Shown one piece after another: positions 1 through 64,000 of a DNA stretch of 64,000 bases. The DNA is from Oscillospiraceae bacterium (lineage in GTDB: Bacteria; Bacillota; Clostridia; Oscillospirales; Ruminococcaceae), in NCBI GenBank assembly GCA_031260665.1, contig JAISLD010000022.1:1-64000 (forward strand), written 5' to 3'. Both the position numbers and the translations under genes were made by a program. Positions within the stretch are counted from its first letter, which is position 1. The number at the start of each line of letters is the position of its first letter. The notes beneath the pieces are model-generated. The model made no database searches. It saw only the letters and a program-made list of their open reading frames with translations, and was not told the origin of the DNA.

Positions 1-58
1 GCTTTACAATGCGGTTTGTTGCCTTTACTTGCCATCCCGTTTTTTCGGCGGCTTGATT

Positions 59-87
59 ATTATAGCACAACCGCGAACACTTGTCAA
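59..87 (-). promoter_or_regulatory. sigma-A-type promoter firing out of the left edge
   Basis: Read on the minus strand, TTGACA and TATAAT are both perfect and separated by 17 bases. It diverges from the promoter of the deacetylase at 150. A short minus-strand reading frame (MASKGNKPHCK) begins at base 35 and runs off the window, with no clear Shine-Dalgarno sequence, so a gene may start here, but too little is visible to annotate it. Confidence 0.7.
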
Positions 88-149
88 GCCTTTTTGCATA
101 TTTTCTTGAAGTTTTTTGAAAGTTTTTTGTCGGCACGTGTCTTTCTCGC

Positions 150-178
150 TTGACAATCCCCGCCAATTGCTATATAAT
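150..178 (+). promoter_or_regulatory. sigma-A-type promoter of the deacetylase-bactofilin pair
   Basis: TTGACA at 150-155 and TATAAT at 173-178 have the optimal 17-base spacer. Transcription would start near base 185, leaving a leader of about 50 bases before the GTG start at 238, which has a strong AGGAGGTGAT ribosome-binding site. Confidence 0.75.
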
Positions 179-237
179 GGTGTATACGGCGTTTGTTGCG
201 CCCATGTAAGCCCAACAAGCCGTGAGGAGGTGATGCC

Positions 238-1188
238 GTGTATTTTGGAAGCGTCAGATTCTTCAAGCACATTCTTCTTTTGCTGGTCGCCGTTGTTGTC
301 GCGGGGCTAATCGCTCTTGTGGTGTGGCAATCCGCCGAAGTCAAACGCTTATCGGCTGAACTTGACGGGCTGAAGGTCGAAGTCGCCACCGAATCGGACA
401 AGCCCGACACGGAAACCGAAGCGGAAACTTCAGCCAACGGGTTCATCACAACGACGCCAACCGAAACCGAAGCCGAAACCACGACCGCTGAACCCGAGCC
501 TGTGTCAATCGGGAAGTACGACCTGCTCTACCCCGAACTCTACGCCGACCTGCCAAACAACGCGGCATACGACAGCGACGACAACCATATCTACCTGACG
601 TTCGACGACGGGCCAAGCGACAACACAATGTCGATTTTAAGTATTCTCGACAAATATAACGTGAAAGCGACGTTCTTCGTGGTGCCGCAAGACACCGACG
701 AGGACGCCGAACTGATGAAAGCAATCGTCGGCCGCGGTCACACAATCGGCGTTCACAGCCTAACCCACAACTACAACACTATATATAAGGACACAGAAAG
801 TTTTCTTGAAGATTTCAACGCGGCATACGAGATTATCTATCGCCGCACAGGAGTTAAGCCCGTGCTCTTTCGCTTCCCCGGCGGCAGCATCAACGACTTC
901 AACACCACGACAATCGACGATATAATCACCGAGATGACACGCCGCGGTTTCATCTACTTTGACTGGAACTGCCAAAGCAACGACTCTGACGGAGCAAACT
1001 GGACGAGTATGTACTACGGGGTCACGTCGCAAATTGACGTAAACAAACGCTCGGTCGTTTTGTTCCACGACCGCAACGACTGCGACAACACCGTGTTTGT
1101 CCTCGAGGACATTGTTTTGTACTTTATAAATAACAAAGATTACGTATTCAGCGAACTGAAACCCACAACAACGCCGCTTCACTTTTAA
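238..1188 (+). CDS. exported polysaccharide (peptidoglycan) deacetylase
   Basis: A 316-residue NodB-fold (carbohydrate esterase 4) protein. The GTG start is set by AGGAGGTGAT just upstream. Residues about 7-30 form a membrane anchor or uncleaved signal segment. A Thr/Glu-rich linker (about 55-95) precedes the catalytic domain (about 115-310). CE4 motifs are visible: TFDDGPS carries the base and metal-binding Asp pair, HSLTH gives the two metal His, and RFPGGS is motif 3. The family removes N-acetyl groups from cell-surface glycans, most often peptidoglycan, on the outer face of the membrane. The bactofilin 36 bases downstream is probably co-transcribed, suggesting a joint envelope role (inference). 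The substrate cannot be read from the sequence. Confidence 0.88.
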   Translation: MYFGSVRFFKHILLLLVAVVVAGLIALVVWQSAEVKRLSAELDGLKVEVATESDKPDTETEAETSANGFITTTPTETEAETTTAEPEPVSIGKYDLLYPELYADLPNNAAYDSDDNHIYLTFDDGPSDNTMSILSILDKYNVKATFFVVPQDTDEDAELMKAIVGRGHTIGVHSLTHNYNTIYKDTESFLEDFNAAYEIIYRRTGVKPVLFRFPGGSINDFNTTTIDDIITEMTRRGFIYFDWNCQSNDSDGANWTSMYYGVTSQIDVNKRSVVLFHDRNDCDNTVFVLEDIVLYFINNKDYVFSELKPTTTPLHF

Positions 1189-1224
1189 CATAAACAACAA
1201 AACTTCTATTTCCGTGAGGACGAT

Positions 1225-2385
1225 ATGGGATTGAAAGAAAATTTCGCGCAAGCTGTGCGCGAGCTGACAGGCGCACCGAACACACAAGATAAGAAGCCGA
1301 CGGACGCGGCAAGCGCGGAAGGTTACAACGTGAACGCCGCTCCACCGCAAAAGCTGTCGACCGCGACCGCCCCCCTCCCGAACCTTAAAGCGGGACTGGC
1401 TGAACAAGCGACTCAGTCGCAAACGGCAATTCAACCGACTGCCGAGCCGCAAACTCCGCTTGTGTCGCTCCCGAATGTGTCGCCCGACACACATCAGCAA
1501 GCGGTTCAATCGCAGGTTGCACAGTCGCAACTCTCCGCAGCGCAGCCGCCACTCGGCGCAAACCCCGACCGACTCGCGCAACTTCGCGAACAAGAAGAAG
1601 CCGCACGCGCCGCCGCTTATATTCAAGCGGCAGAACGCGCCGCGCGTTCGCTGCCTCAGGCGCCACCACCGCCACAGCCTGTTTACCAACAACCACAGCC
1701 TGTCTATCAGCAGCAGTATGTTCAGCCGCAGCCTGTTTATCAGCAGCAATATGTTCAGGCACAACCTGTCTATCAACAGCAATATCAGCAGCCTGTCTAC
1801 CAACAGCCGCTTTATCAGCAACCGCAACCGAGTCACGGGCAAACTCCGCCCCCCCAACCGCCTCACGGCACCGGAGGCACGGGCGGCGGCAACAGGGGCG
1901 GCGGTGAACCGCAAGGCGAGCCTGTTGAACTGACGATTATCTCAAAAAGCACGGTGATAGACGGCAACGTCCGCTCGTTCTCGAACGTCGACGTTGAGGG
2001 CGACATAAAAGGCGACGTTGAAACCACCAAGGACGTTGGGCTAAACGGCAGGATAGTCGGCAACCTTACCTGCAACAACGCGGTTATGGGCGTGGCGCAG
2101 GTGCAAGGCAACGTGCGGCTTAAAGGCAAGCTCGATATGGGGCGCGACACGCTCCTTATCGGCGACATTATGTCGAGTTACGCGGTGCTTGACGGCAAAG
2201 TAAAAGGCAACGTCGACATCGCGGGCAAGATGGAACTAAGAAGCGATTCCGTGGTGTTCGGCGATATCAGCGCATCGACAATCACAGTTGACGACGGCGC
2301 GATAATCCAAGGCTATGTCAGCACAACCTATCTCAGCAAAGAGGACAGCGTCAATATGTTCCCCGACCAGATTGTCGTGAACTGA
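1225..2385 (+). CDS. bactofilin with a long Gln/Pro/Tyr-rich N-terminal region
   Basis: 386 residues. The C-terminal part (about 235-386) is a polymer-forming bactofilin domain (DUF583-type), seen as regularly spaced Gly/Val/Asp turns such as VDVEGDIKGDVETTKDVGLN, the beta-helix that self-assembles into filaments. The first 230 residues are low complexity: an Ala/Gln stretch, then tandem units of the type QPVYQQQYV (about 150-195), then a Pro/Gly-rich hinge. Typical bactofilins are 100-200 residues with short disordered tails, so this extension is long. Bactofilins scaffold peptidoglycan enzymes; the neighbouring deacetylase fits that role (inference). No membrane segment is seen. A strong terminator follows. 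Confidence 0.85.
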   Translation: MGLKENFAQAVRELTGAPNTQDKKPTDAASAEGYNVNAAPPQKLSTATAPLPNLKAGLAEQATQSQTAIQPTAEPQTPLVSLPNVSPDTHQQAVQSQVAQSQLSAAQPPLGANPDRLAQLREQEEAARAAAYIQAAERAARSLPQAPPPPQPVYQQPQPVYQQQYVQPQPVYQQQYVQAQPVYQQQYQQPVYQQPLYQQPQPSHGQTPPPQPPHGTGGTGGGNRGGGEPQGEPVELTIISKSTVIDGNVRSFSNVDVEGDIKGDVETTKDVGLNGRIVGNLTCNNAVMGVAQVQGNVRLKGKLDMGRDTLLIGDIMSSYAVLDGKVKGNVDIAGKMELRSDSVVFGDISASTITVDDGAIIQGYVSTTYLSKEDSVNMFPDQIVVN

Positions 2386-2397
2386 ACTTATAAACAC

Positions 2398-2434
2398 AAA
2401 CCACCTTCTTATGACAAGAAGGTGGTTTTGTTTA
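2398..2434 (+). terminator. rho-independent terminator after the bactofilin gene
   Basis: A 12-bp perfect stem (AACCACCTTCTT with its complement) closes a short loop and is followed by a T-rich tract. It lies 13 bases after the bactofilin stop codon. Confidence 0.85.
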
Positions 2435-2447
2435 ATTTAAGCAAGTT

Positions 2448-2500
2448 ATCCCATTAACTTATCGCCAACCCCGGCAGGGGCTTGCGTGTCCGGCACAGAC
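2448..2500. repeat. degenerate copy of intergenic repeat module C
   Basis: Contains TATCCCATTAACTTAT and GTCCGGCACAGAC, recognisable relatives of module C found in full at 40.5, 42.2, 42.3, 48.4-48.5 and 50.2 kb, here interrupted by a CCCCGGCAGGGG hairpin. It fills the gap between two convergent genes. Confidence 0.6.
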
Positions 2501-4168
2501 TTATTTATCGTCTTGAAGCGCTTCGTATCCTATCTCACCTGTACGAATCTTCACGGCATTCTCGACATTGTAGACAAAGATTTTTCCGTCGCCTATCTGC
2601 CCCGTGTGCAGCGCCGACTTCGCCGCTTTCACCACGGTTTCAACAGGCACCTTGCAGACCACAACGTCCACCTGTATCTTCGGGAGCAGCCGCGCCTTGA
2701 CCTCAACGCCACGATAAAACTCGCTGTTGCCGCTTTGCATACCAAAGCCGTTCACGTTGCTCACGGTCATTCCCGTTATGCCCACCTCGGTGAGCGCGTT
2801 CTTCAACGCCTCAAACCGCTCTGTTCGTGTGATAATGCTGATACGATTCATCTTCACGCCGTCAGCAGGCGCATACGGCGTGTCGTTCACGATTGCCGTC
2901 GTTGCGGACGAGGTTTCAGCCGCGTATGTCACGGGGATAAAGTCAGCGTACGAGCTTTCAAGTCCGTGTTCAGCCGTGTCAAGCCCCTGTATCTCGTCCT
3001 CTCTGCTTGCGCGCAGTCCGATTGTTTTCTTTATGCAGAAGAACGTGAGCGACATCGTGACAGTCACCCAGACCGCTACGGCAAGAAGCCCGAGCGCCTG
3101 AACACCAAGCAGTTTCGCTCCCCCACCGTAGAACAAGCCGCCGTCTGTAGCGAAAAGCCCCACGCAAATTGTGCCGAACAAACCGCAGAAGCAGTGAACA
3201 CCAACCGCACCCACGGGGTCGTCTATCTTCAGCACCTTGTCGACAAACTCGATACCGAGAACGACTATCACGCCCGCAACCAACCCGATAACGCACGCTG
3301 CCCACGGTTCAACGATGTCGCAGCCCGCCGTTATGCCGACAAGCCCGGCAAGCGCGCCGTTCAGCGTCATTGATATATCGGGCTTTTTGTATCTCGCCCA
3401 AGTAAAAAGCATAGCGGCTAATGTGCCTGTTGCGGCGGCAAGGTTCGTCGTGATGAATATGTCGGACGCAAGCAGCACGCTGTCGCCGTCAAACGCCGCG
3501 GTTGACGCACCGTTGAACCCGAACCAGCCAAACCACAAGAGAAACACGCCGAGTGCCCCGAGTGTGAGCGAGTGACCGGGTATCGCGTTCGGTTTGCCTT
3601 TTGTGTATTTGCCGATACGCGGTCCGATTATCGCCGCACCGATTAACGCGGACAATCCGCCGACAAAGTGAACGGCAGTTGACCCCGCGAAGTCGTGGAA
3701 CCCAAGTTCAGCGAGCCAACCGCCGCCCCATATCCAGTGACCGCTGACGGGATAGACGGCAAGCGAGATAATCGCCGAGTAAAGGCAGTACGCGCCGAAC
3801 TTTGTTCGTTCAGCCATTGCCCCCGCAACGATTGTAGCGGCTGTGGCGCAGAACACGGTTTGAAAGATGAGCCACGCAGACGGCGCGACCCCGTCGGGCG
3901 TGATGTACGCACCTGTGCCGAGTTGACCCGTAAAAAGGTCGAAAATCCCGACAAACCCGTTGTTTATGCCGAACATTATGCCAAACCCGACCAACCAGTA
4001 GGATATAGAACCTATCGCGAAGTCAAGCGAGTTCTTCATAATAATGTTGCCGGCATTCTTTGCTCTTGTAAAACCTGTTTCAAGCATACAGAACCCTGCT
4101 TGCATAACAAACACAAGCACCGCGCCGAGAAGCACCCACAAGGTGCTTGTTGAAATGATTTCTTCCAT
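2501..4168 (-). CDS. ammonium transporter fused to a P-II regulatory domain
   Basis: 555 residues starting at MEEIIST; the ORF extends 27 codons further, but AGGAG lies just before this ATG. Residues 1 to about 405 are an Amt/AmtB channel of about 11 membrane helices. The pore's twin histidines are in STAVHFVGG and AVGVHCFCG. Residues about 440-555 are a complete GlnB/GlnK-type P-II domain (MNRISIITRTERFEALKNAL; GQIGDGKIFVY at the nucleotide-binding loop). P-II normally plugs Amt as a separate protein; here it is tethered. At the T-loop tip the usual Tyr51 aligns with Val (YRGVEVKARLLPK), so uridylylation there is not expected. Regulation would be by ATP/ADP and 2-oxoglutarate (family knowledge). 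Confidence 0.93.
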   Translation of the reverse strand: MEEIISTSTLWVLLGAVLVFVMQAGFCMLETGFTRAKNAGNIIMKNSLDFAIGSISYWLVGFGIMFGINNGFVGIFDLFTGQLGTGAYITPDGVAPSAWLIFQTVFCATAATIVAGAMAERTKFGAYCLYSAIISLAVYPVSGHWIWGGGWLAELGFHDFAGSTAVHFVGGLSALIGAAIIGPRIGKYTKGKPNAIPGHSLTLGALGVFLLWFGWFGFNGASTAAFDGDSVLLASDIFITTNLAAATGTLAAMLFTWARYKKPDISMTLNGALAGLVGITAGCDIVEPWAACVIGLVAGVIVVLGIEFVDKVLKIDDPVGAVGVHCFCGLFGTICVGLFATDGGLFYGGGAKLLGVQALGLLAVAVWVTVTMSLTFFCIKKTIGLRASREDEIQGLDTAEHGLESSYADFIPVTYAAETSSATTAIVNDTPYAPADGVKMNRISIITRTERFEALKNALTEVGITGMTVSNVNGFGMQSGNSEFYRGVEVKARLLPKIQVDVVVCKVPVETVVKAAKSALHTGQIGDGKIFVYNVENAVKIRTGEIGYEALQDDK

Positions 4169-4214
4169 TGAAATTCTCCTTTTGTTCGGTGCGTGACAGA
4201 GTTTAAGCAACCGC

Positions 4215-4263
4215 CGATTAACTCCACTTTTCATTCGTTGACAGAACAAACATCAGTTAATCG
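4215..4263. promoter_or_regulatory. spaced inverted repeat in the amt leader
   Basis: A perfect 9-bp inverted repeat (CGATTAACT / AGTTAATCG) with a 31-base spacer lies 47-95 bases upstream of the amt start. It could be a leader hairpin or an operator for nitrogen control. No known regulator motif is recognised. Confidence 0.3.
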
Positions 4264-4303
4264 GTGTTCTTAATATTCTATCCACACCTTGTATATATAT
4301 GCA

Positions 4304-4343
4304 AAGGCAAAGCCGCCGTAAAAACATACGGCGGCTTTGCCTT
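4304..4343 (-). terminator. long hairpin, probable terminator after pdxK
   Basis: A perfect 17-bp stem (AAGGCAAAGCCGCCGTA and its complement) with a six-base loop lies between pdxK and amt, both on the minus strand. The following T-tract is weak, so termination may be partial. Confidence 0.6.
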
Positions 4344-4400
4344 ATGTGCGATATTATATCACACGGCTTTCACTTTGTCAAGTGTTTTTGAAAGATTCTT

Positions 4401-5240
4401 TTACAAACTTGCAAATTCACTTAATCCTTCTTCAAAGTTGACGCCGAAACGAATGTCTGTCTTATCGCGAATCGTGCGAGAAATGGCACGTTTGGTGAAC
4501 TCAGCGGCTGCGGTTAATGAATCTTCTTCCGATTTTCCTTGCAAAATCTTTGCAAGCAAAGCCGAACCAAACACGTCGCCCGTTCCGTGAAACGCACCCG
4601 GCAATTTCTCCGCGAAACCATAGGCGATGTTTCCGTCTTTGTCAAGTATCGCCGCACCAAGTTTGTCGCCGCCGAAGTCAACGCCGGTGAGGACTGCCGC
4701 GCCTTTTGTTATCCCCGACAACCGCTTCAAGAACGCCTCGACAAACGCCTCGTCATACGGCGGCTCTTTGTAGACCTCGCCAAGCAGGAACGCCGCCTCG
4801 GTGAAGTTCGGCACAATGACGTCGGCACGTTCGCAAAGACGAAGCATTTGTTTCGGGAAATCCTCGGAGAAACCCGGGTAGAGCTTGCCACCGTCAGCCA
4901 TCACGGGGTCGACAAAGACAAGCGGCGAGTTGCCGCGTTTTGTCTGGAAGTCAATCAGCTGAAGCACAAGTTCTATCTGTTCGATTGAGCCGAGATATCC
5001 CGTGTATATCGCGTCAAACTCCAGCCCAAGCGTGTCCCAGTGCTGTGCTATCGGCAAAACATCGCTGGTCAAATCACGAAACGTGTACCCCGTGAACCCG
5101 CCCGTGTGTGTTGACAACACGGCGGTGGGCAGGACTGTGCACTCAAAGCCTGCCGCCGAGATAATCGGCAGAGCGACCGTGAGTGAGCAGCGACCGAAGC
5201 AGGATATATCGTGAACCGCGAGTACTCTTTGTTGTGACAT
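4401..5240 (-). CDS. pdxY: pyridoxal/pyridoxamine kinase
   Basis: 279 residues from MSQQRVL, chosen because AAGGAG sits at normal distance; the ORF runs eight codons longer. It is a ribokinase-fold vitamin B6 kinase: HDISCFGRCSL at the N-terminus, VDPVMADGG, and the C-terminal GTGDVFGSALLA with the catalytic Asp. It phosphorylates pyridoxal or pyridoxamine for the salvage route to PLP in the cytosol. PLP users in this window include GlyA and the methionine gamma-lyase-family protein. PdxY versus PdxK cannot be decided by eye. Confidence 0.88.
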   Translation of the reverse strand: MSQQRVLAVHDISCFGRCSLTVALPIISAAGFECTVLPTAVLSTHTGGFTGYTFRDLTSDVLPIAQHWDTLGLEFDAIYTGYLGSIEQIELVLQLIDFQTKRGNSPLVFVDPVMADGGKLYPGFSEDFPKQMLRLCERADVIVPNFTEAAFLLGEVYKEPPYDEAFVEAFLKRLSGITKGAAVLTGVDFGGDKLGAAILDKDGNIAYGFAEKLPGAFHGTGDVFGSALLAKILQGKSEEDSLTAAAEFTKRAISRTIRDKTDIRFGVNFEEGLSEFASL

Positions 5241-5317
5241 TGTTTTTCTCCTTTTTGTATTCATATAGGTTTAGTTATTACGTTGACACGGCTTTGCGGT
5301 AATTCCGAATAGGTGGG

Positions 5318-7456
5318 TTATATCTTGAGAAAGTTCTTTTCAATCATCGCCGCTGTCATCGGTTTGCCGCAATAATACCCTTGAAAATCTTTCACACCGA
5401 GGTCACAAAGCAAATCGGCTTGCTCCTCGGTTTCGATTCCCTCGCACAGCACGGTTATGTCAAACGCTTTTGCCGTTTCGTTTATGCTGACTATCTTTTC
5501 AAGTGCCTCGCTGTTTGCCACGATGCCGCTTGTAAGGCTGCGGTCAATCTTGAGGTGGTCAAACGGCAGCTCCTCAAGGATATGATACGAGTTATATCCC
5601 GCGCCAAAGTTGTCAAACACGAGGGTTATCCCCAGTTCTTTCACCCGTGAGAGCACGCCTTTCAGCCCCTCAAGATTCCCCTCAATGAATGTTTCGGCTA
5701 TCTCAAACTCAATCATCTCGGGTCGAACGCCCGTTTCATCGAGTGTGTGCTTCACTATATCGAAGAAGCCGCGTTGCAGAAGAAAGTCAACCGACAAGTT
5801 TATCGAAACACGAAGCCGAGAGAAACCCTTTTTCTCCCACGCTTTTGCTTGAAGAAACGCCGATTTCAAGCTCCAGCGGTCGATACGCGCCAACATTCCG
5901 CAGTGCTGTGCTTCGGGGAGGAACGCCGCAGGGAACAAAAGCCCGCGAGTCGGGTGCTTCCACCGAATCAGCGCTTCAACAGCAAACATCTTCCAGGTGT
6001 CAAAGTTTATCTTCGGTTGAAACCAAAGCATATATTCATTTTCACGCAGTGCCACCGTTATCTCTTTCGCGGTCTTTTCTCTCTCGTAGAACTCGCGTTC
6101 AATGTTCTCCTCATAGAAGCGGCAGAGTTGTTCTTCTCTGCTGTCGCCTATGTAAAGCATAACGGACGCGCTGCTGTAGAACGTCGGCACATCGTCGCTC
6201 CCGTCTAAAGAGCGGAAGCAAGCGCCGACATTGAAGTCGATGTAGTTAATCAACTCGGAGTTGACAGACGTGTTTGCGCAAAACTCGTGAATCACGTCTT
6301 TCAGCAACTCGGCGTACTCCTCGACCCTGTCTTTTGACGAAAACGACGCGAGCACGCCTATCGTGTCATATCCCATTCTTCCTGCAACGTATCGGCCGTG
6401 CAGGGTTTTGGTCACGGCGTTAGAGAAACAGCCGAGCAGTTGCCCTGCCGCCCCTGTGCCGAACAGCGACTGCACCTGTGACAGTTTGTTTATCCGCACA
6501 GCGAGCATTGTGGCGTGCGACAGCTCCGCTAAAGCGGCGTTTGCCCCCGATATAAAACCTTTTTGGTTCAACAGCCCTGTTTCTTTGTCAATTACATCGC
6601 CGAACATTCCGCTATAGCGTTCACGCTGATACTCCGTGTCGATAAGCAGGAACGAGATTTCTTCGGGTGTGGTGAACGGCGTTTCAAGAGCGGCGGCCTT
6701 GAGGAGAAACTGACGCGATTCGCCTCTGCGGCTGACATAAAGTTCGGTTTCCATATTGAAGCCGTCTTTTTCGCCGCTTGTCACCGACGCTATCTTTGCC
6801 ACTATATCGGTGTAATATCTCTCGACGATTCGGCTGCTGAAAGCGGCGAGCGGCAGGTGGTTGCCCTCGCTGAACCCAAGTGCACTCTTTGTTTCAAACG
6901 GCATCTGAACAAGCCAGTTGTCGCCGTCTTTTGTCAGTGACAGCGTGTATATGTCGATATCCGCGAGAAGTTTTATGTGATTCGCCGTGTTTTCGCGGTA
7001 ATATCGTTCTTTTCTTTCAAGTTCGTTCTCGCTGTCGTCGTTGTCCTCGGCGTCTGTGACGAACGTGAGAAGCAAGGGCTTGTCGTTCCTGCTGTCGGCA
7101 ATAGACGTTGACAGCGTGAGCGAACGCCCGTGAAACGAAACCACACGCGTCCCTACGGCACAAAGCGACGTGATTGCCACGGTCTGTCCCGATTGCCAAA
7201 AGTGTTCTCGAAGAAACCGCTCTGTGTCGCCCTTCATTTGGAGAGAAGCCAGCAGTTCGTTCGCCTTTGCGTTCGCTGTGACGTAAGAGAAATCCCCGCG
7301 CCAAACAAACGCCGCCACGTGCGTATCTTCGAATATCGGCGCACCAAAACTAACCGCCTGTTTCTTGCGGCGAAAAACACCGATGAGCCACGTCCCGTAA
7401 CCGCCAAGCACAAACGCCGCTAACGCGACAACAAAGACAGCGATATAATCATTCAT
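5318..7456 (-). CDS. membrane EAL-domain protein with degenerate GGDEF (c-di-GMP signalling)
   Basis: 712 residues: one membrane helix (about 4-27), two PAS-like sensory regions (about 35-125 and 150-275), a GGDEF-like domain (about 285-435) and an EAL domain (about 455-705). The GGDEF active-site motif is replaced by GYDTI, so no cyclase activity is expected. The EAL domain keeps EALIRW, NLSVDF, EIAETFIE, KID, EGIETEEQ and QGYYCGKP. The metal-binding DDFG loop reads DNFG, an Asp-to-Asn change that may weaken hydrolysis. Likely a c-di-GMP phosphodiesterase whose GGDEF is regulatory, or a c-di-GMP receptor. It lies downstream of acpP; two intact diguanylate cyclases lie 4 kb away. Confidence 0.9.
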   Translation of the reverse strand: MNDYIAVFVVALAAFVLGGYGTWLIGVFRRKKQAVSFGAPIFEDTHVAAFVWRGDFSYVTANAKANELLASLQMKGDTERFLREHFWQSGQTVAITSLCAVGTRVVSFHGRSLTLSTSIADSRNDKPLLLTFVTDAEDNDDSENELERKERYYRENTANHIKLLADIDIYTLSLTKDGDNWLVQMPFETKSALGFSEGNHLPLAAFSSRIVERYYTDIVAKIASVTSGEKDGFNMETELYVSRRGESRQFLLKAAALETPFTTPEEISFLLIDTEYQRERYSGMFGDVIDKETGLLNQKGFISGANAALAELSHATMLAVRINKLSQVQSLFGTGAAGQLLGCFSNAVTKTLHGRYVAGRMGYDTIGVLASFSSKDRVEEYAELLKDVIHEFCANTSVNSELINYIDFNVGACFRSLDGSDDVPTFYSSASVMLYIGDSREEQLCRFYEENIEREFYEREKTAKEITVALRENEYMLWFQPKINFDTWKMFAVEALIRWKHPTRGLLFPAAFLPEAQHCGMLARIDRWSLKSAFLQAKAWEKKGFSRLRVSINLSVDFLLQRGFFDIVKHTLDETGVRPEMIEFEIAETFIEGNLEGLKGVLSRVKELGITLVFDNFGAGYNSYHILEELPFDHLKIDRSLTSGIVANSEALEKIVSINETAKAFDITVLCEGIETEEQADLLCDLGVKDFQGYYCGKPMTAAMIEKNFLKI

Positions 7457-7484
7457 CGCTTTGCTCGCTCACGTTGATTACCGA

Positions 7485-7715
7485 TTAGTTATCGACGTGG
7501 TTTTCGATGAACTTAACGAAATCGCCGACGTTCTTGATTTTATCCGCATGCTCGTCGGGTATTTCTATGTCGAACTTCTCTTCAAAGCTTTCAATCATAT
7601 CGTACATATCGAAAGAGTCGGCTCCCAAACCCTCCATATCGGAATCAAGCCTTATCTTCGAGGCTTCAAGCCCTAAATGCTCCGCTATGATTTGCTGTAC
7701 CTGTTCAAATACCAT
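7485..7715 (-). CDS. acpP: acyl carrier protein
   Basis: 76 residues from MVFEQVQQ, the usual ACP start; the five extra codons of the ORF depend on a TTG and cover the GGGGGAA ribosome-binding site. The phosphopantetheine serine is in GADSFDM, where most ACPs have ADSLDT or similar. It is highly acidic, as in the family. It carries growing acyl chains in type II fatty-acid synthesis. It stands alone here, without other fab genes, behind its own promoter and upstream of the EAL protein. Confidence 0.93.
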   Translation of the reverse strand: MVFEQVQQIIAEHLGLEASKIRLDSDMEGLGADSFDMYDMIESFEEKFDIEIPDEHADKIKNVGDFVKFIENHVDN

Positions 7716-7764
7716 TGTCTGTTCCCCCAAAATAAATTCGTCGTCTTTCGGCGTGTCGTTACGT

Positions 7765-7793
7765 ATTATAAATCATAATGAATCATTAGTCAA
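7765..7793 (-). promoter_or_regulatory. sigma-A-type promoter of acpP
   Basis: On the minus strand TTGACT and TATAAT are separated by 17 bases, with about 45 bases from the predicted start to the acpP ATG. It is back-to-back with the aroE promoter. Confidence 0.7.
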
Positions 7794-7820
7794 GTCTTTG
7801 ACAAAATTTTCTCTCCCGAC

Positions 7821-7849
7821 TTTACTTTGTTCGCCAAATAAGTTATAAT
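7821..7849 (+). promoter_or_regulatory. promoter of the aroE operon, apparently leaderless
   Basis: TTTACT (7821-7826) and TATAAT (7844-7849) have a 17-base spacer. The -10 hexamer ends only six bases before the GTG start at 7856, so transcription should begin at or next to the start codon, leaving no room for a Shine-Dalgarno sequence. A TTGACA at 7798 is too far from this -10 to pair with it. Confidence 0.6.
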
Positions 7850-7855
7850 AGTCGG

Positions 7856-8572
7856 GTGAAACATTTTGCTTTGATAGGTTACCCCCTCGGACACTCGCTC
7901 TCTCCTCAAATCCACGGCGAGTTGTTCAAACAGCGGGGCATAGAGGCGACGTACACGCTTTGCCCGATTGAACCGAACGAGTTGCGGTCGTATTACGACA
8001 AACTTGACAAGTTTGACGGGTTCAACGTCACGATACCTTATAAAAAAGAAATTCTCGACTACTGCGCCTCGTTGTCAAGCGACGCGGCGTACTTTGGCGC
8101 GGTCAACTGCGTGAAAGACCGCGTTGGATACAACACGGACGTGATTGGGCTTCGTTTGTCGGTTGAAGCACTCGGCGCAAACCTTAAAGGTCGTGTGCTT
8201 CTTCTCGGATACGGCGGCGCGGGAGTTATGGCGGCAAAAGAAACCCTGCGTCAAGGCGGCGACCTCACGGTCGCGGTTCGCGACGCCACGAAGGTGCCGC
8301 ACGACCTAAACGCCGTGACATTTGACCAAGCGCGCGGCGAATACGACCTCATCATCAACACAACGCCGGCGGGTATGTCGCCGAACATCAATCTGCTTCC
8401 CGACGGACTACTGCTGACACAAGTAGAAGCGGCGCACGTCCTCGATATCATCTACAACCCGAAAGAAACCCTGCTTCTTCAAAAAATGCGCGAGAGAGGA
8501 AGCAAGACGCTGAACGGCGAGCTTATGTTGCTGGAGCAAGCGAAAGAGTCGCAGCGGCTCTGGCTTGATTGA
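7856..8572 (+). CDS. aroE: shikimate dehydrogenase
   Basis: 238 residues with a GTG start and no ribosome-binding site. Shikimate-binding features are HSLSPQIH, the catalytic Lys in NVTIPYKK and Asp in YNTDVIG; the NADP-binding loop is GYGGAGVMAAKETL. It reduces 3-dehydroshikimate to shikimate. The protein is some 30 residues shorter than the common 270-residue form, mostly in the C-terminal half. It heads an operon with aroK 70 bases downstream. Confidence 0.92.
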   Translation: MKHFALIGYPLGHSLSPQIHGELFKQRGIEATYTLCPIEPNELRSYYDKLDKFDGFNVTIPYKKEILDYCASLSSDAAYFGAVNCVKDRVGYNTDVIGLRLSVEALGANLKGRVLLLGYGGAGVMAAKETLRQGGDLTVAVRDATKVPHDLNAVTFDQARGEYDLIINTTPAGMSPNINLLPDGLLLTQVEAAHVLDIIYNPKETLLLQKMRERGSKTLNGELMLLEQAKESQRLWLD

Positions 8573-8585
8573 CAAGGTTACGCAG

Positions 8586-8645
8586 TGCCAACGCCGCGAA
8601 GCGGCAGCGGTTAAACTGAAAGTTTAACCGGTTAAGGAGTATATG
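8586..8645. repeat. intergenic repeat (GCGGC hairpin plus module B) providing the aroK ribosome-binding site
   Basis: GCCGCGAAGCGGC is followed by the 21-bp palindrome GGTTAAACT-G-AAAGTTTAACC and then GGTTAAGGAGTATATG. The TAAGGAG just after the palindrome is the aroK Shine-Dalgarno sequence, so this repeat is part of the mRNA and of the translation start region. The same block recurs at 40.7 and 50.1 kb and inverted at 38.7 and 54.2 kb. Confidence 0.8.
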
Positions 8646-9125
8646 AACATCTACTTAATTGGATTTATGGGCAGCGGCAAGTCCTACACGGCGAGGAAAC
8701 TCTCAAAGTCAATGCGGCTCCCCGTGGTCGACACCGACCGCGTAATCGAGGACGACACGGGAATGTCAATCGCCGAGTTGTTTGCGCAATACGGCGAAGA
8801 ATATTTTCGCGAGCTTGAACTCAGCGCGATAAGCGAAGCCGAGGGCATAGTGTCGTGTGGGGGCGGTGCGCCGACCTACGCGCCCACCGCCGAGTTTCTG
8901 TCAAAGAACCTCACGATATTCCTTGACACCGACTTCGACACTTGTTACCGCCGTATAGCGAACGACCCGTATCGACCGAACGCAAAGGGCAAGACTTACG
9001 AAGAGCTGAAGTCGCTTTACGACTCGCGCCGACCGCTCTACCTCAAGACGGCAATCTTGGCGGCAAAGCCTGCCGACATAGAAAATCTGTCCAAGAACAA
9101 ACTATTCAACGACAAGGCTATATAG
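8643..9125 (+). CDS. aroK: shikimate kinase
   Basis: 160 residues. The Walker A loop GFMGSGKS is near the N-terminus, DTD (VVDTDRVIED) and the shikimate-binding GGGAP follow, and the lid Arg lies in DPYRPNAK. It phosphorylates the 3-hydroxyl of shikimate using ATP, the step after AroE. Start ATG at 8643 follows TAAGGAG supplied by a repeat. Slightly short, but all functional elements are present. Confidence 0.92.
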   Translation: MNIYLIGFMGSGKSYTARKLSKSMRLPVVDTDRVIEDDTGMSIAELFAQYGEEYFRELELSAISEAEGIVSCGGGAPTYAPTAEFLSKNLTIFLDTDFDTCYRRIANDPYRPNAKGKTYEELKSLYDSRRPLYLKTAILAAKPADIENLSKNKLFNDKAI

Positions 9126-9136
9126 TCAATTAACTT

Positions 9137-9224
9137 AAGAAACAGCAAGCTGTTTCTTCGGACGGTAAGCCGCCCGTCGCTGTTTCGCTATGCTCACAAC
9201 TTAAAAACTTTCAAGTTTTTAAGT
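9137..9224. repeat. two hairpins between aroK and the DnaD-like gene
   Basis: AAGAAACAGC-AA-GCTGTTTCTT at 9137-9158 and ACTTAAAAACTT-TC-AAGTTTTTAAGT at 9199-9224 are perfect inverted repeats. The second has the same design as other AAAAAC...GTTTTT hairpins in the window but different arms. They may attenuate read-through or protect mRNA ends; there is no strong T-tract. Confidence 0.6.
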
Positions 9225-9235
9225 TCAACAACTAT

Positions 9236-10066
9236 ATGACATTTAACTTTGGTAAATGGCAAGGCGTATTCGCGGTGCCGAACAAACTCGCCGACGAACT
9301 TCTGCCGCAGACAGACGGCTCTTCGCTTAAAGTCCTGCTTTATCTTATGAGGCACGGCGGCACGGAACTTTCCGCCGCTGATATTGCCAAGGCGACAGGC
9401 TTGTCGGCAGAGTCGGTCAAGACCGCCGAGATGTTTTGGCGTGAAAACGGTTTTCTCACAGAGCTTCCCCCTGAACGGAACCGCACAGGGCTTACTCACT
9501 ATGACCCCGGTGAAATCTCCGACTCCATTGAAGAATCGCCTGAAGAGAAAGCGTTGTTTGTTTACGCGGAGAAGCTGTTTGCCCGCCCGCTGAGGCACAG
9601 CGAGAAGAACACGCTGCACAATCTGACGCAGGACTTCTCCCTCACGACCGACATTCTGCAAATGCTTTTGTTCTACTGCAAAGAGCAAGGCAGAGTGACC
9701 GCAAAGTTTATCCTCGACACAGCCGCCGAGTGGGAACAACGCGGTGTTGACACGGTGAAGAAAGCGGAAGAACGGATAACATTGTCAGATGAGCTGAAGC
9801 TCTCGGAGATACGGCGCATGTTCAAAATGCAGGACATAAGCACAGAACAAGAGAAGCTGATATTCAAGTGGAGAAAAGAGTGGGGCGTGTCACTTGAAGC
9901 GCTGAAAGAAGCCTACAACACAATGCTTGACGGCACAGGCGGCAAAAAAAACTTCAAGTATCTTGACAAAGTGTTGGGCACAGGGCGAGAAAAGACAGCG
10001 GATTCTGATGAAGAATACGGCGATACATACAAACAACTTAGAGAGATGTGGTACGGTAGTGGCTGA
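9236..10066 (+). CDS. DnaD/DnaB-domain replication initiation-type protein
   Basis: 276 residues. The N-terminus (about 1-85) resembles a winged helix (SLKVLLYLMRHGGTELSAADIAKATG). Two DnaB_2-type helical domains follow: about 100-180, ending in the typical AAEWEQRGVDT, and about 195-255, with the YNTML and FKYLDKVL pattern. DnaD proteins remodel DNA and help load the helicase in Firmicutes. Having two such domains resembles DnaB/DnaD hybrids. No helicase loader is next to it. No good ribosome-binding site is seen at this ATG; translation may be coupled through the upstream hairpin region. Its stop overlaps the next gene by eight bases. Confidence 0.8.
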   Translation: MTFNFGKWQGVFAVPNKLADELLPQTDGSSLKVLLYLMRHGGTELSAADIAKATGLSAESVKTAEMFWRENGFLTELPPERNRTGLTHYDPGEISDSIEESPEEKALFVYAEKLFARPLRHSEKNTLHNLTQDFSLTTDILQMLLFYCKEQGRVTAKFILDTAAEWEQRGVDTVKKAEERITLSDELKLSEIRRMFKMQDISTEQEKLIFKWRKEWGVSLEALKEAYNTMLDGTGGKKNFKYLDKVLGTGREKTADSDEEYGDTYKQLREMWYGSG

Positions 10067-11162
10067 ATACAACTTGGTTTCCCCCTGCTCGTTCGGGCTG
10101 GAAAAGACCCTTTGCTATGAGATACGGCGGGCGGGCGGCAAAGATGAAACGCCGACTGACGGCAGAGTGGAATACAAAGGCGATGAACGGGTTATCGCGA
10201 GTATGAACCTCTCGTCGTCGGTCGCCGAACGTGTCGGCGTTGTTATCGGCAAGTTCAAAGCCGAAACTTTCGACGATGTATACAACAATCTGCTGAAAGC
10301 CGATTGCTCGTTTATCCCGCGTGACGGGAAGTTCCCGATTGTGAAAGGGCAAAGCGTCAAGTCAAAGCTGACAAGTGTGCCCGCTCTTCAGCGAACCGTG
10401 AAGAAAGCCCTCGCAAACAATCTCACCGCTTTTCACGGGACCGACTTGCCCGAAACAGGCGCGGAGTTCCCCGTTCGGTTTTTCCTGTTCAAAGACGTAA
10501 TCACGGTGCTTGCCGACGCGTCGGGAATTATGCTGCACAAACGCGGCTATCGCGCCGAAAGCGGACAAGCGCCGCTGAAGGAAACTCTCGCGGCAGGTAT
10601 CGCCGACCTCGCACACCTTCGGTCAGGGGATATCGTCGTTGACCCGTTTTGCGGCAGCGGAACAATCCTGATTGAAGCGGCGCTGAAGCTTCGTCGTATG
10701 CCGCCCGGTTTCAACCGCCGATTTTCAAGCGAGTTTTGGGGCGATAGGTTTGAGTCGGCTTACAGTGAAGCCAAAGCTGAGTTATCTCAAGATGTTATCA
10801 AGACAAACGAAGTCTTTTGTTATGGCTACGACATCGACGCTGATTCGCTTCGTGTTGCTCGGCAAAACGCCGAGAAAGCGGGCGTCGCCTCAAACATCGT
10901 GTTCTCAAAGCGAAGCATTGCCGACTTCGTTCCTCCAACCGAGAAGTTCAAGGTCGTCACCAACCCGCCATATGGCGAACGAATGGGCGAGGAAGCAGAA
11001 GCGGCGGAGCTTACGCGGTTGACGGGAGAGGTCTTGTCGGGATACGAAGCGCATATCATATCTTCTGTGTCCAACTTTGAACTCTATTACGGCAAAAAAG
11101 CCGTTAGAAACCGAAAACTCTACAACGGAATGATAATGTGCAGGCTTTACTCGATGATGTAG
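10059..11162 (+). CDS. THUMP-domain class I rRNA N2-guanine methyltransferase (RlmL/YpsC-like)
   Basis: About 367 residues from a GTG (VAEYNLVSPCSFGLE) that overlaps the end of the DnaD-like gene; the ORF-track start 44 codons earlier lies within that gene and lacks family similarity. A ferredoxin-like/THUMP region (about 50-155) precedes a Rossmann methyltransferase domain with DPFCGSGTILIEAAL and the catalytic TNPPYGERMGE. The NPPY motif marks modification of an exocyclic base amine; relatives methylate 23S rRNA guanines. The exact target is not determinable. It ends the aroE operon. Confidence 0.87.
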   Translation: MAEYNLVSPCSFGLEKTLCYEIRRAGGKDETPTDGRVEYKGDERVIASMNLSSSVAERVGVVIGKFKAETFDDVYNNLLKADCSFIPRDGKFPIVKGQSVKSKLTSVPALQRTVKKALANNLTAFHGTDLPETGAEFPVRFFLFKDVITVLADASGIMLHKRGYRAESGQAPLKETLAAGIADLAHLRSGDIVVDPFCGSGTILIEAALKLRRMPPGFNRRFSSEFWGDRFESAYSEAKAELSQDVIKTNEVFCYGYDIDADSLRVARQNAEKAGVASNIVFSKRSIADFVPPTEKFKVVTNPPYGERMGEEAEAAELTRLTGEVLSGYEAHIISSVSNFELYYGKKAVRNRKLYNGMIMCRLYSMM

Positions 11163-11204
11163 ACTGTCGTTTACATCATCGTCTATAGTAATCGTTGATT
11201 TTAG

Positions 11205-11345
11205 CGTTCTTCCCCTCCACCCTAAGGGGGAGGAGAGAACACTACTATAGTGGGTCAAATCAAAAGCACAAAGCGTTTTTGTAGCCGCAGAGCGGCTGCC
11301 GCACCGTTGGTACGGATTTAACCGGCTATACTTCGTTCACCGGCA
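11205..11345. repeat. intergenic mosaic: CCCCTCC hairpin plus inverted, decayed module A
   Basis: CCCCTCC-ACCCTAA-GGGGGAGG (about 11213-11234) can terminate the aroE operon. It runs into GAGAACACTA, also found at 40.4 and 40.8 kb. Bases about 11236-11305 read on the minus strand resemble module A (GGCTACAAAAACGCTTT, then ACCCACTATAGTAG), a diverged inverted copy. GGTACGGATTTAACCGG follows. Confidence 0.55.
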
Positions 11346-11394
11346 AAGCAAAGAATTGATAATCTATGTTTTTATAATTTAAGGTGTCACTCTG

Positions 11395-11423
11395 TTGACA
11401 CAAGCATGATTTTATGGTACAAT
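11395..11423 (+). promoter_or_regulatory. sigma-A-type promoter of the GGDEF-glyA-pfk operon
   Basis: TTGACA (11395-11400) and TACAAT (11418-11423) are spaced by 17 bases, about 48 bases before the predicted start of the first cyclase. Confidence 0.75.
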
Positions 11424-11477
11424 AAGGGTGCAAAATTGTACTAAGCAAACAGCTACATACTTAAACGGTGACTTTAT

Positions 11478-12950
11478 ATGCCACACACAATAGAAGGAAT
11501 CCTCTCGCTTCTTGCCCTCGTTATGGCGGGCGGCGCGATTTGGCTGTCGTGCAGACATTACGGCGTGCATAATTTCAGCCAGTATGGGCTTCTTGCCACC
11601 ATCACGTTCTTCCTGTCCGTGTCACACTATTTCCACACGATGACTGAAACAGGCAACTACGAGGTGACCTATCGGTTCTCGCTGTTTATGCTGTCCTACC
11701 TCGGTATGGCTCTGCTCCTCTTCGCCTGTGACTACGGCGGCATAAAGCGACCGCACCTGTTCTTCTGCTGGCTTTATTTCGGTGTGGTGGGTATCTACAC
11801 TGTGATAATGACGCTGATTGGCGACAACTTGGCGTATGTGCCGAATCGCTTCAGCTTAGAGCCGGGGCAAAACTTTCCGCTTGCGGTTTCCGCTATTTGC
11901 AGTTTCTTCCTCGCTGTGTTCGCCGCGATACTGATTGCCGCAAATATGTTCAGGCGCGGCGGCGCAAAACACGGGCTTGTGTTCTTCTTCCTCACCCTTG
12001 CCCTGCTGATTGCAGGCGGCTTTGACATACAAAACGACAACGCGTGGAAGATAACCCCGTTTGTCGCGGCTGTCGCGGTGCTGATTCTCGGCGGATACAC
12101 CGTGTTGTTTCGCTTCAAAGAATGGGTTCTGTCGGGTCGCAGCTTCGCCGCCGACCATATGCCGCTTGCCTTTGCCTTCGTTGACGGCGACGGAATACTT
12201 ATCGACAAAAACTCTGTGTTTGACGATTTCTTCCCCGAACAAAAGACGGTTCGCCTTGGTGAGCCTGTGTCGCGTTCCGCTTTGTTTGAAGCGGTTATCC
12301 TAAACGCCGACCTTGAAGAATATCAGCGGAACAACACGTCGCCTTTCCTCAAGCTGACGCGTTCCGTCACAATGTGCGACGGTTTGCCCGGAACCAAGAT
12401 TCTTGCCGAAGACGTGAGCGAACACCGTGCCGCAAAACGCACGCTTGACCTGCTGCTCCGTTGCGACACCCTTTGCGGCGTTCTCAAACGCCAAGCGTTC
12501 TTTGAAGACGCGCTCCGTGCGTTCGACCTGTCGGTGCAGAATGGCACGCGTTGCTCTATTCTTATGATAGACGTCGACCACTTCAAGACAATCAACGACA
12601 CCTACGGGCACGCGTTCGGCGATACGGTGCTTGCCAGCTCCGCGAAAGCGGCGGCGGCACGGCTTCGTACCACCGACATTATCGGGAGATACGGCGGCGA
12701 AGAGTTCGTCATCTTCCTGCCCGACACCGACGCAAAAGGCGCGGAGATTGTCGCCGAGAGTTTACGCAAACAAATGAAAGCGCTGAAGTTTGTCATAGAA
12801 AAGCAAGACATCGCCTGCTCAATCAGCGTCGGCATTGCCGACGACGAACCGGGCGGCACACTCGAACAAATGGTGAATCAAGCGGACATAGCACTTTATG
12901 ACGCGAAGCACGCGGGTCGCGACTGCGTAAGGATATTCAGCCGTATCTGA
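11478..12950 (+). CDS. seven-helix membrane diguanylate cyclase
   Basis: 490 residues. The first 215 hold about seven membrane helices of the type found at the N-terminus of HisKA_7TM sensors. A linker that may be PAS-like (about 220-325) leads to a GGDEF domain (about 335-488). The active site GRYGGEEFVIF is intact. An inhibitory I-site, RTTD, is placed five residues before GGEEF. The metal Asp lies in MIDVDHFKTIND. It should make c-di-GMP from two GTP, with product inhibition. The next gene is a paralogue of the same layout, 13 bases downstream. Confidence 0.92.
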   Translation: MPHTIEGILSLLALVMAGGAIWLSCRHYGVHNFSQYGLLATITFFLSVSHYFHTMTETGNYEVTYRFSLFMLSYLGMALLLFACDYGGIKRPHLFFCWLYFGVVGIYTVIMTLIGDNLAYVPNRFSLEPGQNFPLAVSAICSFFLAVFAAILIAANMFRRGGAKHGLVFFFLTLALLIAGGFDIQNDNAWKITPFVAAVAVLILGGYTVLFRFKEWVLSGRSFAADHMPLAFAFVDGDGILIDKNSVFDDFFPEQKTVRLGEPVSRSALFEAVILNADLEEYQRNNTSPFLKLTRSVTMCDGLPGTKILAEDVSEHRAAKRTLDLLLRCDTLCGVLKRQAFFEDALRAFDLSVQNGTRCSILMIDVDHFKTINDTYGHAFGDTVLASSAKAAAARLRTTDIIGRYGGEEFVIFLPDTDAKGAEIVAESLRKQMKALKFVIEKQDIACSISVGIADDEPGGTLEQMVNQADIALYDAKHAGRDCVRIFSRI

Positions 12951-12963
12951 AAAGGGATTTATT

Positions 12964-14532
12964 ATGCCGATAACTTTTTTCAGCGCAGTTCAGGCGACAG
13001 CCACCGTGCTGAGTGCCGCGATACTGATGATTACAATCACGACGCACCGCAACAAGAACCTGCGTTATTACTATTTGTTCTGCGTGGTTGCTCTTTGTAT
13101 GTCTATAGGCGGGTTTTTAGAGGTCACGGCGGTTTCAACCGAAGCCGTGCAGTTCGCCTATAAAATAGACTGGCTCGGCTTGCCGTTCGTAGGGCTGAGT
13201 CTGTTCTTGTTTGGGCAAGAGTTCTCGGGCGTTAAGCCGAAAGCACCGTGGCTGAAGTACATTCTTTGGGCGGTGTCGCTGTTTGCGTGTGGTTCGGTGC
13301 TTCTTTTCCCCGACATCACCGTCATCTACAAAAGCATTGAGTTAGCTGCGGACGCAATCCCGCCTCACGGCATCTCGACTTCAGGGATATTCTACTATCC
13401 TGTCTTTGCAATCAATGTTTTCTTCGGCCTTTACGGCATAATCCAGTTGCTTCGCGCAACAAAAGCGACGTCAACGAAAGACCGTCTCATACATACGGCG
13501 GTGTTCTCCTCCCTCATCATTCTGCCGCTGACAGGCGTTGTCTTGGGGCTGACCGTCCTCAAAAGCGCGTATGACCCGGTGCCGCCGCTAATCGGTATGT
13601 CGGCGTTTATCATCGGCATATATCTGATTGGTTTTGAGAAAATCAGCCGCACCACGGTGTCGCGAAGCGACATTGTGCTTGAAATGAACGCGGGCTTCGT
13701 TCTCTTGGAGGGCAACCGCATATCCGACATCAACCCACGTGCGCGTGAGCTTGTGAAGGAGTTCGCCGATATCCTGCCGAACACTCTCGTTGACTCGCTG
13801 AAAGACATTCCCGCCGGAATATTCGACGGCACAGGCGACCACGTGACGCTTTATCCTCTCTCTGAGCTGACCGACGATGAGCTGAACAGCTTGTCGCCCG
13901 ATATTCCGCTCTCGCTTCGCGTGTCACGCAGCTTTCTGCCCAACGGACAGAACCGCAGGCTTTGCGTTATCTTGACAGACGACAGCGAGGACTATCTGAC
14001 CAACGAAAAGCTTCGACGTGCCGCCCGAACCGACTCGCTGACAAAGATGTTCAATCGCGGCGCGTTCTTTGAGATTGCCGGCCGCGGCTTCAGCCTTATG
14101 CGCCGCCGCCACTCCGACGGTTGCGCGATGATGCTTGACCTCGACTTTTTCAAGAACGTGAACGACGCGTACGGTCACCGCACAGGCGACACTGTGCTTA
14201 GTATGGTGTCGGACACAATTAAAGGTTCTATTCGTTCGATTGACACCTGCGGACGTTACGGCGGCGAGGAGTTTGCCGTTTGGCTTCCCGGGTGCAGGCT
14301 AATCGGAGCGATGATTATCGCCGAGGATATCCGCAAAAAAGTGTCGGAGCTGAAGTTCAACGATGACCGCAACTTCAACATAACTGTTTCAATCGGCGTC
14401 GCCGATATGGGCGACTCCGTGTCGCTGACCGAGATACTTCATCGTGCCGACAAAGCGTTGTACGAAGCAAAGCGGAGCGGACGCAACAAGGCGTTGCCAT
14501 TTGAAAAAGACGAAAGGTCGCGGAATATATGA
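12964..14532 (+). CDS. second seven-helix membrane diguanylate cyclase
   Basis: 522 residues with the same plan as the gene before it: seven helices (about 5-222), a PAS-like region (about 225-345) and a GGDEF domain (about 355-510). The active site is CGRYGGEEFAVW; the I-site RSID is in place, and the metal Asp is in MLDLDFFKNVND. Sequence outside the GGDEF core is clearly diverged, which suggests different signals. AAAGGGA precedes the ATG. Its stop overlaps the acetyltransferase start by four bases (ATGA), implying coupled translation. Confidence 0.92.
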   Translation: MPITFFSAVQATATVLSAAILMITITTHRNKNLRYYYLFCVVALCMSIGGFLEVTAVSTEAVQFAYKIDWLGLPFVGLSLFLFGQEFSGVKPKAPWLKYILWAVSLFACGSVLLFPDITVIYKSIELAADAIPPHGISTSGIFYYPVFAINVFFGLYGIIQLLRATKATSTKDRLIHTAVFSSLIILPLTGVVLGLTVLKSAYDPVPPLIGMSAFIIGIYLIGFEKISRTTVSRSDIVLEMNAGFVLLEGNRISDINPRARELVKEFADILPNTLVDSLKDIPAGIFDGTGDHVTLYPLSELTDDELNSLSPDIPLSLRVSRSFLPNGQNRRLCVILTDDSEDYLTNEKLRRAARTDSLTKMFNRGAFFEIAGRGFSLMRRRHSDGCAMMLDLDFFKNVNDAYGHRTGDTVLSMVSDTIKGSIRSIDTCGRYGGEEFAVWLPGCRLIGAMIIAEDIRKKVSELKFNDDRNFNITVSIGVADMGDSVSLTEILHRADKALYEAKRSGRNKALPFEKDERSRNI

Positions 14533-15770
14533 GCATACTGATTCGCAAGCCGACTTATGACGACCTGCTATCCTGCGACAAACTTGCGACACTCTGCTTT
14601 GAAAACACCACGGATTGCCGTGACGAGCCGCTCGACTTTGACAAGCAGACACCGCAAAGCTACGGCGAGAAGATGAAAGCCCGTGCCGCCGACAACACCC
14701 AGCGTTGCTGCACCAACCCACTCGAACGATATGTTGCGTTTGACGGAGACGAGGCGGTGGCGCAAGTGTCGCGGACACCGCTGTCAATGCGCTTTGACGG
14801 AAACAACGTGTCGTGTTCGGGTATCGGGTACGTCTGCACATCGCCGCCTTATCGTAGGCGCGGTCTGATTGAGCAGATTATGCGCCGCCACCTTGAGGAT
14901 ATGACAGCCGAGGGCGTGGTCCTATCGCACCTCTATCCTTTCTCAGAGCGATTCTACGGAATGTTCGGCTACGCGTTGTCGCGCCCGCTCATCGCCGTGA
15001 CGTTCGACACATCGTTTATCAATGTCGATAAAGAGAAGTGGCAAGGCACGTTTGAGCTGTTTGAAGGCACAAACCTTGAAGGTTTCGAGCAAGCCTACGC
15101 CGCAATGCCACACTACAACCTCTCGCTTCAGCGCACCTCCCCCGACTTTCTTAAGCTGAAAGACGCGCAGCCGTGGAAGAACTCAAAGTTCGGCTATCTG
15201 TTCCGCGACAACGGAGGTAAACCGCGTGGATACCTCGTGTTCAGCAAGAAAAACATTGACGGGCAGTCAACGCTTGACTGCGACGAGTTTATCTTTGACA
15301 ACAGCGACACGTTCAAGGCACTGCTGAAATTCGTCAAAACGTTCGCTTCCGACTACCCGCGAACAAAGCTGCTGCTTCCGCGTGAGTTATCCGAAGCACG
15401 AATCGTCACCGACACAGTTGCCGCGAATTATAAACGCGAGTCGCTGACTTCGGGAATGACACGCGTGGTGTCGCCGCTTGCCGTGCTTCAAAAAGCAAGG
15501 TACATCGGAAGCGGGAGCATTACTATACGCATAACAGACAAGTTTTTAGACAAAGAGTATAATATATCCGCCGAATACACGAGCGGACAGGCTACTCGTG
15601 TCACAAACAGCGATTTGCCACCTGATGTTACGTTTGATATCGCGGGGTTTTCACAAGCGATAACAGGCGTGTATGACGCGGACACCCTCGAGTTTCTCGG
15701 CTATGAGGGTGCGGCAAAATACCCAAGTGTGTTCTACAAGAAACCAACTTTCTTGAGCGACTATTTTTAA
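14529..15770 (+). CDS. Eis-like GNAT acetyltransferase with SCP2-type C-terminal domain
   Basis: 413 residues in the three-part Eis layout: an N-terminal GNAT domain with the acetyl-CoA loop PPYRRRGLIEQ (about 110-122), a second diverged GNAT half (about 170-300), and a C-terminal SCP2-like domain (about 305-410, with EYNISAEYTSGQATRV). Eis family members acetylate amines of diverse substrates, including aminoglycosides and proteins; the substrate here is unknown. Its operon position between diguanylate cyclases and glyA gives no clear pathway hint. Confidence 0.85.
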   Translation: MSILIRKPTYDDLLSCDKLATLCFENTTDCRDEPLDFDKQTPQSYGEKMKARAADNTQRCCTNPLERYVAFDGDEAVAQVSRTPLSMRFDGNNVSCSGIGYVCTSPPYRRRGLIEQIMRRHLEDMTAEGVVLSHLYPFSERFYGMFGYALSRPLIAVTFDTSFINVDKEKWQGTFELFEGTNLEGFEQAYAAMPHYNLSLQRTSPDFLKLKDAQPWKNSKFGYLFRDNGGKPRGYLVFSKKNIDGQSTLDCDEFIFDNSDTFKALLKFVKTFASDYPRTKLLLPRELSEARIVTDTVAANYKRESLTSGMTRVVSPLAVLQKARYIGSGSITIRITDKFLDKEYNISAEYTSGQATRVTNSDLPPDVTFDIAGFSQAITGVYDADTLEFLGYEGAAKYPSVFYKKPTFLSDYF

Positions 15771-15785
15771 GGAGATATAAAGTAG

Positions 15786-17042
15786 ATGTACGCAAACCTG
15801 CTTGACACAATCGGTTTTGTTTCAAACTATGACCCCGAGGTGGGCGACGCAATGCACGGCGAGCTTGTCCGCGAGCAACGCGGGCTTGAGCTTATCGCGA
15901 GCGAAAACATCGTAAGCCCCGCTGTAATGGCGGCAATGGGCAGCGTTCTCACCAACAAATACGCGGAAGGTTATCCCGAGAAAAGGTATTACGGCGGTTG
16001 CGAGTGCGTGGACCGCGTGGAGAACATCGCGATTGAGCGTGTGAACCGACTGTTCGGCTCAAAATTCGCTAACGTGCAGCCCCACAGCGGCGCGCAAGCG
16101 AACACTGCGGTCTACTTCGCGTTGCTTAAACCCGGCGACACAGTCCTCGGTATGAGCCTTGCGCACGGCGGTCACCTGACGCACGGTTCACCCGTCAACA
16201 TATCGGGCAAATACTTCAACTTTATATCCTACGGCGTGTCAGACCTCGACGGCCGTATCGATTACGACGCGCTTCAGCAAGCAGCCGAGGAACACAAGCC
16301 GAAGATGTTAGTCGCGGGAGCAAGCGCATATCCCCGCAGTATTGACTTTCCGCGTCTTTCCGCGATAGCGAAGTCGGTCGGCGCGTATCTTATGGTTGAT
16401 ATGGCACACATCGCGGGGCTTGTCGCGGCAGGCGCACACCCCTCGCCCGTGCCTTATGCCGACGTCACAACCTCAACCACGCACAAGACGCTTCGCGGTC
16501 CTCGCGGCGGCATTATCCTAAGCAACGATGAAGTAATCGCAAAGAAAATCAACAGCGCGGTCTTTCCCGGCACACAAGGCGGTCCGCTTGAACACGTCAT
16601 CGCGGCGAAAGCCGTCTGCTTCGGTGAGGCACTGCAAGACAGCTTCAAAGAATACGGCAAACAGATTGTGCTGAACGCCAAGGTCTTGTCGGAAGAGCTT
16701 TTGGCACACGGGTTCGACTTGGTGTCGGGCGGCACAGACAACCACCTTATGCTCGTCGACCTGCGTCCGTTCAAGACGACGGGCAAGCTGCTTGAGCACA
16801 ACCTTGATGAAGTCTACATCACAGTCAACAAGAACGCAATCCCCGGCGACCCCGAGAAGCCGACGATAACAAGCGGCGTTCGTATCGGAACGGCGGCAGT
16901 CACCTCACGCGGACTCGGCGCGACAGAGATGAAAGAAATAGCAAGACTGATTAAGCTGACAGCAACGGAGTTCGACACCAAGGCCGACGAAATTCGCGCC
17001 TCTGTTACAGAAATAGTAAAGAAGTATCCACTTTATAAATAA
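15786..17042 (+). CDS. glyA: serine hydroxymethyltransferase
   Basis: 418 residues, the normal length. It has [11 protein letters not shown] near the N-terminus, the PLP-binding lysine region in [14 protein letters not shown], and [13 protein letters not shown]. It interconverts serine and glycine while charging tetrahydrofolate with a one-carbon unit. AAGGAG precedes the ATG. It lies nine bases upstream of pfk in the same operon. No glycine riboswitch is visible in the short upstream gap. Confidence 0.96.
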
Positions 17043-17051
17043 AGGCAGACA

Positions 17052-18140
17052 ATGGCTAAACGAAGAATAGGTATCCTGACGGGCGGCGGCGACTGCCCGG
17101 GACTTAACGCGGCGATTCGCGGCGTTGTCAAGGCGTGTTACAACCTGCTTGGTGAGGACAACGTAGAATTTGTCGGCATCGCCGAGGGGTATTACGGGCT
17201 GATAAACAACGACACACGCGAGATGAAACCGCGTGAGTTCTCAGGGATTTTGACACTTGGCGGCACGATTCTCGGCTCAAAGCGTACGCCGTTCAAGATG
17301 ATGAAAGTCATTGAAGCCGATGATGTTGACAAAGTAGCTCAAATGAAAAAGACCTACCGCGACAACAGACTCGATTGCCTGCTGACCCTCGGCGGCAACG
17401 GCACGCACAAAACGGCAAACCTGCTGTCGGAACAAGGGCTGAACGTGATAGGTTTGCCCAAAACGATTGACAACGATATCTGGGGCACATCGGTGACGTT
17501 CGGGTTTCACACCGCGGTCGATATTGCGACCGACGTGCTTGACCGTATCCACACAACGGCGCACTCTCACTCGCGGATAATGTTGGTTGAGATAATGGGC
17601 AACAAAACAGGCTGGCTGACGCTTTACGCGGGAGTGGCGGGCGGCGCCGACGTCATTATCCTCCCCGAAATCCCCTACGATTTTGACAAACTGATTGAAA
17701 GCGTCAACCGCCGTATCGACGATGGCAAGTCGTCGTTCTCGGTCATTGCAATCGCCGAGGGCGCGTTGTCGGTGGAAGAAGCCGCATTGAAGAAGAAAGA
17801 GCGTGCCAAACGACGTGCCGAAGAAGGCATAACCACCGCGACACCTCGCCTTGTTAAGCAAATCCAAGCGGCGACAGGCTTTGAAACACGCGCCGTTGTG
17901 CCGGGGCATATGCTTCGCGGCGGAAGCCCGTCTGCTTATGACCGCGTGTTGGCGACAAAGTTTGGCGCACGTGCCGCGAACCTCATCATCAAAGAGAAGT
18001 ACGGCTACTCGGTGGCGTTGGTCGGTGAGGTAATTACCGAGAATCCGCTTGCTGACGCGGCTTCGCAGACAAAATTTGTTCCCGAGGACGACAAGGTGCT
18101 GAAAACAGCACGAGATATCGGGGTATCACTCGGCGTTTGA
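17052..18140 (+). CDS. pfkA: 6-phosphofructokinase, mixed ATP/PPi signature
   Basis: 362 residues, close to the family length. It phosphorylates fructose 6-phosphate in glycolysis. N-terminal GGGDCPGLNA binds the phosphoryl donor. The donor-specificity sites read GGNGT (Gly at the E. coli 104 position, typical of ATP users) and PKTIDND (Lys at position 124, typical of PPi users). This Gly/Lys combination occurs in ATP-dependent group III enzymes, so ATP is the likelier donor. The Asp of the usual GGDG is Asn here. Last gene of the operon, followed by a terminator. Confidence 0.92.
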   Translation: MAKRRIGILTGGGDCPGLNAAIRGVVKACYNLLGEDNVEFVGIAEGYYGLINNDTREMKPREFSGILTLGGTILGSKRTPFKMMKVIEADDVDKVAQMKKTYRDNRLDCLLTLGGNGTHKTANLLSEQGLNVIGLPKTIDNDIWGTSVTFGFHTAVDIATDVLDRIHTTAHSHSRIMLVEIMGNKTGWLTLYAGVAGGADVIILPEIPYDFDKLIESVNRRIDDGKSSFSVIAIAEGALSVEEAALKKKERAKRRAEEGITTATPRLVKQIQAATGFETRAVVPGHMLRGGSPSAYDRVLATKFGARAANLIIKEKYGYSVALVGEVITENPLADAASQTKFVPEDDKVLKTARDIGVSLGV

Positions 18141-18151
18141 TTAGCTATAAC

Positions 18152-18184
18152 AAACCCTCTCCATAAGGAGAGGGTTTTGTTTTG
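18152..18184 (+). terminator. rho-independent terminator after pfk
   Basis: An 11-bp perfect stem AAACCCTCTCC / GGAGAGGGTTT with an ATAA loop is followed by TTGTTTTG. It lies 11 bases past the pfk stop and separates it from convergent argS. Confidence 0.9.
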
Positions 18185-18191
18185 TTGTCGC

Positions 18192-19847
18192 TCACATTCG
18201 TTCAGGTGCTGTGACTTTCAGCAGCTTCAGCGTACAGCGAAGCACAACCGCAGTGGCTTCCGCGAGGGCAAGCCGCGACGAAAAGACAGGCTCGTCCGCA
18301 CCGATAATGCGGCAGCTGTCGTAAAACTTGTGGAACGCCGCCGCAACTTCTCCCGCGTATCGGGTCAGCCCCGAGGGGTTCAGCTCCCGTGCCGACTCGT
18401 TTATTTGAAGCGGAAACGCCGCCAACTTTCGTATCAACGAAAGCTCCGCAGGTTCGGTGAACAGACGCTCTGCTGTCTTTGCCTTGCCGTTCTTCTCAAG
18501 TATGCGGCAAATCCTTGCGTGGGCATACTGCACATAATAGACGGGGTTCTTGCTGCTCTCCTCAACGGCAAGCCCAAGGTCAAACTCAAGGTGAGTGTCG
18601 GCGTTCCGCAGGTTAAAGAAGAACCTCGCGGCGTCAAGCGGAACTTCGTCAAGCAGTGTGGCAAGGGTTATCGCTTTGCCGCTTCTCTTTGAGAGTTTGA
18701 CGGGGGTTTTGACACCATTCTCTAATGTGACAAGCGATACCATTTGCATAATGACGGCGTGCAGTTTGTCGTGACCGATACCGAGTGCGTCAAGCGCCGC
18801 GTTCATTCGCGGAACGTAGCCGTGGTGGTCCGCACCGAGAACATCGATTGCAAGGTCAAATCCGCGTGTGACGAGCTTGTCAAAGTGATACGCGATATCC
18901 GGCACAATATATGTCGGAAAGCCGTTGGCTCTCACCAACACAATGTCTTTCTCCGCGCCATACTCCGCCGCCTTGAACCACAGCGCACCGTCACTCTCGT
19001 AAGTCGCGCCGCGTTCTTTCAGCAAGTCGATTATCTTTTGAACCGCACCGCTGTCAAACACTTCGCTCTCCTTGAACCACCTGTCATAAGCGATACGATA
19101 TCGCTTGAGGTCTGTTTCAAGCGTCGCGAGGTTCTTCGGCAAAGCGTAAGCGACAAGTGCCGCTTTTCGTTCTTCTTCGGTGAGAAGCGACAATGTGTCG
19201 CCGTTTTCTTTGATGAAGTTCACAACGTGTTCGGTTATGTCGGTGCCGAGGTACGAATCCTCGGGCATCTCCACATCTTTGCCTGTTTGCTGAAGATAAC
19301 GCGCGTTCAGGCTGACCGCGAACTTCTCAATCTGATTGCCGCCGTCATTGACGTAAAACTCACGCTGAACCGAGTACCCCGCGAAGTCAAGCAGTGACGC
19401 GAGCGTGTCGCCGAGTGCGCCGCCCCTTGCGTTGCCGATGTGCATTGGTCCCGTGGGATTCGCCGAAACAAATTCGACCAACACGCGTTTTCCCTCACCG
19501 AGAGCCGTCCTCCCGAAGTCCTCGCCTTGTAAAAGCACGGCGTTCACCTGCTGATTGTACCATTCCGAATTCATATAAAAGTTGATGAACCCCGCACCCG
19601 CAACTTCTGTTTTCTCCACGCCGACAGCCGAGAAGTCCGCCCCGTCAAGCAGCAAAGTCGCCACGTCACGCGGCGATTTCCTAAACACACGGGCAAACAC
19701 CATTGCGGCGTTCGCGGAGAAGTCGCCGTGGGTGTCGTCAGCGGGTATCTCAACGGCAAATGGCGGCAACTCCGCTCCGTTTGCCGCTTGTGCCGCTTTA
19801 GTCAGCAGAATGTTATAAATAGTTTCTTTTGTTTCGATAAAATTCAC
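18192..19847 (-). CDS. argS: arginyl-tRNA synthetase
   Basis: 551 residues, class I. It has the ArgS N-terminal domain, the signature ANPTGPMHIGNARGG, and the KMSKS-like LSKRSGKAI, then a C-terminal anticodon-binding helical domain (about 430-551) ending in the canonical PERM. It charges tRNA-Arg; a tRNA-Arg(CCG) gene lies at 63 kb. The ATG directly abuts the stop of the DUF1934 gene upstream, the same arrangement as ywiB-argS in Bacillus. Confidence 0.95.
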   Translation of the reverse strand: MNFIETKETIYNILLTKAAQAANGAELPPFAVEIPADDTHGDFSANAAMVFARVFRKSPRDVATLLLDGADFSAVGVEKTEVAGAGFINFYMNSEWYNQQVNAVLLQGEDFGRTALGEGKRVLVEFVSANPTGPMHIGNARGGALGDTLASLLDFAGYSVQREFYVNDGGNQIEKFAVSLNARYLQQTGKDVEMPEDSYLGTDITEHVVNFIKENGDTLSLLTEEERKAALVAYALPKNLATLETDLKRYRIAYDRWFKESEVFDSGAVQKIIDLLKERGATYESDGALWFKAAEYGAEKDIVLVRANGFPTYIVPDIAYHFDKLVTRGFDLAIDVLGADHHGYVPRMNAALDALGIGHDKLHAVIMQMVSLVTLENGVKTPVKLSKRSGKAITLATLLDEVPLDAARFFFNLRNADTHLEFDLGLAVEESSKNPVYYVQYAHARICRILEKNGKAKTAERLFTEPAELSLIRKLAAFPLQINESARELNPSGLTRYAGEVAAAFHKFYDSCRIIGADEPVFSSRLALAEATAVVLRCTLKLLKVTAPERM

Positions 19848-20282
19848 TTAGTTTTTCCTCACGTTTATCTGAAGTTCGTTTTCGTATATGAATCCCGAGT
19901 TGATATCAACCGTGTACCGCAGGAACACGCTGCCGCCGTTGTCGCCGATGTCGGAACGTATGTCGTTTGCGGTTATCCCAACCATAAACTCACCGTAAGG
20001 CGTGCCATAATAGCAGTGGTGACGTTTGCCTCGTTCAATCACAAGGTTTGCCGACACCGCTTTCTTGCCGCCCGACATACGGTTCATCACAACCGTGTCG
20101 CCGCTGACGTTAAGCACAACAACGTCGCCCGGAAAGCCCGTGGCTCCGCTCTCTTCATAGCTCAGCTGATAGCCGCCGTTCTTGTCGCTGTCCATTGTCC
20201 CCACCGTGAACATCTCAACCGTGTCGCGGCCTTCTTCTGAACTCTGTGTGCTTTTTATATCAATGCTGACGTTTTCTTTCAT
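19848..20282 (-). CDS. DUF1934 (YwiB-type) beta-barrel protein
   Basis: 144 residues, soluble. The DUF1934 pattern is seen: an N-terminal strand with TQSSEEGRDTVEMFT, then YQLSYEESGATGFPGD and a C-terminal FLRYTVDINSGFIYENELQINV. The family has a lipocalin-like barrel and no established function. The start follows GTGAGG. It is encoded directly before argS and shares its promoter, a linkage conserved in Firmicutes. Confidence 0.85.
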   Translation of the reverse strand: MKENVSIDIKSTQSSEEGRDTVEMFTVGTMDSDKNGGYQLSYEESGATGFPGDVVVLNVSGDTVVMNRMSGGKKAVSANLVIERGKRHHCYYGTPYGEFMVGITANDIRSDIGDNGGSVFLRYTVDINSGFIYENELQINVRKN

Positions 20283-20330
20283 GGGTTTACCTCACAAACT
20301 ATTCAACAACACGCGTTTCGCTTGGCTTTA

Positions 20331-20386
20331 TTAAGTAAACCTTTAGTGTTCTCTATTCGCCGATACAAGCATCTGTGTTTACTTAA
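20331..20386. promoter_or_regulatory. leader inverted repeat upstream of DUF1934-argS
   Basis: A perfect 10-bp inverted repeat TTAAGTAAAC / GTTTACTTAA, separated by 36 bases, lies wholly within the predicted 110-base leader. It could fold a long hairpin or bind a dimeric regulator. No T-box core is recognised. Confidence 0.4.
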
Positions 20387-20397
20387 GCGATGTTCTT

Positions 20398-20427
20398 ATT
20401 ATACCACGGACTATAGCGTCAAGTCAA
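20398..20427 (-). promoter_or_regulatory. sigma-A-type promoter of DUF1934-argS
   Basis: On the minus strand TTGACT and TATAAT are separated by 18 bases. It lies immediately downstream of the spoIIIA terminator. Confidence 0.7.
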
Positions 20428-20465
20428 CAAAAAGAACGCCTGCCGTGAAGGGCGAGCGTTCTTTT
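20428..20465 (-). terminator. terminator of the spoIIIA operon
   Basis: AAAAGAACGC pairs with GCGTTCTTTT around a 16-base loop that itself can pair (GCCC/GGGC-like). On the minus strand the stem ends in TTTTTGTT. It lies about 140 bases after the spoIIIAH stop. Confidence 0.75.
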
Positions 20466-20514
20466 ATGTATGTTCACCGAATGTCAACAACTTCAACAAT
20501 TTCTTCGCGAAGAT

Positions 20515-20584
20515 TTCGCTCCTGCGGGAGCAACAAGGGCTTTCCGGTCGCCCGCCTGTGCCCCGAAGGGTATGACCTTCGGCA
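20515..20584. repeat. intergenic repeat modules D and E
   Basis: CGCTCCTGCGGGAGC (module D hairpin) then CAAGGGC, followed by module E (GGTCGCCCGCCTGTGCC, CCGAAGGGTATGACCTTCGG). It is nearly identical to 50193-50269 and related to 25366-25410. It lies in the 3' region of spoIIIAH, before the terminator, so it is transcribed. Confidence 0.8.
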
Positions 20585-20604
20585 GTTGAATGGCAAACAT
20601 TCTA

Positions 20605-21183
20605 TTACCTGATTTCCACAACCGTGATGTTCTCCGCGCTCACGTCCACCTCGGTAAGCAAGGCGTTCTTTATCTTCGCCGCTCCCTCGGGTGTCAGCCC
20701 GTCTGTCTTGACGATTATGTTCGCTCCCCCGTTTGACAAATAGCACAGCACATCGTCAAAGCCTTGCGCCTTAAGCACCGTTTCTATCCGCGTTTCGCTT
20801 TCCATATACCCCGACAGCACCTCGGCGTTCGCCGCAAACACCGCCATCTCCTCGCCTGTCGCGTCGCCGCCGCCATACATCGTGCTTAAAAACTCCTTCG
20901 CTTCGTCCCTGCTTGCCTGCTTGTCAATACGAGCCTGTGCGAAGTACGCGTCCGCTGTTGACAGATTCGCCTCGATTTTGCCGCCCGACACCAACTTTTC
21001 TTCCCCATAGGAAGCCGCCGCTTTGCCCTTATCCTCGGTCAAGCCGCTGCTGTTTGCGTAAAGGTAGTTGATATAAACCGCGCCACCCAGCACCACCACC
21101 AACGCGCCGATTATGATTTGCTTTTTACCGAGAACAAACGAGAACCTCGGCAACCTTTTGAAGAATCGTTTCACTTTGTTCAT
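20605..21183 (-). CDS. spoIIIAH: stage III sporulation protein AH
   Basis: 192 residues: a basic N-terminus, one membrane helix (about 25-44), a helical stretch rich in Glu/Lys/Ala (about 70-115), and a C-terminal YscJ/FliF-like ring-building motif (ETVLKAQGFDDVLCYLSNGG, then VSAENITVVEIR). In sporulation it sits in the mother-cell outer forespore membrane and binds SpoIIQ across the gap to form the feeding-tube channel. Last gene of the operon. Confidence 0.93.
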   Translation of the reverse strand: MNKVKRFFKRLPRFSFVLGKKQIIIGALVVVLGGAVYINYLYANSSGLTEDKGKAAASYGEEKLVSGGKIEANLSTADAYFAQARIDKQASRDEAKEFLSTMYGGGDATGEEMAVFAANAEVLSGYMESETRIETVLKAQGFDDVLCYLSNGGANIIVKTDGLTPEGAAKIKNALLTEVDVSAENITVVEIR

Positions 21184-21207
21184 AACTTTACCCCTTTTTA
21201 GTTAAGT

Positions 21208-21609
21208 TTAATTTACTACAGACACTCTCGCGCTTGATATGCCGAGTGCCTTTGAAACCGTTTCAATCACGCGTTGACGCACCGTCACATTGCCGCCGCC
21301 GTCACATATAACCGCAACGCCGCGGACCACAGGCGGCGTTTCTCCGCCGCTAAGCGTCACCATAACACGCACGTGTCCCACGCCGCTGATAAGCGGCAGC
21401 AGTTCCTCAAGCTCCGCCTCCAACGAATCTGCGTAGGCGGAGAGTTCAGGCACGGTTTGCTTTTCGGCAAACACATCACCTATCCCGCCAAAATCACTGA
21501 CGAATATCAGCAGCATAAGCGCGCCACCGACAATCAGCATTGCCGTTATCGCCTTGTCACTCTTAACAAACTCTTTCAGGCGGTCTTTCGTCGTTTTGTT
21601 ATCCGCCAT
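21208..21609 (-). CDS. spoIIIAG: stage III sporulation protein AG
   Basis: 133 residues. A membrane helix (about 18-40) is followed by a ring-building motif domain (ELEELLPLISGVGHVRVMVTL ... VRQRVIETVSKALGISSARVSVV). It is shorter than the Bacillus protein of about 229 residues, mainly through loss of the insertion in the ring-building region. AG forms a large ring in the sporulation channel. Its start overlaps the end of spoIIIAF by 11 bases. Confidence 0.92.
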   Translation of the reverse strand: MADNKTTKDRLKEFVKSDKAITAMLIVGGALMLLIFVSDFGGIGDVFAEKQTVPELSAYADSLEAELEELLPLISGVGHVRVMVTLSGGETPPVVRGVAVICDGGGNVTVRQRVIETVSKALGISSARVSVVN

Positions 21610-22072
21610 TATTTACGTCCTCCACCACAACCTTTACTGTCGGACCAAGCTCCGCTTTCGCAATCCGAAGCAGTTCGGCAGAATCCTCGGCGCGTTCGCA
21701 AACGAGCCTCACTTCACTAACAGATATGCCGTACAGCCCCGTAATATTCACCACCACATAGATTTTCTTTACCTCAAGCCCGTTGCTTGCAAACTCGCCA
21801 CGAAGCCGCCCCGAAACCTCGGCGGCAATCGCCCGCTTTCGCTCCTCCGTGATTTCCTCGGTGAAGTCAACGTACTCGCCGCCGTTCTTCAGTGAAGCCG
21901 TCAGTTCCGCGATATCAAATTTCCCCGCTCCTATAAAATACATCACACTGACAAGGAAGAAACTCGCGGACAAAAAACTCGCTTGCTTCTTGAACGTGCC
22001 GTCAGGCACAAGCATACGAAACAAACCGCCAAGCATCGCGACTATGCATAGATTAAGCAGGGCTTCTTTCAT
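21599..22072 (-). CDS. spoIIIAF: stage III sporulation protein AF
   Basis: 157 residues with two N-terminal membrane helices (about 5-25 and 32-50) and a C-terminal soluble domain (about 90-155) with the ring-type pattern KKIYVVVNITGLYGISVSEV. AF is a membrane component of the AA-AH complex. The ATG lies 37 bases after spoIIIAE. Confidence 0.9.
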   Translation of the reverse strand: MKEALLNLCIVAMLGGLFRMLVPDGTFKKQASFLSASFFLVSVMYFIGAGKFDIAELTASLKNGGEYVDFTEEITEERKRAIAAEVSGRLRGEFASNGLEVKKIYVVVNITGLYGISVSEVRLVCERAEDSAELLRIAKAELGPTVKVVVEDVNNGG

Positions 22073-22109
22073 TGTTTACGTCCTTTGTGGGTTTGTTTGC
22101 TATAGTGGG

Positions 22110-23210
22110 TTACTGCACAGTAGAGGAAACCGCAAGCGTAACCGCAATGCTTACGACAGCAAGCACCAAAAACGCCGACATCATAGCAAAGATGACCGAC
22201 ATCACGCTCTCTCCGCACTTGATAAGCGAAGTCAGCTTGTCGGTGCCGAACATCTCGCTTACAGCGGCGGCAAGTGTGAGTGAAAACCTCACGCAAACAG
22301 CCGAGATAAGCGGCGGCGCAATCAGCATAAGAGCGGCGATTATGCCAAACGTGCCCGTAGAAGCGCGAACCACCGACACACTGCCTTTCACCGCCGCGAG
22401 CGCGTCGCCCACAGCGCCGCCGATAAACGGCACGCCCCCCGACACGACGAACTTCGCGGCTTTCATCGCGACGGAATCGGCTGACGAAGTGACGAAGCTT
22501 TGAAGCGACAACAGCCCGACAAACACGGTGGTCATAAGCCCAAGCACCCACACCGCGATTTTCTTCACCGCTTCCGCTAATCGTTCGACCTTGAGGTCGG
22601 GGTTCACCGCACCCGCGACTGACACACCAAGCACACAGGTGGTGAGAGGAACAAGCACCGTCGTCATCACCACCGAGAATGTTTCGGCTGCCGCCACAAG
22701 CACGCCCGCAAACGCGGTCGCACCCGACAGCTGCCCCGTTATCGCCATTATCCCCGCGAACACAGGGATAAAAGTGAGAAGAAACGAGCTTCCTGCCGAC
22801 AACGCGTCAGCGGCACGTGACGCCGCTTCAGACACGCCGACCGTCATTATCCCCGCCCCCGACAACACCGCAACCATACCGAACACATCAGAAGCACGCG
22901 TGCTTCTCGCCGAATCACGAAGCGTTTCGGCAAGGGAACATATAAGAATAATCACGGTCAAAGACGTGAACATCTTGACAGGAGCGGTCCACTCATCTTT
23001 GAACGTCTTGATGATGTAATCAAACACGCTCCCTGCCGACAACGACATTGCACCGCCGCTTTCGGGGGTTATGCCCTCGTCTATCAGCTCCTCGCGCACC
23101 TCGTCGGGCAACGCCCCGGCTATCTCTTCGCCGCCGTAGTCGGCATAAGACGAGAACAAAGAGAAAACAACAAACATCAAAGCAAACATTAAACGTCCGA
23201 CTGATTTCAT
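22110..23210 (-). CDS. spoIIIAE: stage III sporulation protein AE
   Basis: 366 residues from MKSVGRLM; the ORF-track start five codons earlier is a TTG, while GGGTGAT precedes this ATG. An N-terminal signal-like segment, a short extracytoplasmic region (EEIAGALPDEVREELIDEGI) and about eight membrane helices follow. AE is the largest polytopic component of the sporulation channel. Confidence 0.93.
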   Translation of the reverse strand: MKSVGRLMFALMFVVFSLFSSYADYGGEEIAGALPDEVREELIDEGITPESGGAMSLSAGSVFDYIIKTFKDEWTAPVKMFTSLTVIILICSLAETLRDSARSTRASDVFGMVAVLSGAGIMTVGVSEAASRAADALSAGSSFLLTFIPVFAGIMAITGQLSGATAFAGVLVAAAETFSVVMTTVLVPLTTCVLGVSVAGAVNPDLKVERLAEAVKKIAVWVLGLMTTVFVGLLSLQSFVTSSADSVAMKAAKFVVSGGVPFIGGAVGDALAAVKGSVSVVRASTGTFGIIAALMLIAPPLISAVCVRFSLTLAAAVSEMFGTDKLTSLIKCGESVMSVIFAMMSAFLVLAVVSIAVTLAVSSTVQ

Positions 23211-23214
23211 TCTA

Positions 23215-23601
23215 TCACCCGACAAGCCCCGTCACAAGTTCAACCAGTTCATTAAAAAGCGGAAGCGCGATTATCACCACCGCGAATTTGCCTGCCGTTT
23301 CGATTTTCGCCGCGATTGCGTTCTCTCCCGCGTCTTTGCAGGTGTCGGCGGCAAGCTGAACGACATAGCATACAGCAAGGCTTTTCAGCAGTGCCGCCGT
23401 GTAAACAGACGATATCTCAACTTTGTCGGACAAACCGCTCATGACGTCAAGCACGGGGCGCACCGCCGATATCGCCGCAATCAAGATTATTACGCCTGCG
23501 GTCAGCGAAATGTATATGCTGAACTCAGGCTTGTACTGCCGTATGACGATGGACAGCACAGCGGCGATAAGCCCCATAGCGGCAAGCGAGAGGATATTCA
23601 T
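23215..23601 (-). CDS. spoIIIAD: stage III sporulation protein AD
   Basis: 128 residues from MNILSLAAMG; five upstream ORF codons overlap spoIIIAC and begin with TTG. Four membrane helices with the family's KPEFSIYISLTAGV and a C-terminal helix are seen. The start follows the AC stop (TGA-T-ATG), so translation is probably coupled. Confidence 0.92.
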   Translation of the reverse strand: MNILSLAAMGLIAAVLSIVIRQYKPEFSIYISLTAGVIILIAAISAVRPVLDVMSGLSDKVEISSVYTAALLKSLAVCYVVQLAADTCKDAGENAIAAKIETAGKFAVVIIALPLFNELVELVTGLVG

Positions 23602-23602
23602 A

Positions 23603-23800
23603 TCAATATAAACCAAACACCGACTTTATGGTGTCAAACAAAATGGCAATCTCGTTTATCACCATAAGAAGCACCACGACAAGCCCCGCAATCGTCGTCA
23701 TCATCGCTTGCTCCTCTCGCCCCGAGTGCTTCAGCAGTTGAGTCAGCACAGCGACTATTATGCCGATAGCGGCTATCTTGAAGATTAAATCCACTTCCAC
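23603..23800 (-). CDS. spoIIIAC: stage III sporulation protein AC
   Basis: 65 residues, the normal size. Two membrane helices (about 5-22 and 33-55) surround the conserved LLKHSGREEQAMM loop. Small membrane part of the sporulation channel complex. Confidence 0.93.
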   Translation of the reverse strand: MEVDLIFKIAAIGIIVAVLTQLLKHSGREEQAMMTTIAGLVVVLLMVINEIAILFDTIKSVFGLY

Positions 23801-23812
23801 GCTTTGCCCCCG

Positions 23813-24298
23813 TCACAGTATCACAATCCCTATCGCCGCCCCGACATACAGCCCCATGCTTCGGTATACGCCGCCCTTTTTGTCGCTCTCCTCGGTTGCG
23901 CGCGACAAGTTTTGCGAAAGCAAAGCGATGTTTGCCTCAATCACCGCCGACTGTCCCGCGCTGTCTGACGAGCCGAGTGCCGCCCCCACCGACAGCAGTA
24001 TATCGCGGTCACTTGCCGCAAACCCACGATACTCTCGCACCGCTTTGTTCCAACCGTCACGCCAGAGTTCACGCGTCGCCACGTTCTCTTCGGCGGCGGC
24101 AAGCAGGTCGTGCCGCTTTGCTCCATCTTTGATGAAGTCGGCAATCGGCAGCTGCAAGTAAGCGATGTATGACTTCGCTTCTTCAAGAATGATTATCGCG
24201 TCCTTAAGCGACGAAGCACGGCGTGACAACGCCCTCGCTTTGACAAAGCCGACCACTGCCGACACCGCAACCACCGACACCGCCGATAATATCCGCAT
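23813..24298 (-). CDS. spoIIIAB: stage III sporulation protein AB
   Basis: 161 residues with a short N-terminal membrane segment, a soluble helical domain (RRASSLKDAIIILEEAKSYI ...) and a C-terminal membrane helix. The fold resembles GspF of type II secretion. It starts four bases after spoIIIAA and belongs to the same operon. Confidence 0.9.
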   Translation of the reverse strand: MRILSAVSVVAVSAVVGFVKARALSRRASSLKDAIIILEEAKSYIAYLQLPIADFIKDGAKRHDLLAAAEENVATRELWRDGWNKAVREYRGFAASDRDILLSVGAALGSSDSAGQSAVIEANIALLSQNLSRATEESDKKGGVYRSMGLYVGAAIGIVIL

Positions 24299-24302
24299 AT
24301 CC

Positions 24303-25181
24303 TCACCTGACCTTATAGATTCCTTTTACTTTGCCGATATCAAAGCCGCAGTCAAGGCTCACAATGTGGGTTATCCCTCCCGCGTAAACGGCGCGGCGGA
24401 GCGCCTCACTCTTTGAAGCGGTTTCAATGTCAGGGCAATGCGCCGTCAGAAACAGCCCAACCCCTTGACCCGAACATCTCTCAAGCATTTCTGTATCAAA
24501 ACCAAGCTCATCGCAGGCGACAAAGTCGGGCGAGAGGGCACGAAGCGCACGAATAAAGCCCGCTTCTTTCGGAAACGAGTCAAGCACGTCGGTGTTTTGC
24601 CCCAAGTCAAAGTAAAGCGTGCCCTCGCCTTTGCCGCTTATCTCACCTCGTTCGTCAATCACCGCTATCTTCTTAAACTCAGCGGCACTGCGCACATAGT
24701 CGCGAAGCACAGTCGTTTTGCCGCTCATCGGCTTACCTATAAACAGTATCCCGCCGACTTCCGTGCCGAGTGCGCGAAACACATCGGCGGCGGAACCGCG
24801 ATATTCTTTCGCGACACGTATGTTGACAGAGGTGACGCCGCGTACTCCCTCAAGTTTGCCGTCACGAAACACCGCGGTTGCGGCAATCCCCACACGGTGA
24901 CCGCCCGACAACGTGACAAAGCACTCCGACAACTGACGCGCGTAACTATGGACGCTGTTCTCGCAAAACAGCTTGACCAAGTTGTCAAGTCGTTCAGTCG
25001 AGATAACAACGTCCGTGATTATGCGCCGACCCGGTGTTTCAAGAACGACAGGCTTGCCAGCGCGTATTCGTATCTCCGCTGTCTTGTCGCGTTCAAAGCG
25101 GGGCAGTTTGTCCGTAAACTCGCGTATCTCCGGGATATATCGCAGACAGCCGTCAAGCGGCGCGTGCTTTGCTTCAACCAT
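24303..25181 (-). CDS. spoIIIAA: stage III sporulation protein AA, secretion-type ATPase
   Basis: 292 residues. Walker A is GKPMSGKTTVLRD (about 144-156) and Walker B-like residues lie in DFVACDELGF. This is the ATPase of the spoIIIA complex, related to type II/IV secretion ATPases, acting at the mother-cell membrane. GAGGAAAGG precedes the ATG. The full AA-AB-AC-AD-AE-AF-AG-AH set is present and uninterrupted, strong evidence that the organism, or a recent ancestor, forms endospores. Confidence 0.95.
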   Translation of the reverse strand: MVEAKHAPLDGCLRYIPEIREFTDKLPRFERDKTAEIRIRAGKPVVLETPGRRIITDVVISTERLDNLVKLFCENSVHSYARQLSECFVTLSGGHRVGIAATAVFRDGKLEGVRGVTSVNIRVAKEYRGSAADVFRALGTEVGGILFIGKPMSGKTTVLRDYVRSAAEFKKIAVIDERGEISGKGEGTLYFDLGQNTDVLDSFPKEAGFIRALRALSPDFVACDELGFDTEMLERCSGQGVGLFLTAHCPDIETASKSEALRRAVYAGGITHIVSLDCGFDIGKVKGIYKVR

Positions 25182-25215
25182 AATTTGCCTTTCCTCATTG
25201 TAAGTTTGTCCGTAT

Positions 25216-25245
25216 ATCTATATGACGGCAAAAGATTGATTATAA
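25216..25245 (-). promoter_or_regulatory. candidate sporulation (sigma-E-like) promoter of spoIIIA
   Basis: On the minus strand TTATAATC is followed after 13 bases by CATATAGAT, a partial match to the sigma-E pattern, 35 bases before spoIIIAA. spoIIIA is under sigma-E in Bacillus. The match is imperfect; no good sigma-A pair is seen here. Confidence 0.3.
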
Positions 25246-25280
25246 CAAACGCCGTCCATATCGGACAGGCAATATGATAT

Positions 25281-25318
25281 AGCAAAAGCCTGTTCTCAAA
25301 GGAGAACAGGCTTTTGCT
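25281..25318 (-). terminator. terminator after mfd
   Basis: A perfect 17-bp stem AGCAAAAGCCTGTTCTC with its complement and an AAAG loop. It separates mfd from spoIIIAA, both on the minus strand. Confidence 0.85.
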
Positions 25319-25334
25319 ATAAATAACTGACTTA

Positions 25335-25470
25335 AGCCACAACCTATTGCCCGTCCGGCAGAGACACGCGCCCGCATGTGCCCCGAGGGGTATGGCCTTC
25401 GGTTATGCGGCAACTTCTGTGTATACAAAACTTGTCGCATTAGCTTATTTGCCGCTCGGGCACCGAGTTT
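25335..25470. repeat. intergenic repeat modules C and E (two C copies)
   Basis: ATTGCCCGTCCGGCAGAGAC (module C), then CGCCCGCATGTGCCCCG and GGTATGGCCTTCGGTTAT (module E), then a second C-like piece CATTAGCTTATTTGCCGCTC. It occupies the 3' region of mfd before the terminator. Order C-E is the same as at 50.2 kb. Confidence 0.7.
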
Positions 25471-25484
25471 GTTTTATTAAATCG

Positions 25485-28400
25485 TCATTCTATTAAAAGA
25501 TTAAGCGCGTCAATGGGGCTTTCCCCGTTGTCGAGCGTTATTTTCGCCGCTGTTTTGCCGCCGAAGTCAAACGACAGCTTGCGGCCAAGCTTCTTTGCTC
25601 CGTTTCCCCACTTTTCTTTCTCAAATCGGTCGAATTTGCAGGTCAGCGTGTTCCCGTGCTGGATAATATCGTTGATTCCAAAAGCGCACGCCTTTGCTCG
25701 TATCAAAGCAACGCTTATCAGCCCGCGAACAGGTCGCGGCGGCTCGCCGTAACGGTCAATCAGCTCGTCAGTCACGTCAAACGCGTCGTCGTCGCTTGTT
25801 ATCTCCGCTATCCGTTTATAGCAGGCTATCCGCTGCGCTTGGTTCCCGATGTACTCCTCGGGGATAAACGCGTTGACTTTGATGTCAACCAAACATTCGG
25901 CTTCATTGTCGCTTTTCTCGCCGCCGTTTTGCTTCTCACTCACGGATTCCGACAACATCTTGAGATACAAGTCGTACCCGATTGCCGATAAATGCCCCGA
26001 CTGCCGCTCCCCAAGGATTGAACCCGCTCCCCTTATCTCAAGGTCTTTCATTGCAATACGAAAGCCGGAACCAAACCTTGTGAACTCTTTCACCGCTTCC
26101 AGTCGTTTGGTCGCGATTTCTGTCAGCAGTTTGCCCCGTTTGTAGGTGAAATAAGCGAAAGCGCGGCGGTTTGTGCGCCCAACTCTGCCGCGCAGCTGAT
26201 GAAGTTGCGCAAGTCCCATATAATCAGCGTTTTCAATCACGAGAGTGTTGGCGTTCGGCACATCGACGCCTGTTTCAATCAGCGTGGTGCAGACGAGAAC
26301 ATCTATCTCGCGGTCAAGAAGCCGCCGCCAGACTTCAAGCAAATCTTCTTCGCCCATTTTCCCGTGAGCCACACCGATTCTTGCGGTCGGGACGGCACGG
26401 TTCAGCGAAGCGGCACAGTCGAAAATCGTTTCTATCCGATTGTGAATGTAGTAAACCTGACCGTTTCGCCGCAGTTCTTTCTCGATTGCCGATGCGATAA
26501 CACCGAGGTCGTGTTCCACAACATAGGTTGTTATCGGCATACGGTCCTGTGGGGGCGTTTCGATTACGCTCATATCGCGGACGCCGCTCATCGCCATATT
26601 CAGTGTACGCGGGATTGGCGTCGCCGAGAGCGTCAGCAGGTCAACCCCCGCGAATATCTTCTTGAACCGTTCTTTATGCGTAACACCGAACCGCTGCTCC
26701 TCATCGATTATCGCAAGCCCAAGGTTTCGCCACTTCACGTCCTCTTGTATCAACCTGTGCGTCCCGATAACAAAGTCGGCTATCCCACGCTCCGCTCTTT
26801 CGATGGTTTCTTTTATTTCTTTGGGGGAACGAAAGCGGGATAACAGCTCGATGTTGAAGTTAAACCCCTCGAAGCGTTTGACCGCGGTTTGATAGTGTTG
26901 CCACGCAAGCACGGTGGTCGGGCAAAGAAGCGCAACCTGCTTGCCGTCTTGCAGCGCCTTGAACGCGGCGCGAAACGCAACCTCGGTCTTGCCGAAGCCA
27001 ACGTCGCCGCAAAGCAGTCGTTCCATTGGTCGCGGCGTTTCCATATCACGCTTGATTTCAAACGCCGAACGCATTTGGTCGTCCGTTTCGATGAATTGGA
27101 ATCGGTTTTCAAACTCGTTTTGCGCCGCTCCGTCTTTAGCAAACGCGTAACCTTTGCTTGCCATTCGTTGTTTGTAAAGCGCAATCAACTCATCGGCGAG
27201 TTCGTCAGCCGCCGCTTTCGCTCGCGACTTCGCTTTGGTCCACTGGTCAGTGTGAAGCTTCGACAGCTTGAAGCTGCCGCCGTCGGTGTTGCCGATGTAC
27301 CGCGAGAGCATATCGAGTTGCGTCACAGGCGTGTAAAGCACGTCGGTGCCTGCGTACTTCAGCTTGATATAGTCGCGGCTCACTCCGTCGTCCGTCAACT
27401 TCACCACTCCCTCAAACACGGCAATCCCGTGCGTGCGGTGGACCACGTAGTCGCCTTGGTTTATCTCGGTCAGGTTCTTTATCTCGCCCCGCTTTGCCGA
27501 GGCATGCGCCGCGTGTTCTTTCGGTTTTGGGGAATCACGCTCCGCTGTTCGTTCAGCGGCGGCGCGTGACGGCGCAAGCGCCAAGAAAGCGCACTTCGCG
27601 GTTGGGTAGTCATACCCCGACGTCGCTGTGCCGGGGATAACGTAGGCACGTTTGGCATACGCCTTGCCCGGGTTGCCGGCTGAAAAGTCGGCGGCGAACC
27701 CGTCTGTCCGCAAGTCGTCGGCAAGTTGCTTTGCCGCCTTGGTCGTCCCCCCCGCGATAATCACCGCGTACCCACGGGACAAAAGCCCCGACAGCTCCTC
27801 AGTGAGCAGCTTATATTCGCCGCTCCACGCCGAAAGCGACAACGCGTGCGTTTCGACAATCGCCGCGAGTTTCAGCTCGCCACCTCTCGCAAATATCTCA
27901 AGATAGGCACGGCAAAGAGAGGAAACCTTGTCGGCATACTCGCTCTTCGTCAGCATTTGCCGCTCAAGTCCTCGGCAGATTTCCCCTGCCTCAAGTTGCA
28001 GACGCAGATCTTCGTCAAACCGCGACAAAGCGGTGCGGTGCCCCTCTTCGGCGGCGATATGCTCGCAGATAATCACATCGGCCACATAATCAAACGCGGT
28101 AGCCACGGCGTCGTAACAAATCGCGTGGTACTTCGACGGGTTCTTCGGCGGCAACCCGCCCTCAAGCCGGTCGAGGTCAGCAAGGAGTTTCTCGCGCACC
28201 TGTGTGGCTTTGACCCCACGTGCTTTTGCTGTCAATGCGTTTAGGTTAACGGCAAGTTTGTCGTGGTCAAACACGAACTCCATTGCAGGCACGATTTCGC
28301 AAAACTTCACCGTGTCGATTCGCCGCTGTGTTTCGGTGTCAAACACCGACACCGTGTCCACCTCATCGCCGTACAGCTCAATCCGCACGGGGTTCTCGCC

Positions 28401-28958
28401 CTGAACCGCAAACACATCGATGATATCGCCGCGAATTGAAAACTGCCCCGCACCACTCACCAAGTCGGCGCGTTCATAACCCAGCCGCGTCAGCTGTTCG
28501 GCAAAGCCCGTGGTCGTCAACGAGTCGTTCGGGCTGACTTTTATCGTCTTTTCACGGAGTAAACCTTTTGGGATTGTCACCTGCGAAGCCGATTCTGCGG
28601 TAGCGACGGCAATCGCGAGTTTGCCGCCGAGAAGCCCGTGCAGAACCGTCAGCCGCCGCCGTTCGTACTCATCTGCCACGGTTTCGATGTTGCCGAGGTT
28701 GATGTCACGTGCGGGAAGCACCGCCGACACGACACCACCGCTGAAGAAGTTGATGTCGTCAACAAGGCGCGACGCTTCGCTTTCGGTCGACACAATCACC
28801 AGTAAAGGCTTATGGGTTGACACCAAACCCGACAGGAAATGCGCCTTGTGTATGTGCGAAAGCCCCGTCACCATGACAGGGTAGGGCTCGTCGCCAAACG
28901 TCGTGTTTAAGCGCACAAATTCGGGCAAAAGGCCTGCTATATTAGTGAAATACTGCAT
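25485..28958 (-). CDS. mfd: transcription-repair coupling factor
   Basis: 1157 residues, full length. It has N-terminal UvrB-homology domains, the RNA-polymerase-interacting region near TEINQGDYVVHRTHGIAVFEG (about 490-510), superfamily 2 helicase motifs LLCGDVGFGKTEVAFRA and DEEQRFGV, and the C-terminal TRCF domain. It displaces stalled RNA polymerase and recruits UvrA to lesions in transcribed strands. It ends the long minus-strand run that begins at 36.86 kb. No clear Shine-Dalgarno sequence precedes its ATG. Confidence 0.96.
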   Translation of the reverse strand: MQYFTNIAGLLPEFVRLNTTFGDEPYPVMVTGLSHIHKAHFLSGLVSTHKPLLVIVSTESEASRLVDDINFFSGGVVSAVLPARDINLGNIETVADEYERRRLTVLHGLLGGKLAIAVATAESASQVTIPKGLLREKTIKVSPNDSLTTTGFAEQLTRLGYERADLVSGAGQFSIRGDIIDVFAVQGENPVRIELYGDEVDTVSVFDTETQRRIDTVKFCEIVPAMEFVFDHDKLAVNLNALTAKARGVKATQVREKLLADLDRLEGGLPPKNPSKYHAICYDAVATAFDYVADVIICEHIAAEEGHRTALSRFDEDLRLQLEAGEICRGLERQMLTKSEYADKVSSLCRAYLEIFARGGELKLAAIVETHALSLSAWSGEYKLLTEELSGLLSRGYAVIIAGGTTKAAKQLADDLRTDGFAADFSAGNPGKAYAKRAYVIPGTATSGYDYPTAKCAFLALAPSRAAAERTAERDSPKPKEHAAHASAKRGEIKNLTEINQGDYVVHRTHGIAVFEGVVKLTDDGVSRDYIKLKYAGTDVLYTPVTQLDMLSRYIGNTDGGSFKLSKLHTDQWTKAKSRAKAAADELADELIALYKQRMASKGYAFAKDGAAQNEFENRFQFIETDDQMRSAFEIKRDMETPRPMERLLCGDVGFGKTEVAFRAAFKALQDGKQVALLCPTTVLAWQHYQTAVKRFEGFNFNIELLSRFRSPKEIKETIERAERGIADFVIGTHRLIQEDVKWRNLGLAIIDEEQRFGVTHKERFKKIFAGVDLLTLSATPIPRTLNMAMSGVRDMSVIETPPQDRMPITTYVVEHDLGVIASAIEKELRRNGQVYYIHNRIETIFDCAASLNRAVPTARIGVAHGKMGEEDLLEVWRRLLDREIDVLVCTTLIETGVDVPNANTLVIENADYMGLAQLHQLRGRVGRTNRRAFAYFTYKRGKLLTEIATKRLEAVKEFTRFGSGFRIAMKDLEIRGAGSILGERQSGHLSAIGYDLYLKMLSESVSEKQNGGEKSDNEAECLVDIKVNAFIPEEYIGNQAQRIACYKRIAEITSDDDAFDVTDELIDRYGEPPRPVRGLISVALIRAKACAFGINDIIQHGNTLTCKFDRFEKEKWGNGAKKLGRKLSFDFGGKTAAKITLDNGESPIDALNLLIE

Positions 28959-28989
28959 TAAATAAGGCTTTCATACGTGTAAAGTTATA

Positions 28990-30234
28990 TCAGTTTACAT
29001 ATAAATTGGCGATTGCTTTGAGCAGAGCATACCGTGCGGAGTGGAACTCCACGCCCCCTTGGACGTAAACCGCGTAAGGTTTACACATCGGTGCGTCTGC
29101 TGAAATGTCGGCGGAACTCCCTGCCGCGAACGCGCCTGCCGCCATAATTATCTCCCGGTCGTAGCCCGGCATCGCCCACGGTTCGGGCGTGAGGTGCGAG
29201 TCAATGAAGCACCCCGACTGCACACCGCGGCAAAACGCGCAGAGTTTCTCGGGCGTGCCGAGCGTAATCCGCGAAATCACAGGCTCATTCTCGCCGTGGT
29301 CAACGTGATAGCCGAGTAAACCCATTGTGGTTGACAGCCACAGGCGCGTCCGCATAATGTTGGCGGTTGCGGCGGCTGCCTTCGACAGACCGAGCAGTAT
29401 GTTTTTCGTTTGCCCGAGAGAACAGCCGGCTTCTTTGCCGATACCCACTGAAGTCAAGCGGTTCGCGGCAAACTGCACCGCAATTTTTGTCCCGCAGATG
29501 TACGCGCCCGTGTCGGCAATCCCGGCCCCCGCGTTCTTGATTAGGCTGCCGACAACGAGGTCGGCACGCGGCTCGGTGGCTTCGGTGAACTCGCCGTAGC
29601 AATTGTCAACAACCGTAAACACATCGGGGTTGACAGCCTTAACCGTGTCTGCTATGCGGTTTATCTCATCAACCGTGAGCGTTCGGCGGCTTTGGTATCC
29701 ACACGAACGCTGAATGTAAACCACTTTGGCTTTACGGCACTCTTGTCGGATTAAATCGTAGTTCGGCTCACCCTCAGATGTCAACTGAATTTGGTTGTAA
29801 GCAATGCCGTACTCTTTCAGCGAGCCGCCGCTTTCGCCGCTTATAACGTCGCTTAATGTGTCATAAGGTGCGCCCGTAACCGCAAGAAGCGTGTCACCGC
29901 CACGCAAACAGGCAAACAACGCGGTCGAGAGGGCGTGCGTTCCGCTGACAAAGTTGTGCCGCACCAACGCGTCCTCCGTGCCAAACACCCTCGCGAAAAC
30001 GCGGTCGGTCTTATCTCGTCCCGCGTCGCCGTAGCCGTAGCCGTTTGTCCCACACAAATCAGCGGCGGACACAGCCTCGGCGATAAACGCCTCGAGAACC
30101 TTTATGCTGTTTTGTTCGCAAATATTCTCTATCGTTTCAAGTCGCCGATTAGAGGTGTAAACCTCGTTTGCTTTACAGATGTGCGCGGTCACTTCCGCAG
30201 GGATTTTCAGTTTTTCGCAGATGTTTTTCAGCAT
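28990..30234 (-). CDS. methionine gamma-lyase-family PLP enzyme (aluminium-resistance type)
   Basis: 414 residues, a cystathionine beta-lyase/methionine gamma-lyase-like fold of the Met_gamma_lyase (formerly aluminium resistance) family, common in Firmicutes. Clear family blocks are GYGYGDAGRDKTDRVFARVF, FVSGTHALSTALFA, the PLP lysine in VVGSLIKNAGAG, and QRSCGYQSRRTLTV. The true substrate of the family is not settled. AGG within the end of the upstream GNAT gene serves as ribosome-binding site. Confidence 0.88.
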   Translation of the reverse strand: MLKNICEKLKIPAEVTAHICKANEVYTSNRRLETIENICEQNSIKVLEAFIAEAVSAADLCGTNGYGYGDAGRDKTDRVFARVFGTEDALVRHNFVSGTHALSTALFACLRGGDTLLAVTGAPYDTLSDVISGESGGSLKEYGIAYNQIQLTSEGEPNYDLIRQECRKAKVVYIQRSCGYQSRRTLTVDEINRIADTVKAVNPDVFTVVDNCYGEFTEATEPRADLVVGSLIKNAGAGIADTGAYICGTKIAVQFAANRLTSVGIGKEAGCSLGQTKNILLGLSKAAAATANIMRTRLWLSTTMGLLGYHVDHGENEPVISRITLGTPEKLCAFCRGVQSGCFIDSHLTPEPWAMPGYDREIIMAAGAFAAGSSADISADAPMCKPYAVYVQGGVEFHSARYALLKAIANLYVN

Positions 30235-30236
30235 AA

Positions 30237-30971
30237 TTATGTAAACCTATATATATTTACAGCTTGTCCGATTTTTTCAAAACCGTTTTTTTGATAGAAA
30301 GTCAGCCGTTCGTCACGGCAAATCAGCAACACACGTTTGCGTTTTCTTCGATAAAACTCGCAGACATTGTTCAGCATTTTGCTTGCGTAACCTTTGCCGC
30401 GATACGCCGTTTCGGTGGCGACTTGCGTCAAGAAAACGCTCGTTTCGTTCTCAAAAAGCGCAGTAACCGTGGCGTGGTTTTCATAAAGAAACGTTGTGGT
30501 AATGCCCTTTTCCACGCGACTCGTCACATCAGAAAGCCACGGTTCGCGGTTGACAGCAAAATCATTTTCCAAAATGTCAAATACTTTTTCAAGCCCCGAA
30601 TTAACTGTAAACTCATGTAGATTTACATTTATTTCGGGGTTATTCGCGGTATAAACCATTAAATGATTATAAAGTCTTTTTGGTTTACAGTACGGTTCAA
30701 GCGCAAGCATAACCGCAGGCTCGCAGAGTCCCGTGCCCGCGTTTATTTCCGTCAAAAACGCCACCGTTTCTTCCGCGTCAAACTCGCCGCCCAAATGCTC
30801 CAGTACAAAGTCCGTGCCGACCGTAGCAATGAGAAGCGCGCCGTCTTGGATATAAAAGTGCGCAAGTCGTGACGACACGCCGTAGGTTGCAAACAGCGCG
30901 TTTATCTTGCCGCCGAACAACTCGGTGCGTGTCTTTGCAAAGTCTGCGACGTCCTCTATCAGTCTAACCAT
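30237..30971 (-). CDS. GNAT-family N-acetyltransferase
   Basis: About 244 residues from MVRLIEDVADF, which overlaps the end of the M42 gene by eight bases and has GGAGG upstream; the longer ORF start lies inside M42. The C-terminal half has the acetyl-CoA motif TAYRGKGYASKML. The N-terminal half (about 1-120) is a diverged second domain. The substrate is unknown. Confidence 0.8.
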   Translation of the reverse strand: MVRLIEDVADFAKTRTELFGGKINALFATYGVSSRLAHFYIQDGALLIATVGTDFVLEHLGGEFDAEETVAFLTEINAGTGLCEPAVMLALEPYCKPKRLYNHLMVYTANNPEINVNLHEFTVNSGLEKVFDILENDFAVNREPWLSDVTSRVEKGITTTFLYENHATVTALFENETSVFLTQVATETAYRGKGYASKMLNNVCEFYRRKRKRVLLICRDERLTFYQKNGFEKIGQAVNIYRFT

Positions 30972-31983
30972 AGACGGGCAGTTCCTCCGCAAGGGCACAG
31001 GCAAGCCGTTTTGTCGCTGTAAAGTCGTCAAGGTTGACAACGCAGCTCGGTGTGTGCAGGTACCTGCAAGGTGCTGACAACGCGATGACCTTTACACCAC
31101 TTGCGCTCTCTTGAATCACCCCTGCATCATTCCCGCCCGCAATCTTCGTCTTGGTCTGGTTTGGAATCGACAGCTTGTCGGCAAGCCGCCTTGTGTAGGC
31201 GTAAAGCTCGCGGTCATACACCGTGCGCCCGTCCGCAAACGACACGACAACCCCCTCGCCGAGCCGCGTTATCTGCTCCGCGCCCTTCGTGTCGGGGATA
31301 TCGCACGCCGTGGTCGTTTCAAGCACCACGGCGATGTCCGGCTTCAGGGTGAACGCCGCTGTCGTCGCACCACGCGTGCCGATTTCCTCTTGCGTGGTGA
31401 ACGCGCAGGTTATGCCGTAGGGCAACTCGCTGTTCAGCAGTCCGATTAAAATCGCACAACCAAGCCTATCGTCCACCGCTTTCCCGCAGAACGCGTGTTC
31501 ACCAAACTCTGCCGCGTCGTTATCAAACACCGCCGTATCGCCAAGCGCAACCTGTAAATCTTCTTTGGTTGACACGCCGGTATCACACCAAAGGTCTGTC
31601 AACTTCGGTTGCTTGTCAGCTTCGTCTTTGCCGCGCAAGAGGTGAACAGGCTTGCCACCGATTACACCGCGCACCCCGTTGCCAAACCGCACGCGCCTCC
31701 CGAAGCAAACATCATCGTTGATTCCGCCGACTGCAGATAGTTTAATGAATCCCGTTTTGTCAATATATCGCGCCACAAAGCCAACCTCGTCCATGTGAGC
31801 GGCAAACATAACGCGATTCTTCGCTTGTTCACGCCCTTTTTTCTCGACAAGCAGGTTGCCGAGAGGGTCAACGCGGTAGGTCACGTCTGTTGCGGTCAGC
31901 TTCGATATAATCAGCTGACGCACAGCCGCTTCGTCGCCCGACGTGCCGTCGGCGGCGCACAACTCTTTAAGTAAATCTGTCAT
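30964..31983 (-). CDS. M42-family metallopeptidase, copy 2
   Basis: 339 residues from MTDLLKEL with GAGGG upstream; the ORF is 15 codons longer. Di-metal aminopeptidase features: AHMDEVGF (metal His and Asp), GKAVDDRLGC (bridging Asp), TTQEEIGTRG (catalytic Glu pair) and a C-terminal PCRYLHTPSC (last metal His). Family members form tetrahedral dodecamers that trim peptides; some are glucanases. It lies one base after another M42 gene. Confidence 0.9.
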   Translation of the reverse strand: MTDLLKELCAADGTSGDEAAVRQLIISKLTATDVTYRVDPLGNLLVEKKGREQAKNRVMFAAHMDEVGFVARYIDKTGFIKLSAVGGINDDVCFGRRVRFGNGVRGVIGGKPVHLLRGKDEADKQPKLTDLWCDTGVSTKEDLQVALGDTAVFDNDAAEFGEHAFCGKAVDDRLGCAILIGLLNSELPYGITCAFTTQEEIGTRGATTAAFTLKPDIAVVLETTTACDIPDTKGAEQITRLGEGVVVSFADGRTVYDRELYAYTRRLADKLSIPNQTKTKIAGGNDAGVIQESASGVKVIALSAPCRYLHTPSCVVNLDDFTATKRLACALAEELPVYG

Positions 31984-31984
31984 T

Positions 31985-32971
31985 TTATCCCTCAATGAAC
32001 GCCGCGATACATCTCGCCGTGTTTTCAATGTCGGTCACGTCCGCCACCTCAACCGCCGTGTGCATATTGCGAATCGGGATTGACAACAGCGCGGTGCGGA
32101 TTCCCCCGCGTGACTTGTTGATGTCGTCGGCGTTTGTCCCCGTTTTCCCCGACATAACCTCAACATTGAACGGAATTTGTTCACGTTCACAGGTTGCTTT
32201 CATTTCAGAAAACAACGCGGCGTCAAGCACAGGCGACCGCCCCAGCATGACTCCGCTGCCAAGTGGCGCGGTTTCTTCTTCGCTTGTGGCGGGGCATTTG
32301 CCGAAACTCACGTCCACCGCAACAGCGAAGTCCGCTTTTGAACGAAACGCCGCGACTGTCGCTCCCGCGCCGCCTGTTTCTTCCATGACGCTGAAGCAAA
32401 CGCGCAGATTATACTTAATGTGTTTTTCTTTAAGTAAATACATCGCGTATAACACCGCCACAACTCCCGCACGGTCGTCAATCGCTTTCCCCGTGTAAAC
32501 ATTCCCCGTCAACCGAACAAACGAAACATCAGGCGTGATAAAATCGCCGAGTGACACACGCTTCTCAAGTTCCGCTTTGCTGTATCCCGTGTCGATAAAC
32601 AGGTCGTCAAGTGAAACCGACTTGCCCGTGTCTTTCTTCACGTGGGGCGGCTGTGTGCAAACCACGCCGCGAATGTTCTCGCTTCCGTGGATTGTCACTG
32701 CTGAAGCGGGCAGGGTGCGCGTGTCAACACCGCCGCGTTTGCCCGGCTTGACAAAGCCGTTCTCATCGATATACGTTACCACCAAGCCTATCTCGTCTAT
32801 ATGCGCGTCAAGCAGCAGCGTTGGCTTGTCCTCTCCGCTGAAGAACGTACCGCAGACACTGCCGAGCGGGTCAATATCAACGTCAGAGCCAAGCAAGCGA
32901 AGCTGATTTGCCGCAATGTCAGCGGGGTTGTCAGCTTCGCAAAGTGATTTAAGAAGTTCGCTTATATTCAT
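31985..32971 (-). CDS. M42-family metallopeptidase, copy 1
   Basis: 328 residues. The di-metal site is seen as DAHIDEIGLV, GKAIDDRAGV, SVMEETGGAGA and IPIRNMHTAVE. It is clearly diverged from the gene downstream, so the pair is an old duplication, and mixed complexes of two M42 subunits are possible (inference). GGAG precedes the ATG; four bases separate it from the gene upstream. Confidence 0.9.
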   Translation of the reverse strand: MNISELLKSLCEADNPADIAANQLRLLGSDVDIDPLGSVCGTFFSGEDKPTLLLDAHIDEIGLVVTYIDENGFVKPGKRGGVDTRTLPASAVTIHGSENIRGVVCTQPPHVKKDTGKSVSLDDLFIDTGYSKAELEKRVSLGDFITPDVSFVRLTGNVYTGKAIDDRAGVVAVLYAMYLLKEKHIKYNLRVCFSVMEETGGAGATVAAFRSKADFAVAVDVSFGKCPATSEEETAPLGSGVMLGRSPVLDAALFSEMKATCEREQIPFNVEVMSGKTGTNADDINKSRGGIRTALLSIPIRNMHTAVEVADVTDIENTARCIAAFIEG

Positions 32972-32975
32972 TGAT

Positions 32976-34223
32976 TTACTCCATCAAAAAGCCGTTCAGT
33001 CCAAGCGACTTCGCCGCTTCAGCGAAGCTCGCAAGCTCCGCGTTGGTGAACTGCGTGTGGTTGACAGCGGCAAGGAGGGTGTACCCTGCGGCATTCTTCT
33101 TTGCCGCCTTGAAGTACGCCTCGACTCGTTCTTTCGTACCATTTGGCAAAGCAAATGTGCCACCCCCCGATATGCTCACTTCTTCAGCCGAACCGTTGTT
33201 CTGAAACTTCAGCAGTAACGCGGCGATTTCAAGCGACTTGTCACGCCGCGAGAGAATCTCGGCGGTGTCGGGCAGCGCCGGGTTTGCCGCGTCAGCCGCC
33301 GACATTTCTATATAGATATCGGCGCCGTTTGCCGCCGCTTTTATGCTCTTGCAGACTTCCGTCAACGCGGCGGCACGCTTTGCCTTGTCCGCTATTTCAG
33401 GTCGGAGAACCTTGTAGTCATACGGGATAAACTCGGGATACTGAAGCCCCGTCAGCACAACGTGCTTGAACCCTGCGGCCGTCACTTCCGCCGTGATATC
33501 GGCGAGATACGCTTTCGTTCCGTCACGGAACGGGTCGTTCCAGAGTTTGCCGCCGTTTGCCGCCGTGTCGTCCAACCAGTTGCTGTCCTCGCTTTCAAAG
33601 CGATAGCAGGTGTCGTCAACATCACGGCCCGCTCCGCTGTCTTTCAGCGTGCTGATTGCCGCCACAGCGACAAGCCCGCTCTCCTCGATTGCCGCCCGTA
33701 TCTCATCAAGCGGCATTGTGCTTTTGACAAGCTGCGTGCCTTTTGCGTACTTGCTGTTCGTCAGATACCAAAGCGAGCCGTCAGCGGACTTCAGCTCCGC
33801 CACAGCGTAGTCATAGCCGCTTTGTTTCGCCTGAAGCGCATAAGACGTGAGCGACGTGCGGTTTGACAGCACGCTTGACGGAAGCAGCAGTCCCATTCCC
33901 CCAAGCGTTTGCTTCTCCGGCTTGTCTTTAGATTCAGGGCTTGTTGTGCCGACAGAATCGCTATTATCTGCGGGTTCTTCACTCGGAACTATATCTTCAA
34001 GGTCAGGTGGCGGTGACCACACAAGCTCTTGGTCGTCCACACCTTGCTCGTCCTCGATTACAAACCTCTGAATCACCTTCGCGGCTAAAAATCCGCCCAC
34101 ACCAAGCGCACTCACTAAAATCACAGTGAGTGCTATCTCAAGAAATACCCTGCCTTTGCTCTTTCGTTTAGGGTAAAGGCTGTACTTTCTTCGTTTGACG
34201 TGAAGTCCTCGCTTTTGTTTCAT
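32976..34223 (-). CDS. membrane-anchored glycoside-hydrolase-like (DUF4015-type) protein
   Basis: 415 residues from MKQKRGLHV; this ATG overlaps the stop of the RnfA-like gene (ATGA). A basic cytosolic tail precedes one membrane helix (about 30-53), an acidic/Ser-rich linker (about 60-110) and a TIM-barrel-like domain (about 115-415). LWNDPFRDGTKAYLADITAE and FKHVVLTGLQYPEF match the DUF4015 putative glycosidase pattern, but the usual FDYIRFP acidic position reads LTGLQYP. The enzyme may be inactive or use another residue. Family assignment rests on pattern recall. Confidence 0.65.
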   Translation of the reverse strand: MKQKRGLHVKRRKYSLYPKRKSKGRVFLEIALTVILVSALGVGGFLAAKVIQRFVIEDEQGVDDQELVWSPPPDLEDIVPSEEPADNSDSVGTTSPESKDKPEKQTLGGMGLLLPSSVLSNRTSLTSYALQAKQSGYDYAVAELKSADGSLWYLTNSKYAKGTQLVKSTMPLDEIRAAIEESGLVAVAAISTLKDSGAGRDVDDTCYRFESEDSNWLDDTAANGGKLWNDPFRDGTKAYLADITAEVTAAGFKHVVLTGLQYPEFIPYDYKVLRPEIADKAKRAAALTEVCKSIKAAANGADIYIEMSAADAANPALPDTAEILSRRDKSLEIAALLLKFQNNGSAEEVSISGGGTFALPNGTKERVEAYFKAAKKNAAGYTLLAAVNHTQFTNAELASFAEAAKSLGLNGFLME

Positions 34224-34804
34224 ATAGTAGTTGAATATCCTATAAACGCATAAAGTGCAAGCGACACGCACCCAATGTACAGCATACTTATCGGGAAACC
34301 GCGAAACGCTTTCGGCACAAGCTCACTGTGCAGGCGCGAGTACGCGATTCTAAGCATAAACCCCGCGAACAAGAAGCCAACGCCTGTGCCGAAGCCATAA
34401 GCTGCCGCCGCGTACCAAGTGTCGGTCAGCCGAGGCGCAAGAAACATCGCGCCTATCACCGCACAGTTGAACACCGAGAGGTGCGCGTAGGGGCGTATCC
34501 GCTTGAACAGCGACGGCGACACGCGCCATATCGTAAAAAGCGACGCCATATACAGCACCGATACTATAATTATAAACAACAGCGGCTGAAATATGCTGTA
34601 ATACTTTTCTGTCCCAAAGTGTTGCCGCAGAAAAAATGCCCCGACTGCCCCAAGCGACGAAGCGGCGGTGATAACGAGGGCGAACACAGCGGTTTTCTTC
34701 ATATCACGTGCGGAATAAATCAGCACGTTTATGCCGAGCGCACGTTCAAACACGGAGTTCTGCAGAAGTATCGCGACGAGGGAAGCGGTGATTATCTCGG
34801 TCAA
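34220..34804 (-). CDS. RnfA/NqrE-like membrane protein lacking one cluster cysteine
   Basis: 194 residues, six membrane helices, the usual RnfA size. Family landmarks are present: KK after the first helix, SPSLFKRIRPYAHLSVFNCAVIGA, YGFGTGVGF, and VPKAFRGFPISML near the end. Real RnfA has a conserved GLCP/GICP cysteine that, with the TNCAVLG cysteine, holds a membrane [2Fe-2S] cluster. Here the first position reads GINVL, while NCAVIG is kept. It lies 14 bases after the RnfE-like gene. Confidence 0.82.
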   Translation of the reverse strand: MTEIITASLVAILLQNSVFERALGINVLIYSARDMKKTAVFALVITAASSLGAVGAFFLRQHFGTEKYYSIFQPLLFIIIVSVLYMASLFTIWRVSPSLFKRIRPYAHLSVFNCAVIGAMFLAPRLTDTWYAAAAYGFGTGVGFLFAGFMLRIAYSRLHSELVPKAFRGFPISMLYIGCVSLALYAFIGYSTTI

Positions 34805-34818
34805 AGGTTTACCTCAAG

Positions 34819-35463
34819 TTACTTTTTTCTCTCAGCTGTTTCTCTCACTTTTGCAAGGCGGGCAAGCCCGGCATAACCGGCGCGAAACGTCGCTGCAAGG
34901 AATCCGATAAGCAAAAATCCGCCGAACGCGGTTTCAAGTGCCGGGACCTGAAAAGGCGGCGACAGAGGAAGCCAGCCTATGCTGAAGTTGACAAGAGCGT
35001 CACGAAGAGCGCCCAGCAGGATACAAACTGCGGCAAACCCGACGATATACCCAAGCAGAACCCGAAGCATACGAAGCGGCGGGTCGTGGACAAACCGCGT
35101 TTGCGTTTTCGACAAGATGAGCGGATTGACGACCAAGACAGGGAGGAACACCCCGACAGCGTCAGTCGCGGACGCGCCGAGCAGCTTGTTTGTGAGCAGG
35201 AGAGCAGGCGCGTAAAGCAGAGCGGCGACAATCGCGTAGATAGGCACACGAACCGCATACGACAGCCTTGTCGATATAAAACGGCAGAGAATGACAGACG
35301 GCGCGGTTATCAGCGCAAACATCAGCGAGATGACTAAAGCGTTGCTGAAGTCGGTCGCTCCTGCCGCAACAGGACCGACAAGCCAGCCACTCGACAGCAC
35401 CAAGTTCTTTCGGACATAGCCCTCGCTTGTTTTCAGCGAAAGCTGATAGTTGTTGTTATCCAT
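34819..35463 (-). CDS. RnfE/NqrD-like membrane protein without the cluster cysteines
   Basis: 214 residues with six membrane helices. RnfE landmarks are VRVPIYAIVAALL, GVFLPVLVVNPLILSKTQ and LLGALRDAL, matching VRIPvfIvIIA, GIFIPLIVVNCIILGRAE and LlGaiREiLG. Both cysteines expected in RnfE (GLCP and VVNC) are absent; the second is Pro. The only Cys residues lie elsewhere (VILCRF, AVCILL). A basic C-terminal tail is present. The ATG abuts the stop of the RnfD-like gene. Confidence 0.82.
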   Translation of the reverse strand: MDNNNYQLSLKTSEGYVRKNLVLSSGWLVGPVAAGATDFSNALVISLMFALITAPSVILCRFISTRLSYAVRVPIYAIVAALLYAPALLLTNKLLGASATDAVGVFLPVLVVNPLILSKTQTRFVHDPPLRMLRVLLGYIVGFAAVCILLGALRDALVNFSIGWLPLSPPFQVPALETAFGGFLLIGFLAATFRAGYAGLARLAKVRETAERKK

Positions 35464-36855
35464 TTACTTTAACTCGTCAAACTCATCAATCTGTATGCTG
35501 TGGTCAACCAAATGCGTCGCCGCTTCTTCGGGGAGAAGCAGAGTCGGTACAGGTGGGGTTTCACTTGTGGGAAGCATTTCAGTCGGCAGTTCCGCTTGAG
35601 GGATAACAGGCGGCTTCCGCTTTAGTTTCTTGACAAACGTCACGGCTTCGCCGACAGTCGTCTTAAACGGGGAACGCAGTGCTTCGGGTATCGGTATCTC
35701 TGTGTGAAGCAGTTTGTTGTCGGCAAACTTCTTGCTGACCGCTCTCATCTTCAGCTTAAACGAGAATCTTCGCTTAAACTTCGTCACCTTACCGTTTTGC
35801 GGCGGCATAACGAACGCCGCTATCTCCTCGCTGTCAAGTTCGGTCGTCTTGTCGAGTTCGGCGGCGGCGCCACCTGAACGAAGCTTCTCGCGTGTTCTCT
35901 CATAGGCGTGTATTCTCGCGGAGAGTCGGGCAAAGAGAGGCGGCACGGTGTGATGAACCCGTTCGGCAAAGCTGTCGCAACCAAGGGCAAGGACGTTTGA
36001 AATCAGCAAAGCAAACAAGTATGGTCCCTCGGTTTTGCCAAAACCGTGGAACAAGATGATTATAAACCCAAAAACCACACCATAATATACTCTGCCTGCT
36101 TTTGTTTTCGGCAATGTCTGCGGGTCAGACGAGAGAAACACAGTGCCAAAGAGGAGATACCCGTTGGTGAGCGACGCTTTGATGATGTCGGTCGGCTGAT
36201 AGAGTTCATTCGGCGGAAAGAGCAGCGAGTAGGCAAGGTATATCGCGGCAGGAAGCACCGATGCCGAAACCTTCAACGCGCCACTCGCGGCAAGGCAGAC
36301 ACCACAGACAATCAGCACCAACACCTGCACGTTGCCGGGCGCACCAACAAAGCCGCCTGTCAGCAGTTCGGTGGGCGACAAATTCTGCACCGCTTCGAGT
36401 CGCCGCGCGAGGGTTTCGGCACCACTCGACAAGGCACCTTGGTATTCGCCCCACACAGGGACTTTTTCCCACGGCGGGGGGTATAGGAGAGTGTCACTCG
36501 GGTAGCATATAATTAAGAAAGTGACGGCAAGAGCGGCGGGACAAAAGATATAGTTTTCTTTGCCGCCGAACGCGTGCTTCAGCGATATGGCAAGCACCAC
36601 ACCAAAGATAATGATGAAGAAACTCGTGGTCGCGGGGAGCATAAGAGCGATACAAAGGGCGGTCAGCACGTTGGTGAGGTCTTTCGCCGAATGTTCTTTC
36701 CCCGACAACACGCACCCAAGGAAGTCCGTCACCACCGCCGCAACCAACGCAATCACCGCTGAAACAACAATACGCCACCCATGAGCGAACACGGCGGTAA
36801 CTATAACGGACAGCAGGCAGAGAAGCTGTAGATTGTATACGGATTTTTTCTTCAT
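35464..36855 (-). CDS. RnfD/NqrB-like membrane protein with long cytosolic C-terminal extension
   Basis: 463 residues. About 1-300 is the polytopic RnfD/NqrB domain: KDLTNVLTALCIALMLP, HAFGGKENYIFCPAA (family FGGxGxNxFNPA), and SSDPQTLPKTKAGRVYYGVV. In RnfD and NqrB, FMN is attached to the Thr of SGAT; here the nearest stretch is SSGAETLAR, so that Thr is replaced or shifted by one. About 160 C-terminal residues form a basic then acidic/Pro-rich tail not usual in RnfD. First gene of the run leading to mfd. No Shine-Dalgarno sequence is seen. Confidence 0.85.
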   Translation of the reverse strand: MKKKSVYNLQLLCLLSVIVTAVFAHGWRIVVSAVIALVAAVVTDFLGCVLSGKEHSAKDLTNVLTALCIALMLPATTSFFIIIFGVVLAISLKHAFGGKENYIFCPAALAVTFLIICYPSDTLLYPPPWEKVPVWGEYQGALSSGAETLARRLEAVQNLSPTELLTGGFVGAPGNVQVLVLIVCGVCLAASGALKVSASVLPAAIYLAYSLLFPPNELYQPTDIIKASLTNGYLLFGTVFLSSDPQTLPKTKAGRVYYGVVFGFIIILFHGFGKTEGPYLFALLISNVLALGCDSFAERVHHTVPPLFARLSARIHAYERTREKLRSGGAAAELDKTTELDSEEIAAFVMPPQNGKVTKFKRRFSFKLKMRAVSKKFADNKLLHTEIPIPEALRSPFKTTVGEAVTFVKKLKRKPPVIPQAELPTEMLPTSETPPVPTLLLPEEAATHLVDHSIQIDEFDELK

Positions 36856-36918
36856 TATATCAACAGTATATTACGCAAAGTATATTTATAGGCAGATTCG
36901 CCACTTGGAGAACAGCAG

Positions 36919-37485
36919 ATGAAAATCGACGTAATCTCACCGGGTACACTGAAACTTACATTGTCGCGACCCGATATGGACGACCTTGATATCAAGTATG
37001 AACATCTTTCGGGGAAAACACCCGCCGCAAAGCGGCTGCTTGCGCACGTTCTCGGTCGGGTAAAGACAGAGGGGGGCGGTAAGATTGATTTATCGGGAGA
37101 CAGGCTGTTTGTTGAGGCGTTTCCGAGGACTGACGGAGGTTGTATGCTTTACATCTCAAGCCTTGAAAGTTCTCAAGACGCGGATAACGGCTGGCTTGCC
37201 CCGTCTGATTACTCGGCGATGTCGGCGTTTCGCACCGAGGTGTTTCAGCTTCCGAGCGGTATGTCGAAGTGCGCTTCTGTCGTTGAGTTTGACGATGTTG
37301 ACGCGTTCCTTGAGTTCTACAATGCGTGTCGCGGCACTTCCTCACCCGAAACCTACAGTTATTATGGCAAGATTCGTGCGATAATAGTCGGCAAGGCGGC
37401 AAGGCTTGCGAGGGAATACGGCAAAGTGTTCACTTCCACAAGCGAGCTGAACAAAACGATGGAACACGGCAGACGTTTAGGTTAG
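36919..37485 (+). CDS. mecA: MecA-like adaptor protein
   Basis: 188 residues. The N-terminal domain (about 1-85) has the MecA pattern: MKIDVISPGTLKLTLSRPDM, then GDRLFVEAFPRTDGGCMLYI. The C-terminal domain (about 105-188) has VVEFDDVDAFLEFYNACRG and YSYYGKIRAIIVG. MecA delivers substrates to ClpC for ClpP degradation. It is somewhat shorter than B. subtilis MecA because the linker is short. GGAG precedes the ATG. It is divergent from the RnfD-like gene; its stop overlaps that of rpe by four bases, tail to tail. Confidence 0.78.
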   Translation: MKIDVISPGTLKLTLSRPDMDDLDIKYEHLSGKTPAAKRLLAHVLGRVKTEGGGKIDLSGDRLFVEAFPRTDGGCMLYISSLESSQDADNGWLAPSDYSAMSAFRTEVFQLPSGMSKCASVVEFDDVDAFLEFYNACRGTSSPETYSYYGKIRAIIVGKAARLAREYGKVFTSTSELNKTMEHGRRLG

Positions 37486-38129
37486 GCGTTTTGCAGCCCC
37501 GTCATAACCCCGTTCAAGTCGCCCGACTTGAACAGGCAGCTCCCCGCGACAAGCCAGTCAGCGCCTGCGGCTATCGCCGAAGCGGCGTTTGTCGGGTTCA
37601 CACCGCCGTCAATGCTGACGACCAAGTTCTCTTTGCCGCGCAAGTGCGCGGCGTTTTTTATTGCGGAAACCTTGGCAAGCATATCAGGCATAAACGCCTG
37701 CCCTCCCTTGCCGGGTTCGACCGTCATAATAAGCGCCAGCCCGACTTCATCTAAAAACTGCAGGATAGCGTCAAATGGTGTGTTCGGCTTGACCGACAGG
37801 CCTGCGGTCAAGCCAAGGCGGTTTATCTCACGAATAGCGGCGAGCGGCTCATCTGATTCAGCGTGAACCGTGATGTAGTCGGCACCCGCGTCAGCAAAAC
37901 CTTGAATGAAGTTCAGCGGCTTCTGCACCATAAGATGTACGTCAAGCGGCAAGTCGGTCACACGGTTTGCGGCGGCACATATGCGGTCGCCGAACGTCAT
38001 CGCCGGGACAAACACACCGTCCATTATGTCGAGGTGGATAACAAACGCACCTGCTTGCTCCACGCGTCGCAGTTCCTCACCAAGGCGCGTAAAGTCGCAG
38101 TCAAGCATAGAGGGGGCAATTTTGTTCAT
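37482..38129 (-). CDS. rpe: ribulose-phosphate 3-epimerase
   Basis: 215 residues, a TIM barrel. Metal and catalytic residues lie in HLDIMDGVFVPAMTFG, DVHLMV, and MTVEPGKGGQAF; the phosphate-binding VSIDGGVN and AGSCLF are near the C-terminus. It interconverts ribulose 5-phosphate and xylulose 5-phosphate in the pentose phosphate pathway. It stands alone, with a 700-base intergenic region upstream. Confidence 0.94.
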   Translation of the reverse strand: MNKIAPSMLDCDFTRLGEELRRVEQAGAFVIHLDIMDGVFVPAMTFGDRICAAANRVTDLPLDVHLMVQKPLNFIQGFADAGADYITVHAESDEPLAAIREINRLGLTAGLSVKPNTPFDAILQFLDEVGLALIMTVEPGKGGQAFMPDMLAKVSAIKNAAHLRGKENLVVSIDGGVNPTNAASAIAAGADWLVAGSCLFKSGDLNGVMTGLQNA

Positions 38130-38347
38130 TTATAAAAATCCTATGAACATATTTGTTTATGACGACATTGTTTTTTGTTCACATAAAAAATCTTTATGAA
38201 CAAATTTAACGCCGTTATTTAATAACACGGCGTGAGATTTGCGTCGTTTCTTAAAGTATTATATCACGTTACCCACATCAAGTCAAGCCCACGCAGAGAG
38301 CGTCACATTCGGCCAACGCAACAAGTTTGTTATGTCAAACCAACATT
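38130..38347. other. intergenic region with an inverted repeat, otherwise unrecognised
   Basis: The rpe leader. TGAACATA...TATGAACA-type pieces and TAACGCCGTTATTTAATAACACGGCGT form inverted repeats around 38143-38233. Nothing coding is supported. The ORFs drawn here are low-quality and shadow rpe. Confidence 0.5.
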
Positions 38348-38400
38348 AGAATAACGGCTTAACTTGACAGAATAACGGCTTAACTTGACAGAATAACAGC
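38348..38400. repeat. 21-bp tandem repeat, 2.5 copies
   Basis: Two exact copies of AGAATAACGGCTTAACTTGAC stand head to tail at 38348-38368 and 38369-38389, followed by AGAATAACAGC. The unit is not seen elsewhere in the window. It could be iterated binding sites or polymerase slippage. Confidence 0.85.
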
Positions 38401-38547
38401 GTATTCTTATTAAAACAAGTTGATTCGTCACGACAGGGTGGCTCTGTAAAGCGAAAATCAAACGACTTTGTTTTATTTTAACATTGTTTCAGTGAATAAA
38501 AACATCGTCAACAAGATAACAGACTTCTCTGTCAAAGCACAGGCGGC

Positions 38548-38576
38548 TTGACATTGGACGGATAATCTGATATGAT
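38548..38576 (+). promoter_or_regulatory. orphan sigma-A-type promoter in the rpe-proS gap
   Basis: TTGACA (38548-38553) and TATGAT (38571-38576) have a 17-base spacer on the plus strand. The next plus-strand gene is 2.3 kb away, beyond proS on the opposite strand. It would transcribe the repeat block at 38.7-38.8 kb and then antisense proS. Confidence 0.5.
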
Positions 38577-38683
38577 TCATTAAGTTTGCGGCTTCATTTG
38601 CTTTGCCGTGAGATTATTCATTAGGTTAAGTAAATACTGATTAACTTATTTTTTATATTCATTAAGTTAATATACTCCTCAAA

Positions 38684-38830
38684 CCGGTTAAACTTTTAGT
38701 TTAACCCCCGCCGCTTCGCGGCGGTCGCGGCTACGCCGCCGAGTTAATCCGCACACAAGCGTAACACGCCGCTTCGCGGCATTGGCACTTCGTACCACAC
38801 ATAAAAACTCGATGAGTTTTTATGTGGTTG
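38684..38830. repeat. intergenic repeat mosaic: inverted module B, GC hairpins, AAAAAC hairpin
   Basis: GGTTAAACT-T-TTAGTTTAACC at 38686-38706 is module B inverted. Next come CCGCCGCTTCGCGGCGG, GGCTACGCCGCC, GCCGCTTCGCGGC, and ACATAAAAACTC-GA-TGAGTTTTTATGT. The final hairpin has the same design as those at 9.2, 40.6, 40.7 and 54 kb but its own sequence. It forms the 3' region of proS. Confidence 0.75.
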
Positions 38831-38840
38831 CGCAGTATAA

Positions 38841-40289
38841 TCAGTATGCGTTGCCCCAGATGACCATATCTGTCGCGGGTTTGCCGCAACAAACACAGGT
38901 GTCGGCGATATGCTCGCCGTCAAACGGTATGCACCGCGAACCCACGCCCGTTTGCTCTTTCACTTTGTCCTCACAGTCGGGTGAGCCGCACCACATCGCC
39001 TTGACAAAGCCGTCGCCGTTTGCTTTGATTGCCTCGGTTATCTCGTCAAGGCTCTTGCACCTGTAAGTATGCTGTTCACGGTTGTCAAGCGCTTTCTTGT
39101 AGATAGCGGCGGCATAGTCGCCGAGTATCCGCTCTGCTTCAGCGGCGATGTTCTCTATCGGGACAAACGCTTTCTCACGGTTATCACGGCGCACAATGAC
39201 GCACTTGCCCTCCGCCGCGTCACGCGGACCTATCTCAACACGAAGCGGAACTCCTTTCATCTCGTATTCGGCGTATTTGCTGCCGACTGACGAGTCGCTG
39301 TCGTCAAGCTTCACACGGAGTCCGCTTGATTGCAGGGCCGCCTTTATCTCCTCGGTTTTCTCAAGCACGCCGCCCTTGTGGAACGCGACAGGTATAACCA
39401 CCACTTGAACAGGAGCGACAGCAGGCGGAAGCACAAGCCCCTCGTTGTCCCCGTGCGACATAATTATGCCGCCGATTAGCCTCGTTGACACGCCCCACGA
39501 TGTTTGGTGCGGATACTCGGGCTTGTTGTCGCGGCTTTGATACCGAATATCAAAAGCACGAGCGAATCCGTCGCCGAAATAGTGCGACGTTCCTGCTTGC
39601 AACGCCTTGCCGTCATGCATAAGCGCCTCAATCGCGTAGGTTGACACAGCCCCCGCGAACTTGTCGCTCTCAGTTTTTCGCCCCTTGATAACGGGGATAC
39701 AAAGCGATTCTTCACAAAACTTCGCGTAGATGTTCAGCATTTGCAGCGTTTCCGCCTCGGCTTCTTCCTTTGTGGCGTGGATTGTGTGACCTTCTTGCCA
39801 CAAGAACTCACGCGTACGTAAAAACGGACGCGTTGTCTTTTCCCAACGAACAACCGAACACCACTGGTTATACAGCTTAGGCAGGTCGCGGTGCGAGTGA
39901 ATGATGTCGGCATAATGCGTACAAAACAGCGTTTCGCTGGTTGGTCGGATACAAAGCCGCTCCGTCAGCTCCTCTTTACCGCCGTGCGTCACCCACGCAA
40001 CCTCGGGGGCAAACCCCTCAACGTGGTCTTTCTCTTTGTTAAGGAGCGACTCGGGGATAAGCAGCGGCATATAGACGTTTTCGTGACCTGTGTCGCGGAA
40101 CATTTGGTTCAAGATAAGCTGAATGTTCTCCCACACGGCGTAACCATACGGGCGAATGACCGTGAAGCCTTTGACTCCCCCGTAAGCCACCAAGTCCGCT
40201 TTGATAACTATGTCGGTGTACCACTTAGCGAAGTCCTCGTCCATTGAAGTTATCGCTTCAACCAATTTTTCTTTGTTGTCCTTTGCCAT
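38841..40289 (-). CDS. proS: prolyl-tRNA synthetase, archaeal/eukaryal type (ProS type 3)
   Basis: 482 residues, class II. Motif 2 lies in [20 protein letters not shown] and motif 3 in [17 protein letters not shown]. It lacks the editing insertion of the common bacterial enzyme. The C-terminal zinc-type region has WCGSPDC and [11 protein letters not shown], and the protein ends in Tyr as is typical of this type. It charges tRNA-Pro. It is a single gene with its own promoter; no T-box element is recognised. Confidence 0.95.
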
Positions 40290-40333
40290 TGTTATATCTT
40301 CCTTATGATGTCAAGTTAGTTTCATAGACTTTT

Positions 40334-40363
40334 ATTATAACACAAACAAGAAACTGTTGTCAA
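40334..40363 (-). promoter_or_regulatory. sigma-A-type promoter of proS
   Basis: On the minus strand TTGACA and TATAAT are both perfect, spaced by 18 bases, about 45 bases before the ATG. A GCGGCGT/ACGCCGC hairpin lies just upstream (40376-40395). Confidence 0.8.
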
Positions 40364-40411
40364 TAAACAAACAGCGGCGTGTGATAACGCCGCTTTTGTG
40401 GTGTAAATCTT

Positions 40412-40800
40412 AGTGTTCTCTCCCCACGGGGGGAGAACACTAAAGTAGTTAGTTAATCGGTGATGACTTAATTATAGTAGGCTATATCAGCAAAGTTATC
40501 CCGTTAGCTTATTGCCCGTCCGACACGGACACAGCGGCGTGTGATATAGCCAGTTAAACTCAAAACACTACAGTGTTTTGAGTTTTCGCCGCGAAGCGGC
40601 GGCGCGGCTTTGCCGCGCACTGGCGTATCAGGACGGTTAAAAACGCTCCAGCGGAGCGATAGCCTCATAAAGCGGCTATAAAAACGCTTTATCGTTTTTA
40701 ATTTAACCTACTATACTGCGAAGCGGCGGGGGTTAAACTAAAAGTTTAACCGGTTAAGGAGCATATTGCCTATCGGGCACTGACCCGCTCCCGCAGGAGC
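40412..40800. repeat. largest intergenic repeat mosaic (modules G, C, hairpins, A, B, C-D)
   Basis: In order: CTTAGTGTTCTC...GAGAACACTAAAG hairpin; GGCTATATCA / TGATATAGCC (40480-40489 and 40542-40551) framing module C (CCCGTTAGCTTATTGCCC, GTCCGACACGGAC); ACTCAAAACACT / AGTGTTTTGAGT; GCCGCGAAGCGGC-type hairpins; module A (CTATAAAAACGCTTTATCG, 40676-40715); module B (40731-40751) with GGTTAAGGAG; then TTGCCTATCGGGCACTGAC and CCGCTCCCGCAGGAGCGG. No gene is supported. Confidence 0.8.
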
Positions 40801-40885
40801 GGAAGAACACTAAACGCTTACTTAGATTATATGAGCGCGGGGGCAACCGTGACACCGCAACTTGTTCTAATCAAAAGGCTGTCTA

Positions 40886-40893
40886 CATACAAT
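40886..40893 (+). promoter_or_regulatory. candidate sigma-E-type -10 element before the PdaB-like gene
   Basis: CATACAAT matches the sporulation sigma-E -10 pattern and stands 53 bases before the ATG. A convincing -35 is not visible, so this is tentative. It would fit the sporulation role of PdaB relatives. Confidence 0.3.
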
Positions 40894-40946
40894 CAAGTAC
40901 AAACCGCACAGCTTCTCAGCCATTACAGAAAGGAGTATGTAAACCA

Positions 40947-42152
40947 ATGTTTGTTTACACACTGAACAGGAAACGCGCGTTCCGAATTGGGCTTATCGCT
41001 CTCGCAGGGGTGTCGGCAGTCGCCGTGGGAGTCGCCGCTATTTTCACGGCGATAAACGCGAACGCCGCCGAAAAGAAACTGCCCATCTATTCCGTTGAAC
41101 GCGGGGATAATAAAATCGCTCTCTCATTTGACGTGGCGGGAGGAAATTCAAATACGGACGAATTGATAAAGCTTCTCGGGGACAACGGTGTAAAGGCGAC
41201 GTTCTTTGTGACGGGCGAGTTTGCCGACAAGTATCCCGACGACGTACGGAAGTTATATGACGGCGGACACGAAATAGCGAATCATTCTGACGCACACCAG
41301 CACCTCAAGGGAATGAACCTCAACGCGTTCATTGCCGACACCAAGAACGCGGAAACGAAACTCCGCTTGATTACGGGGCAAAAGCCCGCGCTTTATCGTG
41401 CGCCTTATGGCGAGTTTGACGAGAATATCCTCACGACACTTGAGGGAATGGGCTATCTCCCCATTCAGTATTCCGTTGACAGCACCGACGCGAAAGAAAC
41501 AAAGGCTTCTGCAATCGTAAAGAAAGTGCTTGACAAAGCAACCAGCGGGAGCATACTCCTGTTCCACAACGACCTTGCCAACACAGCGGAAGCGCTCCCC
41601 GACATCATCAATCAGCTGAAGAAGAAAGGCTATTCGTTTGTGACGGTGGGCGACCTTGTATACAGCACCGACTATCACGTGGACAGCAGCGGCAAGCAGA
41701 TATACGATGTGACTGTCGGCGGCAGTGAACCGACGTTCAGTGCGAACCGTCAAGTGAACGGCGCGTTTGCGGCGGTGAGAGCAAACCTCTCTGACGGAGA
41801 GATTGCGTCAATCAGAAACGGCATAACAGGCGATGTTGCGGTGAAACTCTCGAAAGTGTTGAGTAGCGAGCAGATTGCCGCACTGAAGGGACTTTCAGCT
41901 AAAGAATACACCGAGGCGTGGAGCGCGTTGGCTTCAACAGCAGAGGGCGTGCTGCAAGTGGACGCCGACGTGGAAACCGAACGTGAAATCGACGACGACG
42001 GCGTGGTTGACGAAGAGGACGACGTTGACGTGCCCGAGATACCCGGCAACTACGCTGAGTTTGAGGGCGTGGACATAGAGGACGACGGCAACGACCTTGA
42101 CAATCTCCCTGAAGCAGGCAGAACAAACACGGAAATCTTCGGGAATAAGTAA
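40947..42152 (+). CDS. PdaB-like polysaccharide deacetylase with acidic C-terminal extension
   Basis: 401 residues. AAAGGAG precedes the ATG. A signal or anchor helix (about 14-40) is followed by a NodB domain (about 50-235): SFDVAGG at motif 1, where most CE4 enzymes have FDDG, then NHSDAH and RAPYGEFDE. PdaB, a spore cortex-related protein, also lacks the DD pair at motif 1, so this resembles PdaB more than PdaA. About 235-340 is a helical unknown region, and the tail (about 345-401) is Asp/Glu-rich. Activity is uncertain. Confidence 0.82.
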   Translation: MFVYTLNRKRAFRIGLIALAGVSAVAVGVAAIFTAINANAAEKKLPIYSVERGDNKIALSFDVAGGNSNTDELIKLLGDNGVKATFFVTGEFADKYPDDVRKLYDGGHEIANHSDAHQHLKGMNLNAFIADTKNAETKLRLITGQKPALYRAPYGEFDENILTTLEGMGYLPIQYSVDSTDAKETKASAIVKKVLDKATSGSILLFHNDLANTAEALPDIINQLKKKGYSFVTVGDLVYSTDYHVDSSGKQIYDVTVGGSEPTFSANRQVNGAFAAVRANLSDGEIASIRNGITGDVAVKLSKVLSSEQIAALKGLSAKEYTEAWSALASTAEGVLQVDADVETEREIDDDGVVDEEDDVDVPEIPGNYAEFEGVDIEDDGNDLDNLPEAGRTNTEIFGNK

Positions 42153-42163
42153 ACTATAGACAT

Positions 42164-42203
42164 AACAAACACCCTCTCCCGTTTGGGAGGGGGTGTTTGT
42201 TGT
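42164..42203 (+). terminator. terminator after the PdaB-like gene
   Basis: A 17-bp stem AACAAACACCCTCTCCC / GGGAGGGGGTGTTTGTT (one wobble) with a GTTT loop, 11 bases after the stop codon. It is also the first hairpin of the tandem repeat that follows. Confidence 0.85.
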
Positions 42204-42352
42204 AAGCATTATATCAACGTATCCCGTTGGCTTATTGCCTGTCGGGCACCGACCCTCTCTCATCGGGAGGGGGGTTCGTTGTAAAAATTATATCAACGTA
42301 TTCCGTTAGCTTATTGCCTGTCGGGCACCGACCTCTCCCATTGGGAGAGGTT
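42172..42352. repeat. about 80-bp tandem repeat of terminator hairpin plus module C
   Basis: Two full units and one partial, with periods of about 81 and 78 bases. Each begins with a CTCTCCC/GGGAGAG-type hairpin, continues with TTATATCAACGTATCCCGTT and ends with module C (AGCTTATTGCCTGTCGGGCA, CCGAC). Hairpin sequences differ between units while pairing is kept. Confidence 0.85.
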
Positions 42353-42367
42353 GTTTGCTTATATGTT

Positions 42368-42805
42368 CTATATCACGTAGTTGTCGGTGCCGATGTTCTG
42401 CGACTGAAGTATCAAGTCCTCAAGGGTCACACCGTCAATGTAATCGGCAATCGTTTTGTCAAGTCCTTGCCAAAAGGGCAGGGTTTGGCAATAAGCGGCA
42501 CGGTCGCAACCGCCGAGGTTGTTATCGAGACAGGCTATCGGCGACATACTGCCTTCTGCTGCGCGAAGAATCTCACCCACGGTGTATTCTCCCGTTCTGC
42601 GAGCCAAACGATAGCCGCCGCTGCTGCCCCGCGTGCTTTGAATCAGCCCGTCTTTGACGAGAAGCGGCACTATCTGTTCAAGATACTTGACGCTTATGGC
42701 TTGCCTTGCCGAGATTTCTTTGAGGCTGATATGTTCGCCGCTGGAAAACTGTGCTAAGTCGAGCATTAGCCGCAAGGCATAACGCCCCTTTGTTGATACT
42801 TTCAT
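42368..42805 (-). CDS. Rrf2-family transcriptional regulator with three clustered cysteines
   Basis: 145 residues. An N-terminal winged helix (MKVSTKGRYALRLMLDLAQF; YLEQIVPLLVKDGLIQSTRG; SSGGYRLAR) is followed by ACLDNNLGGCDRAAYC, a C-x7-C-x5-C motif at the place of the IscR cluster ligands. It could bind an iron-sulfur cluster and act as a redox or Fe-S sensor, unlike CymR, which lacks these. No isc/suf or cys genes are adjacent to suggest targets. It follows the small membrane protein gene by 11 bases. Confidence 0.88.
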   Translation of the reverse strand: MKVSTKGRYALRLMLDLAQFSSGEHISLKEISARQAISVKYLEQIVPLLVKDGLIQSTRGSSGGYRLARRTGEYTVGEILRAAEGSMSPIACLDNNLGGCDRAAYCQTLPFWQGLDKTIADYIDGVTLEDLILQSQNIGTDNYVI

Positions 42806-42816
42806 TTGAAACCTAA

Positions 42817-43041
42817 TTATTCTTTGGTGTCACTGTCTGAATCGGAAACGTCGTCATCTTCTTCGTCAATTGTGCCGAACAAATCGTCAAAGTTCTCGTC
42901 CGAGAGTTCGTCTACTTCGTCCCAATCAATATCATCGTCGTTCTCAAACTTCCGCTTCAGCAGAATAATCGCGCAGACTGCCGCACCAAGCAGGGCGATA
43001 ATGCCAACGATTACAAACCCAAGTCCTTTGCCTCTGTACAT
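42817..43041 (-). CDS. small single-pass membrane protein with acidic tail
   Basis: 74 residues from MYRGKGLG, chosen because GGAGG lies just upstream; the ORF-track start is 23 codons earlier and has no support. One membrane helix (about 6-28) is followed by KRK and a strongly Asp/Glu-rich cytosolic tail. No family is recognised. It is probably co-transcribed with the Rrf2 regulator. Confidence 0.65.
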   Translation of the reverse strand: MYRGKGLGFVIVGIIALLGAAVCAIILLKRKFENDDDIDWDEVDELSDENFDDLFGTIDEEDDDVSDSDSDTKE

Positions 43042-43081
43042 AATAGCCTCCTCACAAAGTGGTTTCGCTTTATATACCTCA

Positions 43082-43110
43082 ATTATACACGATTTTAGTA
43101 TGAAAAGCAA
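43082..43110 (-). promoter_or_regulatory. promoter of the small membrane protein and Rrf2 gene
   Basis: On the minus strand TTGCTT and TATAAT are spaced by 17 bases, about 40 bases before the small-protein ATG. Confidence 0.55.
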
Positions 43111-43154
43111 GTGGTTTTGCTAAATTTGCCAAATAATTCACAAGTGACTTTTGC

Positions 43155-43898
43155 CTAAGAAATACAGTCGGCGATAACCGCAAGTGCGGCGATGGGGGCG
43201 GTTTCACACCGCAGAATACGATTGCCAAGGGTACAAGTCCGCCAACCTTTTGAGGTTGCCAGCTGTACTTCTTCGTCGGAGAAGCCGCCTTCACAACCGA
43301 TGAACACGTCGATGTTTCGTCCCGCCGTGATAACCGCCGAGGGTTTTTCACCGCCGCCCTCGTAGAAGAACAGCCCGTCTGTTTCGGCGTTCAGCATAGC
43401 CGCCGCTTCACTGAAAGCAATCAGCGGCAGAACACGCGGCACGACACCGCGACCGCTTTGCTTCGCCGCCTCATAAGCAACCCTGTTAAGCCGAACAAGT
43501 TTACACCGCATTGACTTGTCGTCGGGGCGTGACACGCACCGCTTTGACAGCACGGGTATAATCTCGGTCACACCGAGTTCAGTCGCTTTTTGTGTAATGA
43601 AGTCGAGTTTATCGCCTTTGGGCAGGCACTGAAACAGCCGCACACGTGTCGGGAGTTCCGCTTTGTTGGGGGTTTGGCGTATCACTTCAAGTTCAACAGA
43701 ACCGCTTGATATCGCGATTATCTCCGCTGTAAAGTCAACAAGGTTGTCACAGATAATCACGCGTTTTCCGGCTGTCAACCGCAATACGTTTACAATGTGT
43801 TTGCAGTCGTCGCCTGTCAATGTCGCTCTGTCGGCGGTCACATCGCCGAAAAATCGCGGCAACCGAAAATACTTTTCGTCGTTTCCGTTTTGAATCAT
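43155..43898 (-). CDS. rsmE: 16S rRNA m3U1498 methyltransferase
   Basis: 247 residues, a SPOUT knotted methyltransferase with an N-terminal PUA-like domain (about 10-75). The SAM-binding knot is seen as VFIGCEGGFSDEEVQLA and LGNRILRCETAPIAAL. It methylates U1498 of 16S rRNA. Its start overlaps the tsaD stop by four bases. Confidence 0.94.
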   Translation of the reverse strand: MIQNGNDEKYFRLPRFFGDVTADRATLTGDDCKHIVNVLRLTAGKRVIICDNLVDFTAEIIAISSGSVELEVIRQTPNKAELPTRVRLFQCLPKGDKLDFITQKATELGVTEIIPVLSKRCVSRPDDKSMRCKLVRLNRVAYEAAKQSGRGVVPRVLPLIAFSEAAAMLNAETDGLFFYEGGGEKPSAVITAGRNIDVFIGCEGGFSDEEVQLATSKGWRTCTLGNRILRCETAPIAALAVIADCIS

Positions 43899-44893
43899 AT
43901 TGCAAGTTCTGCGAACGCATCGGTGTTCGCTCCTCCGATGTTCCCCGCCAAGTATTCAAAGTAACCTGCCGCCCCGACCATAGCCGCGTTGTCGCCGCAA
44001 AGCGAGAGCGGCGGATAGTAGAGCCTGTAGCCGCGAGAGCCGCACTCTGCCGACAACTTTGAGCGCAATAGCTCGTTTGCCGCGACTCCACCCGACAGCA
44101 CGATAGTTGTGGAGCCGAGTTTCCGCGCCGCTTCAAGCAGCTTGGCGGTCAGGCTGGCGACCGCCGTTTTTCTGAACGAAGCCGCGAGTGACGGCACGTC
44201 CAATGTGTCGCCGCGTTGCTTTGCGGTGTTGATTGTGTTAAGCACAGCGGTTTTCAGCCCTGAGAAGCTGAAGTCAAACTCGCCGCTCGTGTGAGGAATC
44301 GGCAGCTTGTACTTGTCGGGGTCGCCGTCTTTTGCCGCACTGTCAATGAAAACGCCGCCGGGATACGGAAAGCCCATTGCACGCGCCGCCTTGTCGAACG
44401 CTTCGCCTGCCGCGTCATCGATAGTTGTGCCGATTAGCTGTAAATCAGTATAGGTTGACACGTTTAACACAAGCGTGTGCCCCCCCGAAGCGGTGAGGCA
44501 GAGAAACGGCGGCGTGAGGTCAGGGTGAGCGAGGTAGTTTGCCGCGACGTGCGCCTTGACGTGGTGGACAGGAATCAGAGGTAAACCCGTTGAGGTTGAC
44601 ACGCCTTTCGCGAAGTTCACTCCGACGAGAAGCGCGCCAATCAGCCCCGGTCCTACTGTCACGGCTATCGCGTCAACGCCGGCGAGGGCGACGTTGGCTT
44701 CAGATAATGCGGTGTCGCAGACCTGCGTGATTGCTTCAACGTGTCGCCGTGAGGCAATCTCAGGGACAACGCCGCCGTATAACCTGTGCTCGTCCACCTG
44801 TGAAGCGGTGACAACCGATAGAAGTTTACGCCCGTTTTCCGTTACGGCGGCTGACGTTTCGTCGCAAGATGTTTCAATAGAAAGGATTTTCAT
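43895..44893 (-). CDS. tsaD: tRNA N6-threonylcarbamoyladenosine transferase
   Basis: 332 residues, ASKHA fold. MKILSIETSCDETSAAV begins it, the metal-binding histidines are in HHVKAHVA, and LSGGVAANELLR lies near the C-terminus. With TsaB and TsaE it transfers threonylcarbamoyl to A37 of ANN-decoding tRNAs. It lies between ksgA and rsmE in an rRNA/tRNA modification operon. Confidence 0.95.
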   Translation of the reverse strand: MKILSIETSCDETSAAVTENGRKLLSVVTASQVDEHRLYGGVVPEIASRRHVEAITQVCDTALSEANVALAGVDAIAVTVGPGLIGALLVGVNFAKGVSTSTGLPLIPVHHVKAHVAANYLAHPDLTPPFLCLTASGGHTLVLNVSTYTDLQLIGTTIDDAAGEAFDKAARAMGFPYPGGVFIDSAAKDGDPDKYKLPIPHTSGEFDFSFSGLKTAVLNTINTAKQRGDTLDVPSLAASFRKTAVASLTAKLLEAARKLGSTTIVLSGGVAANELLRSKLSAECGSRGYRLYYPPLSLCGDNAAMVGAAGYFEYLAGNIGGANTDAFAELAI

Positions 44894-44932
44894 ATGTAAA
44901 CCTAAATATATTTACACGATAACTCTGTAAAC

Positions 44933-45760
44933 TTAAACAAGTTTACAGAGTTCGTTTGAGATAAAAACGAGTTCTTCAATCGTCAAGTTCTCTGCCCTTG
45001 CCTTCGGGTTTTTCAGCAGTGACTGCGCCTGCTCTCGGCTGACCGCGAAGTCACGCGCGATAAGTCCTGCCGCTTGCTTTCGCCGCTCTGAAAACACGGA
45101 CTTCACCAATTTGAAGTAAACTTTGCTGTCAACCTCAAAAGGTTTAGTCCTTGGTGCTAGCTTAATCACGGTGCTGTCGACATTCGGCGCGGGGAAGAAA
45201 CTGCCGCGCCCCACCGCAAACAACCGCTCACACTCGGCGTAAAACGCGACTGCCGCACTGATTGCGCCGCAGGTGCGGGTGCCGGGTGGCGAGGTTATCC
45301 GTTCGGCGGCTTCACGTTGCGCCATAACGGTTATGCTTTCAAATCGGGTGTCGCCCTCAAGCAGCTTCATTATTATCGGAGTGGTGACGTAGTACGGCAG
45401 GTTGGCGGCGAACACGAGCGGCGTGTTCGGGGGGAGCAGCGCGTGCAGGTCGGCGGACAAAAAGTCGGCGTAGATTATCTCGACGTTGGGGCAGTCGGCG
45501 AGGGATTCTTCGTGAACCGCACGCAGTTTTTCGTCCAACTCAAACGAGATTACGCGTTCGTGTCGGAGTGACAGCTCTTTGGTCAGCACACCGAGTCCCG
45601 TTCCGACTTCCACCGCTACTTTTGCTGCGTCTGCTCCCGCCTCGGCGATTCGCGGACAGACAGTCGGGTTAATAAGAAAGTTTTGTCCAAGCGACTTGTT
45701 GGGGTGCAGACCGTGGCGTTCGCAGAGGTCACGCACCACCGAAAGGTTAGTTAAAATCAT
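44933..45760 (-). CDS. rsmA: 16S rRNA (A1518/A1519) dimethyltransferase
   Basis: 275 residues from MILTNLSV. The ORF-track start 12 codons earlier overlaps the promoter. It has GQNFLINP, the SAM loop EVGTGLGVLT, and the catalytic NLPYYVTTP. It dimethylates two adjacent adenines near the 3' end of 16S rRNA, a late ribosome assembly step (KsgA). The transcript appears leaderless. An inverted repeat of the TGTAAA/TTTACA type lies between it and tsaD. Confidence 0.93.
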   Translation of the reverse strand: MILTNLSVVRDLCERHGLHPNKSLGQNFLINPTVCPRIAEAGADAAKVAVEVGTGLGVLTKELSLRHERVISFELDEKLRAVHEESLADCPNVEIIYADFLSADLHALLPPNTPLVFAANLPYYVTTPIIMKLLEGDTRFESITVMAQREAAERITSPPGTRTCGAISAAVAFYAECERLFAVGRGSFFPAPNVDSTVIKLAPRTKPFEVDSKVYFKLVKSVFSERRKQAAGLIARDFAVSREQAQSLLKNPKARAENLTIEELVFISNELCKLV

Positions 45761-45766
45761 TGCACA

Positions 45767-45796
45767 AGTATAACGCATTTGACGGCGTTTTGTCAA
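45767..45796 (-). promoter_or_regulatory. sigma-A-type promoter of rsmA, apparently leaderless
   Basis: On the minus strand TTGACA and TATACT are spaced by 18 bases. Only six bases (TGTGCA) separate the -10 hexamer from the ATG at 45760, so transcription should start at or next to the start codon. The region upstream of the ATG has no Shine-Dalgarno sequence. Confidence 0.65.
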
Positions 45797-45813
45797 GCCG
45801 GTTCAACCGCTGA

Positions 45814-45842
45814 TTGACAATTAAGAGCGGTTGTGATATAAT
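45814..45842 (+). promoter_or_regulatory. sigma-A-type promoter of the dCMP deaminase-darA-holB-ricT operon
   Basis: TTGACA and TATAAT are both perfect with a 17-base spacer. It is divergent from the rsmA promoter, with 17 bases between the two -35 elements. Confidence 0.85.
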
Positions 45843-45879
45843 AACAGTAAGTGTAAGTGTGTTGTTGCGCGGAGGGGTT

Positions 45880-46377
45880 ATGGCAAGACGTGATAAGATA
45901 AATTATTATCTTGATATCGCCGAGGTTGTCGGCGAACGCTCGACTTGCCTGCGACGTCGTTATGGCGCGGTGCTTGTGTCGTCAGACCGAATCGTGTCAA
46001 CAGGGTTCAACGGTTCGCCGCGAGGTCGAAAGAACTGCTGTGACGAAGGCGTCTGTTACCGCAAGAAACTCGGCGTTCCAAGCGGCGAACGCTATGAACT
46101 TTGCCGTTCTATTCACGCGGAAGCCAACTGCATTTTGTCGGCGAACCGAGAGGATATGGCAGGCGCTACGCTCTATCTTGCCGCGATGTCCGCTGAAAGC
46201 GGCGAGCTTGTCCCAAATACCGAGCCTTGCCTGATGTGCAAGCGGCTGATAATCAACGCGGGAATCTCGTCGGTTATCGTCAGAGAAACGAGAGATACAT
46301 ACAGGTGCTTTGACACCGTGAAGTGGGTCGAGCAGGACGACTTTTCAGAAGTAATGCCGAGGGGATACAGCGGTTAG
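45880..46377 (+). CDS. deoxycytidylate deaminase (ComEB-type)
   Basis: 165 residues from MARRDKIN, set by GGAGGGG directly upstream; the ORF-track start lies in the promoter. The zinc site is SIHAEANC with PCLMC, and the substrate region includes STGFNGSPRG. It deaminates dCMP to dUMP for dTTP synthesis. The family is often called ComEB in Firmicutes without a proven competence role. Confidence 0.92.
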   Translation: MARRDKINYYLDIAEVVGERSTCLRRRYGAVLVSSDRIVSTGFNGSPRGRKNCCDEGVCYRKKLGVPSGERYELCRSIHAEANCILSANREDMAGATLYLAAMSAESGELVPNTEPCLMCKRLIINAGISSVIVRETRDTYRCFDTVKWVEQDDFSEVMPRGYSG

Positions 46378-46400
46378 CTTATAACGGGGAGATGATTTGA

Positions 46401-46727
46401 ATGAAACTTATATACGCAATCGTCAATGACGACGACGCGGTGACCGTGCAAAAGCAGTTGACGAAGAACTCGTTCTTCGCAACGAAACTGTCGTCTACAG
46501 GTGGTTTTCTTATGTCGGGGAACACGACGTTTCTTATCTGCACCGACGACGAAAAGACCGATGCCGCAATCAATATAATAAAAGAACATTCACGGCGCAG
46601 ACGGCAGTATGTCCCCGCTGTGACCGCGCCGTATGCCGATGGCTCTGTCGCGGGGTTGCCCTTTGAGGTGACAGTCGGCGGGGCGACAATCTTTGTGACA
46701 GACATCGAAAGGTTCGAGAAGTGCTGA
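46401..46727 (+). CDS. darA: cyclic-di-AMP receptor, P-II-like
   Basis: 108 residues, the DarA/PstA (YaaQ) fold. MKLIYAIVNDDDAVTVQKQL opens it; the nucleotide-binding pocket residues lie in TKLSSTGGFLMSGNTTFL, and GGATIFVTDIERFEKC closes it. It binds c-di-AMP as a trimer, with an unknown output. Position next to holB matches the conserved Firmicutes arrangement. It is a second, unrelated use of the P-II fold in this window (see the Amt fusion). Confidence 0.92.
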   Translation: MKLIYAIVNDDDAVTVQKQLTKNSFFATKLSSTGGFLMSGNTTFLICTDDEKTDAAINIIKEHSRRRRQYVPAVTAPYADGSVAGLPFEVTVGGATIFVTDIERFEKC

Positions 46728-47467
46728 CCGACCGACTTGTCGCCTTGAACCGCGAAAACCGCCTGCCTTCATCGCTGCTTATCACTGCCGCGAGTAAAGA
46801 GCAGGCGATAGAAGCGGCAAAAGTTTTCCTCTGTGAACACGGCACTGCTTGCGGCGAGTGCTTGTCCTGCCACAAGGCGACGGGGCGTATCCACCCCGAC
46901 CTGATTGACATAGCGGCAATGCTGACAGCGGCGAAGAAGCCACCCGAAGCGTTTCGCGAAGCGATAAACCGCGCCGTGTTTCTCCCGAATGACGGTGAAC
47001 TGAAAGTCTATCTCTTTTTGGGGGCTGACGAGCTGAAGCCGCTTTATCAAAACGCGTTGCTGAAGTTCCTTGAAGAACCGCCCTCATATGTGCGAATCAT
47101 TGTGACGGCGGAGTCAAAGGACAAGTTGCCCGCCACACTTCAAAGCCGATTGACCGAAGTGCGTTCTGACAATGAAGAACAGCGGCAGAGTGGCAAAGCG
47201 GAAGAAACAGCGGCGGCGATAATGAACGCGATAAAAGATAACAGCGAGTACCGTGTCGCTTCTTTGTTCTACAAGGTTGCGATTGACCGCGACCGACTTC
47301 TTTATAAAGATATTCTCGACATACTGATAGAGCAAACGCCGGAGCTTGACGATACAGACAAGCGCGTTCTGCTGACCGAACGCCTGCTGAAACTTCGTGC
47401 TGACGGGGAACTTAACCCACAGCTGAAACTCTGCGCGGCAGAGTCTGCGGCACTTCTGCATATTTAA
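46721..47467 (+). CDS. holB: DNA polymerase III delta-prime subunit
   Basis: 248 residues from a GTG overlapping darA by seven bases, with AAAGG upstream. It is a AAA+ clamp-loader subunit without a working Walker A, as is usual for delta-prime. It has zinc-binding CGECLSC, SRC-like region replaced by LQSRLTEV, and NALLKFLEEPPSYVRIIVTAE. It is shorter than the usual 300-330 residues, mostly in the C-terminal collar domain. Confidence 0.88.
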   Translation: MLTDRLVALNRENRLPSSLLITAASKEQAIEAAKVFLCEHGTACGECLSCHKATGRIHPDLIDIAAMLTAAKKPPEAFREAINRAVFLPNDGELKVYLFLGADELKPLYQNALLKFLEEPPSYVRIIVTAESKDKLPATLQSRLTEVRSDNEEQRQSGKAEETAAAIMNAIKDNSEYRVASLFYKVAIDRDRLLYKDILDILIEQTPELDDTDKRVLLTERLLKLRADGELNPQLKLCAAESAALLHI

Positions 47468-47480
47468 GTTAAAGGACATA

Positions 47481-48403
47481 ATGAAAGAAAACCATATAAG
47501 CAAGCCCTCGGGTGTGCCGGTGCCGACCGAGATAGTCGGCGTGCGCTTCAAGGAAGGCGGCAAGGTCTATCACTTTGCGCCAAGCGGCAAGTTTTATCCG
47601 CTTGGACTTCGTGTCGTTGTTGACACCGCGTCGGGTGAACAGATAGGCGATGTGGCAAGCGAGAACAAGGTGTCGCCTCGCAGCCCCGAGCCACCGCTGA
47701 AGCCCGTGCTTCGTGAAGCGACCGCCGACGATATCAAACGCGACAACCAAAACCGACTGCGTATTGCCGACTTGCGCCGTATCTTCAACGAAAAGATTGC
47801 CAAACACAACTTGCCGATGACCCCAACCGAAATCGAAGTGGCTTTTGATGGCAATAAGGTGACATTTTATTTCTCGTCGCCCACCGTGTTGACTTTCGGC
47901 TGCTGGTTCGCGACCTCGCCGCCGCGTGTGGCGCAAGAATTGAACTGCGGCAAATCGGTGTTCGTGATGAAGCAAAGCGAATCGGCGGACTTGGCGCGTG
48001 TGGTCGTGGGCTTTGCTGCAAAGATTTTCTGTCTGACTTCCAGCCCGTGTCAATCAAAATGGCAAAGGAACAGTCGCTCTCGCTGAACCCCGTCAAAATC
48101 TCGGGATACTGCGGTCGGCTGATGTGTTGCCTTAAGTACGAGCAAGACAGCTATGAAGAGCTGATAAAGCTGACGCCACCTCAAGGCTCGCTTGTTGAAA
48201 CCCCCGAGGGGCGGGGAATGGTGGTGGACGCGAACCTGCTGACAGGCAAGATGAAGGTGCGGCTTGACGACAGACGCGACACCGCACCGTTTGAGTGCCT
48301 GCGTGACGATGTAAAGGTGATTCGTCGTGCCGAGATTCGCTTGTCTAAAGAAGAACTTGAGCAAGCAAAGCAGATATCAGACCCCCTCGTGTTGGGACGA
48401 TAA
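47481..48403 (+). pseudogene. ricT: ricT (PSP1/YaaT) interrupted by a one-base frameshift
   Basis: The 5' frame (47481 to 47890) encodes the RicT N-terminus (EIVGVRFKEGGKVYHFAP ... IEVAFDGNKVTFYFSS). At about 47889-47890 one base is missing: the frame continues as LTFGCW, while the frame starting at GAC 47891 gives the expected DFRLLVRDLAAACGARIEL, RQIGVRDEAKRIGGLGACGR, GLCC, PVSIKMAKEQ and GRLMCCLKYE through to 48403. Both halves are well conserved. RicT forms an Fe-S-bearing complex with RicA and RicF that controls RNA processing and sporulation. The break is either a recent mutation or a sequencing/assembly error; no slippery heptamer is visible. Confidence 0.88.
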
Positions 48404-48409
48404 ATCTAA

Positions 48410-48449
48410 AACAACAGCCTGTTTGCAAGAACTGGCTGTTGTTTATTGT
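48410..48449 (+). terminator. terminator after ricT
   Basis: AACAACAGCC pairs with GGCTGTTGTT around a 14-base loop, followed by TATTGT, seven bases after the ricT stop. Its downstream arm is repeated at 48524-48540. Confidence 0.75.
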
Positions 48450-48540
48450 CAAGTTTGCCCATTAGCTTATTGCCCGTCCGGCACGGACTTGCCCGTTAGC
48501 TTATTGCCCGTCCGGCACGGACTTGGCTGTTGTTTATTGT
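48433..48540. repeat. two tandem module C copies flanked by a 17-bp direct repeat
   Basis: TGGCTGTTGTTTATTGT occurs at 48433-48449 and 48524-48540. Between them stand two head-to-tail copies of module C, each with TTAGCTTATTGCCCGTCCGG and CACGGACTTG. The direct repeat is the 3' arm of the ricT terminator. Confidence 0.9.
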
Positions 48541-49547
48541 TAGGATAGAACAATTGACTTCAGTTTAGCAAACGTACCAACAGCAAGCGAGAACTCCGTG
48601 CTGTCGGCAGTGTCGCTGTCGCTTGACGGGTTGGTGTGACTGAGCGAGAGCGCATCGCGGTCGTTGATAAACAAGTAAACGTTGTTCATGTTTTCATCTT
48701 CCAGCTGAAACAGCAAGCAAGACGTATCGCGTGTCGTGAACAACGCGGAGTTGACCTCGACATCGCGGTTTTGCGCAAGCACATCAGCTACAGCGGGCGC
48801 CACGACTGAACTCTGAAAGTCGTTCGGGTATGAATAGAACTGCCACATTGCTTCACCGTTTGCCCCAAACTCGGCGTAAGAGAGAAACGTGGTCGTGACC
48901 TTTGCTCCGCCGTAATACGCGGTCAAGTACGCGGACAGCGTGACCTCGGCTATATTGTCAGCCGCGACTTCCCCGTTGTATTCGTAGTCGATATCGGGTA
49001 TGTCGGTTTCGGCTATGTCGTCGCCACGCGGCACGAACATTCGCGATTTGGGAATGTCGGTTGTGCCGTCTGTTTCGCCGCTATTTGCTTCATCGTCAAC
49101 GTAGTTGAAGCTCGCTCCCTCATCTTCCGCGATGTCGCCATTTATGTTGGCTGAGCCGGTGTCAATCGGAGTAAACGCCATCTTTCCCTTGGGAACATCG
49201 GGTTCTTCATTGGTCGTGTCGGCTGAGCCGTCGTTGGCTGTGTCGTTGGCTGAGCCAACGATTACCGCACCCGCAGCAGATGCCGTGTCGTCAACCGCTT
49301 CATCAGTCGCTTCTGATTCAGGGGAAGCAAGGTCGCTTGTTTGAAGCAAATTTGGCAGGGCAACCGCACCGACTATGAGGACGATAAGGCAAACCGCACC
49401 CACCGCAACTCGTTTGCTGTACGGCAGGAATCGTTGCCACGGTGTCAGGTTCTCGCGTTCGCGAAGTCGGCGCGTCACCTCGATATACAAGTCGGGGCGA
49501 TGACTTTGGTCACGCATAGCTTCGCTGTAAAGTTGACTAAACTTCAT
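48540..49547 (-). CDS. probable membrane anti-sigma factor
   Basis: 335 residues from MKFSQLYSE, whose ATG lies inside the end of the sigma factor gene. The cytosolic N-terminus (about 1-45) is followed by one membrane helix (about 46-68), a long Asp/Ser/Thr-rich linker (about 75-190), and an extracytoplasmic domain (about 195-335) of no recognised family. Overlap with an ECF sigma gene and a cytosolic head plus one membrane helix is the standard sigma/anti-sigma arrangement; function is inferred from that. There is no zinc-binding HxxxCxxC motif. Confidence 0.65.
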   Translation of the reverse strand: MKFSQLYSEAMRDQSHRPDLYIEVTRRLRERENLTPWQRFLPYSKRVAVGAVCLIVLIVGAVALPNLLQTSDLASPESEATDEAVDDTASAAGAVIVGSANDTANDGSADTTNEEPDVPKGKMAFTPIDTGSANINGDIAEDEGASFNYVDDEANSGETDGTTDIPKSRMFVPRGDDIAETDIPDIDYEYNGEVAADNIAEVTLSAYLTAYYGGAKVTTTFLSYAEFGANGEAMWQFYSYPNDFQSSVVAPAVADVLAQNRDVEVNSALFTTRDTSCLLFQLEDENMNNVYLFINDRDALSLSHTNPSSDSDTADSTEFSLAVGTFAKLKSIVLS

Positions 49548-50052
49548 CAAAATCAACGCCTTTCAGTTTAGTTTGCAGCAGTGAACGGGCACGCCGCAGG
49601 TGCGACTTGACGGTGTTTTCGGGCACACCGAGTACCGCCGCTATCTGGTTTGTCTGCATATCTTCGTAATAAAACAGATGAATCGCGGTGCGATACTTGA
49701 CGGGGAGCGACATCACAGCGTCAAGCACCGTGCTTTTCGCTTCGGCGTTTTCGATATCGGGGTTGCCCGCGCCTAATGTGTCGGGCAGCTCGTCAGCGGA
49801 ACGGTGCCTGTTCCAAGCGGAGGTGACGAACGTCTTGCTCGTATTCACCGCGGCACGTATAAGCCACGCCTTTCGGTGTTCCTCGTCATTGTATATCTTT
49901 TTGTGCGACACGTACTTCAGAAACAAGTCTTGCGTGATATCGTCGGCGTCAGCCGGGTTGCGAACACGCGCAAGCACAAGTCGGTAGACCATCTGACTAT
50001 ATCGCTCGAACACGCCGGGGAAATCTTCGGCGGAATTCAGTGAAAGTGACAT
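49537..50052 (-). CDS. ECF-type RNA polymerase sigma factor
   Basis: 171 residues. Region 2 is seen as RYSQMVYRLVLARVRNPADADDITQDLFLKYV and region 4 as LPVKYRTAIHLFYYEDMQTNQIAAVL followed by GVPENTVKSHLRRARSLL. It directs RNA polymerase to a stress- or envelope-type regulon, probably held by the overlapping downstream membrane protein. AAAGGGAA precedes the ATG. Confidence 0.92.
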   Translation of the reverse strand: MSLSLNSAEDFPGVFERYSQMVYRLVLARVRNPADADDITQDLFLKYVSHKKIYNDEEHRKAWLIRAAVNTSKTFVTSAWNRHRSADELPDTLGAGNPDIENAEAKSTVLDAVMSLPVKYRTAIHLFYYEDMQTNQIAAVLGVPENTVKSHLRRARSLLQTKLKGVDFDEV

Positions 50053-50108
50053 AGATGTTCCCTTTCGGTAATAAAACTCTTTTGGCAGCGAATTAGTTGC
50101 GATATATA

Positions 50109-50270
50109 GCCGGTTAAACTAAAAGTTTCACCGGTTAAGGGGTATAACCGGCAACGTATCCCATCAGTCATATTGCCCGTCCGGCACAGACTCGCTCCTG
50201 CGGGAGCGGCAAGGGCGTTGAGTCATTCCGGTCGCCCGCCTGCGCCCCGAGGGGTATGACCTTCGGTTAT
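50109..50270. repeat. complete intergenic composite: modules B, C, D, E
   Basis: Module B with one mismatch (CGGTTAAACTAAAAGTTTCA, 50111-50130), GGTTAAGGGGTATAACCGG, module C (ATATTGCCCGTCCGGCACAG), module D (CGCTCCTGCGGGAGCGGCA) and module E (GGTCGCCCGCCTGCGCCCCG, GGTATGACCTTCGGTTAT). It lies upstream of the ECF sigma gene and downstream of nothing on the plus strand. Bases 50271-50411 hold nothing I recognise. Confidence 0.85.
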
Positions 50271-50411
50271 ATGCGCCAAGCTGTTGACATTAGTTGGTTA
50301 GGTTAAACGACCACATACGCAAATAGTGAACAGCCTGCACTTTGGTTGCCGACTATCCACTATTGTAATCATATATGTTTGGGCGACATTGGTGCTGATG
50401 AACAGAAGTTT

Positions 50412-52811
50412 TCACAGCTTCGTTATCTTCGCGAAGTTCGCCATAAGTTTTTTGGTGCCCACACTGTCAAAGGCAATCTCAAGAAGCAAGTCGCCCCCCA
50501 TTGCCTCGCCTGTCAGCACCGTGCCGTCTCCAAATATTCTGTGCTTTACCCTTTCACCCGCCGAATAATCGCCGTCTCCGTTTGTGCCGGGTTTGGTGCT
50601 TTCAACCAGTTTCTCGTGGCTTTCCTTTTCTTTTTGGAGGTAGCCTGTACGTATACGGTTCTTCGGGTTAGCGAAGTTTATCCCTTGGTGAGGGCTTTTG
50701 ACAAGTGACTTGTCGATTGATTCAACGTATTCTTCGGGGATATCGCGGACAAACCGCGATAATTTATTCCGCTGTGTCTGCCCAAAATAAAGCCGCTGTC
50801 TTGCGTGCGTGATGAAAAGTTTGGTTTTGGCGCGCGTTATCGCGACATAAGCAAGGCGGCGTTCTTCCTCAAGCTCGTCTGTGTCGCCCATTGAACGATA
50901 CGACGGGAACAGGTTATCCTCCGCGCCAATAAGGTAGACTGTGTTGAATTCAAGACCTTTCGCCCCGTGAATCGTCATCAAAGTGACGCGGTCGTCCCCG
51001 TTGTCGTCATCGGCTTCAGCCCAAAGTGCCGCCTGTTCAAGGTATTCTTCGAGTCCCGACTCGGGGTTGGCTTCCGTAAACGACAGCACCGCCGACTTCA
51101 GCTCCTCGATGTTTTCGAGTCGCGATATGCCGCTAAGCCCCTGCGCTTCTTCTTCCTCAAGCATTGCCCGATAGCCCGTGGAATCAAGTACGTGGTCAAT
51201 AAGCTCTGTCAGCGAGATATGCTCGTTATATGCGGCAAGCAAACCGTTGAACATCTCGGCGAGGGGAACCAGCAGCTTTGCTGACTTTGCAAGCGTTTGG
51301 TATCCGCCCGAACGAGTCATCACGTCAATCGGTGTCTGACCTGTCGCAAGGGCAACGTGTTCAATCTCCGCTTGTGTCGCGTCGCCGATACGACGTTTAG
51401 GCACGTTCGCGATTCGGCGAAAGCGGACGATATCAAACGGGTTGGCGATGACGCTGAGATACGCCAAGATATCTTTGATTTCTTTTCTGTCGTAGAACTT
51501 TGTGCCGCCGATAACACGATAAGGCACTTCGTCACGGACGAGCGCTTGCTCAATGCTTCGCGACTGTGCGTGGCTCCGGTAGAGCAGGGCATAGTCTTTA
51601 TAGTTGCCGCCTGCCGCAACCTCGGTCTTGATGTTGTCGGAGATGTACGAGCTTTCTTCGGTTTCGTTCGTGAAGCAAACCACGTCAATCTTGTGCCCCT
51701 CGCCTTTGTCTGACCACAGGGTTTTGCCTTTGCGTGACGTGTTCTTCGCGATGACGGAGTTCGCCGCGTTCAAGATGTTTGAGGTGCTGCGATAGTTTTG
51801 CTCAAGCTTTATCACCGTGGCACTGAACTGATTCTCAAACGAGAGGATATTCTCAATTGTGGCGCCGCGGAACTTGTAGATACTCTGGTCCTCGTCGCCC
51901 ACGGCGCAAAGGTTGCCGTGCTTTGCCGACAACATCGACACAAGCCGAAACTGCGCCTCGTTTGTGTCTTGGTATTCGTCGACCATTACGTACTGAAACT
52001 TGTCTTGCCAATATGCCAGCACATCGGGGAAGCGGTCAAACAACTCGACAGTCAGCGCAATAATATCGTCAAAGTCGAGAGCATTGGCGTTCTTCAGCCT
52101 CCGTTGATACTCGCTGTATATCTTCGACACGGTTTCAAGTGTGTAGTCGCGTTTGCCATACTTGGTTGTTTCAAAGTTGTCGGCATTTATAAGTTTATCT
52201 TTGGCACGGGATATCGCGGTCTGCACCATCTTCGGCTGAATCTGCGACTCATCGGTGCCGAGGTCTTTCATTATCGCTTTTATCATTCGCTGGCTGTCGT
52301 CCGCGTCATAAATCGCGAAGTTCGGCGTGAAGCCAAGGCGGTTGATGTCGCGGCGAAGCATACGAACGCAACAAGAGTGAAACGTCATTGCCCAGATATC
52401 AGAAGCGTGGAGGAACGAGCCGATACGCTCGATACGTTCGCGTAGTTCTTTCGCCGCTTTGTTGGTGAATGTGACGGCGAGGATTCTCCACGGGGCGACA
52501 CGCTGTTTGCCGCCGATTATATCGGAAAGCCGCTCCGTGTTTTCAGCCGAACGCGTTTCTTCACCGTTTGCAAACCGCTCAAGGAACGCCGCGTCGTCAG
52601 CCGACAGGTTCTTGTCGTCGCTTTGGTTCGCGGCGTCGCCGAAGAGAAGCATATTGGCGATACGGTTGACGAGAACCGTCGTTTTTCCGCTTCCCGCGCC
52701 CGCAATGATAAGAAGCGGCCCGGCGACAGTGAAAATCGCTTCTCGTTGTGCCGGGTTGCTTCTCGCAAAGAATGTGTTAAGCGCCTGCATCTTAATTTCG
52801 TTATAATTCAT
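50412..52811 (-). CDS. pcrA: superfamily 1 DNA helicase, PcrA/UvrD type
   Basis: 799 residues from MNYNEIKM, with AGGAAA at good distance; a TTG two codons earlier is the ORF-track start. Walker A is GAGSGKTTVLVNR, motif II VDEYQDTNEAQF, motif V LMTIHGAKGLEFNTV. The C-terminus has the small beta-barrel (GERVKHRIFGDGTVL) that in PcrA contacts RNA polymerase. Roles are repair and clearing conflicts. It follows the SPFH gene by 28 bases. Confidence 0.92.
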   Translation of the reverse strand: MNYNEIKMQALNTFFARSNPAQREAIFTVAGPLLIIAGAGSGKTTVLVNRIANMLLFGDAANQSDDKNLSADDAAFLERFANGEETRSAENTERLSDIIGGKQRVAPWRILAVTFTNKAAKELRERIERIGSFLHASDIWAMTFHSCCVRMLRRDINRLGFTPNFAIYDADDSQRMIKAIMKDLGTDESQIQPKMVQTAISRAKDKLINADNFETTKYGKRDYTLETVSKIYSEYQRRLKNANALDFDDIIALTVELFDRFPDVLAYWQDKFQYVMVDEYQDTNEAQFRLVSMLSAKHGNLCAVGDEDQSIYKFRGATIENILSFENQFSATVIKLEQNYRSTSNILNAANSVIAKNTSRKGKTLWSDKGEGHKIDVVCFTNETEESSYISDNIKTEVAAGGNYKDYALLYRSHAQSRSIEQALVRDEVPYRVIGGTKFYDRKEIKDILAYLSVIANPFDIVRFRRIANVPKRRIGDATQAEIEHVALATGQTPIDVMTRSGGYQTLAKSAKLLVPLAEMFNGLLAAYNEHISLTELIDHVLDSTGYRAMLEEEEAQGLSGISRLENIEELKSAVLSFTEANPESGLEEYLEQAALWAEADDDNGDDRVTLMTIHGAKGLEFNTVYLIGAEDNLFPSYRSMGDTDELEEERRLAYVAITRAKTKLFITHARQRLYFGQTQRNKLSRFVRDIPEEYVESIDKSLVKSPHQGINFANPKNRIRTGYLQKEKESHEKLVESTKPGTNGDGDYSAGERVKHRIFGDGTVLTGEAMGGDLLLEIAFDSVGTKKLMANFAKITKL

Positions 52812-52839
52812 TGACAAGATTTCCTGTTTAAGCGTCTGA

Positions 52840-53799
52840 TTAGTTTGCGCTTGTCGTGGTTGCGGTAGGAACTACGGTCGTTGCGTTGGTGCCCGTGGCT
52901 TTCGGTGTGGAGTTGTAAGACGAACTTTCAAGGACGACAAACGGGTTCACCCCGTCGCCGATAACTTGAGGAAGCACGCCGTTCCAACCGATAATCTTGA
53001 GATAATCTATATAGCCGGGGCTTTTTGCCAGTTGTGTTTGAATCAGCTCAATCGCTTTGGCGTCCGCTTCAGCTGATATCTTCTTGCTGTCGGCGTCCGC
53101 TTGCGCCGCAATGACCTTTTGCTTCGCTTCTTCCTCACGCTCCGCTGTCTTGTTCTTCATACGAAGCGCGTCTTGCGCCGCGATAACTTTCGCTTGAATC
53201 GACGACTCAAACGCCGAATCAAACTTCAAGTTCTCGATAGCGAATGCCGTGACGATGATGCCGTTTGGTTGAAGCACCTCGGACAACTCGCGCTGAATGG
53301 CGGTCTGTACCTCGGCGCGCGACTGAACGAGTTCTTCAGCTTTGATTTTACCGATTGCGTTCTTTGAAATCTTGGCGACGTTAGGCACAAGCAGACGCGC
53401 TTCGACGTTGACGACACCTGTGTTTCGTATAATATCGCTCATCTCGCCTTGGTCATAGCGATAAGTAAGTTTCAGCCGCAGTTCATCGACGTTTTGCGTG
53501 TCGCTTGTGTATGCGTCTGTTATTACTTCGTATTGCTGTTCACGTGTGTCGATTTGCTGAATCTGGTCGATGAAGGGAATCTTGAGGTTCAGCCCCGCGG
53601 ATAACCCCGAGTTGACTATTTTGCCGAAACGATACTGCACCCCGACATACCCCTCATTCACTATCGTGAACGCGTTGAACAACACGGTGAGAAGAACCAC
53701 CGCGATGACCACCCAGAGTGTCAGTCGACCTGCTTTTTTGCCGTCAAAGTTGCCGCCGCTTGCTCGCGGCTTTTCGGTAGAGAAATGTATTTCGCTCAT
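52840..53799 (-). CDS. SPFH/band 7 (prohibitin-like) membrane protein
   Basis: 319 residues. A short cytosolic start, a membrane helix (about 27-47), the SPFH domain (about 48-215; NEGYVGVQYRFGKI), a coiled coil (about 205-265; RMKNKTAEREEEAKQKVIAA), and a Thr/Ala-rich tail. Such proteins form membrane scaffolds and can modulate FtsH-type proteases; no nfeD or hflK partner is adjacent. AAGGAG precedes the ATG. Confidence 0.88.
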   Translation of the reverse strand: MSEIHFSTEKPRASGGNFDGKKAGRLTLWVVIAVVLLTVLFNAFTIVNEGYVGVQYRFGKIVNSGLSAGLNLKIPFIDQIQQIDTREQQYEVITDAYTSDTQNVDELRLKLTYRYDQGEMSDIIRNTGVVNVEARLLVPNVAKISKNAIGKIKAEELVQSRAEVQTAIQRELSEVLQPNGIIVTAFAIENLKFDSAFESSIQAKVIAAQDALRMKNKTAEREEEAKQKVIAAQADADSKKISAEADAKAIELIQTQLAKSPGYIDYLKIIGWNGVLPQVIGDGVNPFVVLESSSYNSTPKATGTNATTVVPTATTTSAN

Positions 53800-53877
53800 A
53801 GGTTTTTTCTCCTTATATTATAATAGTATACCACGGATATGATATGACCACGCATAGATATCACCAATACCACGCCT

Positions 53878-53906
53878 ATTATAGCACATTTCCGCTTAAA
53901 AGTCAA
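53878..53906 (-). promoter_or_regulatory. sigma-A-type promoter of the SPFH-pcrA operon
   Basis: On the minus strand TTGACT and TATAAT have a 17-base spacer. Transcription would start about 70 bases before the SPFH start codon. A second TATAAT (53819-53824) lies nearer without a good -35. Confidence 0.7.
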
Positions 53907-53993
53907 CGCACACCTTGGTCGGCGCCGAACCGGCAATATAGTTAATGCGATATGTTATTTGGCTTGCAATGTTAACAACTTGGGTGCATATGC

Positions 53994-54066
53994 CGCTCCT
54001 GCGGAGCGGTAGCCGCTGAAAGCGGCTATAAAAACGCTTTAGCGTTTTTAATTTAACCTACTATAA
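53994..54066. repeat. module A with its upstream hairpins
   Basis: GCTCCTGCGGAGCGGTAGCC, GCTGAAAGCGGC, then TATAAAAACGCTTTAGCG and TTTTTAATTTAACCTACTAT. It matches 40645-40715 over about 70 bases with few differences. Confidence 0.85.
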
Positions 54067-54117
54067 CACGCAGAATGATTAGTTAGCAAACGTATTGTCC
54101 ACACCTGCAAGGGGTCG

Positions 54118-54146
54118 TTGACAATGATTGTGGCTTGTGGTATAAT
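54118..54146 (+). promoter_or_regulatory. sigma-A-type promoter of the M50-scpA-scpB operon
   Basis: TTGACA (54118-54123) and TATAAT (54141-54146) with a 17-base spacer. The 150-base leader that follows is almost entirely repeat modules B and A. Confidence 0.85.
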
Positions 54147-54163
54147 GCCAAGTGATATATATT

Positions 54164-54282
54164 CCTTAACTGGTTAAACTTTCAGTTTAACTCCGCCGCT
54201 TCGCGGCAATTGGTGGCTACGCCGCCAAGCGCTAAAAGCGACTGCAAAAACGCTTTAGCGTTTTTAATTTAGCCTACTATAA
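54164..54282. repeat. repeat modules inside the 5' leader: inverted B, GC hairpins, A
   Basis: CCTTAACTGGTTAAACTTTC with AGTTTAAC (inverted module B), CCGCCGCTTCGCGGC, GGCTACGCCGCC, GCGCTAAAAGCG, and module A (GCAAAAACGCTTTAGCGTTT, TTAATTTAGCCTACTATA). All lie between the promoter at 54118 and the M50 ATG at 54306. Confidence 0.85.
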
Positions 54283-54305
54283 TATCTTTTTGGAGCAAAA
54301 CGTAG

Positions 54306-55007
54306 ATGACAGGACCTCTAATCAAGCTTTTCACGGGTGCCGACCCGTTTGACATCGCAATCTCTTTCTTTGCCGTGGCTGTGCTTCTCCTTATAGTGCT
54401 TCCGCTTCACGAATGTGCCCACGGATATATGGCGAAGTACCTCGGCGACGATACCGCCGAACGTGCAGGCAGACTGACGCTGAACCCTCTCGCTCACCTT
54501 GAACCTATGGGTGCGCTCTTTATGCTGTTTATCCCGATTGGTTGGGGCAAACCCGTGCCTGTTGACGAACGCCGCTGTGACAAGGTGAAACCACGCACTG
54601 CCGCCGCTCTCATTGCCGCAGCAGGTCCGCTGTCAAACCTCGTTATGGCTTATGTTTTTGTCGTGCTGTATAAACTTGCATTTGTTATACTGATTGGCGA
54701 CGGAAGTCAAGGCATTGATATGTCGAGCGGCATTGTTTACCTCCCCACCGCGTTTTATTATATCGCAATGCTTAACATCTATCTCGCTGTGTTCAACCTG
54801 TTCCCGATTCCGCCGTTTGACGGTTGGAACATCATTCAGCTTCTTCTCAAACCGAGACAGATTATCTGGGTAGCGGAGCGGCAGAACATCATCTCGCTTC
54901 TGTTTCTCGCGGTGCTGTTTATCACGCCTGTCGTCATCGGGATAATATCGTTCGTGTCCGGTGGCGTAATGAACGCGCTTGATTTCTTGACTGGCTTTAT
55001 TCACTGA
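54306..55007 (+). CDS. M50-family site-2-protease-like membrane metalloprotease
   Basis: 233 residues and about six membrane helices. The zinc site HECAH lies in LPLHECAHGYMAKYLGDDTA, with the third ligand in FNLFPIPPFDGWNII. Members of this short, PDZ-less group (YwhC/YdiL-like) cut within membranes; the substrate is unknown. It is translated first in the scp operon; its stop overlaps scpA by one base. Confidence 0.9.
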   Translation: MTGPLIKLFTGADPFDIAISFFAVAVLLLIVLPLHECAHGYMAKYLGDDTAERAGRLTLNPLAHLEPMGALFMLFIPIGWGKPVPVDERRCDKVKPRTAAALIAAAGPLSNLVMAYVFVVLYKLAFVILIGDGSQGIDMSSGIVYLPTAFYYIAMLNIYLAVFNLFPIPPFDGWNIIQLLLKPRQIIWVAERQNIISLLFLAVLFITPVVIGIISFVSGGVMNALDFLTGFIH

Positions 55008-55735
55008 TGACAGACTTTAACTACAAAAGCCCCGTCTATGAGGGACCGCTTGACCTTATGCTCGCGTTGGTGGAGAAGCAAAAGCTTGATATCCGCGACA
55101 TTGAGATATCGATACTGCTTGAGCAGTTTCTTCTCTATCTTGAGGAGATGCGCGCCCGTGATATCGAGTTGGCAGGCGAGTTCATCGCGATGGCGGCGCA
55201 CCTCATCTATATCAAAACCGCTGTTCTGCTGCCGAAGCACGAAGTTGAAGAACTAAAAAAAGAATTGTCGGGTGCGCTGATTGAATACGCTTTGCTTAAA
55301 GAAGCGGCGACGGCACTCGCGAAGCTCTTCAACGGAGGCGCGTACTTCACGCGCAAACCCGCGGAACTCGAGGGGGCGGCGGAGTATCGGTTGCCACATC
55401 AATCAAGCGAACTCGTAAGTGCGGCGATTGAGGCGGTGAAGTCCGGTGTGAAGCCCCCCGAGGTGCAAACAGCCCTTGAAATCGTGCCACACAAAGAATA
55501 CGCCAGCATTTACGCGAAGTTTATATACGTTATGCGGCGGCTGACGAAGCACAAGGTTTATCCGATTCGCGAGCTGTATTTTCAGCAGAGCCGAAGCGAG
55601 CAAGCGGCGGTGTTCATCGTGCTTCTCGAATTGGCAAGGCGTGGCGTGATAAACTTTGTCGATAACGACAGGTTCATCGAGTTGACAAGAAGCGACGGCG
55701 TGAAGGTCGATGAAGTTCCCGTGGGTGCAATGTGA
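55007..55735 (+). CDS. scpA: segregation and condensation protein A
   Basis: 242 residues. N-terminal SPVYEGPLDLMLALVEKQKLDI binds the SMC head-proximal neck, the C-terminal winged helix (VIVLLELARRGVINFVDND) binds the SMC cap. It is the kleisin of the Smc-ScpAB complex that organises chromosomes. Its stop overlaps the scpB start by four bases. Confidence 0.94.
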   Translation: MTDFNYKSPVYEGPLDLMLALVEKQKLDIRDIEISILLEQFLLYLEEMRARDIELAGEFIAMAAHLIYIKTAVLLPKHEVEELKKELSGALIEYALLKEAATALAKLFNGGAYFTRKPAELEGAAEYRLPHQSSELVSAAIEAVKSGVKPPEVQTALEIVPHKEYASIYAKFIYVMRRLTKHKVYPIRELYFQQSRSEQAAVFIVLLELARRGVINFVDNDRFIELTRSDGVKVDEVPVGAM

Positions 55736-56496
55736 TGAGAACAAAACAAACTAAACTCCCGAAGATAACAGCAGACGTGAGCGAGAGAATGGCGGCGGTT
55801 GAAGCCGTTTTGTTCGCTAATGGTGAGCCTGTGCCGCTGACACGGCTTGCCGCCTCGCTTCTTTGCGGTGCCGACGAAGCGCGTGAAGCGGTGGCGCAAC
55901 TTGAACGCCGCTATGACATATCGGGCGGTGGAATCTGCCTGCTTCGGCTTGGCAACTCGTTTCAGCTGGCGACTCGCCCCGAACACGCGGACGAAGTGCG
56001 CCGCGCGCTCGAAACGCGCAAGCAACAGCCGTTGTCACAAGCGGCGATTGAAGTGCTGTCGCTTATTGCGTATAATCAACCTGTGACCAAGGCGTTCATT
56101 GAAACGGTGCGCGGTGTTGACTCGGGCAGCGTGGTCAACACGTTAGCGGAACGCGGTTTGGTGGAGGAGGCGGGTCGGCTTGACTTGCCGGGCAGACCTG
56201 TCGCGTTTCGTACCACCGAAACTTTTCTTCGTTGCTTCGGGTTAGAGTCAATTGCCGATTTGCCGCCGCTTCCCGGCACTCCGCAACAAAAAACCTTTGA
56301 TGAAATAGAAGAAGATTATACAGATGATGTAATAAACGAAGAATTATATACAGAAAGTATAAAAGATGAAGAAGTTGTGGAAAATAGAGACGAAGATTTT
56401 TATACAAATGCTGCGACAAATGAAGAAGTTGCGGAAGATAATTATACAGAAAGTGTAATCAGCGAAGATATATCCGAACAGGAATATATCGAATGA
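55732..56496 (+). CDS. scpB: segregation and condensation protein B with an acidic Tyr-rich tail
   Basis: 254 residues. Two winged-helix domains (about 15-180; VEAVLFANGEPVPLTRLA, QAAIEVLSLIAYNQPVTKAF) are standard for ScpB. Residues about 190-254 are an unusual acidic tail of loosely repeated blocks (DYTDDVINEELYTES, DNYTESVISEDIS). The tail DNA is distinctly AT-rich compared with the rest of the gene. ScpB dimers bridge the ScpA kleisin. The next gene overlaps by four bases. Confidence 0.94.
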   Translation: MMRTKQTKLPKITADVSERMAAVEAVLFANGEPVPLTRLAASLLCGADEAREAVAQLERRYDISGGGICLLRLGNSFQLATRPEHADEVRRALETRKQQPLSQAAIEVLSLIAYNQPVTKAFIETVRGVDSGSVVNTLAERGLVEEAGRLDLPGRPVAFRTTETFLRCFGLESIADLPPLPGTPQQKTFDEIEEDYTDDVINEELYTESIKDEEVVENRDEDFYTNAATNEEVAEDNYTESVISEDISEQEYIE

Positions 56497-57275
56497 CCGC
56501 GTTAGTTGTCGTCGGGGTTATTGTCGCGGTTTTTGCCCTAATAATATGGTCGCCGCTGAAAATCACGCTCATCTTTGAAAACAACGTCGATGTTCGGCTT
56601 GATTTTTTGTTTTTCAAAATCTATCCGTTCTCAAAAAAGAAAGAGCGTGAACGCTGGTGGCAACTGTGGCGGCAAAAACCGAAACGCCGAGTCCACCCGT
56701 TCCTTCAGGACAGGCTTGACCGTGAAGCCAAGGAGAAAGCGGAACAGGACAAAGCGAACGCTCTGCTTAAAGCTGAACAAGACAAGCAAAAGCGCAAGAT
56801 TGAGCGGTTGAAAGCGGAGCAGAAGCCGAAAGTCAGCTTTGACAGCGAGCAAATTGGTGAGATGATTGAACTTGTTTCATTTGTGCTGAAAAAGCTGAAC
56901 GAATTTTTCCACAAAGTATATATTCGCAACTTTTATGCTGACTGTATAGCGGGTGGCGAGGACGCGATGTCTGTCGCGATGAACTACGGCAAACTGTGCA
57001 TTGGCTTAAATGCAGGGCTTGCGGTGATTATGTCGCAGTTTGACACGCAGGTGAAGGAGGTCCACATCGAGGCTGATTTCCAGCGAGAGCGCACCGACTT
57101 CTTCCTCTACGCCGAGATTAACATTCGATTGGCGGCTTTCGGGCACCTTGCTTTTATACTTGTAGTAAAAGCAATCAAGTTTATTTCTAAAAGTAAAACA
57201 GGTCAAATGATTATTTCAATGCGAAGCGGCAAGCCAAAGCAAAAGGCAAAGATCAAGCACAAAACCGGCAAATAG
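56493..57275 (+). CDS. DUF2953 membrane protein
   Basis: 260 residues. One N-terminal membrane helix (about 4-22), a beta-strand region (ITLIFENNVDVRLDFLFFKI), a Lys/Glu-rich coiled segment (about 45-115), then FYADCIAGGEDAMSVAMNYG and YAEINIRLAAFGHLAFI, the DUF2953 pattern. This family commonly precedes ytfJ in sporulating Clostridia, suggesting a sporulation role (inference). Confidence 0.82.
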   Translation: MTALVVVGVIVAVFALIIWSPLKITLIFENNVDVRLDFLFFKIYPFSKKKERERWWQLWRQKPKRRVHPFLQDRLDREAKEKAEQDKANALLKAEQDKQKRKIERLKAEQKPKVSFDSEQIGEMIELVSFVLKKLNEFFHKVYIRNFYADCIAGGEDAMSVAMNYGKLCIGLNAGLAVIMSQFDTQVKEVHIEADFQRERTDFFLYAEINIRLAAFGHLAFILVVKAIKFISKSKTGQMIISMRSGKPKQKAKIKHKTGK

Positions 57276-57398
57276 GCGCAAAGCCGCATCTGCACTGACA
57301 AAGCTCGGCGTTCATTACAAGCAAGAAAAGCGAACGATTGTAAACAAATGGTATAACTAACAAATAATTTACTTATAGTATATCTACAGGAGGACATT

Positions 57399-57785
57399 AT
57401 GGCAGGTAATCTTCAGGGGCTTATGAACGACAGCCTTGACAAAATCAAGCAACTTGTGGACGTGAACACGATAGTCGGCACGCCAATCATCTCGCCCGAC
57501 GGCACGGTTGTTATTCCCGTGTCAAAGGTCAGCTTCGGGTTTGTGTCGGGTGGCACCGACTTGCCGACCAAAGTGCCGCAGGATATATTCGCAGGTGGTT
57601 CGGGTGCGGGCGTAACAATCAAGCCCGAGGCGTTCATCGTCATCAAGTCGTCGGGCGACGTGGCTTTGCTCGAACTGAACCGCGATTCCACGACAATCGA
57701 GTCGCTAATCGAGGGTGCGCCCGAGTTGTTCGCAAAAATCAAAGGAATGTTCGCAAAGAAAGACACAGAAAAATCAGATGATTGA
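57399..57785 (+). CDS. ytfJ: GerW-family sporulation protein YtfJ
   Basis: 128 residues. The family core is seen: DVNTIVGTPIISPDGTVVIP, SKVSFGFVSGGTD, GSGAGVTIKPEAFIVI. It is a spore protein linked to germination in Bacillus. AGGAGG precedes the ATG. It ends the operon started by the M50 protease. Confidence 0.92.
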   Translation: MAGNLQGLMNDSLDKIKQLVDVNTIVGTPIISPDGTVVIPVSKVSFGFVSGGTDLPTKVPQDIFAGGSGAGVTIKPEAFIVIKSSGDVALLELNRDSTTIESLIEGAPELFAKIKGMFAKKDTEKSDD

Positions 57786-57824
57786 TATACTTTAAGTATA
57801 AATATCGTTTTGTTAAACTTAAAG

Positions 57825-58949
57825 TTAACTGGTGTAACCAAACAGTTTTTCTAAGAAAGTCTTTTTCTTTATAGGCGTGGTGTCATCAACTGCCGCGACA
57901 AGGTTGACTGAGTGTAGCGGCTTCCCCTTGAACGTCACAGTCACGGTGCCCGCGTAGTCGCCCTTTTTATACCCGGCGTATAAAAAGGACTTGAGTTTAT
58001 ACTGATAGGCGATATACGGCATCTCGGATTCGGCAAGCGGAAGAATTATCGGTTCGGTGAGGCTTACAGGCACGTTTGTTTTTCCGTCCGCTGATTTCGC
58101 GAATATGTCGCGTGTGTCAAACCAGACCTCACGGGGCTTCACCACCTCGAACCCGTAGTCGAACATTTTTCGCTGGTCCTCCCAGTCGTCGGGTGCGTTA
58201 AGCGTCACGGCAATCAGCCGCACGCCGTCACGCTCCGCCGCACCGACCAGCGTTCGCCTTGCGTCGTCAGTGAACCCTGTTTTCACGCCCACCGCCCCGT
58301 CATAGAGCGACAACAGCTTGTTGTTATTCTTTAACTTACGGGTGTAAGGTGGGTTGCCGTACTTCAGCGTCGCGGTTTTCGCTGAAACAATCTCGCGGAA
58401 GTCCGCGTTCTTCATCGCCGCAACTGTGAGCAAAGCCAAGTCGTACGCACTTGAATAATGCCCCTCCTCATCTAATCCGTGAGGGTTTGCAAAGTGCGTG
58501 TTCTCCAGCCCAAGCTCCGCGGCTCGCTTGTTCATCAGCTTCACAAACAGCTTTTCGCTACCGCTGACACTGACCGCGGCAGCAGAAGCCGCGTCATTCC
58601 CCGACGGCAGCAGTATACCATATAAAAGGGCGCGCCGCGTCACGATGTCGCCCTCACGCAGACCCATTGACGTGCCGCCTATCTTGATAGCGAGTGCGTC
58701 CACCACGAACGGCAAGTCAAGGTTGCCAGCTTCAAGCAGAAGCAGAGCGGTCATTATTTTTGTCACCGAAGCGATAGAACGCCGCTCATGTTCGTTCTTT
58801 CCGCCGATTATTGTCCCTGTGACGGTGTTAATCAGCACTGCGGACTTCGCCGAAAGACTCGGCACAGTCGCCTCCGCTCCACAGTTAAACAGCGAGCCGA
58901 CAAAAACTGAACAAGCGACAAGCAAAGCGATACATCTTCTTATTATCAT
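57825..58949 (-). CDS. dacF: D-alanyl-D-alanine carboxypeptidase (DacF/PBP5 type)
   Basis: 374 residues from MIIRRCIALL, which places a normal signal peptide at the N-terminus; the ORF-track start is a GTG 15 codons earlier. Penicillin-binding motifs are SVTK (SxxK), SGN in LPSGNDAAS and KTG in GVKTGFT. A C-terminal beta domain (about 270-374) ends in a short hydrophobic and basic stretch. It trims the terminal D-Ala from peptidoglycan stem peptides outside the cell. Location next to ytfJ points to the sporulation paralogue DacF. Confidence 0.9.
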   Translation of the reverse strand: MIIRRCIALLVACSVFVGSLFNCGAEATVPSLSAKSAVLINTVTGTIIGGKNEHERRSIASVTKIMTALLLLEAGNLDLPFVVDALAIKIGGTSMGLREGDIVTRRALLYGILLPSGNDAASAAAVSVSGSEKLFVKLMNKRAAELGLENTHFANPHGLDEEGHYSSAYDLALLTVAAMKNADFREIVSAKTATLKYGNPPYTRKLKNNNKLLSLYDGAVGVKTGFTDDARRTLVGAAERDGVRLIAVTLNAPDDWEDQRKMFDYGFEVVKPREVWFDTRDIFAKSADGKTNVPVSLTEPIILPLAESEMPYIAYQYKLKSFLYAGYKKGDYAGTVTVTFKGKPLHSVNLVAAVDDTTPIKKKTFLEKLFGYTS

Positions 58950-59024
58950 AGCAATCTCACGCACTCCCACATTCTCTGACAAGGACGAGTTCACATTTAA
59001 TTATATAGAAAGTGCAGCCCGATT

Positions 59025-59768
59025 ATGAAAACAAGAATACAAAAACTGATTGCCGAAAGCGGCTACTGCTCGCGTCGACACGCCGAGGATTATATCGCGG
59101 CGGGTGCGGTGAAAGTGAACGGCAAGGTCGTGACGGTCGGCGATAAAGCCGAGCAATCAGATGTGATTACAGTTAATGGCGAGCGTATCGCCAAGGCGCC
59201 GACCGTGAAGCGATACATCAAACTTTACAAGCCACGCGGCTATGTCACAGCGTTGTCTGACCCGAACGGACAAGCAAAGAAGTTAATAACAGAACTAATC
59301 AAAGATGTGCCAGAACGCGTCTTTCCTGTCGGCAGGCTCGACAAAAACAGCGAGGGGCTTCTCCTCCTCACCAATGACGGCGAGTTTGAAAACAACATAA
59401 CCCACCCGTCACGCAAGGTGAAGAAAACTTATCGCGTCACTGTCCCGTCCGATGTCCCCGACAGTTTGATTGACAAGCTGTCGGCAGGTGTTGACATAGG
59501 CGGCGATATCACCGCTCCCTGCGAAGTCACGAAGCTGTCTGCTGAATCGGGTCGTTCGGTGCTTCGCTTTGTCATCACCGAGGGGAAGAACCGACAGATT
59601 CGCCGAATGTGCGAGGCGGTTGGTCTTGAGGTGTCGCGGCTCAAGCGAACGTCAGTCGGCGGTGTCAAACTTGGTATGCTGCAACCGGGCAAATACGTCG
59701 ATTTAACCAAAGAAGAGCTGCGTTTGCTCGGCGTTTTCACGGCAGGAAACAAAAAAACAAGACGATAA
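59025..59768 (+). CDS. rluB: 23S rRNA pseudouridine synthase, RluB type
   Basis: 247 residues. The N-terminal S4 RNA-binding domain (about 3-60; RIQKLIAESGYCSRRHAEDYI) is followed by the catalytic domain with VGRLDKNSEGLLLLTNDGEF containing the catalytic Asp, and GKNRQIRRMCEAVGLEV. It isomerises a uridine in 23S rRNA (RluB-type site) or possibly 16S (RsuA); the eye cannot separate these. Confidence 0.9.
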   Translation: MKTRIQKLIAESGYCSRRHAEDYIAAGAVKVNGKVVTVGDKAEQSDVITVNGERIAKAPTVKRYIKLYKPRGYVTALSDPNGQAKKLITELIKDVPERVFPVGRLDKNSEGLLLLTNDGEFENNITHPSRKVKKTYRVTVPSDVPDSLIDKLSAGVDIGGDITAPCEVTKLSAESGRSVLRFVITEGKNRQIRRMCEAVGLEVSRLKRTSVGGVKLGMLQPGKYVDLTKEELRLLGVFTAGNKKTRR

Positions 59769-59815
59769 TGTTTTTTCAGAAACAACAAAGCCAAAGCAAC
59801 AAAGAGGTGCCATAA

Positions 59816-60376
59816 TTGCTGATATTAGCGAGCCAGTCGCCGCGACGCCGCGAACTGCTTAAGATAATCACCGACAAATTCTCGGTGATTCCGTCAGACG
59901 CCGACGAGTCGTTCCCACCGGGTTCGCCGCCCTCAATGGCTGCCGAACTCATCGCAATGGCAAAAGCCGACAAGATAGCGGCGAGTTTCCCGTCCGACAC
60001 CGTGATAGGCGCGGACACCCTTGTCGTAATTGACGGACAGATTCTCGGCAAACCGAAAGACACAAAAGACGCCATGCGTATGCTTCAGCTGCTTTCGGGC
60101 AAGACACACGAGGTCGTGACGGGTGTCGCTGTCCTTGTCGCGTGCAAGAGAACCGTGTTCTACGAAAGCACACTTGTGACGTTTCGCAAGTTGTCGGCAA
60201 GTGACATCGACGAATACACGGCTACAGGCGACCCGCTTGACAAGGCGGGAGCGTATGGAATCCAAGGACCGGGCGCACTGCTCGTCAAGGGAATCAACGG
60301 CGATTTCTACAATGTTATGGGCTTGCCGATTGCTCGGCTTTCTGTTGAACTCCGTCAACTCGGCGTGAAGTTTTGA
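59816..60376 (+). CDS. maf: Maf-family nucleotide pyrophosphatase
   Basis: 186 residues with a TTG start set by AGAGGTG at good distance; no ATG fits. It has ASQSPRRRELL, the catalytic region GADTLVVIDGQILGKP, and YGIQGPGALLVKGINGDFYNVMGLP. It hydrolyses non-standard or excess (deoxy)nucleoside triphosphates such as dTTP/UTP. A terminator follows 40 bases later. Confidence 0.92.
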   Translation: MLILASQSPRRRELLKIITDKFSVIPSDADESFPPGSPPSMAAELIAMAKADKIAASFPSDTVIGADTLVVIDGQILGKPKDTKDAMRMLQLLSGKTHEVVTGVAVLVACKRTVFYESTLVTFRKLSASDIDEYTATGDPLDKAGAYGIQGPGALLVKGINGDFYNVMGLPIARLSVELRQLGVKF

Positions 60377-60415
60377 AAACATTGTGACGTTGTTATTCAT
60401 AATTTGTTCATATTT

Positions 60416-60440
60416 AGGCGGGTATATCCCGCCTTTTGTT
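60416..60440 (+). terminator. terminator after maf
   Basis: AGGCGGG-TATAT-CCCGCCT followed by TTTGTT. Confidence 0.8.
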
Positions 60441-60666
60441 CACTAAGTTGATGTTTTTCGCTAAAACATAAACAAAACCGCACTATTTTGCTGACTGTGA
60501 ACAATAATAAATAAGTCCAAGCCAATCACGCTCTGCGCCGTGTTTTGATGATGATTTCGCGGGAAATAAATAGTTTCATCACAACCTAAAGATTGAGATA
60601 ACTAATTTCACATCAGAGGAACGAAGAAACATTGTCAAAATGTTATTCAGAAAACGAAGTCAGCGC
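60441..60666. other. AT-rich intergenic region, nothing recognised
   Basis: About 225 bases between two terminators with no supported ORF, promoter pair or known RNA. The composition is more AT-rich than the surroundings. Confidence 0.5.
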
Positions 60667-60708
60667 AATATAAAAACCTCTCTTGAGATTAAGAGAGGTT
60701 TTTATATT
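60667..60708 (-). terminator. bidirectional-looking terminator after the histidine kinase gene
   Basis: A perfect 18-bp stem AATATAAAAACCTCTCTT and complement with a six-base loop; A/T tracts flank both sides. It terminates the convergent kinase transcript. Confidence 0.85.
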
Positions 60709-60721
60709 TGGTTCGCGGAGA

Positions 60722-60752
60722 TTCCGCTACCGCGGTAGCGGCAAGGGCTTGG
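60722..60752. repeat. module D variant
   Basis: CGCTACCGCGGTAGCGGCAA then GGGCTTGG, related to CGCTCCTGCGGGAGCGGCAA at 50.2 kb. Differences in one arm are matched in the other, keeping the hairpin. Confidence 0.6.
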
Positions 60753-60763
60753 ATACGTTGAAG

Positions 60764-62341
60764 TTATTTCATTGTTCCACGGGCACCGAGGCCCCATTTG
60801 AACAACGCGGCTTTCATCTTCACGTCCTCAATCGGCTTCAGCAGAATGTCGTTGCACCCCGCGTTTCGCAGTTGCTTGTGTGATTCAGGCGTGACGTTCG
60901 CGGTCAAGGCGATTATCGGGATATTCTTGTAATGCTCTGATATGTGGCGCAGGTGCATTGTCGTTTCAAGCCCGTCCATTATCGGCATCATCTGGTCCAT
61001 AAACACGATGTCATAGTCTTTCTCGGCTGCCATATCAAGCGACTTTTGCCCCGAAGCGGCAAGGTCCGGCGTGATACCGTATTCCCCGAGAACAGCCTCC
61101 GCTACAATCAAGTTGACGTCAACATCGTCAACCACAAGCACACGAAGCCCCGTCAAGTCAAGCGGCGTGTCAAAATCAAAATCGTCCTCAACTTCGGGAG
61201 GCTCGGCTTCTTTGTACGGTATATAGACGCTGAACGCCGAGCCTTCGTTGTAAACGCTCTCCACACAAGCAAAGCCGCCCATTCCGCTTGCCATCTTGCC
61301 TGTAATAGCAAGTCCAAGCCCCGTGCCGACTACATTCTTGTTGCGGCGAAGGTCAAGCTGCTCAAACGGAGAGAAGAGCTTGCTCATATCCTCTTTCTTG
61401 ATGCCGATTCCTGTGTCGGTCACCGTGAAAGCGAGCATATCCTGTCGCAGGTAACGCTTGCCCGGCGCTTTTGCTCCCTTTGGCTCTTTACGCACACGCA
61501 GTTCGACAAAGCCGCAGGGCGTATACTTGACGGAATTTGACAACAAGTTGTTGAGGATTTGCCGCAGCTTATTCTCATCTGAGAAGAAGTATTTAGGCAG
61601 ATTTGCCGAGAAACGCGGCACAAGGATAAGCCCCTTTTGTTTCGCGGTCCACATCGATGTTTCGTAGATACCGCGAAGAAACTCGGGCAAATCAAACCCC
61701 GCAAAATCAAACTGCAACTTGCCCGACTCTATCTTAGAGAAGTCGAGTATATCGTTGATGATTGACAGCAGCGACTGTGACGAACGGCGCATATTCTCAA
61801 GATAGTTTTGCTGTCTTGCTGTCAGCGGCTCTTGCTTCACGGCGTTTTGCAGCCCGATAATCGCGTTCATCGGGGTGCGTATCTCGTGTGACATCGTGGC
61901 AAGAAACGCGGTCTTGGCGTTCGCAGCTTCCTCGGCTTTAAGTACAGCGGAATACATCGCGGTGACGTCGGTCAGCTTCACAAGTATCTCGCCGCCATTG
62001 AAGTCCTCGCTCAGCTTGATAAGCACGCACTCAAAGCGTTTGCCGCCGCGTCTCGCGTTTATCTCCATACGTGGCGAAAACGCGCCTTCGTTCAGCTTGG
62101 TCAGCAGTTCGGCGGTGCCGACCACCGATTGCTTGCCGAAAAACGTGGCAAGCACACTTGAGAAGTGTTTGCCGACAAGTTTGGTCGGGTCAACGATACC
62201 AAAGTGAGTTACGTAGCTTCGCGATACATACTGCACCGTGCCTTCTCTGTCGACAGTGAGGAAAAGAATGGCAAACGAGCTGATTAGTGAGCGAAGCCGA
62301 TTGTTTTCATCGCGCAGATGTTCAAGTTCTTCTGAATCCAC
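60764..62341 (-). CDS. soluble PAS hybrid histidine kinase with receiver domain
   Basis: 525 residues from a GTG with GAAAGGG upstream; the ORF-track start is a TTG nine codons earlier. A short coiled start, a PAS domain (about 20-130; FAILFLTVDREGTVQYVSRS), HisKA with the phosphorylated His in TMSHEIRTPMNA, HATPase (NNLLSNSVKYT, DTGIGIKKED, GTGLGLAI), and a C-terminal receiver (about 400-515) with the acceptor Asp in IVFMDQMMPIMDG. There is no membrane helix and no HPt domain or output regulator beside it, so its phosphate target must lie elsewhere. Confidence 0.93.
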   Translation of the reverse strand: MDSEELEHLRDENNRLRSLISSFAILFLTVDREGTVQYVSRSYVTHFGIVDPTKLVGKHFSSVLATFFGKQSVVGTAELLTKLNEGAFSPRMEINARRGGKRFECVLIKLSEDFNGGEILVKLTDVTAMYSAVLKAEEAANAKTAFLATMSHEIRTPMNAIIGLQNAVKQEPLTARQQNYLENMRRSSQSLLSIINDILDFSKIESGKLQFDFAGFDLPEFLRGIYETSMWTAKQKGLILVPRFSANLPKYFFSDENKLRQILNNLLSNSVKYTPCGFVELRVRKEPKGAKAPGKRYLRQDMLAFTVTDTGIGIKKEDMSKLFSPFEQLDLRRNKNVVGTGLGLAITGKMASGMGGFACVESVYNEGSAFSVYIPYKEAEPPEVEDDFDFDTPLDLTGLRVLVVDDVDVNLIVAEAVLGEYGITPDLAASGQKSLDMAAEKDYDIVFMDQMMPIMDGLETTMHLRHISEHYKNIPIIALTANVTPESHKQLRNAGCNDILLKPIEDVKMKAALFKWGLGARGTMK

Positions 62342-62400
62342 TTGTGTGACCCTTTCTTTCAGGCACAAAAGTTATACGAAATGGTTTTGCTTGTTATATC

Positions 62401-62452
62401 ACCGGTTAAACTCAAAGCGACTGCAAAAACGCTTTAGCGTTTATACTACATA
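62401..62452. repeat. module B half joined to module A fragment
   Basis: CACCGGTTAAACTCAAAGCG then ACTGCAAAAACGCTTTAGCG. It joins the left half of module B to a truncated module A, in the gap upstream of the kinase. Confidence 0.75.
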
Positions 62453-62607
62453 TTATTACAACTTCACGGGGAGTTACGTCTTGGCATAGGCACAAGTTGT
62501 TGATATTGTTTACAGCCTGTAAAGTTTGCCCCGTGGTTGCCGATATAAATTACATAGAGTCGAAACGGGGCGTGTTTTGACAAAACACATCTAAATAGGG
62601 GACTTAA

Positions 62608-62991
62608 ATGGTAACCACAGCGAAACCTAACATAAAGAATATAAAGAACGCTTACGTTGATTTTGAGAACAAGATTAGCTGTTGTGGGCGCGACTGCACG
62701 AAGTGCACGCATTTTCCGCACGATTGCACAGGGTGCAACACTCAACACGGCAGGGTGTTTTGGCTTGAATTCGTTGACGAAGTAATCTGCTCGATATACA
62801 ACTGCTGCCTTAACGGCAAAAACTTGCCCGACTGCGGTCTGTGTGACAAGCACCCGTGCTATCGTTATGACGAGAGCCAAGGGACAGACGGAATGAGCGG
62901 CGAGTTCAGCGGCAATGAGCTTGTCGTGGTGACGCCGTGTCAGATTGAAATTGTCGATACCGTGCCGTTTGAAAACAGCAAAGGCGCGTGA
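62608..62991 (+). CDS. cysteine-rich DUF3795-like protein
   Basis: 127 residues with AGGGGA upstream. Cysteines are clustered: CCGRDCTKC, DCTGC, ICSIYNCC, and PDCGLCDKHPCYRY, the spacing typical of DUF3795, presumed metal-binding. It is soluble with no known function. It is followed by tRNA-Arg on the opposite strand. Confidence 0.75.
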   Translation: MVTTAKPNIKNIKNAYVDFENKISCCGRDCTKCTHFPHDCTGCNTQHGRVFWLEFVDEVICSIYNCCLNGKNLPDCGLCDKHPCYRYDESQGTDGMSGEFSGNELVVVTPCQIEIVDTVPFENSKGA

Positions 62992-63012
62992 CTTCGTAGT
63001 TTGATTTAATAG

Positions 63013-63088
63013 TGGTCTGCCCGGTCGGGGTCGAACCGACAGTCTTTGGAGTCGGAGTCCAATGCATTATCCATTGTGCTACAGGCAG
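63013..63088 (-). tRNA. tRNA-Arg (anticodon CCG), CCA encoded
   Basis: The cloverleaf folds by hand: acceptor CTGCCTG with CGGGCAG, D arm GCAC-AATGGATAA-TGC, anticodon stem TTGGA/TCCAA with loop CTCCGAC (anticodon CCG), T arm GTCGG-TTCGACC-CCGAC, discriminator A, then CCA in the DNA. It decodes CGG. Confidence 0.95.
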
Positions 63089-63126
63089 AAATGAGATGAC
63101 ATTTATATACTCGCAGTATACAACGT

Positions 63127-63170
63127 GCCCGACAAAACTCTCACGAATTTTGTCGGGCTGTTTGTTTTGA
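63127..63170 (+). terminator. hairpin between tRNA-Arg and rpsR
   Basis: GCCCGACAAAA pairs perfectly with TTTTGTCGGGC around ten bases. On the plus strand it is followed by TGTTTGTTTTGATTTT; on the minus strand it follows rpsR with a weak tail. It may end the rpsF-ssb-rpsR transcript. Confidence 0.65.
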
Positions 63171-63180
63171 TTTTGGTTCG

Positions 63181-63453
63181 TCAATCAGACGAATACGGGA
63201 TAAGCGCAAGTTGACGCGCACGTTTCACCGCAACGGTGAGTTCACGTTGGTGATAGGCGCAGGTGCCTGTCACACGGCGCGGCAGAATCTTCGAGCGTTC
63301 GCTCAAGCACTTGCGAAGCTTCGCGGTGTCTTTATAGTCGATAAACTCGGCACGGTCAGCGCAAAACTGGCAAACTTTTTTTCTTGCTCTCTTTATGGGG
63401 CGACCGCCCTGTGCACCATCGCTGCGAGAACGCGAATAAGATTTCTTTTCCAA
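63181..63453 (-). CDS. rpsR: 30S ribosomal protein S18
   Basis: 90 residues. [20 protein letters not shown] and the [20 protein letters not shown] core identify S18. It is of the Cys-containing type, with CQFC and two further Cys that could bind zinc. A basic Ser/Arg-rich start is present. It follows ssb, the conserved rpsF-ssb-rpsR order. Confidence 0.97.
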
Positions 63454-63490
63454 TGTAGGTTCCTCCGAAAATAGTTAGAAGTTTTGAAGT

Positions 63491-64000
63491 TTAGAACGGA
63501 TAATCGTCGTCGTTACTGTCGGCTGCCGCCGCGAACGGCGTTGCGGGCGCGGCAGGCGAAGCGGGTGCCGCAGGTTCGGCGGGTGCGCCGCCATACGGGG
63601 CGTTCTGTCCGTAAAGCTGGCTTTGTTGAACAGGCGGCGCGGAAGCGGCGGCAGGTTGTGAGTTATAGCGGTTGTAGCCGCCATACGGTTGTTGTTGCTG
63701 TGACTGCTCACGGTTCGGCGTGTAACCGCCCGGTTCGTATCCGGCGGCGCGTTCCCCCGTGAACGACACGTTGTCGGCGACAATCTCAACGACGTCGCGT
63801 GTCATACCGTTTTTGTCGGTGTATTGCCGTGTAAGAAGTTCACCTTCGACAAGAATCATACGCCCTTTGCTGAAATACTTCGCAACAAACTCGGCGCGCT
63901 CACGCCAAACAACCACACTGAAGAAGTCGGCCTTTCTCTCCTCGCCTTTCGCTTGGAACTTTCTGTCCACGGCGATACGAAACGAGATAACGGCGACGCC
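63491..64000 (-). CDS. ssb: single-stranded DNA-binding protein, 5' end outside the window
   Basis: The frame is open to the window edge (GVAVISFRIAVDRKFQ precedes the ORF-track start, which is an internal GTG), so about 35-40 N-terminal residues are missing. The OB-fold (ADFFSVVVWRERAEFVAKY; GRMILVEGELLTRQYTDKNG) is followed by a Gly/Pro/Gln/Tyr-rich linker and the acidic tip DDDYPF that binds partner proteins. The linker is long and low complexity, as is common in SSB. Confidence 0.94.
   Translation of the reverse strand, partial: GVAVISFRIAVDRKFQAKGEERKADFFSVVVWRERAEFVAKYFSKGRMILVEGELLTRQYTDKNGMTRDVVEIVADNVSFTGERAAGYEPGGYTPNREQSQQQQPYGGYNRYNSQPAAASAPPVQQSQLYGQNAPYGGAPAEPAAPASPAAPATPFAAAADSNDDDYPF

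Follow-up and report, generated by a model that had tools for sequence, protein, structure and literature searches.

Module C, a short repeat dispersed through the intergenic DNA of this Oscillospiraceae genome, combines a conserved 5' foot with a hairpin whose two arms change together far more often than independent substitution predicts. We consider it probable that module C is a species-restricted, REPIN-like non-autonomous hairpin repeat that is selected as folded single-stranded DNA. The window referred to below is the whole 64,000-nucleotide stretch of DNA that was analyzed.

A degenerate core pattern (at most two mismatches) gave 98 matches in the genome compared with 0 for the reversed control, and a covariance model derived from 75 module C copies gave 154 matches, corresponding to about 150 copies, in 1.46 Mb (a draft of 48 contigs, 95.6% complete). 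The same model gave no convincing match in 70 congeneric genomes, the two nearest being at E values of about 0.009, and IMG/VR viral contigs held no match. An exact scan of GTDB returned a single isolated match, in Novosphingobium, and one match with one mismatch was found in another family of the same order; each stood alone and was taken as chance. As far as can be seen, with one genome of the species compared, the family is confined to this genome.

The conserved part of the unit is the 5' foot GCAACGTATCSCRTTARCTTATTGCC, which is followed by a short hairpin with a nearly free stem sequence and a loop that mostly contains GCA. Stems in copies collected without reference to the stem included GCCCG/CGGGC, CCCCG/CGGGG, CTCGG/CCGAG, ACCCG/CGGGT, and GTTCG/CGAAC, together with GTCTG/CAGAC, CCGAT/GTCGG, TCAAC/GTTGG, and GGCCCC-CGCAA-GGGGCC. 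The initial annotation had described a switch between two stems, GTCCG/CGGAC and GTCGG/CCGAC; both are real, but the number of fully paired stem types is at least nine. At at least eight loci the unit takes a fuller form of approximately 70 bp, a double hairpin with GGCAATAAG/CTTATTGCC inverted repeats, in which two halves lie head to head and the 5' ends of the opposite-strand matches touch or almost touch. One such unit reads through as CTCGGTGCCCGAG-AGGCAATAAGATAACCGGCGACGTATCCTATCAACTCTATTGCC-CGTTCGGCACAGAC, with the hairpins outside GGCAATAAG/CTTATTGCC; on the left the hairpin is usually CTCGG/CCGAG-like and on the right GTYSG-like. Right halves starting at GCAACG make up most of the copies, and single halves far outnumber double units. 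The copies in the window and the double-hairpin loci are listed in Table 1.

Table 1. Positions of module C copies, neighboring hairpins, and double-hairpin loci (positions are those of the window unless a contig is given).
Feature	Position	Strand	Description
Module C copy	2441..2480	+	Stem CCCC-GGCA-GGGG; terminator precedes
Weak module C copy	25254..25293	-	GTCCGATATGGAC
Module C copy	25326..25365	+	Stem degraded, GTCCG/GAGAC
Module C copy	25427..25467	+	Stem CTCGG-GCA-CCGAG
Module C copy	40491..40530	+	Stem GTCCG/CGGAC, loop ACA (GTCCG-ACA-CGGAC within 40510-40530)
Mosaic module C copy	40741..40784	+	Hairpin half fused to another module; stem ATCGG/CTGAC; then module D hairpin; 21.8 bits
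Terminator-like hairpin	42164..42202	+	AACAAACACCCTCTCCC-GTTT-GGGAGGGGGTGTTTGTT; 3' of deacetylase gene, just 5' of first 42-kb module C copy; from sequence and terminator scan
Module C copy	42214..42253	+	5' foot TCAACGTATCCCGTTGGCTTATTGCC, T, and hairpin GTCGG-GCA-CCGAC at 42241-42253; covariance-model match 53.4 bits
Terminator-like hairpin	42252..42277	+	Between the two 42-kb module C copies
Module C copy	42293..42332	+	5' foot and hairpin GTCGG-GCA-CCGAC at 42320-42332; 54.9 bits
Module C copy	48449..48488	+	GTCCG-GCA-CGGAC ends 48468-48488; terminator-like hairpin directly before
Partial tandem module C copy	48489..48522	+	GTCCG-GCA-CGGAC ends 48502-48522
Module C copy	50151..50191	+	GTCCG-GCA-CAGAC (50171-50191); single C.A mismatch
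Module C copy	53918..53958	-	Arms GTTCG/CCGAC, loop GCG
Module D hairpin	60724..60741	.	CCGCTACC-GC-GGTAGCGG; one base pair added relative to CCGCTCC..GGAGCGG
Double-hairpin locus	C2:3371-3411(-) with 3402-3441(+)
Double-hairpin locus	C30:47493-/47517+
Double-hairpin locus	C30:77489-/77518+
Double-hairpin locus	C34:9346-/9376+
Double-hairpin locus	C34:12323-/12369+
Double-hairpin locus	C41:61287-/61319+
Double-hairpin locus	C44:8622-/8652+
Double-hairpin locus	C48:25296-/25346+

The 42-kb locus is a tandem composite of terminator and module C with a 79-bp period, flanked on its 5' side by a PdaB-like polysaccharide deacetylase gene (40947-42152; under the curated cut-off) and on its 3' side by an Rrf2-family regulator gene on the minus strand (42368-42805); a relative lies at G000:C41:11480-11611. 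The paired C:G to G:C change in both arms that had been noted earlier is seen between the GTCCG/CGGAC and GTCGG/CCGAC stems, the latter carried at 42233-42253 and 42312-42332. The earlier readings of individual hairpins were accurate for both 42-kb copies and at 48.5 kb, but the loop at 40.5 kb is ACA rather than GCA, and at 50.2 kb the GTCCG 5' arm faces a CAGAC 3' arm, so that the change there is one-sided.

Because a search based on the stem could have biased the covariation result, we collected copies by two rules that ignore it, one requiring TATTGCC and GCA separated by six positions and the other using the 5' half alone. In the 75-copy alignment, 88.0% of the stem cells were paired in comparison to 70.8 ± 1.3% after shuffling, and 57 double changes were counted compared with 17.0 ± 3.1 (reached in 0 of 500 shuffles). 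One-sided states were frequent as well (14 wobble and 45 unpaired cells), and the excess of paired changes therefore holds over independence and not over the absolute number of single changes. When the stem partner was slid along the alignment, pairing fell to 18-41%. The initial annotation had proposed a statistical test of covariation on the genome copies, and in that test paired substitutions were far above expectation even under a tree-aware null, in which the same number of substitutions was redistributed on a tree based either on the full alignment or on its non-stem columns: 0 of 1000 replicates reached the observed summed G, paired cells, or double changes, the last amounting to 11-24 under these nulls, with a tree that rests on 40 columns and local duplications accounted for only in part. 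Of the 39 copies retrieved with the 5' half only, 29 scored 4 or more for a hairpin immediately following the foot; in 300 shuffles the corresponding number averaged 5.4 and never exceeded 12. This score was still reached by 12 of the 15 copies with a 5' arm that was neither GTC nor GTT. The top three column pairs of the whole alignment were stem pairs 4, 2, and 5, each with modest single-pair support (E 0.02-0.33, corrected for all 780 pairs). Covariation was clear in four of the five stem pairs; the middle pair varies mainly by T.G wobble. An alternative hairpin, TGCC/GGCA, was rejected, as its pairing was high but its covariation was absent, equal to that of shuffles.

Two explanations of these paired changes dispense with selection on a fold. 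If copying had started from only two or a few founders, the GTCCG and GTCGG subfamilies, the apparent covariation would reflect shared ancestry, and these are the two commonest stems (GTCCG/CGGAC and GTCGG/CCGAC, 11 and 13 copies, sets A and B), with counts inflated by local tandem copies. When each of the 41 distinct arm pairs was counted once, however, 148 of 205 positions were still paired versus 105 ± 5.6 after shuffling (0 of 5000), and this count and the tree-aware null refute shared ancestry as the full explanation; we regard it as very improbable. Alternatively, polymerase template switching between the arms might perfect the short inverted repeat, with both arms changing in the absence of any function. 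Such switching is known to homogenize short inverted-repeat arms (PMC8604942), same-branch double changes exceeded expectation by parsimony (12 versus 5.3, or 35 versus 13.5), a result that selection could give equally, and tandem hairpin duplications occur at C36, C48, and C5. The loop was nonetheless never inverted above chance, with GCA found 63 times after TATTGCC and six positions and the inverted TGC 6 times (control 7, the chance level), an argument qualified by the finding that template-switch inversions in yeast were seen only for arms longer than 9 bp (PMC8604942). Conservation of the loop and foot alongside a free stem is not predicted by a purely mutational process, and the unpaired state persists at the fourth stem pair in 22 of 75 copies. 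We judge template switching an improbable account of the whole, but correction of short inverted repeats by this route could account for some of the paired changes and imitate some of the covariation signal. The initial interpretation of these changes as a folded structure under selection is supported by the covariation.

That interpretation had left the choice between RNA and DNA open, and the placement of the copies bears on it. Judged by simple gene predictions, 140 of the 150 copies lie between genes. Relative to codirectional neighbors, 38 are sense and 24 antisense, with 29 more in convergent and 20 in divergent regions; with respect to genes, neither strand is clearly preferred. A T-tailed terminator-like hairpin located up to 70 bases upstream is aimed at the 5' end of 41 of 143 copies, often 0-5 bases away, whereas 13 have such a hairpin aimed at the 3' end; the background rate in random stretches of the window was 12%. 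Some of the terminator-adjacent copies are local duplications, and these counts are not independent. A cis-acting RNA element, with the hairpin acting in transcripts as a 3'-end stabilizer, a processing site, or part of a terminator, would explain the covariation by RNA folding, and it accords with a short, stable, intergenic, covarying hairpin, the slight excess of sense orientation, the many copies near terminators, and the partly similar action thought to apply to REPs of other bacteria (PMC3733652). All orientations nevertheless occur, the antisense copies being antisense to both neighbors, and many copies lie behind a terminator T tail, beyond the expected end of upstream transcription. 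Among one-sided stem states, G.T and A.C were about equally frequent (18 each); RNA of this strand should favor G.T, so this equality and the placement favor selection on DNA. The T run of an intrinsic terminator is absent after the hairpin in the listed copies, which continue with mixed sequences (CCGCTCC, TTGCC, CGGGAC, and others), and Rfam 15 gave no match to module C between 40.0 and 62.7 kb, the two sub-threshold hits elsewhere in that stretch being chance. RNA function alone would also leave some 150 species-restricted copies unexplained. We therefore think an RNA element unlikely, and the data favor structure at the DNA level.

Compared with known systems, module C behaves like a REP or REPIN. 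REPINs are likewise short extragenic repeats with inverted halves around a spacer, they form hairpins, and their doublets are similar in size to the module C double unit (PMC3116915); they keep their hairpin capacity via compensatory changes (PMC3116915). They differ in that their ends are conserved and their spacer covaries (PMC3116915), whereas module C shows covariation in its terminal hairpin stems and conservation in the inner foot, and in that module C consists mostly of single halves, with eight head-to-head doublets found, in a genome that by a PF01797 search has no RAYT/Y1 transposase. TnpAREP recognizes REPs through the hairpin and a tag (PMC8266576). The GTAG and CGTC REPs are also intergenic palindromes (20-40 bp) of high copy number, some families being limited to a single species, and several stem variants among them are recorded as complementary changes (PMC3733652); module C shares with the GTAG class the short palindrome, the high copy number, and the extragenic position. 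It has no conserved GTAG, however, and carries TATTGCC and one variable base before the hairpin in the 75-copy alignment. CGTC REPs have an unpaired terminal CGTC (or TGTC/CCTC) tag and an 8-9 bp stem, in contrast to the 5-bp stem of module C, in which many copies contain YGTC but the GTC is mostly base-paired with GAC and gives way, jointly with it, to GCC, CCC, or CTC. Module C thus lacks hallmarks of either tagged REP class, with no GTAG, no unpaired CGTC with a long stem, and no RAYT found; CGTC families likewise have no dedicated or known transposase (PMC3733652), and the text of that study makes no mention of Firmicutes or Clostridia. Mitochondrial double-hairpin elements of Allomyces and sponges are similar in being dispersed single or double hairpins that differ between close relatives, show complementary stem substitutions between types, and have been proposed to be mobile (PMC2800124), but they belong to organelle genomes, are unrelated in sequence, and in sponges vary in the loop and conserve the stem (PMC2800124), the opposite of module C.

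The mechanism that we propose for a REPIN-like element is as follows. Module C would fold when a strand becomes single, for example at a replication fork. Its hairpin shape, GCA loop, and foot would then be recognized by a nuclease or recombinase (HUH type or other), and the same factor would copy or transfer the element to intergenic positions, often immediately downstream of a terminator. Spread would cease for copies that had lost their pairing, and paired changes would accumulate as a result. We infer movement because of the copy number and species restriction; the single-stranded intermediate and the mobilizing enzyme are likewise postulated. The preponderance of single halves counts against the REPIN-like reading, as does the lack, in a weak test, of a detectable strand bias relative to GC skew (27 to 22); such a bias might arise if the element used single-stranded DNA of the lagging strand. 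The PF01797 search detected Y1 transposases in 5 control genomes and in 20 of the 71 genomes searched in the genus but none in this genome, in which a gene could have been missed given its completeness. Comparison of filled and empty sites within the genome gave no clean case, only tandem neighbors and one ambiguous pair (C41:11490 versus window position 42155), which can equally be a deletion of the terminator hairpin between AAAC repeats. A more specific version, which we hold only tentatively, places the family outside the GTAG and CGTC classes, with an enzyme new to REPs that would read the fold, the GCA loop, and the CTTATTGCC foot but not the stem sequence, and would place copies with the 5' end facing a terminator T tail. 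In either version, the natural hairpin variants of this one genome, with their nearly free stem and largely fixed loop and foot, resemble a ready-made selection experiment that reveals which features a mobilizing or binding factor must read, and a genome devoid of the usual REP transposase offers a test case for REP-like spread in the absence of RAYTs, a question shared with CGTC REPs.

The one reverse transcriptase detected in the genome (365 aa; L156, around G000:C30:15060) is encoded 3' of a gene for a 298-aa protein whose C-terminus looks variable, and the locus resembles a prophage diversity-generating retroelement. As a mobilizer of module C this enzyme was set aside, as it lies beside a phage-like gene in a prophage-like context and is probably unrelated.

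Other repeats were noted in passing. Tandem hairpin duplications are present at three sites: a perfect 24-bp tandem array of CGTTATTGCCTGTCGGGCACCGAC occupies G000:C36:1-118 and C48:37875-37985 (L017, L073), and since it runs off two contig ends it probably interrupted the assembly and extends further than is visible; three tandem 19-bp hairpin units, TTGCCTGTYCGGCACGGAC, lie at G000:C5:15624-15682 (L003), GTCCG being found in the first unit and GTTCG in the other two. Module D, which consists of CCGCTCC-TGC-GGAGCGG with CAAGGGC or AATCTC, occurs at many loci, often directly after module C. The variant earlier reported at 60.7 kb was confirmed and is read as given in Table 1; the listed stem variants show paired changes (CCGCTTC/GAAGCGG, CCGCTACC/GGTAGCGG, and CCGCCTTT/GGAGGCGG). 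Larger mosaic intergenic repeats with the end AATTTAACCTACTATA and the modules GTTAAACT..AGTTTAAC and CGCTTTAGCG are located at window positions 40430-40900 and 53990-54290; one copy contains module C, and a near-identical copy lies at G000:C31:9209. Finally, four to five imperfect repeats of approximately 40 bp, GAAGAA..ATTATACAGA, are found in coding sequence at window positions 56308-56473, inside the open reading frame at 55732-56496.
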